From positions 1 to 64,000 of the forward strand of contig JAIYBU010000011.1 in NCBI GenBank assembly GCA_027488335.1: a stretch of 64,000 bases of DNA, written 5' to 3'. Under the pieces are notes generated by a model, which ran no database searches, was not told the DNA's origin, and worked only from the letters and a program-made list of their open reading frames with translations. Position 1 is the stretch's first letter; every line of letters begins with the position of its first letter. The position numbers and the translations under genes are program-made. This DNA is from Cytophagaceae bacterium. GTDB lineage: Bacteria > Bacteroidota > Bacteroidia > Cytophagales > Spirosomataceae. This document shows positions 1-64,000 of this stretch, piece after piece.

Positions 1-123
1 ACCAAGAATGGCAAGATGACGTTTTTGCATGAAAAAGGATGAAATAAATAAATCTACTGAAATTTTTTACAAAGTTCGGAAAATTTAATGATAAAGTTTT
101 TATTTTAACGTTTCTATTCGGCT

Positions 124-158
124 TGAATTACGAATTATGAGTTACGAATTACTATTAA
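124..158. repeat. Heptanucleotide-periodic tract (GAATTAC class)
   Basis: GAATTAC GAATTAT GAGTTAC GAATTAC. Confidence 0.7.
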
Positions 159-284
159 ATTTGTATAATACTCTTATTGTAAGTGCTTTATGGAAATCTT
201 TGTGCATAATATATAAATACTATTTTTAAATTTTACACCCCTATAAAGTGGTGCAACAATTCGACTGGAGGTATCAGGAACATT

Positions 285-1166
285 ATGCAAACGGCTGAAG
301 ACCAATTCCAATTTTTTGAAGGTGTTTTTTTTGAAACCCTCGGACGTGATGTGCAAGTGACAGAGTATCGCTTACTACAAGGTGGAAGCATCAACGTGAC
401 CGTACAAGTAATGACCAACGAGGGCAAATACTTTGTAAAATATAATACTCGAAATTATGAAGGAATGTTTGAAACCGAGGCTCGTGGACTTGATTTGTTA
501 CGAGAAACCAACGTCATTCGTGTGCCTGAAGTAATTAACTGGGGGCGACGTGACGGACAGGACTATTTGGTGCTGGAAAACATAGAATATACCAAGCCTA
601 ACTTTGATTATTGGGAAGTGCTGGGCGAAAAAATAGCCGCACTTCACCGAAATACTGACGATAAATTTGGGTTAAATTTCGATAACTATATTGGTTCACT
701 TCTCCAAAACAATGAACAAAAAAACGATTGGATGAGCTTTTTTATCGAAAAACGCTTAAACCTTCAAGCAGGTTTGGCTTATTATAATGAACTGATTAGT
801 AAAGAGTTATACGATAAGTTCCAACAATTCTACAAAATTTTACCCGAATTATTGCCTAACGAACCTGCTTCGCTTCTTCATGGCGATTTATGGACAGGAA
901 ATGTAATAACCAATAACGATGGCGAACCAACGCTCATCGACCCCGCAGTTTATTACGGAAACCGAGAAATGGAAATCGCCTTTACAACACTTTTTGGTGG
1001 CTTCGATAAACGATTTTATGATACGTATAATGAAGTTTATCCGCTACAACCTCGCTTCGATATGCGTGTGCCAATTTATAACATTTATCCACTGTTGGTT
1101 CATGTAAATTTATTCGGAACGAGCTATTTACCACCTGTAATTAGAACGTTGAACAAGTACCTGTGA
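285..1166 (+). CDS. Fructosamine/ketosamine-3-kinase family protein
   Basis: ORF 293 aa; LLHGDLWTGN motif and GEPTLIDPAVYYGNREMEIAFTTLFGGF typical of the fructosamine kinase family. Confidence 0.88.
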   Translation: MQTAEDQFQFFEGVFFETLGRDVQVTEYRLLQGGSINVTVQVMTNEGKYFVKYNTRNYEGMFETEARGLDLLRETNVIRVPEVINWGRRDGQDYLVLENIEYTKPNFDYWEVLGEKIAALHRNTDDKFGLNFDNYIGSLLQNNEQKNDWMSFFIEKRLNLQAGLAYYNELISKELYDKFQQFYKILPELLPNEPASLLHGDLWTGNVITNNDGEPTLIDPAVYYGNREMEIAFTTLFGGFDKRFYDTYNEVYPLQPRFDMRVPIYNIYPLLVHVNLFGTSYLPPVIRTLNKYL

Positions 1167-1181
1167 TTTAAAAAACTTTCC

Positions 1182-2549
1182 TTACTTATTCTTTACTACA
1201 TAATTTGGATTGAGAGTAGGAATTTGGGCATTCGTTGTTTTACGCCATTTATCAAGTATCTGCTTCAATTCTTTTACTTTTTGAGGTTGATTTGTTGCCA
1301 AATTTTTACTTTCAGCAATATCATCTTTCAAATTATAGAGTTCGAGCGAATTGCCTTCAAAAAATTCAATCAATTTCCAATCTCCCAAACGCACAGCACT
1401 GTATGGTGCATCGCCCTCGTGATAATGTGGATAATGCCAAAACAAAGGCCTCTCGTACTTTTTATTAGTTAAAATAACTGGTTTTAATGATTTTCCATCA
1501 AGTTTTTCACTCGGTTTGATTTCAGCTAAATCCAAGATAGTTGCTGGTAAATCCATCGTGATGGTTGGTTCATCTATTACTTTTCCACCTTCGATTTTAT
1601 TTTTCCAATAAATCATTAAAGGTGTACGAGTCCCACCTTCATAGCACCATCCTTTCCCTTTTCTAAAAGGTAAACTGGTAGCTGTTTGCATCAATGTACC
1701 ATTATCTGAGGCAAATATGATAACCGTATTTTCTAATATTTTTTTCTGTTCTAAAACAGCAATTACTCGCCCGACTCCTTCATCCAAGCTTTCAATCATA
1801 GCGGCATAAGTTGGATTTTTTTGTTTATCGGGAATTCCAATCAGTTTTTTGTATTTTTCAACTTTTTCAGATTTTGCTTGCACAGGGCTATGAACCGCAT
1901 AATGAGCCAAATTCAAGAAAAAGGGTTCATTCGCATTATGGTTTTCTATAAGCTTGATGGCTTCGTTTGTCAATCTATCGGTCAGATATTCGCCTTTCTC
2001 GCCTTCAGTCAGATTCGGCATTTGATAGGGTGCAAAGAAGCCCTTTTTGGGGTGTCCCCAATTTGAGCCACCAATGTTTACATCAAATCCTTGATTTAAT
2101 GGATAAAACTCTTCTGCCTCGCCCAAATGCCATTTTCCTACGTGCCAGTTTTTATACCCGTTTTCTTTCAGATACTCGGCAATTGTCTTTTCACTTTGTG
2201 GAAGAAACTTTTGCCAATCAGGAATCAAAAGTTTAGGATTACTTTTCTCATGTCCCGCAATCCAGTCAGTTATGTGTAGTTTAGCAGGATATTTTCCTGT
2301 CATTAAGGCCGCTCTTGATGGCGAACAAACCGTGCAAGCAGAATAAGCATTTGTAAATTTCACACCTTTTTGTGCTAATTTATCAATATTAGGTGTTTGA
2401 TTGAAAGTATTCCCGTAGCAAGATAAATCAGCCGAACCCATATCATCAATAAAAAAAACAACAAAATTGGGTTTTTGTACTTCACTTTTTTGAGTAAAAG
2501 AAAAAAACAGTAGGAGTAGCGAAAAAGAACAAAACACAAGAGTCTTCAT
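1182..2549 (-). CDS. Sulfatase (arylsulfatase, S1-like family)
   Basis: N-terminal signal; FFIDDMGSADLSCYGN, CSPSRAALMTGKYP (C-x-P-S-R formylglycine motif). Confidence 0.92.
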   Translation of the reverse strand: MKTLVFCSFSLLLLFFSFTQKSEVQKPNFVVFFIDDMGSADLSCYGNTFNQTPNIDKLAQKGVKFTNAYSACTVCSPSRAALMTGKYPAKLHITDWIAGHEKSNPKLLIPDWQKFLPQSEKTIAEYLKENGYKNWHVGKWHLGEAEEFYPLNQGFDVNIGGSNWGHPKKGFFAPYQMPNLTEGEKGEYLTDRLTNEAIKLIENHNANEPFFLNLAHYAVHSPVQAKSEKVEKYKKLIGIPDKQKNPTYAAMIESLDEGVGRVIAVLEQKKILENTVIIFASDNGTLMQTATSLPFRKGKGWCYEGGTRTPLMIYWKNKIEGGKVIDEPTITMDLPATILDLAEIKPSEKLDGKSLKPVILTNKKYERPLFWHYPHYHEGDAPYSAVRLGDWKLIEFFEGNSLELYNLKDDIAESKNLATNQPQKVKELKQILDKWRKTTNAQIPTLNPNYVVKNK

Positions 2550-2648
2550 AGCCCAAAAGTGGTTTAAATTGAATTTTTACACTTAAAGGTACACACCTTT
2601 TTTGTGACTATCAAAAACAAATCTGTTCAAATCCATTGGAATTATATG

Positions 2649-3710
2649 CTAAACAACCATCAAATTACATCCCCGAATATCCGAATTGTCAAAACGCCCA
2701 ATAATGCTAAATGATTGATTTCCTGTATTATATGCTCCTAAATCTTGGGTTTCGATAAAGCAACACGAATCAATGTTTGCTAAATCAACGACATTAATTC
2801 CGCCACGAATCAATTCTCTTTCGCTACGATTGGTATAATTTACGGTCGAAATTATCTTAAACGGGTCGTTGATTTCTCTCAATAACACTCTCATTGTTTG
2901 GGGTAATTCAAAAATGCCATCACCTTTCGAGTATCCTTGCGAAAGTAGCTCGGTCATACCATATTCTGAATGGATTTTTTCAATGCCAAAAGCTGAGGTC
3001 AGAATCTCATGCACTTCTTCACGCAAAAGTTCTTTTCTTCGTCCTTTCATTCCACCCGTTTCCATGACAATTAATCTATCTTTTAGGTTGAGCATAAAAG
3101 ATAAATCTTCGCCCGATTCGGCCAAATCAAGCAAGGCAAAAGTTACGCCAATCAACAAAACCTTTCGCTTTGAATTTTGGTTAGATAGCTGGCGGAGTTG
3201 TTGAACTAATTCAGTGGTATTTTTCAGATAAAAGCCCGACTCCCTCGAATAAGTGCGATAAATAAAACTTTGCACCATATACACCAACGACGAGTTATTT
3301 CGTTCAAGGTAAGAAGGAAGCAACGCTAAGATATGAAATTCGCTCAATGGGCCATAAAACTGTTCAAAAATTCGCTGACTGATGTACTCATAAAAGGGCA
3401 AATCGCTTACTAAGTGTTTGCTTGTAGTATCACCAGTGGTGCCACTACTTTCAAAAACTATTTGAGTAGGAGCAGCATCCGAAACGATTTTATGGTGTTT
3501 GAAAAACTGAATAGGTAAAAACGGTATCTTTTCCAGACGATTTATTTTCGCAGGATTTACCTTCAGAAAATCCAAATATTCTTTGTAGGTATAATTGGTA
3601 GCAGCCTGAAAGCGAAAGATTTCTAAAGCTAATTCTTCAAAATCGTGTGGTCTTACAGAGGCATCGCCCAATTGTATAACTGCCGATTTTAGTTCATCAC
3701 GAATACTCAT
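2649..3710 (-). CDS. LuxE-type acyl-protein synthetase domain protein
   Basis: FESSGTTGDTTSKHLV adenylate-forming-like motif, HSEYGMTELLSQGYS; overall LuxE/PaaK-like. Confidence 0.75.
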   Translation of the reverse strand: MSIRDELKSAVIQLGDASVRPHDFEELALEIFRFQAATNYTYKEYLDFLKVNPAKINRLEKIPFLPIQFFKHHKIVSDAAPTQIVFESSGTTGDTTSKHLVSDLPFYEYISQRIFEQFYGPLSEFHILALLPSYLERNNSSLVYMVQSFIYRTYSRESGFYLKNTTELVQQLRQLSNQNSKRKVLLIGVTFALLDLAESGEDLSFMLNLKDRLIVMETGGMKGRRKELLREEVHEILTSAFGIEKIHSEYGMTELLSQGYSKGDGIFELPQTMRVLLREINDPFKIISTVNYTNRSERELIRGGINVVDLANIDSCCFIETQDLGAYNTGNQSFSIIGRFDNSDIRGCNLMVV

Positions 3711-3746
3711 TGAAAATTTTATAATTTTTACTAAATTAGCAGAAAA

Positions 3747-3816
3747 TAGTCGACAGGCCGCAGTCGATAGTCCACAAAACTTAACCGTGGACTGTTCTCT
3801 ATTAACCGTGGCCTAA
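3747..3816. repeat. Heptanucleotide-periodic tract (TAGTCGA/CAGTCGA class)
   Basis: TAGTCGA CAGGCCG CAGTCGA TAGTCCA ... plus AGTCCAC/GTGGACT inverted pair. Confidence 0.6.
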
Positions 3817-3835
3817 TCAAAATTACATATTTACG

Positions 3836-4345
3836 ATGAAAAAGGTTTCAGGATTTATCATATTAGCGGCAATAGGCTCGTTAATAGGTTGTTATAAAGA
3901 AACAACATTCGATGTAAAACCAGCCATCGAATTTAAAACTTTGAAAAAAGAAATCAGAATCGACCAATTTGCAGGTTCTAAAAAAGACTCAGTTATATTA
4001 ACGATTAAGTTTCAAGATGGCGATGGCGATTTGGGTTTGAATGAAAAAGAGAAAACTGCTGCCGAGTTAAAAAACGATTTTAATTATATTATTCGTGTTT
4101 TTCGCAAAAAGAAAGGTGTTTTCACCGAGTTTATTCCATCAGTTTCATATTCTGGATATTTCCCTCGCTTAAAAACAGATGGCAAAATTGGTCCAATCGA
4201 AGGTACGATTGATTATTCTATTGATTTTCCTCAGCCTTTCACTCCTGTGAAAGATTCATTGAAATTTCAGATAACTATCAAAGACCGAGCAGGAAATATG
4301 AGCAATACCACTGAGTCGAGCGTGATTGTTTTGAATGAGTTTTAG
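3836..4345 (+). CDS. Putative lipoprotein, unknown function
   Basis: 169 aa ORF, N-terminal lipobox-like IGSLIGC. Confidence 0.7.
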   Translation: MKKVSGFIILAAIGSLIGCYKETTFDVKPAIEFKTLKKEIRIDQFAGSKKDSVILTIKFQDGDGDLGLNEKEKTAAELKNDFNYIIRVFRKKKGVFTEFIPSVSYSGYFPRLKTDGKIGPIEGTIDYSIDFPQPFTPVKDSLKFQITIKDRAGNMSNTTESSVIVLNEF

Positions 4346-4367
4346 TGAAAGGCCAAAGCCGATGTTA

Positions 4368-4415
4368 AACGGTCAACAGTAAAACTTCTATTATTTTTGC
4401 GTGCTGTTGACCGTT
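4368..4415. repeat. Inverted repeat of the CTGTTGA class between convergent genes
   Basis: AACGGTCAACAG ... CTGTTGACCGTT perfect 12-bp arms. Confidence 0.75.
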
Positions 4416-4425
4416 AACTGTGGAC

Positions 4426-5436
4426 TCAAAGAAGCGTTGCCCCTGTACCATTTACTTTCGGATAAATAGGTTTTCCTTTATCAAGATAAACGCCAGTTGC
4501 AGGGTCGTTAGCTATCAAAATCGAGCCATCCATATCTACATAATCAAGTAGTGGTGCAATTTGTCCGATGGCCGAAATACCAATGCTTGTTTCGGTCATG
4601 CAGCCGCACATTACCTGTAAGCCAAGACTACGGGCTTCGGCAATCATGCGTAAAGCGGGCGTGATTCCGCCACATTTTGCCAGTTTTATATTTACACCGT
4701 CAAACTTCCCAACACATTTTTTTACGTCATCTTCCACGATACAACTTTCGTCAGCAATCAAAGGTAACACCGAATCAGCCATTACCTTGAGCATTGGCTC
4801 ATACTCCTCTTTTTGCATCGGTTGTTCGATAAATTCAACCCCCAATTCGGCAAATGCCTTTGAATTTTCAATCGTTTCTTCTACGCCCCACGCACAGTTA
4901 GCATCCACTCTAAAAAGTGCATCCGTATGCTTACGAAGTTCACGGACAATCTCAACATCGTGGTCGGTGCCAAGTTTGATTTTATAAATTGGGAAATCAA
5001 ATTCTTGCATTTTCTCTACCATTTTTTCGATGGTATCAATACCAATCGTATAATTTGAATAGGGAGCTTTCGTGATATCGAGTCCCCAAATTTCGTGCAA
5101 TGGTTTTCCTTGTTTTTTGCCCCACAAATCCCAAGCTGCCATATCTAAAGCACAATGAGCAAAAGGGTCATTTTTTAGATACGGATACATAAACGCCCAA
5201 AAGTCTTCGGGACTCTGTAAATCGTAATTTTCGATAATGCTCTGATATTCTGTGAGTTTATCTCTCATTCCTTCGGCAGTTACGCCATAATAAGGAATCG
5301 GAGTTGCTTCGCCATAGCCGCTGAGGTCGCCGTCTTGCAGTTCTACAATGAAAGCATCAATATCATCTCGTGAGCCATGTGCAATCGTAAATGTGTGCCG
5401 CATTTGCAGCGTAAGGATATGGAATTTTAGTTTCAT
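4426..5436 (-). CDS. Dipeptide epimerase (L-Ala-D/L-Glu epimerase, enolase superfamily)
   Basis: YKIKLGTD, FRVDANCAW, EFIEQPM, ADESC, NIKLAKCGG motifs. Confidence 0.9.
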   Translation of the reverse strand: MKLKFHILTLQMRHTFTIAHGSRDDIDAFIVELQDGDLSGYGEATPIPYYGVTAEGMRDKLTEYQSIIENYDLQSPEDFWAFMYPYLKNDPFAHCALDMAAWDLWGKKQGKPLHEIWGLDITKAPYSNYTIGIDTIEKMVEKMQEFDFPIYKIKLGTDHDVEIVRELRKHTDALFRVDANCAWGVEETIENSKAFAELGVEFIEQPMQKEEYEPMLKVMADSVLPLIADESCIVEDDVKKCVGKFDGVNIKLAKCGGITPALRMIAEARSLGLQVMCGCMTETSIGISAIGQIAPLLDYVDMDGSILIANDPATGVYLDKGKPIYPKVNGTGATLL

Positions 5437-5509
5437 TTTGATGAAGAGGAATACTATTGTTGTTGTTCAGTTTCCCCTCCTTATTTTTAAGGAGGATTGG
5501 AGGCGGTTT

Positions 5510-6217
5510 CTACATATTTACGAGCTCATTGCCACGTAATACAGGCACAACATCATACAAATCACGTTGTAGGCAATAGCTAATATCTTTGCTGATTCCC
5601 AAACGTTGTAAACGACGAATATGCGATGAGTTGGCCAAATAACCCAACATATCATCTTTGGCTTGTTGATATAGTCTCATAGACATAATTGCACTATCTT
5701 CGGCTACAAAGTATTCGTTTTGCACCGCATCTACTAAAGCACCCGCAAAGAGCGTATCTTCCAAATTTGTACGGCCTTTCCAACCAGCACAAAGCACCAA
5801 TACATCGTAAGGTTGAGTTTTTAGGTATTCAACAATCGCATTGAGGTTTAGGAAGGCACCCACCAAAACCTTTACGGCCGAACTTTTAGCTTTTGAGATT
5901 GAGTACGTACCGTTGGTGGTCGTCATCGCTATTTTTTCGCCGATGAGCTTTTCGTCCATATAGCTAAACGGTGAATTATCAAGTTCAAATCCTTCTACTT
6001 TTTGAGCATTACGCTCGGCGGCCGCAATAAAACCTTTGGCTTGTAAGGCTTGGCATTCTTCTACAGTTTCGACAGGAATAATGGCTTTCACACCATAAGC
6101 AAAGCCCGTAACCATGCAAGAGGTAGCTCTGAAAATATCGGTGACAATCACAATCGTATTGTCAATATTATGAAGGTGAAGTAAATCGGGTGTTAGGCAA
6201 ACATCAATATTTTTCAT
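5510..6217 (-). CDS. comB: 2-phosphosulfolactate phosphatase family (ComB)
   Basis: MKNIDVCLTPDLLHLHNIDNTIVIVTDIFRATSCM and TTTNGT; ORF opens at 6277 but start at 6217 is more likely. Confidence 0.85.
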   Translation of the reverse strand: MKNIDVCLTPDLLHLHNIDNTIVIVTDIFRATSCMVTGFAYGVKAIIPVETVEECQALQAKGFIAAAERNAQKVEGFELDNSPFSYMDEKLIGEKIAMTTTNGTYSISKAKSSAVKVLVGAFLNLNAIVEYLKTQPYDVLVLCAGWKGRTNLEDTLFAGALVDAVQNEYFVAEDSAIMSMRLYQQAKDDMLGYLANSSHIRRLQRLGISKDISYCLQRDLYDVVPVLRGNELVNM

Positions 6218-6419
6218 CGTTAAAATAGCAAAAACCGCTTTGATTTTGAATAAGTTAATTTTCGGCAAAGATGCCAAAAAAAGCTCTTAAAATTGACAAC
6301 TTTTGCAAAGTTGTCAATTTTTTATCCAAAAGCTTGCTCTTGAGCTGCCAAATTCTAAAAATAATCCTACATTTTTAATCTTTTTTTAAGCAAAATATCG
6401 GAATTGTGAAAATCGTATC

Positions 6420-6427
6420 GTAATTTT
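6420..6427 (+). promoter_or_regulatory. Bacteroidota-type -7 element (TAnnTTTG) upstream of atpA
   Basis: gtaattttgcac with an upstream TTG-containing element roughly 15-20 bp away. Confidence 0.4.
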
Positions 6428-6497
6428 GCACCCGAAAAAGCAAGAGTACAGCACACGTTTTTTCAAAATTACATTCAAAACTCATCAAAAAAATTAT

Positions 6498-8075
6498 ATG
6501 GCATCAGTTAGACCAGATGAAGTTTCGGCAATCCTGCGTGAGCAATTGGCAGGTGCAAGAACCGAAGCCGAACTCGAAGAAGTTGGTACAGTGCTACAAA
6601 TCGGCGACGGTGTAGCACGTATATACGGTTTATCAAAAGTTCAAGCCGGTGAATTGCTGGCATTTGAAAACGGCTTAAAAGCCTTAGCACTTAACCTCGA
6701 AGAAGATAACGTAGGTGCGGTATTATTAGGCGACTCGACGGGTATCAAAGAAGGTGCAACAGTAAAACGTACGGGAGAAATCGCCTCTGTAAAGGTAGGT
6801 GAAGGTATCGTAGGTCGTGTTGTAAATACTTTGGCAGAACCTATCGACGGTAACGGCCCAATTGAAGGTGAAACTTTTGAAATGCCTTTGGAGCGTAAAG
6901 CACCAGGTGTAATCTATCGTCAGCCTGTAACTGAACCTTTACAAACAGGTATCAAATCAATTGACGCCATGATTCCAATCGGCCGTGGACAACGTGAGTT
7001 GGTTATCGGTGACCGTCAAACTGGTAAAACTGCGGTTTGTATTGATGCCATCATCAATCAAAAAGAATTCTACGATAAAGGCGAACCTGTATATTGTATT
7101 TATGTAGCTTGTGGTCAGAAAGCATCTACCGTGAAGGCTGTTGAACAAACACTTCGTAAATACGGTGCAATGGACTACACAGTTATCGTCAATGCGGGTG
7201 CTGCTGACCCATCTCCGATGCAATTCTTTGCTCCGTTTACGGGTGCTGCTATTGGTGAATATTTCCGTGATACTGGTCGTCCAGCATTGGTTGTTTATGA
7301 TGATTTATCAAAACAAGCCGTTGCTTACCGTGAGGTGTCATTATTACTTCGTCGTCCGCCAGGTCGTGAGGCTTATCCAGGAGACGTTTTCTACTTACAT
7401 AGCCGTTTGTTGGAGCGTGCAGCAAAAATCAGTTCTGATGATGCGATTGCCAGCAACATGAATGACTTACCTGCTTCATTGAAAGGTAAAGTGAAAGGTG
7501 GTGGTTCATTGACAGCCCTTCCGATTATTGAAACTCAAGCGGGTGACGTTTCTGCATACATCCCAACTAACGTAATTTCGATTACTGACGGTCAAATCTT
7601 CTTGGAATCTAACTTGTTCAACGCAGGTATTCGTCCAGCGATTAACGTAGGTATCTCGGTATCACGTGTGGGTGGTAATGCACAAATCAAGTCGATGAAG
7701 AAAGTAGCAGGTACATTGAAACTTGACCAAGCACAATTCCGTGAATTGGAAGCGTTTGCGAAGTTCGGTTCAGACCTTGATGCTTCTACGAAATTGACTA
7801 TCGACCGTGGTCGTAAAAACCAAGAGATTTTGAAGCAAGCTCAATTCTCTCCAACTCCAGTCGGTGAGCAAGTAGCTATCATCTATGCCTCAATCAATGG
7901 TGTAATGGATAAAGTTGATGTAAGCAAAGTAAAAGCGTTTGAAAACGAATTTATTTTATTATTGAAAGCTCAAAACCCAGAAGTTATCACGAAACTTGCA
8001 GCTGGTAAATTAGATGATGACATAACGGCTATCATCAAGAAAGTTGGTAAAGAATTAGCAGAGAAATACGCTTAA
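6498..8075 (+). CDS. atpA: F0F1 ATP synthase subunit alpha
   Basis: [15 protein letters not shown] Walker A, full-length alpha; start at [17 protein letters not shown] preferred over 6426. Confidence 0.97.
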
Positions 8076-8077
8076 TT

Positions 8078-8112
8078 TAGTTATGAGTTATGAGTTCTGA
8101 ATTTTGAGTGCT
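8078..8112. repeat. Heptanucleotide-periodic tract after atpA
   Basis: TAGTTAT GAGTTAT GAGTTCT GAATTTT GAGTGCT. Confidence 0.65.
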
Positions 8113-8232
8113 TTAGCCTCACAGTTTAGGCCTCATAACTTGTATTACTTATAATCAAACCTTGTTTATTTGGTTATATCGTTTTCAGCGATTTTTTAAG
8201 TAATATGTGAGTTATGAATTAGAGTTTTACAA

Positions 8233-8268
8233 GAACTCAGAACTCAGAACTCTAAACTCAGAATTCAA
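8233..8268. repeat. Heptanucleotide-periodic tract immediately before the atpG start
   Basis: GAACTCA GAACTCA GAACTCT AAACTCA GAATTCA. Confidence 0.8.
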
Positions 8269-8272
8269 AAAG

Positions 8273-9160
8273 ATGGCTTCATTAAAAGAAGTAAGAAATA
8301 GAATTGTTTCGGTAAATTCTACAACGCAGATTACCAAAGCGATGAAAATGGTATCGGCGGCGAAACTTCGTCGTGCTCAAGATGCCATTATGCAGATGCG
8401 TCCGTATGCAAATAAGTTGAACGAATTGATTTCGACGGTTTCTGCAAATACGGAAGTAGGGGCAACGAGTCCTTACACGAAGGTTCGTCCTGTTGAAAAC
8501 GTATTAATTATTGTTGTAACTTCGGATAGAGGTCTTTGCGGTGCATTCAACTCAAATGTTGTTAAAGCGACACAGGCACTTATCCAAGAAAAATACGCTT
8601 CACAAGCTGCAAAAGGAAAAGTAGAAATCATGCCTTTAGGTAAAAAAGGTGGTGAAACACTACAAAAACGTGGCTTTAAGATAAATGCCGACTATATGGA
8701 TATTTTCCAACGCTTGAATTTTGCAACTGCTCGTCAGGCTGCCGAACAAGTAATGGAGGCATTTACGGAAGGGAAATACGATGTAGTTGAGATTGTTTTC
8801 AATGAATTTAAAAATGCTGCTACACAGATTATCCGTGCAGAGCAAATGTTGCCTTTGGTTGAGAAAAAAGACGATACTACTAAAGCTGGCAAAACAGATT
8901 ATATCTTTGAGCCATCGGAAGAAGAAATCGTGTTGGAATTGATGCCAAAAGCTATTAAAATGCAAGTGTTTAAGGCAGTTCTCGACTCAAATGCGTCAGA
9001 ACATGGAGCCCGAATGACTGCTATGGACAAAGCAACTGATAATGCTAACGAATTGTTACGTACACTCAAAATTGAGTATAACCGTAGTCGTCAGGCAGCC
9101 ATTACCAATGAAATCTTGGAGATTGTTGGTGGTGCAGAAGCGTTGAAAGCCCAGCAATAA
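8273..9160 (+). CDS. atpG: F0F1 ATP synthase subunit gamma
   Basis: MASLKEVRNRIVSVNSTTQITKAMKMVSAAKLRRAQ; C-terminal NRSRQAAITNEILEIVGGAEAL. Confidence 0.97.
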   Translation: MASLKEVRNRIVSVNSTTQITKAMKMVSAAKLRRAQDAIMQMRPYANKLNELISTVSANTEVGATSPYTKVRPVENVLIIVVTSDRGLCGAFNSNVVKATQALIQEKYASQAAKGKVEIMPLGKKGGETLQKRGFKINADYMDIFQRLNFATARQAAEQVMEAFTEGKYDVVEIVFNEFKNAATQIIRAEQMLPLVEKKDDTTKAGKTDYIFEPSEEEIVLELMPKAIKMQVFKAVLDSNASEHGARMTAMDKATDNANELLRTLKIEYNRSRQAAITNEILEIVGGAEALKAQQ

Positions 9161-9183
9161 TTTATAGTTCTTATATACAAAGG

Positions 9184-9217
9184 CGGCGATATATCGAAAG
9201 ATATGTCGCCGTTTTTT
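9184..9217 (+). terminator. Rho-independent terminator after atpG
   Basis: cggcgatatatc-gaaa-gatatgtcgccg followed by a T run. Confidence 0.85.
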
Positions 9218-9430
9218 GTTGAGAATCGTCGAGTTTTTTTAAAACTATATTAAGTAGATGTTTTTAATAATTTATAACTTACTTAAACATGTTTTAATAT
9301 ACAATCACTAATAGATTTTAACTTAGAAGACCTACAAAAAGTAATAGATAATAGGTTTTATTCATATAAAACCTATTTTTTAATCAAAATTTTGAATAAC
9401 CTTTATACAACAACCTTAACCAATACCCAA

Positions 9431-10492
9431 ATGAAAAAGATTTTTCTACTAAGCTTTTTCGCAATTCAAGCAGTTTTTTCTCAAAATAACTTTAAATCAG
9501 AAGAAGTAAATTATTGGAATACGACTGACTCCGTTCACATCTTCGGTACACTTACCATGCCCGAAAAAGGCTCGAAATTTCCTGCGGTCATTCTTATTAC
9601 AGGCTCAGGTACTCAAGACCGAAACTCAACTTTATTTGGCCATAAGCCCTTCAAAGTGATTGCCGAATATCTTTCCGAAAGAGGATTTGCCGTATTGCGA
9701 GTCGATGACCGAGGAGCAGGGCAAACCACTTTGGGTCGAAATCCGAAAGCAATGACAAGCGAAAACTTTGCGGAAGACGTAAAATCAGGTATTAGTTACT
9801 TGAAAACTCGTAATGAAATAAACGTAAAAAAAATTGGTTTAATTGGTCATAGCGAAGGAGGTATGATTGCTCCGATGGTAGCCAAACAAACTAAAGATGT
9901 TGCTTACATTGTTTCGTTGGCCGGGACGGGGGTTTCGGGAAAAATTGTGGCGGGGAATCAAATTTCAACCATCAGACTCAAAGGTGGAATGGATAGCCTT
10001 TCAGTGAAAGAGTTTGTGGACTTCAACGATAAACTCATTGACATCATTACGAGTGATGACGAACAAAAAACAAAGGAAGAAAAAATGCGACAACTGTTGA
10101 ATGCACTTTCAATAACTTTCAAAACCAAAAATAAACTTTTAGGAAATGAAGAAATTTTCATCAAGAGTCAACTAAAAAGTGGGATTCTGTGGGTGAAGTT
10201 TTTTATGAAGCACGACCCTGCCCAAGACTGGGAAAAAATAAAGTGCCCTATTTTGGTACTAAATGGCACAAAAGATACCCAAGTTGATGCTAATTTACAC
10301 ATACCCGCCATCGAAAATGCGTTGAAAAAAGCCAAAAACAAGCATTTTAAAATCATAAGGTTGGATGGACTAAATCACCTTTTCCAACACGCAAATACTG
10401 GTCTAATCGATGAATATGCCAAGATAAAAGAAGATTTCGCCCCCGAAGCCTTACAAATCATGGCTGATTGGCTAATACAAACTACTAAATAA
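9431..10492 (+). CDS. Alpha/beta hydrolase, secreted
   Basis: Signal peptide MKKIFLLSFFAIQAVFSQ; GHSEGGMIAP nucleophile elbow. Confidence 0.88.
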   Translation: MKKIFLLSFFAIQAVFSQNNFKSEEVNYWNTTDSVHIFGTLTMPEKGSKFPAVILITGSGTQDRNSTLFGHKPFKVIAEYLSERGFAVLRVDDRGAGQTTLGRNPKAMTSENFAEDVKSGISYLKTRNEINVKKIGLIGHSEGGMIAPMVAKQTKDVAYIVSLAGTGVSGKIVAGNQISTIRLKGGMDSLSVKEFVDFNDKLIDIITSDDEQKTKEEKMRQLLNALSITFKTKNKLLGNEEIFIKSQLKSGILWVKFFMKHDPAQDWEKIKCPILVLNGTKDTQVDANLHIPAIENALKKAKNKHFKIIRLDGLNHLFQHANTGLIDEYAKIKEDFAPEALQIMADWLIQTTK

Positions 10493-10785
10493 ACAAAAAA
10501 AGCATTTGTCATCAAAACAATGTCCTTTTTCATTACTTTAAGGCTTCCAATTTGCCTAAATCAATGATGTATTTTTCAATTTATCCGTTCCGACGTTATT
10601 ACTTCTGACCATCACTACAAAACGTTTATCACCAGCAGTGACAACAAAAGTTTAATTATTATTATATTTTTGACTGTTAAAGGGTTACTTTTAAAGTAAG
10701 TTATGGCTTTCGCCAAAAACTAAAAATTATTTTACTATTTATTTACTAAGCGGTTGACTAAATTTGAATTTTGAAATCAGACTCA

Positions 10786-11610
10786 ATGCTTACATTCCCA
10801 AATGCCAAAATCAATATTGGCTTAAATATTACCGAAAAACGCTCCGATGGCTTTCATAACATTGAATCGGTGTTTTATCCTGTCGAGTGGTGCGACGCCC
10901 TCGAAATTATTCCCAACCAAAATCCCGATGCTATAAATGCTGTTTTTCAGAGTTCTGGGTTAGCAATTCCTGGCAGTGAAAGTTCTAATTTATGCCTAAA
11001 AGCATGGAATTTATTGCAAGACCGCATCAGCATTCCCCCCATGATTCATCTGCACAAAGTTATTCCAATGGGTGCTGGTTTGGGCGGTGGTTCGGCTGAC
11101 GGTGCTTTTACTCTAAAAATGCTCAACTACATCTATGACCTAAAGCTCAGCAATGATGAATTGAAAGATTTTGCCCGAAAATTAGGTTCAGATTGTGCAT
11201 TTTTCATAGAAAACCGACCCGTTTTTTGCTTCAATAAAGGCGATGAGTTTGAAGATTTTACACTTGACCTGAAAGGAAAATTTGTGGTTTTGGTAAACCC
11301 CGATATTCATATTTCTACGGCCGAAGCTTATTCGGGTGTTTCGCCAAAAAAATCAGAAATAGCTCTAAAAATGGCACTTTCACAGCCAATTTCTGAATGG
11401 AAAAAAATAGTTAAAAACGATTTTGAAGAAAAGTTGTTATTAAAGTATCCGACCATTGCCGAGGTGAAAGAAACACTCTATCAAGCGGGAGCAGTGTATG
11501 CTTCCATGACGGGTTCGGGCTCGACAGTCTATGGAATTTTCGAGCAAGAAACGGACTTGAAAAGGAATTTTCCAAACTTTGCAATGTGGCAAGGATTCTT
11601 TAAAATCTAA
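10786..11610 (+). CDS. ispE: 4-(cytidine 5'-diphospho)-2-C-methyl-D-erythritol kinase
   Basis: FPNAKINIGLNITEKRSDGFHNIESVFYPV; PMGAGLGGGSADGAF GHMP kinase motif. Confidence 0.95.
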   Translation: MLTFPNAKINIGLNITEKRSDGFHNIESVFYPVEWCDALEIIPNQNPDAINAVFQSSGLAIPGSESSNLCLKAWNLLQDRISIPPMIHLHKVIPMGAGLGGGSADGAFTLKMLNYIYDLKLSNDELKDFARKLGSDCAFFIENRPVFCFNKGDEFEDFTLDLKGKFVVLVNPDIHISTAEAYSGVSPKKSEIALKMALSQPISEWKKIVKNDFEEKLLLKYPTIAEVKETLYQAGAVYASMTGSGSTVYGIFEQETDLKRNFPNFAMWQGFFKI

Positions 11611-11632
11611 TCATCAACAACGTTTGGGGTCT

Positions 11633-12217
11633 ATGAATCAACTTACAAAACGCCGTGAACCATTTGCTTTCATGCTTTATTTGGCTATTATTGGTAGCGG
11701 CTTGTTGTTTTTCTTTTTGCTCTTGGTTTTTATCACCAAAGAGGCACGTAATCAGGATATTCCATTAAAAATACCTGGAGTATTTTGGGTAAGCACATTT
11801 GTAATTATTGCCAGTAGTTTGACGCTTCAAGGAGCAAATAAAGCATTTAAAGAAGAACGTTTCAGAAGTTATCGTCTCAATATCAGTCTGACCCTTTTAG
11901 CAGGAATTCTGTTTATCGTTTTACAAGGTTTAGGTTGGCAAAAAATGCTTTCAGCAGGTATCACGATGGCCAATAATACGGGCGGAATGTTTATTTATGT
12001 GCTTTCTGGACTACATATTTTGCATACTATCGGCGGGCTTATTGCGTTGGCATCGGCCAATAAAGATGCTTTCCAACGCATGCAGTATATCGATTCGTTT
12101 GTTTATAGTGTAAACCCACCTAATCAATTGAAAATCAAGTTAATAAGTATTTATTGGCACTTTATAGATATTCTCTGGCTTATCCTTTTTCTCTTTTTAC
12201 TTTACCATGCTTCATAA
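11633..12217 (+). CDS. Heme-copper oxidase subunit III family protein
   Basis: Multi-TM; HILHTIGGLIAL ... YWHFIDILWLILFLFLL. Confidence 0.8.
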   Translation: MNQLTKRREPFAFMLYLAIIGSGLLFFFLLLVFITKEARNQDIPLKIPGVFWVSTFVIIASSLTLQGANKAFKEERFRSYRLNISLTLLAGILFIVLQGLGWQKMLSAGITMANNTGGMFIYVLSGLHILHTIGGLIALASANKDAFQRMQYIDSFVYSVNPPNQLKIKLISIYWHFIDILWLILFLFLLYHAS

Positions 12218-12896
12218 AACTCGTGGAATAGTTATTAGCTATATTCGTTACCGAGAAACATCAATTATCGTAAAAATATATACCGAAAAATTCGGTATTC
12301 AGTCTTTTATTGAAAATGGTGTGAGAAGCAGTAAAGGCAAAAATAGAATCGCACTTTTTCAGCCGCTTTCGTTGCTCGATATGGTGGTTTATCATGATGA
12401 AAAGAAAGACCTTCACCGAATTTCGGAGATAAAATCAAGTTTCCCGTTTCGCACGCTTCCTTACGAAATACATAAATCGAGCATCGGAATGTTTTTGGAT
12501 GAAATTTTGAATAAAACGCTAAAAGAAAATACCGAAAATGAGCTTTTATTCGATTTTCTTTATCATTCGTTGATTTTTTTGGACGAAACCGACGAGCATT
12601 ATGAAAATTTTCACCTGATTTTTCTACTGAAATATGCCTTTTTCTTGGGTTTTTCGCCACAAGATTCGAGCGAAATCGTATCGCAATTTAAGGAATTTAA
12701 TACCATGATTCCGTTTGATGCCGACTACCAAAAACTTATGAATCGGCTAATTTTGGCCGATTATCAAACGCCCCTACTTATGAGCAGGGGCGTAAGAAAT
12801 CATCTACTTGAAGTTATTATTGTCTTTTACCAAATCCATTTTGAAGAATTTGGCGAAATAAAATCATTACAAGTGCTTCGTGAGGTACTTAGTTGA
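12207..12896 (+). CDS. recO: DNA repair protein RecO
   Basis: MLHKTRGIVISYIRYRETSIIVKIYTEKFGIQSFIENGVRSSKGK. Confidence 0.93.
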   Translation: MLHKTRGIVISYIRYRETSIIVKIYTEKFGIQSFIENGVRSSKGKNRIALFQPLSLLDMVVYHDEKKDLHRISEIKSSFPFRTLPYEIHKSSIGMFLDEILNKTLKENTENELLFDFLYHSLIFLDETDEHYENFHLIFLLKYAFFLGFSPQDSSEIVSQFKEFNTMIPFDADYQKLMNRLILADYQTPLLMSRGVRNHLLEVIIVFYQIHFEEFGEIKSLQVLREVLS

Positions 12897-12932
12897 AGCT
12901 ACATCCCAGCCTTTCCCTATAAGAAGGAGTTT

Positions 12933-14459
12933 TTAATACTTCCGTAGAAAAGCAGTCAATAAATTTACGCCATAGGCGGTGGCAGACTTCATTTTGGCAA
13001 ATTCTGAATCTCCAAAAGCCAATCCAGCAATATCAAGGTGAGCCCAATTGGTGTGTCCATCAATAAAAAACTCTAAGAATTTTGCGGCAGTAATTGCTCC
13101 CGCAACTGGAGCAGCAGAAAGGTTTTTGATGTCGGCCACATCAGAATTCATCATATCTTTGTAGTCGTCCCAAAGTGGTAAACGCCACAATTTTTCGCCC
13201 GTTTCTTGGCCTATTTCGAGCAGTTGATTGGCTAATTCATCGTTATTCGATAGTAATCCAGCCGCAGCATAACCCAAAGCAGCAATACAATTACCTGTGA
13301 GTGTAGCTAAGTCTATGATTACATCTGGTTCAAAGTTTTTCTTAATATAAGAAAGTCCGTCAGCTAAAATTAATCTTCCTTCTGCATCGGTATCAATAAC
13401 TTCGATGGTTTTACCTGAATACGAAGAAATAACTTCGCTCGGTTTCAAGGCATTTCCGTCAACGCAGTTTTCGGTCGAAGGAATCACCCCTATCAAATGT
13501 ACTGGAAGCTTTAGTTTTGCGACCAATTCCATTGCTCCTAAAACTGCTCCTGCCCCACCCATATCCGACTTCATATAACTCATACTTGCCGAACCTTTAA
13601 TTGAAATTCCGCCCGTATCGAAAGTTACGCCTTTGCCAACTAAGCCTATCCTTCGGCTTTGCTCGGGCAGCGGTAAATCCGAAGAGCGTTCTCCGAGCGT
13701 AGCTGTGGGCTGATTCTCGAGCGAAGTCGAGAGATATTCCATCACAATAAATCGGGCTGGATTTTCGGTGCTACCACGACCAACGGCCAAAAGTGCATGT
13801 AATCCAAGTTCGAGGCATTGTTTTTCGTCATACACTTTTACATCAAAACCATATTTTTGACCCGATTCGATGGCGAATTCGGCGAGTTTTTGTGGATATT
13901 TATAATTGGCTGGAGCATCAACCAAAGCCATGATTCGAGCTTGCGTTTCGGCAGTTGCTTGCCCAATTTTAGCTGTTTTTTTTGCACTTTCTATATAGTT
14001 TTCAGCTACTTGAATTTCTAAAACCGTCTCTTCCGAGAAAAATTCAGCAGTTTTTTTAGCATCAGTTTTATAGATTCCAACTTCATATTCGGCCAAACAG
14101 ATTCCATTGACAATCTGCTCGGTATATGCTTCCAAACCAGCCAGTTTTAGCTTTAAACCAACATTATTTGGTAGTTTTTTCTTTGAATTATAGAAAAATG
14201 AACGAAAAACCTTCACAAAATCAATCGTTTTTGGGGCTTTTCCTAAACCCAGAAGATATACTTTTTCGAGTCCTTCTATTGCTCCATAAAGAGTCAACGT
14301 TTCCTTTTTTCCTGCTTTAAAATCTTGTTGTAAAGTTTCGGCACTAAGCCCAACGTGTTTAGCAATTTTTGAAAGATTTTCGGCCAATTTCTCGTTATCA
14401 ACCAACGGGAAAATAATAGTTTTGGCAGCGGTATTATTGGCTGTTATGTTGATTTTCAT
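12933..14459 (-). CDS. pepA: Leucyl aminopeptidase (M17)
   Basis: LVGKGVTFDTGGISIK, MKSDMGGAG, NTDAEGRL-like DTDAEGRLILAD; contains an unusual 28-codon insertion-like segment. Confidence 0.95.
   Translation of the reverse strand: MKINITANNTAAKTIIFPLVDNEKLAENLSKIAKHVGLSAETLQQDFKAGKKETLTLYGAIEGLEKVYLLGLGKAPKTIDFVKVFRSFFYNSKKKLPNNVGLKLKLAGLEAYTEQIVNGICLAEYEVGIYKTDAKKTAEFFSEETVLEIQVAENYIESAKKTAKIGQATAETQARIMALVDAPANYKYPQKLAEFAIESGQKYGFDVKVYDEKQCLELGLHALLAVGRGSTENPARFIVMEYLSTSLENQPTATLGERSSDLPLPEQSRRIGLVGKGVTFDTGGISIKGSASMSYMKSDMGGAGAVLGAMELVAKLKLPVHLIGVIPSTENCVDGNALKPSEVISSYSGKTIEVIDTDAEGRLILADGLSYIKKNFEPDVIIDLATLTGNCIAALGYAAAGLLSNNDELANQLLEIGQETGEKLWRLPLWDDYKDMMNSDVADIKNLSAAPVAGAITAAKFLEFFIDGHTNWAHLDIAGLAFGDSEFAKMKSATAYGVNLLTAFLRKY
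13650..13733. repeat. 84-bp in-frame palindromic insertion-like element inside pepA
   Basis: Ends ccttcggctttgctcggg and ctcgagcgaagtcgagag are inverted copies (13/18, all differences transitions); length exactly 28 codons. Confidence 0.55.
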
Positions 14460-14495
14460 GTTTTTAAAATTTCTTGTTTAAAAGTATAAAATTAG

Positions 14496-14539
14496 AACGC
14501 TGATTTTCACAGATGATTAAATCCATCAAAATCAGCGTT
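14496..14539. repeat. Inverted repeat downstream of the esterase gene (terminator-like)
   Basis: AACGCTGATTTT ... AAAATCAGCGTT perfect 12-bp arms. Confidence 0.7.
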
Positions 14540-14572
14540 ATTTCTATTTGTCGTAGCTTTCTATTCAAACTC

Positions 14573-15664
14573 TCAGAAAAAAAGCCACTCTATGGCTTTA
14601 GGAAATTCTTGTCCCCAACGTTTTTCCTTATGCTCGCCTTTGGGGTCGACTGAAAGTTTAATTTGGATTTTATCCGCATCCCAACCTTGCCCTTCGATGG
14701 TCTCCTTCATTTTCTTTACATTCGGAATCATTGCCTCACTTTCTTTTCCGCCTCCATATAAATAAATTTTTGTGTTGAGCGGATTAAAAAACTCAATGGC
14801 ATCGAAGTAAATTTTAGGAGAAACCCATAACGAAGGCGAAAGTACCATCAGACGACCGATAGATTCAGGATACATCAATCCTGCATAAATACTAATCAAA
14901 CCACCCATTGAGCTACCACCAATGCCAGTAAATTGTCGCTCGGTTTTGGTGCGATAATTGGCATCAATGTAAGGTTTTAGGTTACGCACAATAAAATTGG
15001 CGTATTTCATGCCCAAACCTTTTCCTTTTTTCTCGACCGTATAAGGAGAATATTCATTAAAACGGTCTTCTTCACCGTGCTCGATGGCCACGATAATTAC
15101 ATCGCCCAATTCTTTTTTGGCTAAAAGCGAAAGGCGTTTATCAATTTCCCAGTTGCCGTAGCTTGAACCTTCCCCAAAAAGATTTTGGGCATCTTGCATA
15201 TATAAAACAGGATAATGTTTATCAAGATTTTGGTCGTAATCGGGCGGGAGAAGAATATAAACTTTCCGTGTTTTACCCAATTGTGGCATTTCAAATTTTT
15301 CAGAAACTACCTGCACTTTAGGCATTAGGTTTTTGATAAATGCCGTAGAGCCATCGTGTCGCCAATAAGGCACAAAATCGACATAATTCCCCGCTAACTT
15401 ATCAATTACTCGATTACTTGGTGCGTTTCCGTAAGTATCTAACTCAACAAAATCCCAACCACCACGTGTATATTTATACTCTATTTTTTCGGGAAGTTTT
15501 ACTTCGGGAGCGAATGTAAATTTGTATTTTCCCTTGCTCACACGCTTCATTTCAATATCTGATACCTCGGGATTCCATTCGCAAAAATTACCTGAAAGAT
15601 AAACAGGTCGTTCATCATCGACAGGGGTTGTCAACTCTAAACTTAATAAATTTCGGTTACTCAT
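14573..15664 (-). CDS. Alpha/beta hydrolase-fold esterase (enterochelin esterase-like)
   Basis: GIGGSSMGGLISIYAGLMYPE; N-terminal glycogen-binding/CBM48-like region; start at MSNRNLLSLEL. Confidence 0.85.
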   Translation of the reverse strand: MSNRNLLSLELTTPVDDERPVYLSGNFCEWNPEVSDIEMKRVSKGKYKFTFAPEVKLPEKIEYKYTRGGWDFVELDTYGNAPSNRVIDKLAGNYVDFVPYWRHDGSTAFIKNLMPKVQVVSEKFEMPQLGKTRKVYILLPPDYDQNLDKHYPVLYMQDAQNLFGEGSSYGNWEIDKRLSLLAKKELGDVIIVAIEHGEEDRFNEYSPYTVEKKGKGLGMKYANFIVRNLKPYIDANYRTKTERQFTGIGGSSMGGLISIYAGLMYPESIGRLMVLSPSLWVSPKIYFDAIEFFNPLNTKIYLYGGGKESEAMIPNVKKMKETIEGQGWDADKIQIKLSVDPKGEHKEKRWGQEFPKAIEWLFF

Positions 15665-15902
15665 TTCTACTTTTTTAGTGGTACGTAAGTGTAAGTAAGA
15701 ATAAAAACACGTTATATTTATAGAATGTTCCAGCAACTACCTACTGAATGCACCATTATAACTCAGATTTACTTTATCAAAAGCCTTTTAAGACTAAATG
15801 ACTCGACAATTTTAACTAAAAGCCCTAATATTCAAGCAAGAAAACTATAGTTAGTTAGCAAAAACACGAAAAATTTATACTATCTATCGCAAAAAAACAA
15901 AA

Positions 15903-15936
15903 TTGGCGGCGTCTTTTTCTCAAAAAACACCGCCAA
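15903..15936. terminator. Hairpin downstream of the FAD-linked oxidase gene
   Basis: ttggcggcgtcttttt...aaaaaacaccgccaa stem; T run on the minus strand. Confidence 0.65.
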
Positions 15937-15965
15937 ATAAGTATTTAGGGCAACTTATTTATTCG

Positions 15966-18929
15966 TTAAACTAAGGCTTGCCAAAGTATTTCGACTGGAT
16001 GTAAGGCTTTTCGGCCAGTACCATCGTGAATTTGATGGCGACAACTTGTTCCTGGGGCAGCAATAATCACATCTTCTGGCTGATTTCTTACGGTCGGGAA
16101 AAGCACCAGTTCGCCGATTTTCATCGAAAGCTCATAATGTTCTTTTTCGTAACCAAAAGAGCCCGCCATTCCGCAGCAACCCGATGGAATGAGGTGCACT
16201 TCGTAGTTTTTAGGCAATGAAAGTATCTTTTTGGTTGGCGTGAGCGAAGCTACCGATTTTTGTTGGCAATGCCCGTGCAATTTAATTAAACGTTTTTCGC
16301 TGGTGAAGTTTTCAGCCGTAATACGTTTGGCATCCATTTCACGAGCAATAAATTCGTCAATCATCAACGCATTTTTAGCCAATTTTTTGGCCGCTTCCAC
16401 CAAATTTTCATCAACTAAATCGGGGTATTCATCTCTGAAAGTCAAAATTGCCGAAGGTTCGATTCCAATTAGTGGGGTTTCTTCATTAATAACATCTTTC
16501 AATAATGCTACATTCTGATTGGCCAATTTTTGAGCATCTTTCAACAAGCCTTTCGATAAATACGCTCTTCCAGAATCAACGTGGTTTGGAATAATTACTT
16601 CATAACCAAGCTTATTGAGCAAATCGAGTGCTTTTTTGCCAATTTCAACATCATTAAAATTCGTAAATTCATCACAGAATAAAAATACTTTCTTTGTCGA
16701 CTTAGCTGTCGATTTCTCTGATTTCCTATACCATTGTTTGAGTGTATTGCTGCTCAAAAGCGGCATGGTTCGCTCAGGGTGAAAACCAATCACACGATTG
16801 GCTATCTTGCGTAAAGGAGCATTTCCGAGAACCAAGTTATAAGCCCACGGCACATAAGATGCGATATTACTCATTTTTGAATAATTGCCAATCAACCACG
16901 AACGTATCGGAACACCATTTTTTTCTTGATAATGTTGCAAAAACTCCATTTTCAACTTCGCCACATCTACATTCGACGGACATTCTGACTTACAACCTTT
17001 GCATAATAGACACAAATCCATTACTTCTTTGACCTCCTTACTATCAAAACGGTCGAGCTTGTCGGAGTTTGTCAGTACTTCACGTAAAATATTTGCTCTG
17101 GCACGAGTAGTGTCTTTTTCGTTACGGGTAGCCATATAACTCGGACACATCGTTCCACCGCTCAACTCGGTTTTACGGCAATCGCCTGAGCCATTGCACT
17201 GCTCAGCGTGCTGGAGGATATTCTGATTATTGAATCGGAAAACTGTTTCAAACTCAGGTACTTTATGGTCGGCCTCGTAGCGAAGGAATTTATCCATCGG
17301 AGGTGTATCGACGATTTTATTGGGGTTGAAGATATTTTGTTCGTCCCAAACTTTTTTCAAACCTTTAATCAAAGCGTAGTTTTTCTCGCCAATTTGTTGA
17401 CGAATAAACTCCCCACGCAGGCGGCCATCACCGTGTTCGCCCGAAAGTGACCCCTTATATTTTTTTACTAAAGTCGAAATCTCTTCGGCAATCAATCTAA
17501 ATTGGCGGTGACCTTCGGCAGTTTTTAGATTAATAATTGGTCGAAGGTGAATCTCTCCCGAACCTGCGTGTGCATAATGCACCGACGACATGCCATTTTT
17601 AGTCAAAATCTCATTAAATTCTCTGATAAAATCTGGCAAATCATTTACATCGACGGCCGTATCTTCGATAACCGCTACGGCTTTCTCATCACCTGGAAGG
17701 TTGGAAAGAAGTCCTAAGCCTGCTTTGCGGAGTGTCCAAATCTTTTTGGTGTCTTCGCCAAAAAGAATCGGGAAATGATAGCCTAAACCAGCAGCACGCA
17801 TTTCAGCTTCCATTTCAGTCGCACGAGATTTTACTTCATTAATATCATCGTTTGAAAGTTCTACTACCAAAATTGCACCTGGGTCGCCTTGCACAAAGAA
17901 TCGGTTTTGGCGTTGCTCTTTATTTTCTTTTGTACACTCTAAAATATAATGGTCGATTAATTCTACTGCCGTAGGCTTATATTTGAGAGCGATAAGGTTT
18001 GCTCGAAGCGACTCATCTACTGAATTGACGTGTACACAAACCAATCCTTGAACTTTTGGCGGAAGCGGATTTACATGAAGTTTGATTTCGGTGATAAACA
18101 TCAGCGTTCCTTCCGAACCAGCAATGAGTTTACAGAAATTAAATGCCCCCCCCGACGCCACACCCGCCAAAGGTGGTGTTTTGATAGTTGCTTGCCCTTG
18201 AGCAGTAAACACTTCAGTTTCAAGAAGTTCATCAATAGCATAGCCAGTATTCCGACGTTCGATGCTCATCTTCGGAAATTCTTTACGAATTTCGTTCTGA
18301 TTATCAGCATCGCTCAAAATACTGTTAATATGATTATAGATACGTCCTTCGAGCGAAGTGGTATCGTTTAATTTTTGTTTAAATTCATCAATACTCAAAT
18401 TCTTGAACTCAACAAAAGAACCATCGCTCAGAAAACCTTTTACTTCCATCAAGTGGTTTCGAGTACTTCCGTAAACTACTGAGTTTGAGCCACATGAATT
18501 ATTACCAACCATCCCGCCAATCATAGCACGATTAGCCGTTGAGGTTTCGGGGCCAAAGAATAAACCGTTTTGTTTCAAGAAGAAATTTAATTCGTCACGC
18601 ACAACACCTGGCTGTACTTTTACCCATCGTTCTTCTTTGTTTAGTTCGAGTATTTTGGTAAAGGTGCGAGATACATCAACGATAATACCATTACCCACCA
18701 CTTGCCCAGCCAGAGATGTCCCAGCGGTACGAGGAATTAAGGAAGTATTATTCTTACGAGCAAAAGCTATCAGTTTTTGAATGTCGGACTCATCCTTGGG
18801 AATCGCTACTGCCAACGGCATTTCTCGATAGGCTGAGGCATCAGTTGCGTACAGAGTACGCATCACATCATCCAAATAAAGTTCTCCAGCCAATTCTTTG
18901 GCCAATTGCTGTAATTGTTGGTTAATCAT
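15966..18929 (-). CDS. FAD-binding / Fe-S-binding oxidoreductase (GlcD-type plus CCG domain)
   Basis: PRTAGTSLAGQVVGNGIIVDVSR FAD motif; CLLCKGCKSECPSNVD; SGCCGMAGSFGYE. Confidence 0.93.
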   Translation of the reverse strand: MINQQLQQLAKELAGELYLDDVMRTLYATDASAYREMPLAVAIPKDESDIQKLIAFARKNNTSLIPRTAGTSLAGQVVGNGIIVDVSRTFTKILELNKEERWVKVQPGVVRDELNFFLKQNGLFFGPETSTANRAMIGGMVGNNSCGSNSVVYGSTRNHLMEVKGFLSDGSFVEFKNLSIDEFKQKLNDTTSLEGRIYNHINSILSDADNQNEIRKEFPKMSIERRNTGYAIDELLETEVFTAQGQATIKTPPLAGVASGGAFNFCKLIAGSEGTLMFITEIKLHVNPLPPKVQGLVCVHVNSVDESLRANLIALKYKPTAVELIDHYILECTKENKEQRQNRFFVQGDPGAILVVELSNDDINEVKSRATEMEAEMRAAGLGYHFPILFGEDTKKIWTLRKAGLGLLSNLPGDEKAVAVIEDTAVDVNDLPDFIREFNEILTKNGMSSVHYAHAGSGEIHLRPIINLKTAEGHRQFRLIAEEISTLVKKYKGSLSGEHGDGRLRGEFIRQQIGEKNYALIKGLKKVWDEQNIFNPNKIVDTPPMDKFLRYEADHKVPEFETVFRFNNQNILQHAEQCNGSGDCRKTELSGGTMCPSYMATRNEKDTTRARANILREVLTNSDKLDRFDSKEVKEVMDLCLLCKGCKSECPSNVDVAKLKMEFLQHYQEKNGVPIRSWLIGNYSKMSNIASYVPWAYNLVLGNAPLRKIANRVIGFHPERTMPLLSSNTLKQWYRKSEKSTAKSTKKVFLFCDEFTNFNDVEIGKKALDLLNKLGYEVIIPNHVDSGRAYLSKGLLKDAQKLANQNVALLKDVINEETPLIGIEPSAILTFRDEYPDLVDENLVEAAKKLAKNALMIDEFIAREMDAKRITAENFTSEKRLIKLHGHCQQKSVASLTPTKKILSLPKNYEVHLIPSGCCGMAGSFGYEKEHYELSMKIGELVLFPTVRNQPEDVIIAAPGTSCRHQIHDGTGRKALHPVEILWQALV

Positions 18930-19225
18930 TGATTCTCAAAGTTTTTGAATTTTTCAAAGATATTAGATTTCCGAGTTCATTACCCAAAAAAATATCTATA
19001 AATATTTTATCTTAAAAAAGTACAAATCAGACCTGCAATGGTCGAATCGTTAGCAATTAATTTAGTTGTTGACTTTGAAGCAATAATTGATGAGTAAAAT
19101 TGGGCTACAAAATTACGACTAAAAACCTAAAGCTATATTGTATTTGTACAATTTTTAAAAATTGAATTATTTAAAGAAATTTTATTTTTTAATATAATAT
19201 TTTGGACTTTGTATATTTCTTTTTG

Positions 19226-19233
19226 TAATTTTG
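19226..19233 (+). promoter_or_regulatory. Putative Bacteroidota -7 element upstream of susC
   Basis: TAATTTTG with upstream TTTG candidates. Confidence 0.4.
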
Positions 19234-19395
19234 AGAGTTAATTAGAAAAATAATTCAACGTTTTCTAAACAAATTTCTATATCACAAGGTTAGACTCGTC
19301 AAACTATCGTTATGTAGAGCATGATAAAACAAAAGAAGACGATTTATTTTTTAAGTTAAATTAATCATTTATTAATCTTTCTTTAATTACAACCT

Positions 19396-22300
19396 ATGAT
19401 GAAGTCCTACCAAGTGGGTCGCCCCTCTGAGCGACCATGGGCTGGTGTGAAAAAAACTTTTTTCACAATCGCTGCAATGCTATTAACATCACTTGCTTTC
19501 ACTGTGATGGCACAAGATGTAACTGTTTCGGGTACGGTAAAGGGTGCTGATGGCAACGGATTACCAGGTGTTACAGTTCAAGCTAAAGGTACTACAAAAG
19601 GTACTCAGACTGGCTTAGATGGTACTTACAAATTGGCTGGTGTTGCTAAAAATGGCACATTAGTATTTAGTTTTGTTGGTATGGAAACTAAAGAAGTTGC
19701 TATCGGTAACAAGTCTGTTGTTGATGTAACTTTAGTTGACGACACAAAAGCTCTTGAAGAAGTTGTTGTGGTTGGTTATGGTACTGTTAAGAAAAAAGAT
19801 GCTACTGGTGCAGTAAATGCAATCGGTGCAAAAGATTTCCAAAAAGGTATCGTAACATCTCCTGAACAATTAATGCAAGGACGTGTGGCGGGTGTGCAAA
19901 TTACACAATCAAGCGGTGAGCCTGGTGGTGGAATCAACGTTCGTATTCGTGGTACATCCTCGGTTTTTGGTGGAAACAACCCATTATTCGTAATTGATGG
20001 TGTGCCTTTAAGTGGTGACAACGTTTCTGGAGATGGAAACTCAGTGGGAGTTGGTCGTACGCCAGCAAAAAACCCATTGAACTTTATGAACCCAGAAGAT
20101 ATCGCTTCAATTGACATCTTGAAAGATGCTTCTGCAACTGCTATCTACGGTTCTCGTGGTGCAAACGGTGTTGTTTTAATTACAACTAAGAAAGGCAGAG
20201 GAAAAGGTTCACTTGAGTATGGTTACTCACATGGTTTTAGTTCAATCACTAAAAAATATGACTTGTTAACAGCAGCTGAGTATGTTGCGGCTGGTGGTCA
20301 AAACAAAGGTGGCTCAACTGACTGGCAAAATGAATTGTTCAGAACTGGCCAAACAAGCCAACACAACCTTGCTTTCGGTGGTGGAGATGCTTCTGGTAGC
20401 TACCGTTTCTCTTTAGGTTATTTAAACCAAGAAGGTATCATTTTAAAATCTGCTGTAAAACGTTATAGCGTAGGTTTTAGCGGTAACAAGAAATTTATCA
20501 ACGATAAATTAACTCTTGGAAGTAACTTAAACTTCGCTAATACACAAGATACAGGTGTTCCAGTATCTGAAAATGCTGGTTTTGAAGGTGATTTATTGGG
20601 TAGTATTTTAAAATCAAACCCTACTCAACCAATCTATACTAAAGATGCTAAAGGAAATCAAATCTACAACCAACCAGGTAATACAGAGCCAAATCCTTTA
20701 GCTTTCGCTATGTTATCACAAGATAATACTAACACATTACGTGCATTAGGTAATATCAATGCTGAATTACAAATTATTGAAGGTTTGAAATTCAAAACTG
20801 TATTAGGTTTTGATAAATCTCTTTCTTCAAGAAAATCAGCTTACTCAAGTGACTTAGTTGTAACTGGTATTGGTGGCATTGGTCGTGCTTATGTGAATGA
20901 TATTGAAGTAAACAACCAATTATGGGAAAACTACTTCACTTATGACAAAGAAATTGGTAAAACTTCATTCAATGCTTTATTAGGTTACTCTTACCAAAGC
21001 TTTGACCGTTATTCAAAAAGTATTGCAGCTGCAAACTTCCGTACTACTGATTTGAACTTGATGATTAATAACTTAGCATCAGCAAACGCAGGTAAATTTG
21101 GAAGTAACGTTGTAAACAACTCAAGCTCAGAAAAAGACGAATTACAATCATACTTTGGTCGTGTTAATTTAAATCTTTCAAGCAAGTATTTAGTAACAGG
21201 AACACTTCGTATTGATGGTTCTTCTAAATTTGGTGGTAACAACAAATATGGTGTATTCCCATCAGGTGCATTCAAATGGAAATTAATGGAGGAATCATTC
21301 GTTCCTAAAAACATTTTCTCTGATTTAGCTCTTCGTTTAGGTTATGGTGTTACTGGTAACCAGTCAATTCCTCACAACCTATATGACCGTCGTGATAGAT
21401 ACTCAGGATGGGGTATCAACCAAGGTGCTGATAACATCGAAGGTGGTGGTTTGAATGCTGTTGCATTTAACAACCCTAACTTGAAATGGGAAACAACTGC
21501 TGCCTTAAACGTAGGTTTAGACTTTGCAGTATTGAACAATAGATTATCAGGTAATATCGAATTCTATCAGAAAAATACGAAAGATTTATTATTCTTAGTT
21601 GTTTCTGCTCAACCAGCTCCAACACCATTCTCTTGGAAAAACTTAGATACTGATATTCAGAACCGTGGTGTTGAATTAGGTTTAAACTTCTCTGCTATTG
21701 ACAGTAAAAGCTTTGGTTGGGAAATTTTAGCTAATACAGCATTTAACAAAAACATTGTTAAAAACTTATCAGGTGTTTATGATACAGGTGAAATTAACGG
21801 ACAAGGTTTAACGGGTGCTTTTGCTCAACGTATTGCACAAGGACAACCATTGTTTGCTTATTTCTTACGTGAATTTGGTGGCTATAACGAAGCTGGTAAC
21901 TCATTATACCCTGCTGGTGACTACCAACAATTCTTGAACGGAAAAAGCCCACTTCCAACGGTAACTGCTGGTTTAACTAACAACTTCCGTTACAAAAACT
22001 TTGACTTGAGCTTATTCTTCAATGGTGTATTTGGAAACTATCTTTATTCAAATACGGCAAACGCATACTTCACAAAAGGTTCATTTGCGAATGGTCGTAA
22101 CGTAACTAAAGATGTGGTTAGCTCTAAAGAAGGTCCTTTAAATGCTCCTGACGTATCTACTCGTTTCTTACAAAAAGGTGATTTCGTTCGTTTACAAAAC
22201 TTAAACTTGGGTTATAGAGTACCTATGAAGAGTAAAGTGTTCTCTAACTTGAAGTTCTATGTTACTGGTCAAAACTTGTTGACATTCACAAAATACACAG

Positions 22301-22419
22301 GTCAAGACCCAGAGGTTAGTACAAACAAATCGATTAATGGTATTCCATCATTCGGTATTGATTACACTGCTTACCCAAGAGCTAAAACTTGGACAATCGG
22401 TGCAAACATTTCATTCTAA
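19396..22419 (+). CDS. SusC/RagA-family TonB-linked outer membrane protein
   Basis: Carboxypeptidase-like N-terminus, VVVGYGTVKKKDATGAV, NPLFVIDGVPL, SATAIYGSRGANGVVLITTKKG. Confidence 0.97.
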   Translation: MMKSYQVGRPSERPWAGVKKTFFTIAAMLLTSLAFTVMAQDVTVSGTVKGADGNGLPGVTVQAKGTTKGTQTGLDGTYKLAGVAKNGTLVFSFVGMETKEVAIGNKSVVDVTLVDDTKALEEVVVVGYGTVKKKDATGAVNAIGAKDFQKGIVTSPEQLMQGRVAGVQITQSSGEPGGGINVRIRGTSSVFGGNNPLFVIDGVPLSGDNVSGDGNSVGVGRTPAKNPLNFMNPEDIASIDILKDASATAIYGSRGANGVVLITTKKGRGKGSLEYGYSHGFSSITKKYDLLTAAEYVAAGGQNKGGSTDWQNELFRTGQTSQHNLAFGGGDASGSYRFSLGYLNQEGIILKSAVKRYSVGFSGNKKFINDKLTLGSNLNFANTQDTGVPVSENAGFEGDLLGSILKSNPTQPIYTKDAKGNQIYNQPGNTEPNPLAFAMLSQDNTNTLRALGNINAELQIIEGLKFKTVLGFDKSLSSRKSAYSSDLVVTGIGGIGRAYVNDIEVNNQLWENYFTYDKEIGKTSFNALLGYSYQSFDRYSKSIAAANFRTTDLNLMINNLASANAGKFGSNVVNNSSSEKDELQSYFGRVNLNLSSKYLVTGTLRIDGSSKFGGNNKYGVFPSGAFKWKLMEESFVPKNIFSDLALRLGYGVTGNQSIPHNLYDRRDRYSGWGINQGADNIEGGGLNAVAFNNPNLKWETTAALNVGLDFAVLNNRLSGNIEFYQKNTKDLLFLVVSAQPAPTPFSWKNLDTDIQNRGVELGLNFSAIDSKSFGWEILANTAFNKNIVKNLSGVYDTGEINGQGLTGAFAQRIAQGQPLFAYFLREFGGYNEAGNSLYPAGDYQQFLNGKSPLPTVTAGLTNNFRYKNFDLSLFFNGVFGNYLYSNTANAYFTKGSFANGRNVTKDVVSSKEGPLNAPDVSTRFLQKGDFVRLQNLNLGYRVPMKSKVFSNLKFYVTGQNLLTFTKYTGQDPEVSTNKSINGIPSFGIDYTAYPRAKTWTIGANISF

Positions 22420-22450
22420 TTTGTGTTAACAATTCAAAACAATTGAAAAA

Positions 22451-23941
22451 ATGAAAAAAAACAATATTTATAAAATACTTTTAGCAAGTACAGGATTAGC
22501 CTTCATGTCGGCTTGTACTGACCTTGTTAATGACGAAAAAGACTCAATCGTACGTACATCAACTGGTGGTACTTTTACACCTGGCGACCCAGCAGCTCTT
22601 TTAGAATCAGCTTATAAAGATTTGGGTGCATACACTGACCAAGCAAACATTTACGCTTTAGGTGTACATACAACTGCTGAGATGATTCCACCAACCCGTG
22701 GTGTTGACTGGGGTGATAATGGTGTATGGCGTACACTCGATGCTCACACGTGGGATGCAACTCACTCAGGTATCACTAACGCTTGGAACCAATTGAACCA
22801 ACGTGTGTTTAAAGCAACTGAAATTATTGCATCTAACCCTTCTGCTTCACAAAAAGCACAAGCACAGTTTTTACGTGCATTCAACATGTTTCATGTGATG
22901 GACTTCTGGGGTCAAGTTCCTTTCAGAGAAGTTACACAAGGTGTTGATGAGTTGCCAAAAACATTGAGCCGCTCAGAAGCTTTTGATTTCATTGTTAAAG
23001 ATTTAACAGAAGCTCTTCCAAATCTTGCAAAAGTTGCTCCTTCGGCTACAAACGGTATTGCAAACAAAGCTGCTGCAAACTTCTTGTTGGCTAAATTATA
23101 CTTAAACAAAGGTGTATATAAGGCATCTGCTCCAGAAGGTCCTTATACTTTTGATAAAGCCGATATGGACAAAGCAATCGCTTATGTGGATGCAATAACA
23201 GCAGATGGTTATTCATTAGATAAAGATTATTTTAATGCCTTTACAACTGCTTCTAAAAACGAAACTATCCTTGTTTCATTAGAAGGCTCTGCTCAAAACC
23301 GTTGGTTTATGACTTTGCACTACAACCAAAATCCATCTGGTTGGAATGGTTTTACTACGTTGGCTGACTTCTACGACAAATTCGAGAAAGATGACCCACG
23401 TATCGGTATTCCAGCAAAAGGTGATGGCAAAGAATTCTCAGGAATTGGCCGTGGTTTCTTGATTGGAAAACAAATCATGGATAATGGTAAAGATTTGATT
23501 GATACTCGTACTCAAAAAGTATTATCTTTCACTCGTGATGTGCCTTTAGCTGGTGCAGCTACTGACAAAGGTATCCGTGTTATCAAATATCACCCTGCTG
23601 ATGCAAGCAAGTATATCTTGATGCGTTATGCTGAGGCTGTATTGATGAAAGCCGAAGCTCAATTGAGAGGTGGTGATGCGGCTGGTGCATTAGCAACTGT
23701 AAACTCATTAAGAACTACTCGTGGTGGTAAAGCTCTTGCTTCTTTAACAACAGATTCAATGTTCGACGAAATCGGTCGTGAATTGTATTGGGAAGGTGGC
23801 AAACGTACGGTAGAAGTTCGTTTTGGTAAATTTACAACTGGTACAGGTGTTGAAATTAAAGACGCTTATACTGTATTGTATCCAATCCCATCTTCGGCTA
23901 TCGTTTCTAACCCGAACTTGAAGCAAAACAAAGGTTACTAA
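22451..23941 (+). CDS. SusD/RagB-family nutrient-binding outer membrane lipoprotein
   Basis: Lipobox LAFMSAC; QFLRAFNMFHVMDFWGQVPFRE; C-terminal YPIPSSAIVSNPNLKQNKGY. Confidence 0.97.
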   Translation: MKKNNIYKILLASTGLAFMSACTDLVNDEKDSIVRTSTGGTFTPGDPAALLESAYKDLGAYTDQANIYALGVHTTAEMIPPTRGVDWGDNGVWRTLDAHTWDATHSGITNAWNQLNQRVFKATEIIASNPSASQKAQAQFLRAFNMFHVMDFWGQVPFREVTQGVDELPKTLSRSEAFDFIVKDLTEALPNLAKVAPSATNGIANKAAANFLLAKLYLNKGVYKASAPEGPYTFDKADMDKAIAYVDAITADGYSLDKDYFNAFTTASKNETILVSLEGSAQNRWFMTLHYNQNPSGWNGFTTLADFYDKFEKDDPRIGIPAKGDGKEFSGIGRGFLIGKQIMDNGKDLIDTRTQKVLSFTRDVPLAGAATDKGIRVIKYHPADASKYILMRYAEAVLMKAEAQLRGGDAAGALATVNSLRTTRGGKALASLTTDSMFDEIGRELYWEGGKRTVEVRFGKFTTGTGVEIKDAYTVLYPIPSSAIVSNPNLKQNKGY

Positions 23942-23966
23942 GAATTACTCTTAGATATAATTCAAC

Positions 23967-23997
23967 AAAAATGCTCGAAAAATCGAGCATTTTTGTT
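23967..23997 (+). terminator. Rho-independent terminator after susD
   Basis: aaaaatgctcga-aaaa-tcgagcattttt. Confidence 0.85.
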
Positions 23998-24053
23998 TTC
24001 TAAGCAAAACTAATTCGGTGGCTTTCAAAAACCACCACTATCAAAGATTACTC

Positions 24054-24626
24054 ATGAAATCGTATATTTATATTCTTGTATTTATTTTTTCGATTTTCTA
24101 TTCCTGCTCTTCCTCACAAAAAACTGATAAAACTACCATTGATAAAATTTATAATAGCCTGAAAGAAGGCCAAACAAAAGCGATTGTGAAAATTGATGGA
24201 AAAGAGTTTTATCAGAAGGAAAGTATTTTTAGTTGTGATATTATTGCCGATAATGGTTTTCTGAGAGCCAACCTATTCGACCAATTTGAAAGCAATATTG
24301 TATTGAATTTTGGCACGGAAAGATGGCACGCTACTAAACCCTATGTGTTGAGATTGCAGAAAGACCAGCAAATTGAAGGCGGAATAATGATTGGACGCAT
24401 TGCCAACAAAGAAAGACGTACGGGAGAAGGCTATTTAATGACCGAAGGAGAAATTACACTTGAATCGTTTTCAAAGGATAAATGTGTAGTAATCGTCAGC
24501 GGAAAAGTTGGTAAATTTGAAGCACAATTAACGCCTGAAAAATGGCAAACCGTCGAGGCAATTATTGTCTCAAAGAAACCAAAGACTACGTTAGTCAACC
24601 TCAAAGAAGAAGGTTTGTATTTCTAA
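24054..24626 (+). CDS. Putative lipoprotein, unknown function
   Basis: MKSYIYILVFIFSIFYSCSSSQK lipoprotein signal. Confidence 0.65.
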   Translation: MKSYIYILVFIFSIFYSCSSSQKTDKTTIDKIYNSLKEGQTKAIVKIDGKEFYQKESIFSCDIIADNGFLRANLFDQFESNIVLNFGTERWHATKPYVLRLQKDQQIEGGIMIGRIANKERRTGEGYLMTEGEITLESFSKDKCVVIVSGKVGKFEAQLTPEKWQTVEAIIVSKKPKTTLVNLKEEGLYF

Positions 24627-24652
24627 CTTTCTACTTAATACTTTAAAAACCT

Positions 24653-27600
24653 GTGATGAAACTTACAAAAAACTTACTCTTTTTATTCGTTACTTCGTTT
24701 TATCTGATTTCCTGCTCGAAAAAAAATGAAGATGCTTTATTTGAGCTAAAAGATGAAAACGAGACTGGAATTTCGTTTGAAAACACCGTAACGAATAAAG
24801 AAGACTTCAATATTTTTAGCTACCGAAACTTCTACAACGGTGGTGGCGTGGCCGTTGGTGATATCAACAACGATGGCTTACAAGATGTTTTTTTTACCTC
24901 AAATATGGGTTCAAACAAACTGTATTTGAATAAAGGAAATTTTCGCTTTGAAGATATTTCTGAAAAAGCTGGCATTGCCAATCAGAAGAAATGGAGTACT
25001 GGCGTAGTGATGGTAGATATTAATAACGATAACCTGCTGGATATTTATGTCTGTAATGCGGGCTACCAGTCGGGTATCGGGCAAGAAAATGCCCTTTATA
25101 TCAATAACGGCAACTTGACTTTTACGGAATCCGCTAAAAAATATGGTCTTGACGAAGACGGCTATACAACGCACGCCGCATTTTTTGATTATGACCTCGA
25201 TGGCGATTTAGATTGCTACATTCTGAATAATAGCTTTATTCCTGTCAATACGCTCAACTACGATAATAATCGTGACCTCCGTGCCGAAGATTGGCCTGTG
25301 AAAGATTTCTTGAAAGGTGGGGGCGATAAATTGATGAGGAACGACAATGGTTTTTTCCACGATGTGAGCAAAGAATCGGGCATTTATAGCAGTTTGATTG
25401 GCTTCGGACTTGGGGTTACGATTGGCGATATAAACAAAGATGGCTACCCTGATATTTATGTCTCAAACGATTTCTTTGAGAAAGATTACTTATATATCAA
25501 TCAGAAAGACGGGAAATTTAAGGAGGAAATCGAGCAACGAATGCACCACCTAAGCACCGCTTCGATGGGTGCGGATATGGCCGATATTAACAATGACGGC
25601 TATCAGGAAATTTTCACCACCGAAATGCTCCCGAGAGATGAAGTTCGCTTAAAAACAAATGCTTCGTTTGATAATCACTACATCAATAATCTCAAAAAGC
25701 AGAAAGGTTTCTACAACCAATACATGCAAAATTGCTTGCAACTCAACAACCAAGATGGCACTTACAGCGAGATTGCGTGCCTAAGCGGAGTAGCAGCCAG
25801 CGATTGGAGTTGGGGAGCTTTGATGTTCGATGCCGATAATGATGGTTTCAACGACATATATGTGTGTAATGGCATTTATCACGATGTAATCGACCAAGAT
25901 TTCATTGATTTTTTTGCCAATGATTTATCCAAAAATGCCATCAATCAAGGCGAAAGAAAACGTTTCGATGAAATCATCAAAAATATGCCTTCTCGCCCGA
26001 TTATCAATAATTTCTTTCACAATAGCGGTAAAAACGATTTGAAATTTGATGAAGAAGCCGAAAAATTTGGTTTCACTCAACCTTCTTTCTCGAATGGTGC
26101 GGCGTATGCCGATTTAGATAACGATGGAGACTTGGATTTAATAGTCAATAATGTCAACCAAAAGGCTTTTGTGTATCAGAATAAGTCTGAAAAATTAAAA
26201 AATCATTTCCTCAAGATACATCTCAAAGGAGAAAATCAAAATACATTTGCCATTGGCTCAGAAGTAACAGTTTTTAGTCAAAATCAGATAATTACTCGCT
26301 ATTTGATGCCTTCAAGAGGCTTTCAGTCAAGTTGCGAATACCCGCTTACAGTTGGTTTAGGAGCGAATAACAAAGTAGATTCGGTACACATCAAATGGTA
26401 CGATGGACGTGTTTCGGTAGTAAAAAACCCGACGATTGATAAAAGTTTCATCGCTTCAATTCAAGATGCCAAACCAGCACAGTCTTTACCAGAGCCAGCA
26501 CCTGCTAAACCATTTTTCCAACCAGTAAATGTGGCATTAGATACTCATATTGAAAACAAATACGAAGATTTCTACGATGAAAGAAATATTCCTGTCAAAT
26601 TATCAGCCGAAGGCCCGAAAGCTGCCATTGGCGATGTAAACGGCGATGGCAAAGACGATATGTATATCTGTGGAGCAACTTTGCAAGCAGGGCAATTGTA
26701 TATTCAACAAGGTGCAGGTTTCAAGAAATCGGTTCAAGAAGTATTTGAGCAATTTAAGTATCATGAAGATACCGCTGCGGAATTTTTTGACGCCGACCGT
26801 GATGGTGATTTAGACTTGTATGTAGGCTCAGGCGGAAACGAAGTGCCTGCGGGAGATAGAGGTCTCGACGACCGACTTTATTTGAACGACGGAAAAGGAA
26901 ACTTTACACACAAAGCGAATGCCCTTCCTCGTGATGGCATGAATACGGCAGTTATTGTGCCTTTCGATTACGACAAAGACGGAGATTTGGATATTTTTGT
27001 AGGAAGCCGAAGCCAATCGAAACAATATGGGTTGAGTCCGAAAAGTTTTGTGTTTCAAAATGATGGAAAAGGTAATTTTAAAAATGCAACCCCCAAAGAA
27101 TTGAAGGAAGTAGGAATGGTGCGTGATGCCGCTTGGCAAGACCTCAACGGTGATGGACAAAACGAACTCGTCGTTGTGGGAGATTGGATGTCGCCTGTGA
27201 TTGTTACTTACAAAAACAAGCGTTTCGAGAAACTCAGTTCTGGACTCGAAAATCTAAACGGTTTTTGGGGCAGAGTCGAGGCCGTTGATATTGACAATGA
27301 CAAAGATTTAGATTTGATACTCGGTAATTCGGGCGAAAATGTGATGTTTAAAGCTAATACCGAAAATCCGCTGAAAGTTTGGGTAAGTGATTTCGATAAT
27401 AACGGAATTATTGATAAAATCCTGACAAAAACCGTAGATGGAGAAGACCGAACAATTTTCTTGAAGCGTGAAACGATGGAACAATTTCCTTTCTTGAAAA
27501 CCCAAAACCTTAAACACTCAGAATTTGCTACCAAATCAATTTCCGATTTGTTCGACAAGAATATTCTGAGCAAAGGCGTAGTTAAGAAAGTAGATTTTCA

Positions 27601-27964
27601 ACAGTCGTGCGTAGCTATTAATGATGGCAAAGGTAGTTTCTCAGTAAAAGAACTGCCAGTAGAAGCACAGTTTTCATGCATCAACGCAACTTATTGCGTT
27701 GATTTGAATAATGATGGCTTGAAAGACATTATTTTAGGCGGAAATAATTACAATTTCACGCCACAATTTTCTACACTCGATGCGTTCAAGGGCAAAATTC
27801 TATTAAATACGGGCAAAGGCAATTTTAAAGCAGTTTCAGACAGAAACAGTGGTTTTAGAGTAGATGGAGAAATGAAACAAATTGCCCCGATTAGTATTAA
27901 TGGCAAGCGAGGTTTCATCATTTTAGTAAACAATTCGACGCCAAAGGTTTTTAGCTTTCAATAG
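24653..27964 (+). CDS. VCBS/FG-GAP repeat lipoprotein with ASPIC/UnbV domain
   Basis: SFYLISCSKKN lipobox; repeated DINNDGLQDVF / DLDNDGDLDLI motifs; SRGFQSSCEYPLTVGLG ASPIC-like. Confidence 0.92.
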   Translation: MMKLTKNLLFLFVTSFYLISCSKKNEDALFELKDENETGISFENTVTNKEDFNIFSYRNFYNGGGVAVGDINNDGLQDVFFTSNMGSNKLYLNKGNFRFEDISEKAGIANQKKWSTGVVMVDINNDNLLDIYVCNAGYQSGIGQENALYINNGNLTFTESAKKYGLDEDGYTTHAAFFDYDLDGDLDCYILNNSFIPVNTLNYDNNRDLRAEDWPVKDFLKGGGDKLMRNDNGFFHDVSKESGIYSSLIGFGLGVTIGDINKDGYPDIYVSNDFFEKDYLYINQKDGKFKEEIEQRMHHLSTASMGADMADINNDGYQEIFTTEMLPRDEVRLKTNASFDNHYINNLKKQKGFYNQYMQNCLQLNNQDGTYSEIACLSGVAASDWSWGALMFDADNDGFNDIYVCNGIYHDVIDQDFIDFFANDLSKNAINQGERKRFDEIIKNMPSRPIINNFFHNSGKNDLKFDEEAEKFGFTQPSFSNGAAYADLDNDGDLDLIVNNVNQKAFVYQNKSEKLKNHFLKIHLKGENQNTFAIGSEVTVFSQNQIITRYLMPSRGFQSSCEYPLTVGLGANNKVDSVHIKWYDGRVSVVKNPTIDKSFIASIQDAKPAQSLPEPAPAKPFFQPVNVALDTHIENKYEDFYDERNIPVKLSAEGPKAAIGDVNGDGKDDMYICGATLQAGQLYIQQGAGFKKSVQEVFEQFKYHEDTAAEFFDADRDGDLDLYVGSGGNEVPAGDRGLDDRLYLNDGKGNFTHKANALPRDGMNTAVIVPFDYDKDGDLDIFVGSRSQSKQYGLSPKSFVFQNDGKGNFKNATPKELKEVGMVRDAAWQDLNGDGQNELVVVGDWMSPVIVTYKNKRFEKLSSGLENLNGFWGRVEAVDIDNDKDLDLILGNSGENVMFKANTENPLKVWVSDFDNNGIIDKILTKTVDGEDRTIFLKRETMEQFPFLKTQNLKHSEFATKSISDLFDKNILSKGVVKKVDFQQSCVAINDGKGSFSVKELPVEAQFSCINATYCVDLNNDGLKDIILGGNNYNFTPQFSTLDAFKGKILLNTGKGNFKAVSDRNSGFRVDGEMKQIAPISINGKRGFIILVNNSTPKVFSFQ

Positions 27965-27974
27965 CTAAAAACCT
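27945..27974. repeat. Inverted repeat spanning the stop codon of the first VCBS gene
   Basis: AGGTTTTTAGCT-ttcaat-AGCTAAAAACCT. Confidence 0.75.
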
Positions 27975-28004
27975 CGCATGGCTCGCCATTAATCATTAAT
28001 CGAC

Positions 28005-30788
28005 ATGCAGCAAATAGCAATTTTCTCAAGAAAATTTCGGTACTGGTCAGTGCTTGTTTTTGCTCTGATTGTCAGTAAAGTGTTTTCGCAAAGTGCAGGT
28101 AGTTATGTAAGTGTTTCAGAAACCACCAAAGGACTCAGAATTAAAGGAACAACGGGCGATTTGTTTATCCAACAATTTTCGCCCGATATTTTTAAAGTTC
28201 AGTTGCTAAAAAGTGGTCAAGCATCTTATGATAGCTCGGCATGTGTGGTCTTACAACCGCAGGGATTTACGCAAAAAATCAATGAAAGTGCTTCAAAAAT
28301 TGAAATAATTAGCAGTAAATCAGTACTCGAAATCACAAAGAATCCTTTGAGAGTAAGCCTAAAATTGGGCAATCTGACAAAGATTTCGGAAGAACGAGGC
28401 ATTGGTTTTGGTAAAGATTCGGTTTATTTTTCTTTCAAGATAAACCCTGAAGATGTGTTTCACGGTACGGGCGGAAGATTCTCCGAAATTAACCTCAATC
28501 GAAAAGTTCTCGACTTTACAAATACCTATCGTGGAGGCTACTACGATGACGGTTTTGGCATAACAACAGGACTTTCACAAAGCATAAATATTCCGTTTAT
28601 TGTTTCTTCTCATAAATACGGTTTATTGCTTGATAGCAATTTGCCTGGCAATATGAGAATGTATGTGGGAGCTCAAGACTCAACCAAGCTAACTATTGAA
28701 GTAGGTAGCACGGGAAATTGGGCGTATTATTTCATTAATGGCGAGTCGAACGATGAAATTCTCCAAAATTATACACTTCTCACTGGCCGACAACCATTAC
28801 CGCCACGATGGGCATTAGGTTATATTCAATCAAAATTTGGCTATAAATCTGAAACTGAGACAAAAGACGTACTAAAAAGGCTTCAAAACGAAGGTTTTCC
28901 CGTCGATGCGATGGTATTGGATTTATATTGGTACGGCGATGAAACAAAGATGGGGAATTTTGATTGGGACAAAACTAAATGGCCAAATTCAACCCAAATG
29001 ATTAAAGATTTTGCCGCAACTGGCGTGCAAACCATTCTTATCAACGACCCATACATCACTACAAAGTCTTTCAATTATGCTTTGGCCGATTCGCTAAAAT
29101 ATTTCGCCAAAAATGTGTCCACCAATCGCACAGGACAAATAACAATGTGGAATGGCACGGTTAGCTTGTTGGACATTTTCAATCCCAATACACAAAAATG
29201 GGTTTGGCAAAAAATGAAAGCACTAACCAATCAAGGTGTGAGTGGTTATTGGAGCGATAAAAATGAACCCGAAAATCATCCTTCCAATTTCCTGCACGCC
29301 AACGGAAAAACAGACGATGTACATAACCTTTATGGTTTGGTTTGGGCGAAAAATATTTATGATAATTCGGCCATTGATTTTCCTGAAAAACGAGTTTTTA
29401 ATCTTAGCAGGTCGGGCTATATTGGTTCGCAACGCTACGGAGTTTTGCCGTGGAGTGGCGATGTACTACGCGTTTGGTCAGGTTTAAGATACCAAATTCC
29501 GATAATGTTGCATTCGGGTTTTTCGGGTTTGGCTTATATGCACTCCGATACAGGAGGATTTCTGAAAAGCCCCGACCAATCTGAGAAAAATGAAGAATTA
29601 GACGTACGTTGGCTACAGTTTTCTGTATTTTCGCCTATTTTACGCTCACATGGCCTCCGTTTTAGCACCGAACCCTATAATTTAACGCAACCTTTTTATG
29701 CTATTTCAAAGCGATATATGAAGTTGCGTTATGAATTATTGCCTTACCTCTACACTTTGGCTTATCAAAATAGTACAACGGGTCGGCCAATCTGCATGAC
29801 GATGGATTACTTTGATTTGAGCAAAACTAACGGAAATATCGAAGACCAATATTTCTTTGGCGAAAATCTCGTCGTTGCTCCAATCTTACTTCACGGAATG
29901 CCGCTGCGGAAAGTAATTTTACCCAAAGGAAAATGGTTTAATTTCTGGACAAACAAGCTATACAACGGCGAAGCAAATATCTTTGAAAATCTAACAATTG
30001 ATAATATTCCTGTATATGCTCGTGCGGGAAGTATTATGCCAATGGCAAAGTCGGCCAAGAATTCAACGAGTTTATATTCATCCGATAGCTTAGTTATTCG
30101 TTATTATCAAGATATTTCAGTGCCGAAAAATAGCTTCACGGTGTTTCATGATGATGGAAAAGATGCCAAAGTCTTGCAAAATATGCGTTACGAATTATTG
30201 AATTTTTCGGGCAAAACTTCTACCGATAGCATCCAAATTGAAGCTATTCGCACTCAAAACTATGTGGGTACGCTGGCCAGCCGTTCGCTTACGTATGAAA
30301 TTATCAATCTGACTTCGATTCCAAAATCAGTGAATGTAAATAAGCAAAATATTTCGCTCGTTTTTAAGGAATCTGACTTCAATAAAGATAATTTGGCGTA
30401 TTACAATGCCGAGCAGAAAATCTTGAAGGTCAGAACGCTGTGGGACTGCACCACCATTAACAGCCTTTTGGTTGTCCGAGATGGACTTTCGGTGATTACA
30501 GCCACCGAAAACGAAATCGTTGATGATAATAGTTTAATAGTTTACCCAAATCCGAGTCAAGTTAATACAGAGCTTACTTTCGAGACAATCATCAAGCAAA
30601 CGGCAAATTATGAAATTGAAATTTATAATACGGCAGGAACGAACATTTATAAGCAAGATTTGGGCAGAATTATAGAAAATGAGCCACTAAAGCACCGTTG
30701 GAACAACCAAAATATTCGAGGAGTTTTGATTGTAAAACTCAAAAATAATTTGGGTAAAGTAGTGAGTAAGAAGGTAATTATTGAGTAA
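28005..30788 (+). CDS. Glycoside hydrolase family 31 with T9SS type A C-terminal sorting domain
   Basis: GYWSDKNEPENHP catalytic region; YMHSDTGGF; C-term LIVYPNPSQVNTELTF...KVVSKKVIIE. Confidence 0.92.
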   Translation: MQQIAIFSRKFRYWSVLVFALIVSKVFSQSAGSYVSVSETTKGLRIKGTTGDLFIQQFSPDIFKVQLLKSGQASYDSSACVVLQPQGFTQKINESASKIEIISSKSVLEITKNPLRVSLKLGNLTKISEERGIGFGKDSVYFSFKINPEDVFHGTGGRFSEINLNRKVLDFTNTYRGGYYDDGFGITTGLSQSINIPFIVSSHKYGLLLDSNLPGNMRMYVGAQDSTKLTIEVGSTGNWAYYFINGESNDEILQNYTLLTGRQPLPPRWALGYIQSKFGYKSETETKDVLKRLQNEGFPVDAMVLDLYWYGDETKMGNFDWDKTKWPNSTQMIKDFAATGVQTILINDPYITTKSFNYALADSLKYFAKNVSTNRTGQITMWNGTVSLLDIFNPNTQKWVWQKMKALTNQGVSGYWSDKNEPENHPSNFLHANGKTDDVHNLYGLVWAKNIYDNSAIDFPEKRVFNLSRSGYIGSQRYGVLPWSGDVLRVWSGLRYQIPIMLHSGFSGLAYMHSDTGGFLKSPDQSEKNEELDVRWLQFSVFSPILRSHGLRFSTEPYNLTQPFYAISKRYMKLRYELLPYLYTLAYQNSTTGRPICMTMDYFDLSKTNGNIEDQYFFGENLVVAPILLHGMPLRKVILPKGKWFNFWTNKLYNGEANIFENLTIDNIPVYARAGSIMPMAKSAKNSTSLYSSDSLVIRYYQDISVPKNSFTVFHDDGKDAKVLQNMRYELLNFSGKTSTDSIQIEAIRTQNYVGTLASRSLTYEIINLTSIPKSVNVNKQNISLVFKESDFNKDNLAYYNAEQKILKVRTLWDCTTINSLLVVRDGLSVITATENEIVDDNSLIVYPNPSQVNTELTFETIIKQTANYEIEIYNTAGTNIYKQDLGRIIENEPLKHRWNNQNIRGVLIVKLKNNLGKVVSKKVIIE

Positions 30789-30808
30789 AACGGCATTAAA
30801 ACCCCATT

Positions 30809-32020
30809 TTGATGAAACTTTTCAAACGAAATATAGTTGTTTTTTTTACGCTTTGCCTTGCCTTTTTGGCTTGTGTTGACCCTTACGACATCGACATTAG
30901 CAGCAGCAAGGGATATATCATTGTTGATGGCGTATTGACCGATTTGAACGAACCACAGTTCGTGACAATTTTCCGAACTTCCGAAAATGCACAGTTCAAA
31001 AGTTCAGAATTTACCTCCATCATTTTAGCTCAAAAAAAGGAATCGATTCCCGTTTCGGGTGCAAACGTCAAACTTATCATTGATGGCACACAGAGCCTTG
31101 ATTTAAAGGAAACATTGCCAGGTTATTATTATTTGCCCGATAATTTTAGAGCAAAAGTAGGCAATTCATATCAATTATGGTTTCAGACCTCCAATGGTAA
31201 AACTTACGAATCGCCGCTTGAAAAAATGTTACCTGTTTCGGCAATCAGTAAGATTTCTGAACAATTTAATAAGACAGGTATTAAGAAATTTCCAACCAGC
31301 GAGGAACGTATTTCGACCAACGATTTTTATATAGATTTTCAAGACACTCCAACCGAAAAAAATTTTTACAGATGGCGTTGGACGCAATGGGAAACCCAAA
31401 AGTATTGCGAAACGTGTTCGCAAGGTAGATATTATTTGTATGAAGATGAAAATGGTGAAAATGGCACTTGTTACCGAGATTTGACCCTAAACAACAACAA
31501 TATTTTCGACTATACTTGCGGGACTTCGTGTTGGGATATTTTTTACAGTTCTGACATCAATATTTTCTCGGATGTTTTCACTGATGGGCAGCTGCAAAAA
31601 AATAAATTGGTGGCTCAGATTCCGCTTTATCAATCCAATCAATGCTTGGTAAGTATCCAACAAATGTCATTGTCGCCCAATGCTTTTAGGTATTTTAAAT
31701 TGATTCAAGACCAATCTATCAATACGGGTACGCTCGCCGATACACCTCCTGCACCTATCAAAAGCAATGTTTATAACAAAGATGATGCAGACGAATTAAT
31801 TTTAGGATATTTCTCGGTTTCGTCAGTTTATGAGCAAAAATATATGCTCACACGCAAAAATGCTACTGGTGCAGGACTAAATGCGTTGTTTTTTGCAAAA
31901 AACAACCGCCTCCCCCAACCCGAAGAATCTTCGGTTGAGCGTCTTGATATTCCGTTGGCAATCTGCAAAAAAAGCCTAAGTCGCACACCCATTAAACCCT
32001 CAGGATGGCAAATACAATGA
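30809..32020 (+). CDS. DUF4249 family lipoprotein
   Basis: LAFLACVDPYDIDISSSKGYIIVDGVLTD; directly coupled to a TonB receptor. Confidence 0.85.
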   Translation: MMKLFKRNIVVFFTLCLAFLACVDPYDIDISSSKGYIIVDGVLTDLNEPQFVTIFRTSENAQFKSSEFTSIILAQKKESIPVSGANVKLIIDGTQSLDLKETLPGYYYLPDNFRAKVGNSYQLWFQTSNGKTYESPLEKMLPVSAISKISEQFNKTGIKKFPTSEERISTNDFYIDFQDTPTEKNFYRWRWTQWETQKYCETCSQGRYYLYEDENGENGTCYRDLTLNNNNIFDYTCGTSCWDIFYSSDINIFSDVFTDGQLQKNKLVAQIPLYQSNQCLVSIQQMSLSPNAFRYFKLIQDQSINTGTLADTPPAPIKSNVYNKDDADELILGYFSVSSVYEQKYMLTRKNATGAGLNALFFAKNNRLPQPEESSVERLDIPLAICKKSLSRTPIKPSGWQIQ

Positions 32021-34407
32021 AAAAACATTTTTACTTATATATAGCCCTCTTGTTTACTGGTTTCCATACGCACGCCCAGTTTTATATCACGGGCATAGTG
32101 CGAGACTCAGTCACAAACACGCCATTGGAAGGAGCATCAATCGTGCTGGACTATAATAAATCTAAAAACGGCACAAAAACCGATGCCAATGGCAAATTTG
32201 TGTTGACGGTTTCGAGAGGAAATCATACGCTCAATGTGCGATATGTCGGATACGTATCTTACTCCAAATACATTGCTTCGCAACAAAGCAATCTGACTAT
32301 TGATGTTTCGCTAACGAGAGTCGAAAACGAACTCGAACAAGTAGTTGTAACAACCAAAGGTTTCGACCAAAACGTTCGGCAGCCATTGCTCGGAGTCAAT
32401 CAAATCAATATCAAAACCTTTCAAAAATTACCTTCGGCCTTTGGCGAATTAGATTTACTGCGAGGAATGCAAATGCTTCCAGGTGTAACGAGCGTAGGTG
32501 AGGCCTCGAACGGCGTAAACATCAGAGGAGGTACAACCGACCAAAATCTTATTTTGCTCGATGATACTCCAATTTTCAACCCAACGCATATGTTTGGTTT
32601 GTTTTCGGTTTTTCCACCCGATGCCGTCACAAATTTAGATTTATACAAAGGCAACGTTCCAGGTCGGTATGGTGGTCGGGCTGCTTCGGTAGTTGATATC
32701 ACACTCAAAAATCCAAATCTTGAAAAATTCACGATAAAAGGCGGCGTGAGTCTCGTATCAAATCGTTTGATGGTAGAAACACCCATAGTGAAAGATAAAG
32801 TGGGTATTTACTTCGCTGGGCGGGCCGCTTTTAATGATTTCCTTTTGCCGATTGCCTCTGACCGACTGAATGACATCCGAACAAAATTTGGTGAAGGTGT
32901 TGTTAAAGGTTTCTGGAAAATGAATCCTAAAAATACATTAACGGCCACTTACTATAAAAGCTATGATAATTTTCAGACGAATTTATTGACAAACCTCCCG
33001 AACGTTATTGGGGTTTCGACATTCTACAAGCATTACACCAACAACGGAATGATGCGTTGGTTGCACGTCATAAACCCTAAACTTAATCTCCAAACCACTG
33101 CTTTGGTAGCTCAATATTCGCCCAAAATTATCAACATCGAAAAAACAGCCAATGAAGTAAGTTTAGAATCTAATCTTTTACAGAAACAGCTAAAATCGAA
33201 CATTAATTATCAGCTGAGTAAGCATAAAATAGAATCAGGGCTAAGTTTTATTCAATATACCATCAAGCCTGGTACATTGAACCCCAATGGAAGTGTGAGT
33301 GTGAAATACATCACAACACCAACCGAGTACGCCAACGAAGCAGGTTGGTATGCCGATGATGAGTATGAGATTTCTAAAAAACTGGCTGTTTCGATGGGCA
33401 TTCGGTACTCAAGATTTATGGCAATGGGGCCAAATAATTATCGAACATACATCGCAGGCGAACCCCGTGATGACTATTCGGTACTTGATACTATTCCAAT
33501 AGCAAAAGGAAGTGTAATGAAATCGTACGGTGGTTTTGAGCCACGTTTTGGTCTTCGGTATAATCTGAGCGAAAATGCCTCGTTGAAGTTTGGTTATAAT
33601 CTAATGCGTCAGTATTTACAGATTGTATCAAACACCACAACGCCAATTCCGACTTCTCGTTGGAAAACCTCCGACCAACACATTAAACCACAAATCAGCT
33701 CATTGATTTCGATGGGTTATTACCAATCGTTCAATGATAATATTTATGATATTTCGCTCGAAGGCTATTACAGATTCACCGAAAACATCGTAGATTATAA
33801 ACCTGGGGCAGATTTTCTTTTGCAAAAATATCCTGAAACACAAATCGTTCAAGGCATCAGCAAGGCTTATGGTGTAGAATTTATGGTAACAAAAAAGAAA
33901 GGTAAAGTAAATGGTTGGGTAAATTATACATATTCAAGGGCATTTAACCGTACTTTTGAAAATGTAAATCCAATTGACCGAGTAAATAATGGAAATTGGT
34001 ACGCCTCTAACTATGACCGACCGCACAGTTTCAATAGTTCGGTTGATATTACGGTCGATAAACACAATTCGTTTAGCTTTACGTTTATGTATAGCACAGG
34101 CCGACCCTATACCGAACCCGTTGGTTTTGTGAATTACCTCAATAATGTTTATCCGTTTTTTGATGAAAGAAACAACAAACGGATTCCCGACTATCATCGT
34201 TTAGATTTTGCTTGGAATATTTATAATCCACGCATGAAAGACCGACGATACAAAACCCGTTGGGCATTTACGGTCTATAATCTTTACGCCAAAAAGAACG
34301 TTTATTCAGTATTTTTCAAAACTGAAAATGGTGTAAACAAAGCCTATAAATTGCAAATTTTTGCTGCTCCAATTGTAAGTTTGGCTTATAATTTCGAGTT
34401 TCAGTAA
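32017..34407 (+). CDS. TonB-dependent receptor with carboxypeptidase-like domain
   Basis: GIVRDSVTNTPLEGASIVL; GGTTDQNLILLDDTPIFNPTHMFGLFS; ATGA overlap with the upstream gene. Confidence 0.93.
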   Translation: MKKHFYLYIALLFTGFHTHAQFYITGIVRDSVTNTPLEGASIVLDYNKSKNGTKTDANGKFVLTVSRGNHTLNVRYVGYVSYSKYIASQQSNLTIDVSLTRVENELEQVVVTTKGFDQNVRQPLLGVNQINIKTFQKLPSAFGELDLLRGMQMLPGVTSVGEASNGVNIRGGTTDQNLILLDDTPIFNPTHMFGLFSVFPPDAVTNLDLYKGNVPGRYGGRAASVVDITLKNPNLEKFTIKGGVSLVSNRLMVETPIVKDKVGIYFAGRAAFNDFLLPIASDRLNDIRTKFGEGVVKGFWKMNPKNTLTATYYKSYDNFQTNLLTNLPNVIGVSTFYKHYTNNGMMRWLHVINPKLNLQTTALVAQYSPKIINIEKTANEVSLESNLLQKQLKSNINYQLSKHKIESGLSFIQYTIKPGTLNPNGSVSVKYITTPTEYANEAGWYADDEYEISKKLAVSMGIRYSRFMAMGPNNYRTYIAGEPRDDYSVLDTIPIAKGSVMKSYGGFEPRFGLRYNLSENASLKFGYNLMRQYLQIVSNTTTPIPTSRWKTSDQHIKPQISSLISMGYYQSFNDNIYDISLEGYYRFTENIVDYKPGADFLLQKYPETQIVQGISKAYGVEFMVTKKKGKVNGWVNYTYSRAFNRTFENVNPIDRVNNGNWYASNYDRPHSFNSSVDITVDKHNSFSFTFMYSTGRPYTEPVGFVNYLNNVYPFFDERNNKRIPDYHRLDFAWNIYNPRMKDRRYKTRWAFTVYNLYAKKNVYSVFFKTENGVNKAYKLQIFAAPIVSLAYNFEFQ

Positions 34408-34464
34408 TTTGGTTACTGTATTTTATAGGCGATAGTATTTAAAATCACAAAATTTTCACGCGTA

Positions 34465-37400
34465 ATGCAAAAGTTTTTCATAATAATTTTGTTTTCGATG
34501 GTATTGCTTTCGTGCAAAAAAAACGAAAACTATAAATTTCAATTACTGAGTCCCAAACAAACGGGCATCGACTTCTCGAATGATTTAGTGCCGAGCAAAG
34601 ATTTGAATATCTTCAACTATATGTATTTCTACAACGGTGGCGGTGTTGGAGCTGGCGACTTAAACAACGATGGCTTGGTTGACTTATGCTTCACGTCTAA
34701 CCTCAAAGAAAACAAACTTTACCTCAACAAAGGTGGACTAAAATTTGAAGACATTACTGCCAAAAGTAATTTTAAATCAAACAAAGGTTGGTCAACTGGC
34801 GTATCAATCGTTGATATTAACCAAGATGGAAAACTTGACATTTACATCAGTCAAGTGGGCGATTATGAAGGATTAAAAGGACAAAATCTGCTCTATGTTT
34901 GTCAGAAAATCACCCCCGAAGGCATTCCTGTTTATGAAGAATTATCGAAAGAATACGGCTTAGATTTACGAGGATTCGGCACGCAAGCGGCCTTTTTCGA
35001 CTATGATTTAGATGGCGATTTAGATATGTTTATGCTCAATCACTCGGTGCATAGCAATGGTACTTTCGGAGCAAGAGCAAATTTTGATGGAACGTTTCAC
35101 CCAACAGCGGGCGATAAATTATTTATGGCCGTTAAAGAGGGAGTTTCGTCGCACCCACGATACGTAGATGTAACCCAAAATTCGGGCATTATCGGTACGG
35201 TTTTGGGCTATGGATTGGGCGTGGGCGTGGGCGATGTCAATTTAGATGGCTACCCTGATATGTACATCGGTAATGATTTTCATGAAAACGATTACCTCTA
35301 TATCAATCAAAAAGGTACTGGATTCAAGGACGAAATCAACAGCCAAATGATGCACACGAGCCAGTTTTCGATGGGTGTTGATATTGCCGATATTAATAAT
35401 GATGCTTTCCCTGAAATTGTATCTTTGGATATGCTCCCGAACGACCCCGAAATTTTGAAACGCTCAGAAGGCGACGATGCCTACAATATCTTTAATTACA
35501 AACTAAAACAAGGCTATAACCATCAGTTTTCGAGAAATAACCTCCAATTAAATAACAAAAACGGTACTTTCAGCGAAATTGGAATGTTTGCGGGCATTCA
35601 CGCCACCGATTGGTCGTGGGCATCGCTCTTTGTCGATTTCGATAATGATGGCTACAAAGATTTGTTCGTATCGAACGGCATTGGCAAACGCATGAACGAC
35701 ATCGACTACATTAAATTTGCATCCGATGAAGTCATTCAAGAAAAAATCAGAGAAAAGAAATTTGATGAAACGGATGTTTCGTTGGTTGATAAATTGCCCG
35801 AAATCAAGCTTTTCAATAAGTTCTTTTCTAATCAAGCCAATTTGGCATTCAAGGATGCGGAGTCAGAAATTCTCGACGATAAATTATCATTTTCTAACGG
35901 CTCAGTATATGCTGATTTAGACAATGATGGCGATTTAGACATTATCACCAACAATATCAACGAAAAAGCTTTTATCTACGAAAATTTTGCCAATAAAAAC
36001 AACCCACAAAATAAATCGCTGACGATTTCGCTCAAAGGTGACGCTCAAAATCTCAATGCTATTGGCACAAAATGTTTAGTTTTCAAGAAAGATAAAACCA
36101 TCACTTACGAAAAATTCCCAGTGCGAGGTTTCCAATCAAGTATGGAAATACCGCTCACCGTTGGGCTTGGCAATGCGGCCGATATTGATTCCATTTTAAT
36201 CATTTGGCCAAATAATACGTATCAGAAACTCGATAAATCAAGTTTCGCTAAAAACAAAATTCAAGTCAACTTCACGGTAGGTTTACCCATTTTTGATTAT
36301 AAAACCTTAACTCCTAAAGCAAAAACAGTGGAGTTTCAGAATATTGCCCAACAGATTGGTTTAGAAATTAAGCACGAAGAAAACAATTTTGTGGAGTTTG
36401 ACCGTGAAATCCTGATTCCTAATATGATGTCAACCGAAGGGCCTGCTTTGGCCGTGGCAGATGTCAATCACGATGGTCTGGAAGATGTTTTTGTGGGTTC
36501 GGCACGAGATTTTAAAAGCCAAATTTTACTACAAAAAACCGATGGTAAATTCGCCCGAACAAAACAACCAGCCATCGAAAAAGATAGCCTTTACGAAGAT
36601 GTTGATGCTACTTTTGTCGATGTAAACGCCGACACTCACCTTGATTTGGTGGTAGCTACAGGCGGAAATGAATTCTTTGGTAAAGCACAAAGCCTTACCC
36701 AACGACTTTATCTTAACGATGGCAAAGGAAATTTTACGCTAAAACCCGATGCTTTCAGTGGTATTTACATGACCGCCTCATCAGTCAAACCGATTGATTT
36801 TGATGCCGATGGTAAAATAGATTTATTCATTTCGGGGCGTGCCGTGCCGTGGGATTATGGTACGATTCCTCATTCGTATTTACTCAAAAATGATGGCACG
36901 GGCAAATTCACTGATGTTACGGCCGCCATTGCTCCCGAACTTGCCCAAGCAGGTTTAGTAAAAAACGCTACTTTTGCCGACATGGACAAAGACGGCGACC
37001 AAGATTTACTGTTGGCTTTAGAATGGGATTCGATAACGATGTTTGAAAATAACAAAGGCAAATTCACGAAAAAAGTCCTAAGTCAAGAAAAAGGTTGGTG
37101 GAATTTCACGCTACCATTCGACTTCGATGGCGATGGTGATATGGATATTTTGGCGGGAAATCTGGGGCAAAATAGCCGACTGCAAGCTTCAACTTCACAA
37201 CCTATACGCATGTACGTGAATGATTATGACGGAAATGGAAAAAGAGAGCAAATCCTGACCTATTACCTAAATGGCAAAGAAATTCCGTTTGCCAATAAGT
37301 TGGAGATTGACAAGCAATTGCCAGTTACAAAGAAAAAGTACTTATTGGCCAAAGATTTTGCCAAAGCCAGCATTGCCGATATTGTGGGCAAAGATTTATT

Positions 37401-37800
37401 AAATTCGGCCACATTATTTGAGGCTGATTATTTTAGCAATGCCATTTTGATAAACGATGGCAAAGGAAATTTCACGACCAAACCACTTCCAACCAATGCT
37501 CAGTTTACGCCCTATAACGATGCCCAAATTATTGATGCCAACGGCGATTCGCTACCCGATGTACTACTGATGGGCAACTTCTATGAGTGTAATATTCAGA
37601 TGGGCCGATACGATGCCGACTACGGTACGGTATTGATAAATCGAGGAAAAGGCGACTTTGAAGCTACCCAAATGCAAGGATTAGCAGTTAAAGGTCAAGT
37701 AAGAAGGCTGAAAAAGATAAAAATTGGCAAAGAAGATATTATCTTAGCAGCCAGAAATAACGATTACTTGATGGCAATCAAGCCCAACACAAAAAAATGA
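34465..37800 (+). CDS. VCBS/FG-GAP repeat lipoprotein with ASPIC/UnbV domain (paralog)
   Basis: MVLLSCKKN lipobox; GGGVGAGDLNNDGLVDLCFTSNLKENKLYLNKGG closely matches the gene at 24653. Confidence 0.92.
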   Translation: MQKFFIIILFSMVLLSCKKNENYKFQLLSPKQTGIDFSNDLVPSKDLNIFNYMYFYNGGGVGAGDLNNDGLVDLCFTSNLKENKLYLNKGGLKFEDITAKSNFKSNKGWSTGVSIVDINQDGKLDIYISQVGDYEGLKGQNLLYVCQKITPEGIPVYEELSKEYGLDLRGFGTQAAFFDYDLDGDLDMFMLNHSVHSNGTFGARANFDGTFHPTAGDKLFMAVKEGVSSHPRYVDVTQNSGIIGTVLGYGLGVGVGDVNLDGYPDMYIGNDFHENDYLYINQKGTGFKDEINSQMMHTSQFSMGVDIADINNDAFPEIVSLDMLPNDPEILKRSEGDDAYNIFNYKLKQGYNHQFSRNNLQLNNKNGTFSEIGMFAGIHATDWSWASLFVDFDNDGYKDLFVSNGIGKRMNDIDYIKFASDEVIQEKIREKKFDETDVSLVDKLPEIKLFNKFFSNQANLAFKDAESEILDDKLSFSNGSVYADLDNDGDLDIITNNINEKAFIYENFANKNNPQNKSLTISLKGDAQNLNAIGTKCLVFKKDKTITYEKFPVRGFQSSMEIPLTVGLGNAADIDSILIIWPNNTYQKLDKSSFAKNKIQVNFTVGLPIFDYKTLTPKAKTVEFQNIAQQIGLEIKHEENNFVEFDREILIPNMMSTEGPALAVADVNHDGLEDVFVGSARDFKSQILLQKTDGKFARTKQPAIEKDSLYEDVDATFVDVNADTHLDLVVATGGNEFFGKAQSLTQRLYLNDGKGNFTLKPDAFSGIYMTASSVKPIDFDADGKIDLFISGRAVPWDYGTIPHSYLLKNDGTGKFTDVTAAIAPELAQAGLVKNATFADMDKDGDQDLLLALEWDSITMFENNKGKFTKKVLSQEKGWWNFTLPFDFDGDGDMDILAGNLGQNSRLQASTSQPIRMYVNDYDGNGKREQILTYYLNGKEIPFANKLEIDKQLPVTKKKYLLAKDFAKASIADIVGKDLLNSATLFEADYFSNAILINDGKGNFTTKPLPTNAQFTPYNDAQIIDANGDSLPDVLLMGNFYECNIQMGRYDADYGTVLINRGKGDFEATQMQGLAVKGQVRRLKKIKIGKEDIILAARNNDYLMAIKPNTKK

Positions 37801-37835
37801 TATTTTGGTGAAATCGTGATAAATAAAATGATAAG

Positions 37836-39350
37836 ATGAGTGTAGTAAAAAAACTGGCGAGCGACACCGCCCTTTATGGTTTAAGTAGTATTGTTGGACG
37901 CTTTCTCAACTGGCTTTTGGTGGCGGTTCATACCCGTGTTTTCGACCAACCCAAACTCCTTGCCGATAACAATCAGCTCTACGTTTGGGTCATTTTATTG
38001 AATATTCTCTATACCTACGGTATGGAAACGGCTTTTTTCCGCTATGCCAAGAAAGAAAACCGCCAAGAATACTTCAACCTGATACTCTCTTACATCATTC
38101 TGACGAGTGTTATTTTTTCGCTTATTATTTTCTTTTTTGCTACACCTATCATCAACTGGATGGGTTTTCCTGGTAAAGAACGCCTCATTGTTTGGTTTGC
38201 CATTATTTTGGCGACTGATGCTATCGCAGCCATTGCTTTTGTAAAATTACGAGCCGAAAATCGAGCAAAACGCTTCGTATTTATTCGTATGACCAATATT
38301 TTCATCAATATCGGGCTAAATGCTTTTTATTTGATGCTTTGTAAATACATCCACGAAGGACTTTTCCTTCAATCATGGAAACCCTTTGCCGATTATTTCT
38401 ACAATACAGCTATCGGTCCCGATTATATCGTTTGGGCTAACTTTATTGCCAGTTTGATTACTATTTTGCTTTTGTGGAGAGAATTTATCGACTTCCGTTT
38501 TAGCTACGATTTCCAAAAATTCAAGCCTGTGCTAATCTACGCTTACCCACTACTTATCATGGGTTTGGCAGGGGCAGTTAATCAAACTGCCGACCGTTTG
38601 ATGTTTATCAAAATACTTCCCGAAGGGTTTTATAAAGGTCTTACGAGCGACGATGCCTTCAGTATCTACGCAAATGTTTATAAACTTTCGATTTTTATGT
38701 TACTCGTGGTGCAGGCGTATCGCTACGCAGCCGACCCTTTCTTTTTCTCGAAAGCCGAAGATAAAAACTCTCCTTCGATGCTCGCTCTCGCCACCAAATG
38801 GTTTACTATTGCTTGTGTACTGATTTGGGTGGGCGTAAGTATCAACATTGATTTAATTAGTTTGATTTTGGGTAAGAATTACCGCTCGGGTATCATCGTA
38901 GTGCCAATTTTACTGCTGGCCAATCTGTTTATTGGGGTTTACCAAAATATTTCCATGTGGTTTAAACTGAGCGATAAAACCTATTTTGGCACCTATTTTA
39001 CCATCATCGGAATGGTCATTACGGTTATTCTAAACATCATTCTGATTCCGATTTTGGGCTATGTTGGCTGTGCCATTACATTTGCTATTTCATCGTTTAT
39101 CATGATGGTGCTTTGCTATTATTACGGGCAAAAACACTACCCAATTCCGTATGACATTAGTTCTGTTATTACTTATTTAGTTATTGCAGCAATCTTTATT
39201 GTTATTTCTTGGCAAATCAAAATTGATAATCTACTATTCTCGATTCCATTTCATCTATTACTAACCATGCTTTTTGTGCTTGGAATCGTCGTTTCTGAAC
39301 GTACAAGTTTGGGCATTCGCTTTGGCAAATCGAAGAAAAACATAGACTAA
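37836..39350 (+). CDS. Polysaccharide flippase / lipopolysaccharide biosynthesis protein (MATE/Wzx-like)
   Basis: Multi-TM; KKLASDTALYGLSSIVGRFLNWLLVAVHTRVF. Confidence 0.88.
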   Translation: MSVVKKLASDTALYGLSSIVGRFLNWLLVAVHTRVFDQPKLLADNNQLYVWVILLNILYTYGMETAFFRYAKKENRQEYFNLILSYIILTSVIFSLIIFFFATPIINWMGFPGKERLIVWFAIILATDAIAAIAFVKLRAENRAKRFVFIRMTNIFINIGLNAFYLMLCKYIHEGLFLQSWKPFADYFYNTAIGPDYIVWANFIASLITILLLWREFIDFRFSYDFQKFKPVLIYAYPLLIMGLAGAVNQTADRLMFIKILPEGFYKGLTSDDAFSIYANVYKLSIFMLLVVQAYRYAADPFFFSKAEDKNSPSMLALATKWFTIACVLIWVGVSINIDLISLILGKNYRSGIIVVPILLLANLFIGVYQNISMWFKLSDKTYFGTYFTIIGMVITVILNIILIPILGYVGCAITFAISSFIMMVLCYYYGQKHYPIPYDISSVITYLVIAAIFIVISWQIKIDNLLFSIPFHLLLTMLFVLGIVVSERTSLGIRFGKSKKNID

Positions 39351-39397
39351 TGTTAAGGAAGACTCGCAAGCGAAATCTTCCTTCTAAATTTCCTCTC

Positions 39398-40276
39398 ATG
39401 AATACCGAATTTTCTATTATCATATTATCTTTCAACGAAGAGCAGCACCTTCCTCGATTACTTGAGTCTATCAAAGAACTCAATGCCGAAACGTTTATAC
39501 TTGATTCAGGAAGCACCGACCGAACACTCGAAATTGCAGCAAGTTATGGAGCAATCGTTAAATATAATAAGTTCGAAAATCATCCAAAACAATGGGATTT
39601 TGCTCTAAAGAACTTCCCAGTAAAAACCCCTTGGACAATCGGCCTTGATTCCGACCACATTGTGCTGCCCGAATTATTGGAGATGCTGAAAAACTTCAAG
39701 GATTCAAACACACCAGCCGATGTCAACGGAATTTTCTTTAATCGAAAAAACTATTTTAAGGGTCGCTGGCTCAAACACGGAGGATATTTTCCGAAATATC
39801 TGATGAAAATGTTTCGCACGGGTGTGGGGTTTTCCGACCTTAATGAAAATATGGACCACCGTTTTGTGGCCGAAGGCAAAAATATTGTTTGGGACAAAGG
39901 ATATTTGAAAGAAGAAAACCTAAAGGAAAACCGCATCAGTTTTTGGATTGAAAAACACAACCGATACAGCGACCAAGTAGCTCGTGAAGAAATCGAAAGA
40001 AAGAAACAATTACGTAATCAGACAATTCAACCCAAATTCTTCGGCAACCCCGACCAACGAGTGGCATTTTTGAAGAAAATCTGGTGGGATATGCCACTTT
40101 TTGTGCGTCCGTTTATCTATTTTTTCCACCGATATTTTATTCAACTCGGTATTCTTGATGGCAAAGAAGGCATGATTTTCCACTTTCTACAAGCCCTTTG
40201 GTTTAGATTTGTGGTCGATGTTAAGATTTTTGAATTAGAAAGTGAAGAAAAGCAGCAAAACGAAGCAAACAAATGA
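39398..40276 (+). CDS. Family 2 glycosyltransferase
   Basis: FSIIILSFNEEQHLPRLLESIKELNAETFILDSGSTDRT. Confidence 0.92.
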   Translation: MNTEFSIIILSFNEEQHLPRLLESIKELNAETFILDSGSTDRTLEIAASYGAIVKYNKFENHPKQWDFALKNFPVKTPWTIGLDSDHIVLPELLEMLKNFKDSNTPADVNGIFFNRKNYFKGRWLKHGGYFPKYLMKMFRTGVGFSDLNENMDHRFVAEGKNIVWDKGYLKEENLKENRISFWIEKHNRYSDQVAREEIERKKQLRNQTIQPKFFGNPDQRVAFLKKIWWDMPLFVRPFIYFFHRYFIQLGILDGKEGMIFHFLQALWFRFVVDVKIFELESEEKQQNEANK

Positions 40277-41115
40277 GTAAATCAATAAGTATTTTGGGTT
40301 GCGGCTGGTTAGGATTACCGCTCGGGAGACACCTTTCAGAGAAAGGTTATTCAGTCAAAGGAAGTACAACTAAGGAGGAAAAGTTAATTATTTTATCTGA
40401 AAATGGCATTAACGCTTTTCGTATTCAACTTAATCCACAAATTGTTGGCGAAAATGTGGATAACTTTCTGAATTCAGAAACCCTGTTAATAAACATTCCA
40501 CCACGCATCAGCTTACAAAAAGTTGATGCCCACGTAGAGCAAATTTCTAATTTGATTACGCACATAAAAACATCTTCCATCAAAAATATAATCTATACAA
40601 GTTCAACTTCTGTTTACCCCGAATTGAATAGAGAAGTATTTGAAGAAGATGTGATTACACCCGAGCAATCGGCCAGCCCGACGATGGTCAAAGCAGAAAA
40701 ATTATTACTTGCTTTGTGGAAAGAATCTTCGATTAATCTAACAATTCTACGCTGCGGCGGACTAATGGGTTACGACCGAATTCCTGCCAAATATTTTGCG
40801 GGTTGGAAAGGTCTCACAACTGGCGATATTCAAGTAAACTATGTGCATCGTGATGATGTAATCAAGATTATCGAAACAATCATTGAAAACAATATTTGGA
40901 ACGAAACCTTCAATATTGTTTCGCCAATTCACCCCACAAGAAAAGAAATTTACGCTAAAAACTGCGAAGAACTGGGCTTCGAAATGCCCGAATTTGTAGT
41001 TCCTACCGAGCCTCAACCATTTAAGATTATTAGCCCTAAAAAATGGCTCGAATGTTCAAAATACGAATTTATCTACGCAAACCCCTTAGATTATTACTAC
41101 AAACGACCTAATTAA
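40273..41115 (+). CDS. NAD(P)-dependent epimerase/SDR (YeeZ-like)
   Basis: ISILGCGWLGLPLGRHLSEKGYSVKGSTT; YTSSTSVYP. Confidence 0.88.
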   Translation: MSKSISILGCGWLGLPLGRHLSEKGYSVKGSTTKEEKLIILSENGINAFRIQLNPQIVGENVDNFLNSETLLINIPPRISLQKVDAHVEQISNLITHIKTSSIKNIIYTSSTSVYPELNREVFEEDVITPEQSASPTMVKAEKLLLALWKESSINLTILRCGGLMGYDRIPAKYFAGWKGLTTGDIQVNYVHRDDVIKIIETIIENNIWNETFNIVSPIHPTRKEIYAKNCEELGFEMPEFVVPTEPQPFKIISPKKWLECSKYEFIYANPLDYYYKRPN

Positions 41116-41498
41116 TGAGAATGACAAGCACGGCGATGAGAGTTCCAGTTGATGTAATAGGCCAATGCCATCACTAAAGCCCCCGTAACATTGAAAAGAG
41201 TTTCGTATGAACCTTTGGCTAAGAATAGACCTGCAACATTGAAGCAAAGAGCGATAACTAAAAGTCGAAGAGGCAAAGGATTTTGATGATTTCGGTAGTC
41301 TTTAATCAATAAGAAAATGGCCAAAACGGCACTTGCACCAATTAAATACATTTCTGACTTTTCGCTTAAAAAACTTTCTCCCAAAAATGGTAAGGCAGTC
41401 ATCAAAAAAGGCATCGCCAAGCAATGAATCGTGCAAAGCACCGAAAGCCATAAGCCAACTTTATTAAGTGTATGGTAATGAGTGAATATTTTCCGCAT
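41112..41498 (-). CDS. MerC-domain membrane protein
   Basis: LWLSVLCTIHCLAMPFLMTALPFLGE (C-x2-HC MerC-like). Confidence 0.85.
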   Translation of the reverse strand: MRKIFTHYHTLNKVGLWLSVLCTIHCLAMPFLMTALPFLGESFLSEKSEMYLIGASAVLAIFLLIKDYRNHQNPLPLRLLVIALCFNVAGLFLAKGSYETLFNVTGALVMALAYYINWNSHRRACHSH

Positions 41499-41535
41499 AG
41501 AAAACTTGAAAAGTTATTAGGAGCAGTTTTTTGAC

Positions 41536-41579
41536 TGCAATAGTGTTGCAAATATAAGTATTAATGCAACACTATTGCA
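41536..41579. promoter_or_regulatory. Perfect inverted repeat upstream of merC, candidate Fur/Zur-family operator
   Basis: TGCAATAGTGTTGCA - 14 nt - TGCAACACTATTGCA; each half is itself dyadic TGCAA-N5-TTGCA. Confidence 0.6.
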
Positions 41580-41610
41580 AATATTTTGGTTCAAGTTTGA
41601 GTAAATATTC

Positions 41611-42426
41611 TTAGTAAGACTCTTTTTCGTTCGGGAAATCGGATGATTTCACATCTTTTGTATAATTCATCACGGCTTCAGTCATAATTGTATGCAAATC
41701 TGCATAACGACGTAAAAAACGAGGTGAAAAATCTTTGTTGATACCTAACATATCATGTACGACCAAAATTTGACCATCACAACCATTTCCTGCTCCAATT
41801 CCGATGGTTGGAATGGCGACTGATTCTGTTACTTCCTTAGCAAGGTTGGCTGGAATTTTCTCCAAAACCATTCCAAAACAACCTACGTCATTGAGCATTT
41901 TAGCATTAGCCATGAGCTGTTCGGCTTCTTCTTCTTCTTTGGCACGCACGGCATACGTCCCGAATTTGTAGATAGATTGTGGCGTAAGTCCTAAATGGCC
42001 CATCACTGGAATACCCGCACTTAAAATACGTTCGATAGATTCTTTTATCTCAATTCCACCTTCCAATTTTACAGCGTGTCCGCCCGACTCTTTCATGATT
42101 CTGATGGCCGAACGCAAAGCTTCTTCCGAATTTCCTTGGTATGAACCAAAGGGCAAATCAACCACAACTAAGGCTCTTTTTACCCCCTTCACAACGGCTT
42201 GTGCGTGATAAATCATGTTATCAAGCGTAATTGGCAGTGTAGTTTCGTGACCTGCCATGACGTTTGAGGCCGAATCTCCCACTAAAATAAGTTCAACACC
42301 CGCCGCATCGACGATTTTTGCCATCGAATAGTCATACGAAGTCAAACAGGCAATTTTCTCGCCTTTGCGTTTCATTTCTTGGAGCGTATGCGTGGTGATA
42401 CGCTTAATTTCGTTATGTACAGACAT
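41611..42426 (-). CDS. panB: 3-methyl-2-oxobutanoate hydroxymethyltransferase
   Basis: [41 protein letters not shown]. Confidence 0.97.
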
Positions 42427-42443
42427 AGAATATTATGTTTAAA

Positions 42444-42476
42444 AACGTTGGCAAGGTTTAAAACCTTGCCAACGTT
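42444..42476. repeat. 33-bp near-perfect palindrome between the M23 and panB genes
   Basis: AACGTTGGCAAGGTTT-A-AAACCTTGCCAACGTT. Confidence 0.85.
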
Positions 42477-42492
42477 AAATGATTATCTCAAG

Positions 42493-43806
42493 TTATCTCG
42501 GAATAAGCCACCCTTCAGGGTTTAGATGCTGACTATTGTGCCAAATTTGAAAATTTATTTCAGTTGCACCACCCGACTCACCCGCAGTTCCGATGGTTTC
42601 TTTTGCCCCTACTTTTTGTCCTACCGATAGAAAAATCTGTTTTAAATTGGCATAAACCGTGAAATATTCACCATGCTGAATCAAGACAACATTACCAAGT
42701 CCAGGAATCTCCGTTATGTCTTTTACTTCTCCTGCATAAACCGAACGTACGGTAGCACTGGCCGAAGTCTGAATATCAATACCATTATTGTTTATCAAAA
42801 CACCATTTAAAACTGGGTGTTCTTTTATACCAAATCTATCCGAAATAAAACCTCGCTGAACGGGCCACGGCAAACGTGCCTTTGAGGCAGCAAAAGATTT
42901 TCCGAGAGCGGTTTCTTCATCGTCTAAATCTTTAGTAGCTTTCTTGATTATTGGTTTCTTTACTTTATTTTTAGCCAATTTTGCTTCTCGGTCTTGTTTC
43001 AATTCTCGTTCACGATTCTTACGGGCAATCTCCCGTTCTACCACAGCCGCAATAGAAGATTCGAGTTTACTCACCGATTTTTTTGTCGCCTCAATCTCTT
43101 TTCTCAAATCCTTTTCCTTTTTAGATAACTCTCCCACCATTTCTGTCTGACGGCTTTTGAGTTGTTCGAGGTATTGAGCTTCGGTCAGTTTTGCCGAAAT
43201 TATTCGTTTTTTATCTGATTTTTTCCCTTCTAAGTTTGCTTGTCGTTCACGCAATAAAGCCACCACTTTCATCATCTGTGCTACTTGCGACTTTCGGTTA
43301 TCGGTATATTGTTGAAGATATTTATACCTCATTATGAGGTCATTGAACGATGATGATGAGAATAAAAAACTAAGCTGATTTACTTTTCCACTAATTTTTG
43401 ATGCTCCATAAAGCATGGCAGCATATTCTCGTTGAAGGGTATCGAGTTTTTGTTCAAGTCCTTGTTTTGCTCCAATAATGTCTTGCATTTCCATATCAAT
43501 CAGCTCCATGTCTTGCTCCATGAGGCCAATTTGCTCTTCTTGCGACGAAATCTGTTCTTTGATTGCCTTGATTTTTCCGACCGTTACTTCTTTCTTTTCT
43601 TTGGTACTTTCAAGTGCTTGTTTGGTTTCGGCAATTTTTTCGAGGTTTCTTCGCTTTTCGTTTTCGAGTTGAGCTCTGCTCTTTTTCCTGCGTTGAGCAA
43701 AAGTGTCAGTACCCGAAAGCGTACTTATCACAAAAACGCCAATAAAAAAATAGATAAAGGTTCTAAGAGCCATTACGGGTAAGGAAGATTTTATTTCGTC
43801 AGACAT
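42493..43806 (-). CDS. EnvC-like murein hydrolase activator / M23 peptidase with coiled coil
   Basis: Coiled-coil N-term; GVLINNNGIDIQTSASATVRSVYAGEV...GNVVLIQHGEYFTVYANL. Confidence 0.92.
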   Translation of the reverse strand: MSDEIKSSLPVMALRTFIYFFIGVFVISTLSGTDTFAQRRKKSRAQLENEKRRNLEKIAETKQALESTKEKKEVTVGKIKAIKEQISSQEEQIGLMEQDMELIDMEMQDIIGAKQGLEQKLDTLQREYAAMLYGASKISGKVNQLSFLFSSSSFNDLIMRYKYLQQYTDNRKSQVAQMMKVVALLRERQANLEGKKSDKKRIISAKLTEAQYLEQLKSRQTEMVGELSKKEKDLRKEIEATKKSVSKLESSIAAVVEREIARKNRERELKQDREAKLAKNKVKKPIIKKATKDLDDEETALGKSFAASKARLPWPVQRGFISDRFGIKEHPVLNGVLINNNGIDIQTSASATVRSVYAGEVKDITEIPGLGNVVLIQHGEYFTVYANLKQIFLSVGQKVGAKETIGTAGESGGATEINFQIWHNSQHLNPEGWLIPR

Positions 43807-43824
43807 TCGGTACAGACGAAGCGT

Positions 43825-44682
43825 TTATTTAGGCACATAAGATTTCGGAATACTAAATGCAAAACCTGGGCTTTGGTCGAGGGCTTCAATCTTATTATGT
43901 TGCAAATTTATGGAAGTTTGCACAACCCTACCATCTTTTTTGGCATCAATCTTAGCTCTAATATCCTGCGGGAATATCAAATCGGTGATAGCCAGGAAAT
44001 TAGAATAATCAATTTCCATTTTGCTATCGCCCGTTTCATCGCTGGCATTTACTTTTTGAAGTTTCAGATTAGCTTCGGCAATGCTATTTTCAATGCTGAC
44101 AAAACCTTCTTTTTGTTTTATCACAAAGCTACCCTCTTGCTTCTCCACGACATCGGTTTCACGTTTTTTGATTGGCATATTTCCAATCAAAATAGACTGA
44201 ACGAGGTCATAATTAATATTAAAATTGAACTGTTTGCTCAAACTCGCAAAATCATATTTGTAATACGTGCGATGCAAACGGTCTAAGAAAATAACCGAAT
44301 CTTTGGTGATAATTCCTCTTGCTCCTTCCAACCCAACTACAATCGACAACCAAATGATACTGTCTTTCTTGATGTGAATGTTTACTGGAAAACTCTGCTC
44401 TTCACTGCCTGTCGAGACATAATTTACCTTTGATTTAATATTGAGATAGTTGAAATCAATTTCGGCGGGTTTTACGTCAATTTTAGCAACAACGGGAACA
44501 TCTTTAGAGGGTTTTACTTTTGCAACCTCTTCGGTAAGTAAAACTGGTTTTTCGGTTCTCATCATTTGAGAGTCCAGCGTATCAACGGCAACAATCTCTT
44601 TTTTGTGCATCTTGTGTCGCTTGCACGATGAAACCAAAAGAATCACAAAAAAACTAAGTATCAGAAAAGAATATTTTGACAT
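43825..44682 (-). CDS. DUF4292 family lipoprotein
   Basis: FFVILLVSSCKRHK lipobox; position in TPR-DUF4292-EnvC synteny. Confidence 0.8.
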   Translation of the reverse strand: MSKYSFLILSFFVILLVSSCKRHKMHKKEIVAVDTLDSQMMRTEKPVLLTEEVAKVKPSKDVPVVAKIDVKPAEIDFNYLNIKSKVNYVSTGSEEQSFPVNIHIKKDSIIWLSIVVGLEGARGIITKDSVIFLDRLHRTYYKYDFASLSKQFNFNINYDLVQSILIGNMPIKKRETDVVEKQEGSFVIKQKEGFVSIENSIAEANLKLQKVNASDETGDSKMEIDYSNFLAITDLIFPQDIRAKIDAKKDGRVVQTSINLQHNKIEALDQSPGFAFSIPKSYVPK

Positions 44683-44744
44683 TTTATGGTTAGTTTATTT
44701 CTCCATTCAAAATCCTGTGAACTGCCAACATGTGGACGATTGAC

Positions 44745-46469
44745 TTACTCAATCAAAGCCCCAGACTGAATCTTTTTATCAATATTTTTACTATTTTCGC
44801 CCATTGAGCGAGCTTTTTTCCATTGTTCTATGGCTTTATCTTTTTCGCCAAGCTGAAACAAAACATCGCCATAATGCTCAACGATTGTGCCGCTTACACC
44901 TTTTTCTTGCTTTATGGCACGCTCCAGAAATTCACGTGCTTTTTGGTATTCTTTCATGGTGTAAAGCACCCATGCGTGTGTATCGAGGTAGGTGGCATTA
45001 TCGCCAAACTTATCAGTCAAACGAGTTGATAACTGCACTGCTCGGCTGAGTTTATCCTTACGCATCGACAAATAATAACTGTAATTATTCAGTACGTGTT
45101 CATAGTCAGGGTCGGTTTTCAAAACCGCCTCGTATGCTTCGTCCGATTTAGCATATTTTTTTAATTCGTTATAGGTATCGCCCAAAAGTGCATTTACGTG
45201 CTTGCCCAATTCAGCATTATCCACCGATAGATTTCTTGCTTCTTCGAGCGAAGAAACGGCTTTTTGATAATCTTTTTTAACAAAATTGGCAAAACCATTG
45301 TGATACCAAAAAAACGATTGATTCGGAAAATATTCAATGGCTTCTTCTGAATGTTTCGCCAAACTATCAACGTGATTTAGTTTAGCATCTAACTCAACAA
45401 TAGCCAACCAAACTTCAAAAACCGATTTATCGAACTGCGTTGATTTTACATAATTATCACGAGCGGCTGCCATTTCGCCTTTTTTCATCAATAAATCGCC
45501 CAAAACTACGTAGCCTTTTGCTTCATTGGGCGACTGTTTGATTAATTCCTGTGTCAGTGTCAGTAAGCTTTCTAAGGTTTTATCGCTGTTGTCTTCTTTC
45601 ATCATGAGCATATAGCTACTCAAAATCTTGTATTTAACCTCAACAGGAAGATTTTTGTTAACAAAGGCTACTTGAAGTTCTTCATTGCACTTGGTAAGCT
45701 CATTTTGTTTTCGATAAATCTCGGCCAATAAAACGTGGGCTTCGGCAAAATCTGGATTTTTCTTCAACGAGTTTTTCAACATCGTAATGGCTTGGTCGTA
45801 GCGTTCGTTCGAGATTAAAATCTGAGCTTGTTGCACCACATATTCGGGTTCAGTTGGTTCTGAGGCAATCAGGCGGTCGCCTTCTTCAATGGCTTTTTCG
45901 AGCTTGTTTTGTTTCAGATAAATCAATTGTTTTTGGCGAGTGATTTCTTCACTCACACCAATCGTACGTTCGATTTTGTTGTAAATATCAACGGCATCCG
46001 AAAATTTTTCTTGCAAAATATAAACATTCGATAAATCAAGATAATTGTCAACATCTTGCGGAAATTTATCAGCCAACTTCTCATACATTTCAGCCGCATC
46101 CTTGTAACGCTTCTGTTTAGTGTAGATTTCGCCCAAAAACTTTCTATAAAACTTATTGGTATCATCGAGTTTGAGTGCTTTTTCGCTATAAACCGTCGCA
46201 TTGGCAAGGTCGCTGTTAGCGTAGTATGCCTTTGCAACCATATAGTTTACACCCGCACTTGTAGGATTTCCTTCGGCGGCTTTTTTGAACAATGGAATCG
46301 CTTTATCGTAAGTTTCGGCAATGAAATATTTCATACCCTCTACGAAATACGCTTCCGATTTTAAATCTTTTTCCGAAATGCCTTCGCTTTCAGGTTTTCT
46401 ATTTTTCTGAGCTTCCGAAAACATCGGCAAAGCAACCAAAGCTAAATATACGATTTGTTTGAATCTCAT
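44745..46469 (-). CDS. Tetratricopeptide repeat protein
   Basis: Many TPR motifs; start MRFKQIVYLALVALPMFSEAQ chosen over 46580. Confidence 0.9.
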   Translation of the reverse strand: MRFKQIVYLALVALPMFSEAQKNRKPESEGISEKDLKSEAYFVEGMKYFIAETYDKAIPLFKKAAEGNPTSAGVNYMVAKAYYANSDLANATVYSEKALKLDDTNKFYRKFLGEIYTKQKRYKDAAEMYEKLADKFPQDVDNYLDLSNVYILQEKFSDAVDIYNKIERTIGVSEEITRQKQLIYLKQNKLEKAIEEGDRLIASEPTEPEYVVQQAQILISNERYDQAITMLKNSLKKNPDFAEAHVLLAEIYRKQNELTKCNEELQVAFVNKNLPVEVKYKILSSYMLMMKEDNSDKTLESLLTLTQELIKQSPNEAKGYVVLGDLLMKKGEMAAARDNYVKSTQFDKSVFEVWLAIVELDAKLNHVDSLAKHSEEAIEYFPNQSFFWYHNGFANFVKKDYQKAVSSLEEARNLSVDNAELGKHVNALLGDTYNELKKYAKSDEAYEAVLKTDPDYEHVLNNYSYYLSMRKDKLSRAVQLSTRLTDKFGDNATYLDTHAWVLYTMKEYQKAREFLERAIKQEKGVSGTIVEHYGDVLFQLGEKDKAIEQWKKARSMGENSKNIDKKIQSGALIE

Positions 46470-46683
46470 TGTTAATTTTTGTAGTAGCTTTCCAACGCTT
46501 AAAAACACTAAATATTGCAAGTGTTTATGTCGCAAGATTCTTGCCAAAGAATAGCCAAAGTTCTTAATTTTTCTTGACAAAACAGCTATATTCGCCCCAT
46601 TCTTTTGATGTTCGGCGTCAAAAACAGTTTATTTTGGCAAGATAATTGAACTATTTTTGTGAAACCTAATAGTACCCATTGAA

Positions 46684-48741
46684 ATGGCAAAGCAAAAATC
46701 ATCAGTAAAACCCATTGCTAAGAAAGAAATCGGACAACCTGTTGTAGTCGAACAACAGACTGTTAATCAACAAATTAGCTCAACACTCGAACAAAACCTT
46801 AGCCGCTGGATTCCAGCCATATTTTCAGCCCTTATTTTTGTCAGTTACTTTCCAGTATGGCAGAATACCTTCGTTTGGGACGATAAACCTTATATTATCC
46901 TGAATGATTATGTAAAAAACTTCGACCTTAAAGGGCTTTTAACCGAATATCATGTGGGTAACTACCACCCACTCACAATGCTCTCGCTTGCTATTGAGTA
47001 CGCACTCGTGAAAGAGCAAACGTGGCTTTATCACCTCGATAATCTTATTTTGCATACACTCAATAGTTGGTTGGTTTTTAAGCTTATTCAGAAACTCAAC
47101 GGTAGCTTTTGGGTAGCATTTTTTACGGGAGCGTTGTTTGCCATTCATCCACTACATGTGGAGTCGGTAGCGTGGGCAGCCGAGCGTAAAGACGTACTTT
47201 ATACGATATTTTTATTGCTTTCTTTGTGGTACTACATAAAATTCGATGAAACCCAAGACAAAAAATGGTATGTGGTTTCTATCCTACTCTTTTTGGCCTC
47301 GTGTTTGTCGAAAGGTATGGCAGTGGTTTTACCAGCTTTATTGATTATTACTGATTATTGTTTCTTGAAAAAGCCAATCAATGCGAAGCTTTTCATCAAT
47401 AAAATCCCTTATTTTGTTCTGACGTTCTTTTTTGCCTACATGGCCACTCACGCACAAAAAGATGCGGGTGCCGATGCAACTTCGGTGATTTCTCAGGCTT
47501 ATACATTGGGCGAACGCATCTTGATGTCATGCTACGCATTTTGTTTTTATTGGGTAAAAACTCTCATTCCTTTCAAACTATATGCGTTTTATCCTTACCC
47601 AGGAAAACCCAATGGTAGCCTTCCAGCTATCTATTCGGGGGCTTTTCTTGGTGTGATTTTACTGGTTGGAGCAATCTTATGGTTTGGCCGCAACGACAAA
47701 CGTATATGGTGGGCAGGTGCGTTTTTCTTGATTGCTGTTTCTACGGTCTTGCAGTTTCCGTTTCCTGTGGGTAGTGCCATCGTGGCCGACCGTTATTATT
47801 ACCTTTCATCTATCGGGCCTTTGTTTTTATTGGGGCTTGCCTTCAATCGGTTCTACCAAAAAAGTAAGGCAGCTTTGCCAGTTTTCGCAATCGTTGCTTT
47901 AGGTTTGTGTGCATTAAGTTTCAAACAAACAGGTACTTGGAAGAATGGTTTGACACTCTTCACTCCTGCCGATAAAGAATTCCCGAACGATGCCATGATT
48001 TTGAGTAATTTGGGCTGGTATTACTTAGAAAATAAAGAATTTCCGACCTCGAAAGGCTATTTAATGCGTGCCGATGATGGTGGTTTTAAGAATGGTGATG
48101 TTTGCCGAACAATCGGTTCAATGTTTTTGGATGAAGGCGATAGTAAAACTGCCCTTAAATATTTTGAAAGAGCAACGCAGTATTTACCCAAAACCAACCG
48201 CACAAACTGGTTATTGGGAACAGCACATTATCGTTTAGGAAATATGGCAGAAGCCGAAAAATATTACCGTGAAACCGTAGCTAACGAACCCAAAAATGCC
48301 GAATATCTGAATGTTTGGGGCTTATCGCTTACGGGATTGAATAGATTTGAGGAATCTCGCAAAGTTTTTGATGATGCGATTAAGCTAAATCCGCAGCTTT
48401 GGGATGCTTACTTAAACCATTCTTACACATACAGACTCGAAAAGAAATTTGACCAAGAAATAAAGGAATTAGACTCTTTACTGACTAAAAATCCCGATTA
48501 TTTGACGGCTTACCGCAATATTGGTGTGACGTACGTTGACGTCAAGCAAGATGATAAAGCCATTGAATACTGGAAAAAAGGAGCAGAACGAGATAATACT
48601 GGCGAATACGAATATAATATTGGAATAAACTACGTAGCTCGTGGAGATATAAAAACCGCTACCGAATGGTACATAAAATCAGCCAAAGAAGGCAACGCTA
48701 ATGCGAAAGGAATTTTGGAGAAAAATGGGGTGAAATATTAA
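46684..48741 (+). CDS. Multi-TM protein with TPR C-terminus (TMTC/PMT-like)
   Basis: FVWDDKPYIILNDYV, GNYHPLTMLSLAIEY, HPLHVESVAWAAERKDVLYTIFLL, then TPRs. Confidence 0.85.
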   Translation: MAKQKSSVKPIAKKEIGQPVVVEQQTVNQQISSTLEQNLSRWIPAIFSALIFVSYFPVWQNTFVWDDKPYIILNDYVKNFDLKGLLTEYHVGNYHPLTMLSLAIEYALVKEQTWLYHLDNLILHTLNSWLVFKLIQKLNGSFWVAFFTGALFAIHPLHVESVAWAAERKDVLYTIFLLLSLWYYIKFDETQDKKWYVVSILLFLASCLSKGMAVVLPALLIITDYCFLKKPINAKLFINKIPYFVLTFFFAYMATHAQKDAGADATSVISQAYTLGERILMSCYAFCFYWVKTLIPFKLYAFYPYPGKPNGSLPAIYSGAFLGVILLVGAILWFGRNDKRIWWAGAFFLIAVSTVLQFPFPVGSAIVADRYYYLSSIGPLFLLGLAFNRFYQKSKAALPVFAIVALGLCALSFKQTGTWKNGLTLFTPADKEFPNDAMILSNLGWYYLENKEFPTSKGYLMRADDGGFKNGDVCRTIGSMFLDEGDSKTALKYFERATQYLPKTNRTNWLLGTAHYRLGNMAEAEKYYRETVANEPKNAEYLNVWGLSLTGLNRFEESRKVFDDAIKLNPQLWDAYLNHSYTYRLEKKFDQEIKELDSLLTKNPDYLTAYRNIGVTYVDVKQDDKAIEYWKKGAERDNTGEYEYNIGINYVARGDIKTATEWYIKSAKEGNANAKGILEKNGVKY

Positions 48742-48746
48742 TTGAG

Positions 48747-48818
48747 AATTGGAAATTGAGAATTGAGAATTATTTAAAGTTTAGACCAAACATAATTTTC
48801 AATTCTCAATTTCCAATT
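48747..48818. terminator. Long inverted repeat between convergent genes (bidirectional terminator) built from heptad repeats
   Basis: 27-nt arms aattggaaattgagaattgagaattat / ataattttcaattctcaatttccaatt, one mismatch. Confidence 0.8.
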
Positions 48819-48821
48819 GAA

Positions 48822-50162
48822 TTATATGTACTGATTGATAATCATTTCAAATAATTCTTGCTTACCGCTGATTTGTTGAGGCTCGCCAGTTGCCAATGCA
48901 ATGCGGTGCAAGTCAGCTAAACCTAATTTACCAGCTTCAAAAGCAGCACCATCTCCGTTATCAAACGAAGCGTAGCGATTCGCACGAAGTTTTTTGTATT
49001 CCGATTTTTCAAGAATATCGTTTGCAATCAACAGTGCACGTGCAAACGCATCCATTCCTGAGATATGAGCAATGAAAATATCTTCTAAATCAGTTGAGTT
49101 TCTACGAGTCTTCGCATCGAAGTTGATACCACCCGTTTTGAATCCACCCGCCTCAACGATAATCAACATTGATTCCGTTAATTCATATAAATCAATCGGG
49201 AATTGGTCTGTATCCCAACCATTTTGGTAGTCTCCACGGTTAGCATCGATACTTCCCAACATACCTGCATCAACCGCCATTTGCAATTCATGAGCAAACG
49301 TATGACCTGCTAAAGTAGCGTGGTTTACCTCTAAGTTTAATTGGAAATCTTTATCCAAACCATACTGACGCAAGAAACCGATTACAGTCTGAGCATCGTA
49401 ATCGTATTGGTGTTTCGATGGCTCGCAAGGTTTTGGCTCAATGTAGAATTTACCAGTAAATCCTTGTGAACGTGCATAGTCACGTGAGATTGTAAGGAAC
49501 TGACCCAAGTGGTCGATTTCTTTCTTAGTATTTGTGTTCAACAAAGACATATAACCTTCACGACCTCCCCAGAATACATAACCTTCACCACCTAAAGCAA
49601 TAGTAGCATCAATAGCGTTTTTCACTTGAAAACCTCCGTGAGCTACTACCGAGAAATCAGGGTTTGTTGAAGCACCATTCATATAACGCTTGTGCGAAAA
49701 CAAGTTGGCAGTTCCCCAAAGCAATTTCATGCCACTTTCTGCTTGCTTTTGTTTTGCTAAAGAAACGATTTCTTCTAAATTTTTCTGAAATTCAGCTTGA
49801 GAATTTCCTTCTGGAGCAATATCAGTATCGTGGAAACAGTAGTAAGGCGTTCCGAGTTTTGTCATAAACTCAAATGCTGCATCGAGTTTTTGTTTAGCAG
49901 CATCCATTGAGCTTGAAGCTACATCCCAAGGGAATATTTTTGTTCCTGGACCGAATGGGTCGCCGCCATTACCACAGAATGTATGCCAGTAAGCAGTTGC
50001 AAAACGTAAGTGTTCAGCCATTGTTTTGCCAGCTACCACACGGTTTGCATCGTAATATTTAAACGCTAAATAGTTATTTGATTCTCTTCCTTCGTAAGCG
50101 ATTGCTTCTTTGATAAACGGAAAATACTCTTTTTGGCCAAGAGTTACTTTAAGATTTGACAT
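48822..50162 (-). CDS. xylA: Xylose isomerase
   Basis: [44 protein letters not shown]; start at [16 protein letters not shown]. Confidence 0.97.
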
Positions 50163-50356
50163 GATGGTAATATTTTTATTGGTTTTGTTCGGAAATATGA
50201 TGCGAAGTAAATTATTAAGTGTCAATTATACAATTAATTTTTAATAATTATTTTTAGCACGATTATAAAGATTACAAGATAGACAGGATTATTGAAAGTT
50301 GGTTTTGCGAATAAAATGCGTTAACTAAAGATTTTGATTAGATTTTTTCTTTAAAT

Positions 50357-51070
50357 TTGGATATAAATTATGATAGTTATAAAGTTAAAACCAAGGAGTA
50401 TTTTAAAGAAAAAGCCTATGAGTACTTTAGAGATATTTCAGTCATATTAATGAAAAAAACACCCACTTTTAAAAACAAGCCAATACTTATATTAGCCTTT
50501 CTTGCTATTATTATTGTCGCTCCTATCGTCATTTACTTCTTAACTTTTTCAATAAAAAGTAAGCAAACATCCGATTGGTCAAATTTTGCCACTTTCTTTG
50601 CTGCATTTATATCACTTGCGAACTTATTTGTTTTCATATACTTTTCTGAATTGATTTATAAGTACAATTTAAAGAAAGATGAACAAATAGAGGAAAAAGA
50701 AAAACAGATTGAAGCCTTAGAAAAACCCATTTTAGCTTTTAGTAAAACCAAAGAGTCAATATATGAAGTTACGAATATTGGAAGAGGAGCTGCTTTAAAT
50801 GTTAAAGTATTTGTAAATCAAAAAGTACAGGGTGACAAAGATAAGTATAAATGCTGGGGATACCGATGCTACTCGATGTATATTCATCAAACATTATTAC
50901 TTGAAAATACTTCAAATTGTATAGAAATTGGAGCTAAATATACTGATATTTTTGGAAATGAGTTTAACTCCTATATGAAGGATTATTCCTTAAAGATATT
51001 TGATTTACGTCTTGGTTTACCATCAATTCCTTTACTTACCAACCCAGAACCAATACTTCATACTTTGTAA
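50357..51070 (+). CDS. Hypothetical membrane protein
   Basis: ORF with two TM segments; opens with TTG, an internal ATG at ~50450 (MKKTPTFKNKP) is an alternative start. Confidence 0.55.
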   Translation: MDINYDSYKVKTKEYFKEKAYEYFRDISVILMKKTPTFKNKPILILAFLAIIIVAPIVIYFLTFSIKSKQTSDWSNFATFFAAFISLANLFVFIYFSELIYKYNLKKDEQIEEKEKQIEALEKPILAFSKTKESIYEVTNIGRGAALNVKVFVNQKVQGDKDKYKCWGYRCYSMYIHQTLLLENTSNCIEIGAKYTDIFGNEFNSYMKDYSLKIFDLRLGLPSIPLLTNPEPILHTL

Positions 51071-51083
51071 TTATCCTGTAAAA

Positions 51084-51112
51084 GTAAAGACAGGGCATTG
51101 CCCTATCTCTAC
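51084..51112. repeat. Imperfect palindrome between convergent genes
   Basis: GTAAAGACAGGGCA-t-TGCCCTATCTCTAC, 12/14 pairs. Confidence 0.65.
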
Positions 51113-51134
51113 TACAAAAAGAATATTTCCCTCC

Positions 51135-52472
51135 TCAAAACAACGTATCAAACAATAAATAACTATTCAAAGCAATAATAATTGTTGTAACTACCCAAGC
51201 GGTGTATTTTATGTAGGCTGGGTTTACAAATTCGCCCATTTTTAGTTTATCTGATGTAAACATTACCAAAGGTACAACCGCAAAACTCAACTGCAAGGAT
51301 AATATTACTTGGCTTAAAACCAGCAAATCAGAAGTTCCTTTTTCTCCATAAATGATTGCCACAATTAATGCTGGAACGATAGCTAAAAGTCTTGTTATCA
51401 ACCTTCTGAGCCACGGCTTTAGTTGAATATTCAAGAAACCTTCCATTATAATTTGTCCTGCGAGCGTACCTGTGAGTGTAGAGTTTTGTCCCGCCGCCAA
51501 TAGTGCGACAGCAAAGAAAAGCCCTGCCAATTTTACACCCAAAATTGGGTCGAGCAACATATAGGCGTCGGTTATATCGGCCACTTCTTTGTTTCCTGTA
51601 AAATGAAAAGTGGCAGCGGCCATAATCAGAATAGCGGCATTGATAAAGAACGCAATAAACAACGAAGCCGTAGAATCAATAGTGGCATATTTGATAGCAC
51701 TGCGTTTGGCGGCTGGCGTATCTTCTATCTTGCGGGTTTGTACGATACTTGAATGTAAATACAAATTATGCGGCATAACGGTCGCTCCCAAAATACCGAT
51801 GGCAATATAGAGCATTTCGGGGTTGGTTACAATCTGGCTGCTTGGTACAAGTCCTTTTGTAACTGCCACAAAATCAGGGTTAGACGCTAAAATTTCGTAC
51901 CCAAAACAAAGCAAAATTATCAGAATTAAACCTCCAACAATTACTTCAATAATACGAAAACCTTTGTTTTGGAGGAATAAGATAAAAATTACATCAATGG
52001 CTGTTATCAGAATTCCGTAAGTGAGCGGAATATTAAAGAGCAAATTTAAGGCAACGGCCGCTCCGATAACCTCGGCCAAATCGCAGGCGGCAATGGCAAC
52101 TTCGGCCAAAATCCACAGGATAAATGAAACTGGTTTTGAGTACGAATCTCGGCACGCCTGTGCTAAATCTCTGCCCGTAGCAATGCCCAATTTGAGCGAT
52201 AAATGCTGCAAAAGCATCGCAAAAAGATTAGAAATCAGGATAACTGAGAGCAGTGTGTAACCAAATTTTGCTCCGCCCGCAATGTCAGTAGCCCAGTTGC
52301 CAGGGTCCATGTAGCCAACGGCAACCATCAAACCTGGACCGATGAAGGCCGACATTTTTTTCCAAAAACTACCTTTTGTATGTACTTCTATGCTGCCGTG
52401 AACCTCGGGTAATGAAAGACTACTCGTTGTCGAACGCCACGCTTTATTTTTTATGTCGATGTTTTTTTCCAT
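51135..52472 (-). CDS. mntH: Nramp family divalent metal (Mn/Fe) transporter
   Basis: GPGLMVAVGYMDPGNWATDI, VIGAAVALNLLF, ATVMPHNLYLHSS; start at MEKNID preferred. Confidence 0.95.
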   Translation of the reverse strand: MEKNIDIKNKAWRSTTSSLSLPEVHGSIEVHTKGSFWKKMSAFIGPGLMVAVGYMDPGNWATDIAGGAKFGYTLLSVILISNLFAMLLQHLSLKLGIATGRDLAQACRDSYSKPVSFILWILAEVAIAACDLAEVIGAAVALNLLFNIPLTYGILITAIDVIFILFLQNKGFRIIEVIVGGLILIILLCFGYEILASNPDFVAVTKGLVPSSQIVTNPEMLYIAIGILGATVMPHNLYLHSSIVQTRKIEDTPAAKRSAIKYATIDSTASLFIAFFINAAILIMAAATFHFTGNKEVADITDAYMLLDPILGVKLAGLFFAVALLAAGQNSTLTGTLAGQIIMEGFLNIQLKPWLRRLITRLLAIVPALIVAIIYGEKGTSDLLVLSQVILSLQLSFAVVPLVMFTSDKLKMGEFVNPAYIKYTAWVVTTIIIALNSYLLFDTLF

Positions 52473-52536
52473 TTGTTGCAAATCCACAATTTTCAATACA
52501 AACATAAAACAAAAAATTTGCCAATCAAAATATATT

Positions 52537-52575
52537 TTTAGATTAGTCTAAAATTTTGTTTGATTAGACTAAAAA
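52537..52575. promoter_or_regulatory. Two DtxR/MntR-like operator half-repeats between mntH and mntR
   Basis: TTTAGATTAGTCTAAA (52537-52552) and TTTGATTAGACTAAAAA (52559-52575), 22-bp register. Confidence 0.7.
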
Positions 52576-52577
52576 TG

Positions 52578-52585
52578 TAATTTTG
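52578..52585 (+). promoter_or_regulatory. -7 element (TAnnTTTG) of the mntR promoter
   Basis: TAATTTTG just downstream of the operator pair. Confidence 0.45.
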
Positions 52586-52637
52586 TAGAACTACGGCTGC
52601 CAAGTAGCGGCAATCGACTATTTTTAAACTATCAACT

Positions 52638-53315
52638 GTGGACAATCAACTTATCTCTTTTACCGAAGAAAACTATTTAAAAATCATCTATTTACTTACC
52701 GAACGACACAACGGTAATGAGGTGAGTACCAATCAGTTGGCTGAACACACGCAGACCAAAGCTGCCTCGGTTTCGGATATGCTACGCAAACTGGCCGAGA
52801 AAAACTATATCAATTATCGTAAGTATCAGGGCGTTACGCTCACCGCTGCAGGCGAGCAAATTGCTTTAGGTGTGATTAGAAAACACCGACTTTGGGAAGT
52901 TTTTTTGGTAGAAAAACTGGGTTTCGGCTGGGACGAAATTCATGACATTGCCGAGCAACTCGAACACATCGACTCGAAAGAATTAACTAAACGCTTAGAT
53001 AATTTCTTAGGAAATCCACAATTTGACCCTCATGGCGACCCGATTCCTGATGCGAAAGGTAAAATGCCTTCGGTAAGCTATCTGAAACTTTCTGAAATTC
53101 CACTCAATCAATCGGTGGTGATGATGGGTGTTTCGGTGCATTCACCAGCTTTTTTACAACATCTTGATAAACAACAGATTACACTTGGCTGCGACCTAAA
53201 GGTTTTGGAAATAAGTGATTTTGACAAATCATATAGCATTTTACTTGATGGTAAAAATACCATTTTTGTGAGTAATGAAGTAGCAAAAAATTTGTTGGTA
53301 AGTATCGAAGAATAG
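52638..53315 (+). CDS. mntR: DtxR/MntR-family metal-dependent transcriptional regulator
   Basis: SFTEENYLKIIYLLTER, TKAASVSDMLRKLAEKNYINYRKYQGVTLT, FeoA-like C-terminus; divergent from mntH; GTG start. Confidence 0.92.
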   Translation: MDNQLISFTEENYLKIIYLLTERHNGNEVSTNQLAEHTQTKAASVSDMLRKLAEKNYINYRKYQGVTLTAAGEQIALGVIRKHRLWEVFLVEKLGFGWDEIHDIAEQLEHIDSKELTKRLDNFLGNPQFDPHGDPIPDAKGKMPSVSYLKLSEIPLNQSVVMMGVSVHSPAFLQHLDKQQITLGCDLKVLEISDFDKSYSILLDGKNTIFVSNEVAKNLLVSIEE

Positions 53316-53440
53316 ACACTTTACTAAGGCTATCGTATTTGGGTGTTGATATTCAAAACAAAGTTTGATATGAATTGTTATATCTTCTAACAAAATAATT
53401 ATATCAATTACCTGTTTTCATCCAACACTAAAATATTTTT

Positions 53441-54478
53441 ATGAGAAAAAACTGTCTTTTATTGGCCATTTTACTATTAAATGGCTTGGCTTTTGCCCAA
53501 ACGGATACCACTAAAACAAATACCGAGGAAATAAATTTTGATGATTTCGGCGATGCTGATAATAAAGATATCCGAACTTTTTGTACGCAGAAAGTGAGTT
53601 ATTTATCACCTACTAAACTTATATCTATTGGCTATGAAGCACAGTTTCCATTTCATTTGAGTTCCGAAAATGCTGCTAAAAATTCCATTGCCAGTACTCA
53701 TGTTAATTCATTTGGAGGTATCAGACTCGGATTGAACACGCCTGTTATTTCAAGGTCAAATTTTATACTGAATTTAGGGCTAAATTTTTGGAACACATCG
53801 GCCAAACTTGAAAAACCACAAAACTCGAACTTCTATGGCCGTATCAGAGCTTTGAATAGTACAGGTGTTAATGCAACTGTATTCAAACCATTTGATAATA
53901 AGCGTTTTATGATTATTCAGGCCAATGCCGACCTTAATGGAAATTATAGAAATTTAAGCGATTTAGATGCCAAAGGAATGACTTACAGCGGAACGGCTAT
54001 TTATGGTTGGAAGAAAAACGACAACCTCATGTGGGGCGTAGGTGTGACTCGAACTTATCGTGCGGGACAGCTATTGCACATTCCTGTGATTTTACTCAAC
54101 CGTACGTTTAATCAGAAATGGGGTATCGAGACAATTCTTCCTGCTAAATTTAACGTTCGTCGTAATTTTAGTCCGAGTTCGTATTTATTGTTGGGCTATG
54201 AAATTGAGGGAAATACTTTTTTTGTGGCCAATACTGGGCAGGATGCTACTACTGGGCAGGATGTATATTTGCGTAGAGGAGAAATGAAACCAAGAATTAC
54301 TTTCGAGAAGAAACTTGCAGGCTTTGTGTGGCTTTCGGCACAGGCTGGCTGGCGATATAATTGGCGTTTTGATGGTTTCTCGACCCAAAATCCAGTGAAA
54401 AACGAAAAACCGTTGATTGTAAATTCGCTTGGTAATCCGCTTTATTTTAATGTTAGTATAAATTTGGTTAGTCCATAA
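53441..54478 (+). CDS. Outer membrane beta-barrel protein (DUF6268-like)
   Basis: Signal peptide; beta-rich sequence with C-terminal LYFNVSINLVSP. Confidence 0.6.
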   Translation: MRKNCLLLAILLLNGLAFAQTDTTKTNTEEINFDDFGDADNKDIRTFCTQKVSYLSPTKLISIGYEAQFPFHLSSENAAKNSIASTHVNSFGGIRLGLNTPVISRSNFILNLGLNFWNTSAKLEKPQNSNFYGRIRALNSTGVNATVFKPFDNKRFMIIQANADLNGNYRNLSDLDAKGMTYSGTAIYGWKKNDNLMWGVGVTRTYRAGQLLHIPVILLNRTFNQKWGIETILPAKFNVRRNFSPSSYLLLGYEIEGNTFFVANTGQDATTGQDVYLRRGEMKPRITFEKKLAGFVWLSAQAGWRYNWRFDGFSTQNPVKNEKPLIVNSLGNPLYFNVSINLVSP

Positions 54479-54483
54479 AAATA

Positions 54484-54518
54484 AAAGCGGTGTTGTTCAA
54501 AAATAACAACACCGCTTT
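54484..54518. terminator. Terminator hairpin between convergent genes
   Basis: aaagcggtgttgtt-caaaaat-aacaacaccgcttt, 14-bp perfect stem. Confidence 0.8.
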
Positions 54519-54538
54519 GTCTATGCGAACAGGATGCG

Positions 54539-54565
54539 ACCGAGCGTCGGCCGCCGACGCTCGGT
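54539..54565. repeat. GC-rich palindrome
   Basis: ACCGAGCGTCGG-CCG-CCGACGCTCGGT perfect 12-bp stem in an AT-rich intergenic region. Confidence 0.85.
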
Positions 54566-54576
54566 TCGCTCCACAA

Positions 54577-55080
54577 TTATTTTTTTACTTGACGTTTCCA
54601 AACGTCAGTTCTTCCAAAAAGCGACACACCGATGTATCCTCTCACTTCGAGTGTATTTTCATCAACCAATTTCATTTCGCACGAATAATCATTACCAGTT
54701 TTGGGGTCGTAGATATTACCATCTTCCCATTTATTATCACCTTTAAAAGTGAAATCTCTTAGGTTTTCTAAGCCTTTCAATGGGCGACTGTGTAATTTCG
54801 CATCAGGATTGTTGATATCGGTTCGTGGTTTACCATCAGGGTCGTTGGGTACTTTCAGCCAAACTAATTTACCAAAGTATTTATCACCTTTTTTATAAAT
54901 TTGCACCATTCCCGTTCCTTCACCATTTTTCCAAACGCCTAATATGGCATCAGCATTTTGAGCAAAAAGGTTTGAGTTGATTAGAGAGAAAAATAAAATA
55001 CTGAAAAAGAATGTTTTTGTGATTTTTAGCATAATTATTGAATTTTTTGGTTTTTTGTGAAAACGTAATAAGCTACTCAT
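54577..55080 (-). CDS. DUF2147 domain-containing protein
   Basis: DAILGVWKNGEGTGMVQIYKKGDKYFGKLVWLK. Confidence 0.88.
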   Translation of the reverse strand: MSSLLRFHKKPKNSIIMLKITKTFFFSILFFSLINSNLFAQNADAILGVWKNGEGTGMVQIYKKGDKYFGKLVWLKVPNDPDGKPRTDINNPDAKLHSRPLKGLENLRDFTFKGDNKWEDGNIYDPKTGNDYSCEMKLVDENTLEVRGYIGVSLFGRTDVWKRQVKK

Positions 55081-55290
55081 TTGTTTAAAAAAAACAGTAT
55101 TTTATACTTTTTCAAGAAAATTTTGTACTGGTCAATCAAGGAATCGAATGATTTTTGTTAATACTTCTTAATAAAGCCATTCACAAACCTACAATCTGTA
55201 TCTTTGTATAAAATTAAAAAATAAAAACCTTAGCTCCCCTTTAGGGCAATCCGATGTTTCGGCAGTCCGATGGGTTGGCGGGGGGCTGTT

Positions 55291-56370
55291 ATGAATATTC
55301 TCGATAAATATTTAATTAAGCGTTTTCTGAAAACTTACTTTTTTGCGGTTTTGGTTATCGTGCTTATCATCATGGTGATTGACTTCGTAGAAAAAAACGA
55401 TGATTTTATTCAGAAAAACGCTCCGATGCGAGCAATTTTGCTTTCGTATTATGCAAATCTTGCTCCTTATTGGGCCAACTACATTAGTCCGTTGATGATT
55501 TTTATTTCGACGGTTTTCTTCACGGCTCAAATGGCAGCTCATACCGAAATCGTAGCTATTTTGAGTAGTGGCACGAGTTTTCGGAGGTTGATGCTCCCCT
55601 ATTTTATTGCTTCATCAATGGTGGCAGTACTTTCGTTTGTAATGGTTGGCTGGATTTTACCCAAAGCCAATAAAATTAGATTAGGTTTTGAGGCTACTTA
55701 CATCAATGATAAGTTTTATTTCTCCGACCGAGATTTTCATACGGCTGTTGCACCGAATACCTACGCCTACATGTCGAGTTATAACAACGAAACCAAAACT
55801 GGCTACGATTTTACGCTTGAAAAAATAGCTAATAATAAGCTCATTGAAAAACTTTCAGCCAAACGAATCGAATGGAATGACAGCACCAAACGTTGGAAAA
55901 TTTCTGACTATAAGATTCGTACGCTGGGCATCATGAAAGATAAACTTATTTATAATACCGCTTCAAAAGATACGCTCATTAATCTTTCACCGAGTGATTT
56001 TGAAAGTGACCGTAACGTTTACGAAACCTTTACGATTCCTGAATTACGCCAACGAATTGAGTTAATTCGGAGTCGAGGGGCGGAGGGAATTGAATCTTTT
56101 GAAATTGAGCTTTATCAACGAATCGTTACGCCTTTTGCCGTAATTATTTTATCGTTGATGGGCCTAATTGTATCGGCACGAAAAGCTCGTGGTGGAGTTG
56201 GTTTTCAGATTGCCATCGGGTTTGTGCTGGCATTTGTTTATATTTTGTTCTTCATTATGTCGAAAGGCATTGCCGAATCTGGCAATATGCCAGCGATGTT
56301 GGCTGTTTGGTTGCCCAATATTGTCTTTTCGTGCATCGGTACGATTATGTATTTTACCGTTCCACGATAA
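55291..56370 (+). CDS. LptF/LptG family permease
   Basis: MNILDKYLIKRFLKTYFFAVLVIVLIIMVIDFVEKNDDF. Confidence 0.92.
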   Translation: MNILDKYLIKRFLKTYFFAVLVIVLIIMVIDFVEKNDDFIQKNAPMRAILLSYYANLAPYWANYISPLMIFISTVFFTAQMAAHTEIVAILSSGTSFRRLMLPYFIASSMVAVLSFVMVGWILPKANKIRLGFEATYINDKFYFSDRDFHTAVAPNTYAYMSSYNNETKTGYDFTLEKIANNKLIEKLSAKRIEWNDSTKRWKISDYKIRTLGIMKDKLIYNTASKDTLINLSPSDFESDRNVYETFTIPELRQRIELIRSRGAEGIESFEIELYQRIVTPFAVIILSLMGLIVSARKARGGVGFQIAIGFVLAFVYILFFIMSKGIAESGNMPAMLAVWLPNIVFSCIGTIMYFTVPR

Positions 56371-56451
56371 TTTTGAATGAGTGCATGAATGAATGACAGA
56401 ATAAATGTTACTTAAAATCAAAACATTCTATCATTCAATCACTCAAAATTA
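56368..56451. repeat. Imperfect long inverted repeat after the lptF/G-like gene
   Basis: taattttgaatgagtg...atgaatgacagaat / attctatcattcaatcactcaaaatta. Confidence 0.65.
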
Positions 56452-56511
56452 GTTTTATTTGAATAGTACAATAATTTTAAATATTATTCGAGATTTCACA
56501 TTAATAAATCC

Positions 56512-56519
56512 TATTTTTG
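56512..56519 (+). promoter_or_regulatory. Putative -7 element upstream of argG
   Basis: TATTTTTG (TAnnTTTG) followed by GC. Confidence 0.4.
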
Positions 56520-56575
56520 CGTGAAATTTTGTTGAACTCTAAAAAATACGCTCGTTTTGGGGCGGGTTTGGGCTT

Positions 56576-57772
56576 ATGAAAGTTGTTTTGGCATACAGTG
56601 GAGGTTTGGATACCTCTTTTTGTGTAAAATATTTGACCGAAGAATTAGGTCATGAAGTTCACTCAGTACTGGTTGATACGGGTGGATTTACGGAAGCAGA
56701 AATGAAGGATATTGAAACCAAAGCTTACGAATTGGGAGTAAAAAACCACTACACCGCTCGTATGGTTGATGAATATTACCAAAAATGTATTCGTTATTTG
56801 GTTTATGGCAATATCCTAAAAAATAATACTTATCCGCTTTCAGTGAGTGCCGAGCGTATGTTTCAGGCAGTTGCGGTTGCCGAGTATGCCAAGCAAATCG
56901 GAGCCGAAGCCGTAGCTCATGGAAGTACAGGTGCAGGAAACGACCAAGTGCGTTTCGATATGGTTTTCAGAATCGTATTGCCCAATGCACAAATCATTAC
57001 GCCAATTAGAGATTTAAAATTATCTCGTGAGGCCGAAATCGAATTTTTGAAGTCGAAAGGTGTGGTACGTGAGTGGCACAAAGCGGCTTACTCAATCAAT
57101 AAAGGTTTGTGGGGGACTTCGGTTGGTGGTAAAGAAACTTTAAATTCGTATGAATTTTTACCAGAAAGTGCCTTCCCAACGCAAGTTTCAAAAACTGGTA
57201 CAGAAGAAATTGCCCTACAATTTGTAAACGGAGAATTGAAAGGTGTAGCAGGCGAAAGTTTTGAAAACCCAGTTGATGCCATTCGTAAATTATCAGAATT
57301 AGCTTCACCTTACGGCATTGGTCGTGATATTCACGTGGGTGATACTATCATCGGTATCAAAGGCCGTGTAGGTTTCGAGGCGGCAGCACCGTTGATTATC
57401 ATCAAAGCACACCATTTACTCGAAAAACACGTATTGTCGAAATGGCAACAATATTGGAAGCAAAACTTGGCCGAATGGTACGGAATGATGCTCCACGAAG
57501 GACAATTTTTAGAACCTTTGATGCGTGATATTGAGAAATTCTTAGAAAGTATGCAGTCGCACGTAAGTGGTGAAGTTCGTGTGCATTTAGCACCATACAA
57601 TTTCCAATTATTGGGTATTAAATCTGACTACGATTTGATGTCGCCAGTATTTGGTAGCTACGGCGAAATGAATAATGCTTGGAGTGGCGATGATGTAAGA
57701 GGTTTCTCGAAAATCATGTCGAACCAAGTGATGATTCACCAAAAAATCACAGAATTGGCTGAGAAGAAGTAA
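56576..57772 (+). CDS. argG: Argininosuccinate synthase
   Basis: MKVVLAYSGGLDTSFCVKYL; HGSTGAGNDQVRFD. Confidence 0.96.
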   Translation: MKVVLAYSGGLDTSFCVKYLTEELGHEVHSVLVDTGGFTEAEMKDIETKAYELGVKNHYTARMVDEYYQKCIRYLVYGNILKNNTYPLSVSAERMFQAVAVAEYAKQIGAEAVAHGSTGAGNDQVRFDMVFRIVLPNAQIITPIRDLKLSREAEIEFLKSKGVVREWHKAAYSINKGLWGTSVGGKETLNSYEFLPESAFPTQVSKTGTEEIALQFVNGELKGVAGESFENPVDAIRKLSELASPYGIGRDIHVGDTIIGIKGRVGFEAAAPLIIIKAHHLLEKHVLSKWQQYWKQNLAEWYGMMLHEGQFLEPLMRDIEKFLESMQSHVSGEVRVHLAPYNFQLLGIKSDYDLMSPVFGSYGEMNNAWSGDDVRGFSKIMSNQVMIHQKITELAEKK

Positions 57773-57773
57773 A

Positions 57774-57807
57774 TAGTCCACTGTCGATAGTCAATGGACA
57801 ATAGTAG
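57774..57807. repeat. Heptanucleotide-periodic tract after argG
   Basis: TAGTCCA CTGTCGA TAGTCAA TGGACAA TAG. Confidence 0.6.
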
Positions 57808-57847
57808 AAAGTATAGTAAACGTTCTACAATAATATTTCAGAGTTAT

Positions 57848-57884
57848 AAAATAGGCATACGTTTTGGCGTATGCCTATTTTTTT
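57848..57884. terminator. Bidirectional terminator between argG and cutC
   Basis: aaaataggcatacg-ttttgg-cgtatgcctatttt with T run. Confidence 0.85.
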
Positions 57885-58606
57885 AGGATTTCAACCACCG
57901 CTTTGCATTTATCAAAATCGGCTTCATAAATTTCGTATTCGTTGGTAAGTGCGGCACTTGCCATGCTCACATCGGGCTTTCGGAAAACCATTTTGCTTTC
58001 TTGGCTTCCTTTCCCCGTCATGTGTAGAGCATGAACACCAATATTCAAGAATTGCTGTGCATTTTGAGCAGAAACACCACTTCCAGCCATTATTTCGATG
58101 CGATTTTGAGATTTTTCTACCAAAATTTTCAGTAAATCAATTCCTTCGATGGCAGTATTTTTCTGTCCAGAAGTAAGGATTCTTTCGCAACCGCAGTCGA
58201 TAATATCTTCTAAGGCTTGAATGGGGTCGTTGGCTACATCAAATGCTCGGTGGAAAGTCACTTTGAGCGGAGCAGCTAAATTTACGAGTTCAGTAGTGCG
58301 TTTTTTATCAACTCTTCCATCGGGGTTCAAAATCCCAAAAACTACGCCATCGGCACCGAGATTTTTGGCGGTTTGAATATCGGCCTTCATTACCTCAAAT
58401 TCGGCATCAGAATAGCAAAATTCTCCACCACGAGGGCGAATCATGACGTATAATTTGATAGTCAGATTTTGGCGAGCCAAACTTATTAAACCAGCCGAAG
58501 GCGTTGTGCCACCTTCAAACATTCCACCACATAATTCAACACGACCAGCACCTGCTTTTTGAGCAGTCAGGCACGATTCTAATGAAAAACTACAAATTTC
58601 GAGCAT
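57875..58606 (-). CDS. cutC: Copper homeostasis protein CutC
   Basis: MLEICSFSLESCLTAQKAGAGRVELCGGMFEGGTTPSAG. Confidence 0.95.
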   Translation of the reverse strand: MLEICSFSLESCLTAQKAGAGRVELCGGMFEGGTTPSAGLISLARQNLTIKLYVMIRPRGGEFCYSDAEFEVMKADIQTAKNLGADGVVFGILNPDGRVDKKRTTELVNLAAPLKVTFHRAFDVANDPIQALEDIIDCGCERILTSGQKNTAIEGIDLLKILVEKSQNRIEIMAGSGVSAQNAQQFLNIGVHALHMTGKGSQESKMVFRKPDVSMASAALTNEYEIYEADFDKCKAVVEILKK

Positions 58607-58666
58607 TCGTCAGGATTATAAGATTTGTAAGATTATTGGACTTAGTTTTTTATGGTGAACTAACAT

Positions 58667-58695
58667 ATTCGTAATTCGATTCATTCGTCATTCAC
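58667..58695. repeat. Heptanucleotide-periodic tract (ATTCGTA class)
   Basis: ATTCGTA ATTCGAT TCATTCG TCATTCA. Confidence 0.6.
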
Positions 58696-58697
58696 TT

Positions 58698-59405
58698 TTA
58701 CGCAGTTAATTCACGGAAAACATCTTCAATACCTTTTCCGCCTTGTTTGAGTTCGGAAAGTGTGCCATTCGCCACGATTTTTCCTCGATTGATAATCACC
58801 ACACGGTCGCAGATGGCTTCTACTTCCTGCATAATGTGGGTACTAAAAATAACAGTTTTGTTTCGCCCAACCGATTTTATCAAATCCCTGATTTCGACCA
58901 ACTGATTGGGGTCAAGCCCAGTCGTTGGTTCGTCCAAAATCAGCACATCGGGGTTATGAATCAAAGCTTGGGCAAGTCCTACACGCTGGCGATAACCTTT
59001 CGATAACTGACCTATTTTCTTGTGTTTTTCTAAGCCTAACCCTACCATTTCGATGGTTTCGGCTACTTTTATCTGCAAAGACTTACCTTTTAAACCATAA
59101 AGCGAACCCGCAAATTCGAGAAACTCACGCACGTACATATCCAAGTACAAAGGATTATGCTCAGGTAAATATCCAATACTACTTTTGACTTGCATTGGCG
59201 AAGTTTTCACATCAAAACCATTTACTTCGGCCGAGCCATCGGTGGCGGGCAAATAGCCCGTCAAAATTTTCATAGTTGTTGATTTTCCTGCACCATTAGG
59301 GCCAAGAAAACCGACAATCTCGCCTTTAGCAACTTCAAAAGATATATCATCAACGGCACGCTGAGTGCCATATACTTTACTCAGCTTTTGGATTTTTATT
59401 GACAT
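58698..59405 (-). CDS. ABC transporter ATP-binding protein (GldA-like)
   Basis: GFLGPNGAGKSTTMKILTGYL, QLSKGYRQRVGLAQALIHNPDVLILDEPTTGLDP. Confidence 0.9.
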   Translation of the reverse strand: MSIKIQKLSKVYGTQRAVDDISFEVAKGEIVGFLGPNGAGKSTTMKILTGYLPATDGSAEVNGFDVKTSPMQVKSSIGYLPEHNPLYLDMYVREFLEFAGSLYGLKGKSLQIKVAETIEMVGLGLEKHKKIGQLSKGYRQRVGLAQALIHNPDVLILDEPTTGLDPNQLVEIRDLIKSVGRNKTVIFSTHIMQEVEAICDRVVIINRGKIVANGTLSELKQGGKGIEDVFRELTA

Positions 59406-59557
59406 TTTTTAGTCGATATTCCACTGACAACAAGTCAATAGGATTAAGTTTTTTCTTTTATAACGCAAAAATAGGTTTTCTGATGAAAACTTTTCCGAAA
59501 AAATAGTCTTAATGATGATTTTTGGTTAAATTTGATTGATTCAACCTTCTATCTAAC

Positions 59558-60649
59558 ATGAAAAAACTCCTCTTTTTGGGCTTATTCCTAAGCTTAACAT
59601 TTGTATTCGCCCAAGAAAAACCCGTCAGAATGGGTATTGCGGGCATGACCCACGACCACGTTTATCAGATTTTGAATAATCCTAATCGTACAGGTGTAGA
59701 AATCATCGGTTTTGCCGAGCCAAATAAAGAATTGGCTCTAAGATTATTGAAAAAATATAACCTACCCGAAAGCCTTTGGTACGCCAGTCTCGACGAAATG
59801 CTCGAAAAAGCCAAACCCGAAGCTATTTGTGATTTCAGAAGCATCATTGAGCATTTGGAAACTGTGCAAAAATGTGCCGTAAAGGGCGTGCATGTCATGG
59901 TTGAAAAGCCTTTGGCCGTGAATTTTGCTCATGCTACACAAATGGCAGCTTTAGCAAAAAAGCACAATATTCAACTCTTGACAAACTACGAAACTACGTG
60001 GTATGCCAGTAATCATCAAGCCTACGAAATGATTCATGCCGAAAACACTATTGGCGATATTAGAAAAGTAGTAATTCACGACGGACACCGTGGGCCAAAA
60101 GAAATCGGTGTGAGTAAGGAGTTTTTGAGTTGGCTAACCGACCCCGTAAAAAACGGTGGCGGGGCAATTATTGACTTTGGTTGCTACGGGGCCGATATTA
60201 TGGCGTGGTTGATGAAAGGCGAAAGGCCAACTTCGGTAACAGCAATTACGCAGACTATCAAGCCCGAAACTTACCCAAATGTGGATGATGAAGCAACTAT
60301 TGTAGTGACTTACCCAAAAGCACAAGGTATTTTTCAAGGCTCATGGAATTGGCCTTTCGATAGAAAAGATATTGAAGTTTATGGCAAAACGGGCTATATT
60401 TTTGCCGATAAATCTGCTCAAATGACCGTCAGGAAAGGCGATAGAAATGCCTTACCCGAAGAGAAAATCGCAGTAAAACCGCTCGAAACGCCCATGAATG
60501 ATGCGTTTACGTATTTTGCAGCCGTAGCACGAGGTAAAGTAAAATCAGAAAATGATTTGGGCTCGCTGAAAATAAATATGGTGGCGATGGAAATCTTAGA
60601 TGCGGCCGTGAAATCTTCAAAAACTGGTAAGACCGTTGTGTTGAAGTAA
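59558..60649 (+). CDS. Gfo/Idh/MocA family oxidoreductase, secreted
   Basis: Signal peptide MKKLLFLGLFLSLTFVFAQ; VHVMVEKPLAVN; GGGAIIDFGCYGADIMAWL. Confidence 0.92.
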   Translation: MKKLLFLGLFLSLTFVFAQEKPVRMGIAGMTHDHVYQILNNPNRTGVEIIGFAEPNKELALRLLKKYNLPESLWYASLDEMLEKAKPEAICDFRSIIEHLETVQKCAVKGVHVMVEKPLAVNFAHATQMAALAKKHNIQLLTNYETTWYASNHQAYEMIHAENTIGDIRKVVIHDGHRGPKEIGVSKEFLSWLTDPVKNGGGAIIDFGCYGADIMAWLMKGERPTSVTAITQTIKPETYPNVDDEATIVVTYPKAQGIFQGSWNWPFDRKDIEVYGKTGYIFADKSAQMTVRKGDRNALPEEKIAVKPLETPMNDAFTYFAAVARGKVKSENDLGSLKINMVAMEILDAAVKSSKTGKTVVLK

Positions 60650-60651
60650 TC

Positions 60652-60774
60652 AGCGATTAAAATCGCTGTCTAAAGGAACAAAGGAATCCTATTCTTGTAG
60701 TTTGACGAATTAATTCGTCAAAAAAGGCATTTTTATATCATCCTTTGTTCTCTTAGGTGGCGATTTTAATCGCC
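60652..60774. repeat. Composite palindromic element
   Basis: AGCGATTAAAATCGCT ... taaaggaacaaaggaat ... TTTGACGAATTAATTCGTCAAA ... atcctttgttctctta ... GGCGATTTTAATCGCC. Confidence 0.85.
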
Positions 60775-60798
60775 TAAATTTGATAGTTATAAAACACA

Positions 60799-60828
60799 AG
60801 AAAGCCCAGCGGAAACGCTGGGCTTTCT
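60799..60828. terminator. Terminator hairpin with GAAA tetraloop
   Basis: agaaagcccagcg-gaaa-cgctgggctttct, 13-bp perfect stem. Confidence 0.85.
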
Positions 60829-60847
60829 AAAATATCTTATTTCAAGA

Positions 60848-61291
60848 TTACGCTTTTGCTTCTTCAGCAGCTGGCTCTTCCACTACAGCAGGAAGGAAAA
60901 GTTCTGCCATTGTAGCCGAAAGAATATTATACCACGTAATGATTTTCTTGATGTCGGAAGCATACACACGCTCACGGTCAAAATCTGGCATTACGGTTGC
61001 AAATAAATCAAAGATTTGATTGTTTGATGCTGTTTTGAAATCAAATTCTACTTTTTCGCCATGAAGTTCACGAGTTTTTAAGAAAATATCTCCGAGTGGG
61101 GTTGATTTGTTTGGGTCTTCCGTATAAATCGAAATGTCTTTCAAAACCGATACACGGGCATTTGAACTTACCATTTCTTTTTGTTTTTTCTCGTCAAGTG
61201 TTTCAACGATTACGCCACCACGTCCTGGCTTTAAAATTTTATACAATCCGCTTTTTCCAGAAATGTGTGCAATATCTCTTAATAATTCCAT
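60848..61291 (-). CDS. DUF5606 family protein
   Basis: MELLRDIAHISGKSGLYKILKPGRGGVIVETLDEKKQK. Confidence 0.8.
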   Translation of the reverse strand: MELLRDIAHISGKSGLYKILKPGRGGVIVETLDEKKQKEMVSSNARVSVLKDISIYTEDPNKSTPLGDIFLKTRELHGEKVEFDFKTASNNQIFDLFATVMPDFDRERVYASDIKKIITWYNILSATMAELFLPAVVEEPAAEEAKA

Positions 61292-61392
61292 TTGAAAAAT
61301 ATATTGTTTTGTTTAGTACAGTGTCAATAGTTGACAGTCAACGGTTTTTTCTTAATTTTTTTGCAATTTTTATAACGCTGCAAAAGTACAAA

Positions 61393-62004
61393 TTATTTCG
61401 TAAAAGACAGATTCAACTCTTCGATTGCTTTCAATAATTCCTCACGACCCGTTCGTCGTTCCGACGATGTGATGAAGTATTGCGGAACTTTCGTCCAACT
61501 CAAAAGCATCGTTTTCTTAAATGATTCTACGTTTTGTTCGGCTGTTACACTTCCAACTTTATCGGCTTTCGTGAAAATCAGATAAAAAGGCACATCTTTC
61601 TCACCCAAAAAGTCGAGAAACTCTAAATCAACTCTTTGTGGCTCGTGGCGAATATCAATCAGAACAAAAACGCACATGAGGTTTTCACGATTGACCAAGT
61701 AATTACCAATCATTTCGCCCCATTTATCTCGCTCACCTTTGGGAGCTTTGGCAAAACCGTAGCCAGGTAAATCGACAATGTACCATTTTTTGTTTACCTC
61801 AAAATGATTGATTAATTGTGTTTTCCCTGGAGTTTGTGAGGTTTTTGCTAAGTTTTTATTACCCACCAACATATTTATCAACGACGATTTGCCTACGTTT
61901 GAACGGCCAATAAAGGCATATTCTGGCTTCTCGGGTGGCGGACATTTACGATAATCTGCCGCACTCGTGACAAATTTTGCTTCTATTACTTTTGTATTCT
62001 TCAT
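61393..62004 (-). CDS. ysxC: Ribosome biogenesis GTP-binding protein YihA/YsxC (EngB)
   Basis: AFIGRSNVGKSSLINML, SQTPGKTQLINHF, DLPGYGFA. Confidence 0.95.
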   Translation of the reverse strand: MKNTKVIEAKFVTSAADYRKCPPPEKPEYAFIGRSNVGKSSLINMLVGNKNLAKTSQTPGKTQLINHFEVNKKWYIVDLPGYGFAKAPKGERDKWGEMIGNYLVNRENLMCVFVLIDIRHEPQRVDLEFLDFLGEKDVPFYLIFTKADKVGSVTAEQNVESFKKTMLLSWTKVPQYFITSSERRTGREELLKAIEELNLSFTK

Positions 62005-62063
62005 ATTTCTAAAATATCATTTCTTTCAACAAGCACAATTTGTAAACTTGTGCTACATAATCA

Positions 62064-62111
62064 AAAAGGAGAAAGAATTTCGTACAAAGGTACTAATTTC
62101 TTTCTCCTTTT
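62064..62111. terminator. Terminator hairpin after sppA
   Basis: aaaaggagaaagaa ... ttctttctcctttt. Confidence 0.75.
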
Positions 62112-62156
62112 AGTGATAAAGTTTGATTTAGGCTTTAGATAAATGCCTTTGCAGCA

Positions 62157-63926
62157 TTATTTTATCTCCAATTCAAAAGGCATTCTTGCCTGAATTTTAT
62201 CCATGCTTTGAAGGTTTTTTAATTGCTTGGCGTACGGTGCGAAATCGCCTAAGTAAGCTTTCAATTTAGCATCTTCTTGGTCGTTACCCAATTTTTCTAA
62301 GATGGTTTCAACGCTTGACTTTTTAATTGGTAAATATTTTACACGATAATCACCTTCTTTTAACTTCGCTTTTTTGGCTGCTACATTTATCGCTACATCA
62401 ATCCCACCTAAAATATCTACTAAACCATTAGCTTTGGCTTGGCTACCTGTCCAAACTCGACCACTGGCGAGAGTCTTCAATTTTTCAACACTCATGTGGC
62501 GGCCTTTGGCCGCTTTAGCTGTAAAGTTTTCGTAGCCTTTATTTACACCATTTTGAATCATATTTTTCTCGGCATCGGTCATTGTACGTGTGGCCGATGG
62601 GAAGTTGGCATATTTATGTGAATTTACGCCATCAAACGTAACGCCGAGCTTTTCGTTCATCAATTTTTCGACATTAAACATTACACCAAAAATACCAATT
62701 GAGCCAGTCAAAGTGGTTGGTTGAGCCACAATTGTATCACAAGCCATTGCCATGTAGTATCCACCCGAAGCGGCATAGTCACCCATTGAGGCAATAACTG
62801 GTTTTACCTTCTTGGTCAATTCAACTTCTCTCCACATCACATCCGACGCCATCGCACTTCCGCCACCCGAATTGATACGCAATACGATTGCCTTAATTTT
62901 TGAATCTTTACGAGCTTTTTGCAGTTCTTTTACGATGGTTTCTGAACCGATTGTTCCCTCTTGACTTTCGCCCGAAAGAATATCTCCTTCGCCTACAATT
63001 ACTGCAATTCGATTCGAATTATCGCCTTCTTTTACCAATTTATCGGCTTTTAAATATTTATTTAAACCAATATATTCTATTTTCTTATCTTCTTTGTAGC
63101 CCAACTCATGGCGAAGAGCAGTCTCGAATTCATCCCAATATCCTGTGTTAGTAATGATTTTATATTTTACGGCATCGGTTGGTTCTTGGATTAAGGCATT
63201 GTTTAGAATATTGTTCAATTCTTCCATCGGAATTTTGCGAGAAGCCGCAATATCTCCGTAGAAATTATTGGCCATATCCGATATGAACGACTGTGTTTGT
63301 TCACGATTTGCATCACTCATTTTTGTTAGGAAGAAAGGCTCAACTGCACTTTTATACTCTCCTACTCTGAAAATTTCGGGTTTTACTCCAATTTTCTCAA
63401 ATAAGCCTTTCATAAATGAATATTCAGCACTCAAACCGTTGAAATCTAAACCACCCGCTGGATTTAAGTAGCTTTTATCGGCCACCGAACAAAGGTAAAT
63501 TGAACCTTCGGTCATGGTTTCGCCATAAGAATAGATAAATTTTTTTGATTTCTTGAAATCTAACAAATATTCTCTCACCTCTTTCAAAGTTGCCATTCCC
63601 GCCATTGGATTTTCGGCTTTGAGGTAAATACCTTTGATATTTGGGTCGATTTTGGCATTTGCCAGTGCTTCTTTGATTTGTGGTAAACTTACTTGACCTG
63701 GACTGTTTCCTCCCGATAAGATTTCAGTGAATGGGTCGTCTTCAGCAGCGTTTTCTCTGATAACTTGATTGAGGTCGAGTTTAAGAACTGTATTTGATTC
63801 AACTTGGGTTTTTGTCTCTGAACTTGACATCAGACTTCCGATGCCAATTAAAAGTATAAAACTCAAAATCGTGAATAAAAAAATCCCGATAATGGTTGCG
63901 AAAACATATTTCAAAAATTGTAACAT
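62157..63926 (-). CDS. sppA: Signal peptide peptidase SppA, 67K type
   Basis: LRINSGGGSAMASDVMWREVE, MGDYAASGGYYMAMACD, LTGSIGIFG. Confidence 0.95.
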   Translation of the reverse strand: MLQFLKYVFATIIGIFLFTILSFILLIGIGSLMSSSETKTQVESNTVLKLDLNQVIRENAAEDDPFTEILSGGNSPGQVSLPQIKEALANAKIDPNIKGIYLKAENPMAGMATLKEVREYLLDFKKSKKFIYSYGETMTEGSIYLCSVADKSYLNPAGGLDFNGLSAEYSFMKGLFEKIGVKPEIFRVGEYKSAVEPFFLTKMSDANREQTQSFISDMANNFYGDIAASRKIPMEELNNILNNALIQEPTDAVKYKIITNTGYWDEFETALRHELGYKEDKKIEYIGLNKYLKADKLVKEGDNSNRIAVIVGEGDILSGESQEGTIGSETIVKELQKARKDSKIKAIVLRINSGGGSAMASDVMWREVELTKKVKPVIASMGDYAASGGYYMAMACDTIVAQPTTLTGSIGIFGVMFNVEKLMNEKLGVTFDGVNSHKYANFPSATRTMTDAEKNMIQNGVNKGYENFTAKAAKGRHMSVEKLKTLASGRVWTGSQAKANGLVDILGGIDVAINVAAKKAKLKEGDYRVKYLPIKKSSVETILEKLGNDQEDAKLKAYLGDFAPYAKQLKNLQSMDKIQARMPFELEIK

Positions 63927-64000
63927 ATACGGTTTATAGTTTAGTTTTTTATTTCTGCATACAAAAATATATGTACGTATAGAAATTTATCTTAGTTTTT

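Follow-up and report, generated by a model that had tools for sequence, protein, structure and literature searches.

An in-frame cluster of short palindromic repeats, probably translated into a floppy PepA loop, in an Emticicia bacterium and two relatives

The pepA gene of this Emticicia bacterium, which lies in the 64,000-nucleotide stretch of DNA analysed here (the window), carries an extra segment that is in frame and real, yet does not amount to a single transposon of 84 bp with repeats at its ends. We are confident that it is best explained as three REP-like units, a head-to-head pair with one further direct copy, which belong to a REP family of Bacteroidota whose copies are tolerated in protein loops. 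As read from the gene sequences, this cluster would be translated into a floppy loop of 22–28 residues in the present bacterium (genome G000) and in two relatives.

In PepA, 28 codons separate the strand FIVMEY from the metal-site motif GLVGKGVTFDTGG, and the protein reads ...FIVMEY-LSTSLENQPTATLGERSSDLPLPEQSRR-IGLVGKGVTFDTGG. The original prediction described a small mobile palindromic element of 84 bp with terminal inverted repeats (TIRs), inserted in frame at positions 13650–13733. Both the coordinates and the length of exactly 84 nt hold, direct comparison agrees with 18-nt inverted ends that match at 13 of 18 positions with all five differences being transitions, and the segment is GC-rich, as claimed (59.5%, versus 39.2% in the rest of pepA and 38.2% in the window). 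The reading frame is also kept, but the event is not an 84-nt insertion, since a 9-codon linker has been replaced. Compared with congeners the net gain is only 57 nt (28 versus 9 codons), or 39 nt in Emticicia aquatilis (G004), indicating that the native linker was replaced and not simply split. Ends at least equally complementary occur in 15 of the 63,916 84-mers of the window, for which reason the inverted repeat alone was dropped as evidence of an element; the single-strand fold of the 84 nt was likewise dropped as proof of a palindrome, being no better than that of shuffled sequences (z −0.78). An Rfam scan of the 64-kb window gave no match at gathering thresholds, and a BLAST search of plasmid records returned similarity to pepA coding sequence only.

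Table 1. Coordinates of pepA, its extra segment and the constituent repeat units in the window
Feature	Position	Strand	Basis or remarks
pepA, M17 leucyl aminopeptidase, 508 aa	12933..14459	-	ORF; NCBIfam leucyl aminopeptidase, E=1.8e-134; solved M17 relatives, e.g. 3jru, 1gyt
28-codon REP-like cluster in place of the congeners' 9-codon linker; encodes LSTSLENQPTATLGERSSDLPLPEQSRR	13650..13733	-	Genus alignment, GC, AlphaFold
REP unit A, tag CGCT, core GAGCAAAGCCGA on the minus strand; predicted left TIR	13650..13672	-	Core at 13653-13664
REP unit B, degenerate, tag CGTT, core GAGCGTAGCTGT	13687..13709	+	Core at 13695-13706; homologous to CCCTCGGCTACGCTCGGGGAACG in G004
REP unit C, core GAGCGAAGTCGA, direct to B; predicted right TIR	13711..13733	+	Core at 13719-13730

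Inspection of the individual units changes the picture of a single element. The two predicted TIRs are separate REP units in opposite orientation (A and C, Table 1), and the middle unit, B, had been missed altogether. Units A and B form a head-to-head pair with the tags pointing inward, while the core of unit C is the sole exact one in the window. In G004, the ungapped counterpart of unit A is CCCTGAGCGAAGTCGAAGG, identical to copies dispersed in the genome. The pepA gene of G008 also carries three units, and that of G004 two perfect facing ones, CCCTCGGCTACGCTCGGGGAACG and CGCTCCCTGAGCGAAGTCGAAGG, with a short unique spacer between them; a search for the spacer between the pepA units found no repeat of it elsewhere. 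The unit forms a strong hairpin; folding of the G004 dimer gives a z-score of −4.6, and single-unit hairpins range from −3.2 to −3.8.

The family unit spans about 23 bp and consists of a [CT]G[GT]T tag, a short stem (NNCT...AGNN) of variable but complementary sequence, and the apex GAGCGNAGYCGA. A genome search with the 84 bp retrieved no second full copy (best other match, 15 bp), while the unit itself does have further copies in this genome and in its relatives: GAGCGAAGTCGAG with at most one mismatch occurs 16 times in the own genome, against once for the reversed control, and TGAGCGNAGYCGAAG is counted 18 times in G000, 41 in G004, 35 in G008 and 0 in both G003 and G009. The family thus has the general properties of REPs, namely a dispersed palindrome of 20–40 bp in multiple copies (0–41 per Emticicia genome, with the reversed control at 0 in 12 of 12) and a tag conserved at one hairpin end, here the 5' foot. 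This tag is asymmetric: over 119 distinct copies, two tag positions hold G in 113 copies and T in 108, and their 3' counterparts are far weaker. Across 59 genomes the reversed control never exceeded one occurrence.

Across Bacteroidota, 21 of 298 genomes contained the tagged 22-mer, with a patchy distribution and at most 33 copies (controls, 0). A genome from another family of the same order, G048, holds 141 copies of the motif; the same apex bears a CGTC/TGTC tag in 115 copies, most of which are arranged in inverted pairs at a distance of about 65 bp. A literature search with the core sequences returned only unrelated primer-bearing papers, and one combining Emticicia with palindromes or repeats gave no description of the family. 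The family and its YGKT tag therefore appear to lack a published description, while in-frame intragenic REPs as such are already known.

The distribution of the segment among congeners is discontinuous. Linkers of 28, 22 and 28 codons are found in G000, G004 and G008, against 9 codons in G005, G007, G009 and G011 and 12 in G001, G002, G003 and G010. Ortholog alignment, suggested as a check by the original prediction, thus gave presence and absence within the genus and no conservation across the order, the segment being missing from eight of ten congeners with a readable site and from all 19 outgroup PepA proteins. The clusters of G004 and G008 are homologous to that of the window and occupy the same pepA codon. 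A tree built on a 3.8-kb concatenation places G008 outside (G000,G004)+(G007,G011), and a single clade of insert carriers is rejected by the AU test (p 0.034 or lower); the pepA cluster consequently requires either a single gain together with a loss, or two gains, both at the same codon. The uvrA cluster likewise requires at least two changes. At pepA, neither an empty-site junction nor a target-site duplication is readable, owing to the age of the site and the replacement of the native linker.

Copies in frame are not restricted to pepA. A uvrA copy is present in G007, in shorter form in G005 and G011 and as a distinct version in G008, and is absent from G000, G004 and G009; others lie in a transketolase-like protein of G008, in a peptidase C26 amidotransferase of G004, G007 and G011, and in a glycosyltransferase of G000, G004 and G008. 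The orthologous uvrA and transketolase sites of other congeners have no copy. The peptide encoded in uvrA (PSATLGEQSS...ERSRG) nearly equals that of PepA. The six frames of the core read PERSRR, LSEVE, stop, PSTSLR, LRLRS and FDFAQ, and all five open ones are used among the in-frame proteins. Modelled with AlphaFold (30 aligned sequences), the segment appears as a disordered turn between two strands: residues 247–266 have pLDDT below 50 and lie between strands 236–243 and 270–275, although certain other PepA loops are low-confidence in the same model. This prediction is consistent with the insert being a tolerated loop between two strands of the catalytic domain.

Among known systems, the closest in behaviour are the CGTC REPs (Di Nocera et al. 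2013), short tagged palindromes that form dimers, lie mainly at gene 3' ends and have no known dedicated transposase (PMC3733652). Their intragenic in-frame copies encode 20–30 aa, are dimers or grouped in over half of the cases, and recurrently target uvrA and uvrB (PMC3733652). Tagged palindromes, dimers, 3'-end location, in-frame intragenic copies and uvrA as a target are all shared with the family described here, whose Emticicia units nevertheless carry the [CT]G[GT]T tag and lack AT first stem pairs. The combination of a CGTC/TGTC/CCTC tag with AT at the first stem positions was not found, with 0 occurrences of YGTCAT...NAT in G000, G004 and G008. The G048 copies that join the same apex to a CGTC/TGTC tag do tie the apex to the CGTC REP superfamily; the Emticicia tag differs. 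With the GTAG REPs or REPINs associated with RAYT (TnpA-REP), the family has in common the 5' tag at the hairpin foot, inverted pairs and in-frame insertions, which for that group are reported inside subclass 2.4 tnpA-REP genes (PMC6006769). Its tag, however, is not GT[AG]G, the RAYTs of these genomes have separate GTAG REPs, and no family copy was found that combines a GT[AG]G tag with a cognate RAYT bearing that REP on its flanks.

The analogy to the Rickettsia palindromic elements (RPEs) drawn by the original prediction holds as a phenomenon, in that in-frame copies occur in several genes (pepA, uvrA, transketolase) and are absent from orthologues. As outlined in PMC10969869 and PMC3733652, RPEs (Ogata et al. 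2000, 2002) are units of about 150 bp, each coding one conserved peptide; the likeness lies in palindromes placed in frame in housekeeping genes at sites empty in orthologues, and the difference in a unit of about 23 bp, five coding frames and mostly intergenic copies. No ~150-bp repeat with one conserved peptide was found, and an NCBIfam search of PepA matched no RPE model, a library that may hold none. On the best reading of the sequences, the family would work like RPEs but not be one, and would be of the REP kind, outside both described superfamilies by its tag.

Several alternative explanations were considered. That a discrete MITE-like element of 84 bp with 18-bp TIRs inserted in frame would account for the inverted ends, the high GC and the in-frame length, but is very improbable: conserved full-length copies are lacking in the genome, the spacer is unique, no target-site duplication is readable, unit number and order are different at the same site in G004 and G008, and both TIRs are themselves dispersed REP units. 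Selection on the peptide for a PepA function, such as oligomer contacts, is just as hard to credit; three species do carry the segment at one site, but between G000 and G004 its identity is about 85% (over the 20 shared residues) against 93% for the whole protein, and it is variable in length, absent from sister species and predicted to be disordered. Mobilisation of the units by a RAYT (Y1 HUH) transposase of the genus, as for canonical GTAG REPs, is improbable to a lesser degree. Y1_Tnp genes are present in all 12 Emticicia genomes, their number tracks that of the motif (Spearman 0.81, uncorrected for relatedness and of little weight), and two RAYT loci have a motif about 500–800 bp upstream. 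Both of these motifs, however, sit beyond another gene, and most Y1/RAYT loci have none within about 1.5 kb. A different palindrome, with a GTAG tag (GTAGGACAGGTT...AACCTGTCCTAC), lies on either side of the G008 locus L264, whose G005 and G007 orthologues have the same type, and the RAYT of G048 is flanked by GTAGCGCGGACT palindromes despite the 141 family motifs in that genome. The presence of GTAG palindromes on both sides of the G008 and G048 RAYTs points to ordinary GTAG REP systems (REPtrons), separate from the pepA family. Of the original claim of a small mobile palindromic element, what stands is a palindromic repeat family in frame; its mobility is not supported, since no transposase or other mobility machinery tied to the family was found, the transposase neighbours checked being Y1_Tnp (PF01797). 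As a separate observation, the RAYT genes of L264 (1607-2457), L274, L275 and L145 (1106-1869) are flanked by GTAG-tagged palindromes, GTAGGACAGGTTTGCAACCTGTC in Emticicia and GTAGCGCGGACTTTTAGTCCGCG in G048.

The remaining alternative takes the units to be terminator hairpins whose apex is favoured by convergence, the pepA copy having arisen by recombination or template switching with a terminator of this kind and not by transposition. Of 110 mechanically classified copies, 55 are codirectional, 20 convergent and 7 divergent by the orientation of the neighbouring genes, and 28 are intragenic, the last count being based on mechanical ORFs and including a few likely chance cores (L006, L014, L178). 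One of these, L006 (G000:C75), is an exact core in a histidine kinase frame (SSRFSTRLRSK) that may be due to chance. Distances between copies and gene 3' ends have a median of 26 nt, most non-ORF copies lying within about 30 nt. Flank pairing exceeds that of shuffles at stem positions 3, 4, 6 and 10–13, and the pairing at 10–13 means that many copies sit at the tip of a hairpin that is longer and specific to its locus. Terminators at orthologous sites differ between congeners; at the L184 site the stem is conserved, while the apex is opposite in orientation in G004 (L184) and G011 (L243), and partial in G008 (L246), with a plain terminator in its place in G009 (L245), a pattern that the sequences suggest to be apex inversion or replacement inside a conserved stem. 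The resemblance of intergenic copies to intrinsic-terminator hairpins makes a terminator role likely. The 3'-end location, the locus-specific outer stems and the variation at this site would all suit this explanation, but the tag, situated outside the apex, stays conserved even at unpaired positions, 28 copies are intragenic, and the family occurs patchily across the phylum, with isolated genomes holding many copies; we regard this explanation as unlikely, though the strongest of the four.

Mechanistically, the cluster took the place of a variable linker in a turn that accommodates extra residues; under the REP-family reading, a REP dimer may have reached pepA by single-strand or hairpin-based transposition or by template switching. 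Five open core frames out of six, together with a permissive loop, could explain its persistence, and the translated peptide would have no dedicated role in PepA; elsewhere, hairpins of the family would act as stems of intrinsic terminators. More tentatively, and less likely than not, the family might constitute a third REP superfamily of Bacteroidota (tag YGKT, apex GAGCGNAGYCGA), independent of RAYT and mobilised through the extruded hairpin. Between species, it would both provide and invert terminator hairpins, and its in-frame insertion into loops would recur in the same proteins (pepA, uvrA).

Palindromes that decorate proteins, known above all from Rickettsia, thus also occur in a free-living genus of Bacteroidota, for which filled and empty orthologous sites are available in sequenced Emticicia congeners. 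With uvrA as a target both here and in the unrelated bacteria of the REP survey, the reason why these genes are targeted can now be put to the test. In addition, the family appears to provide transcription terminators that turn over fast between species.

Other arrangements of the repeat were observed. The motif forms tandem arrays with periods of 23 bp and about 44 bp at L160 (G008:C5:1010422-1010529) and G022:C40:220898-222178, and a second palindrome, TCGGACAGCCGANGCTGTCGA, is nested in the REP hairpin apex at L219 and L088 (both G004). Orthologous long hairpins with the motif at their tip are found at about 1135-1190 of L264 and about 900-955 of L274; between G008 and G007 their stems appear to have changed in a compensatory manner.
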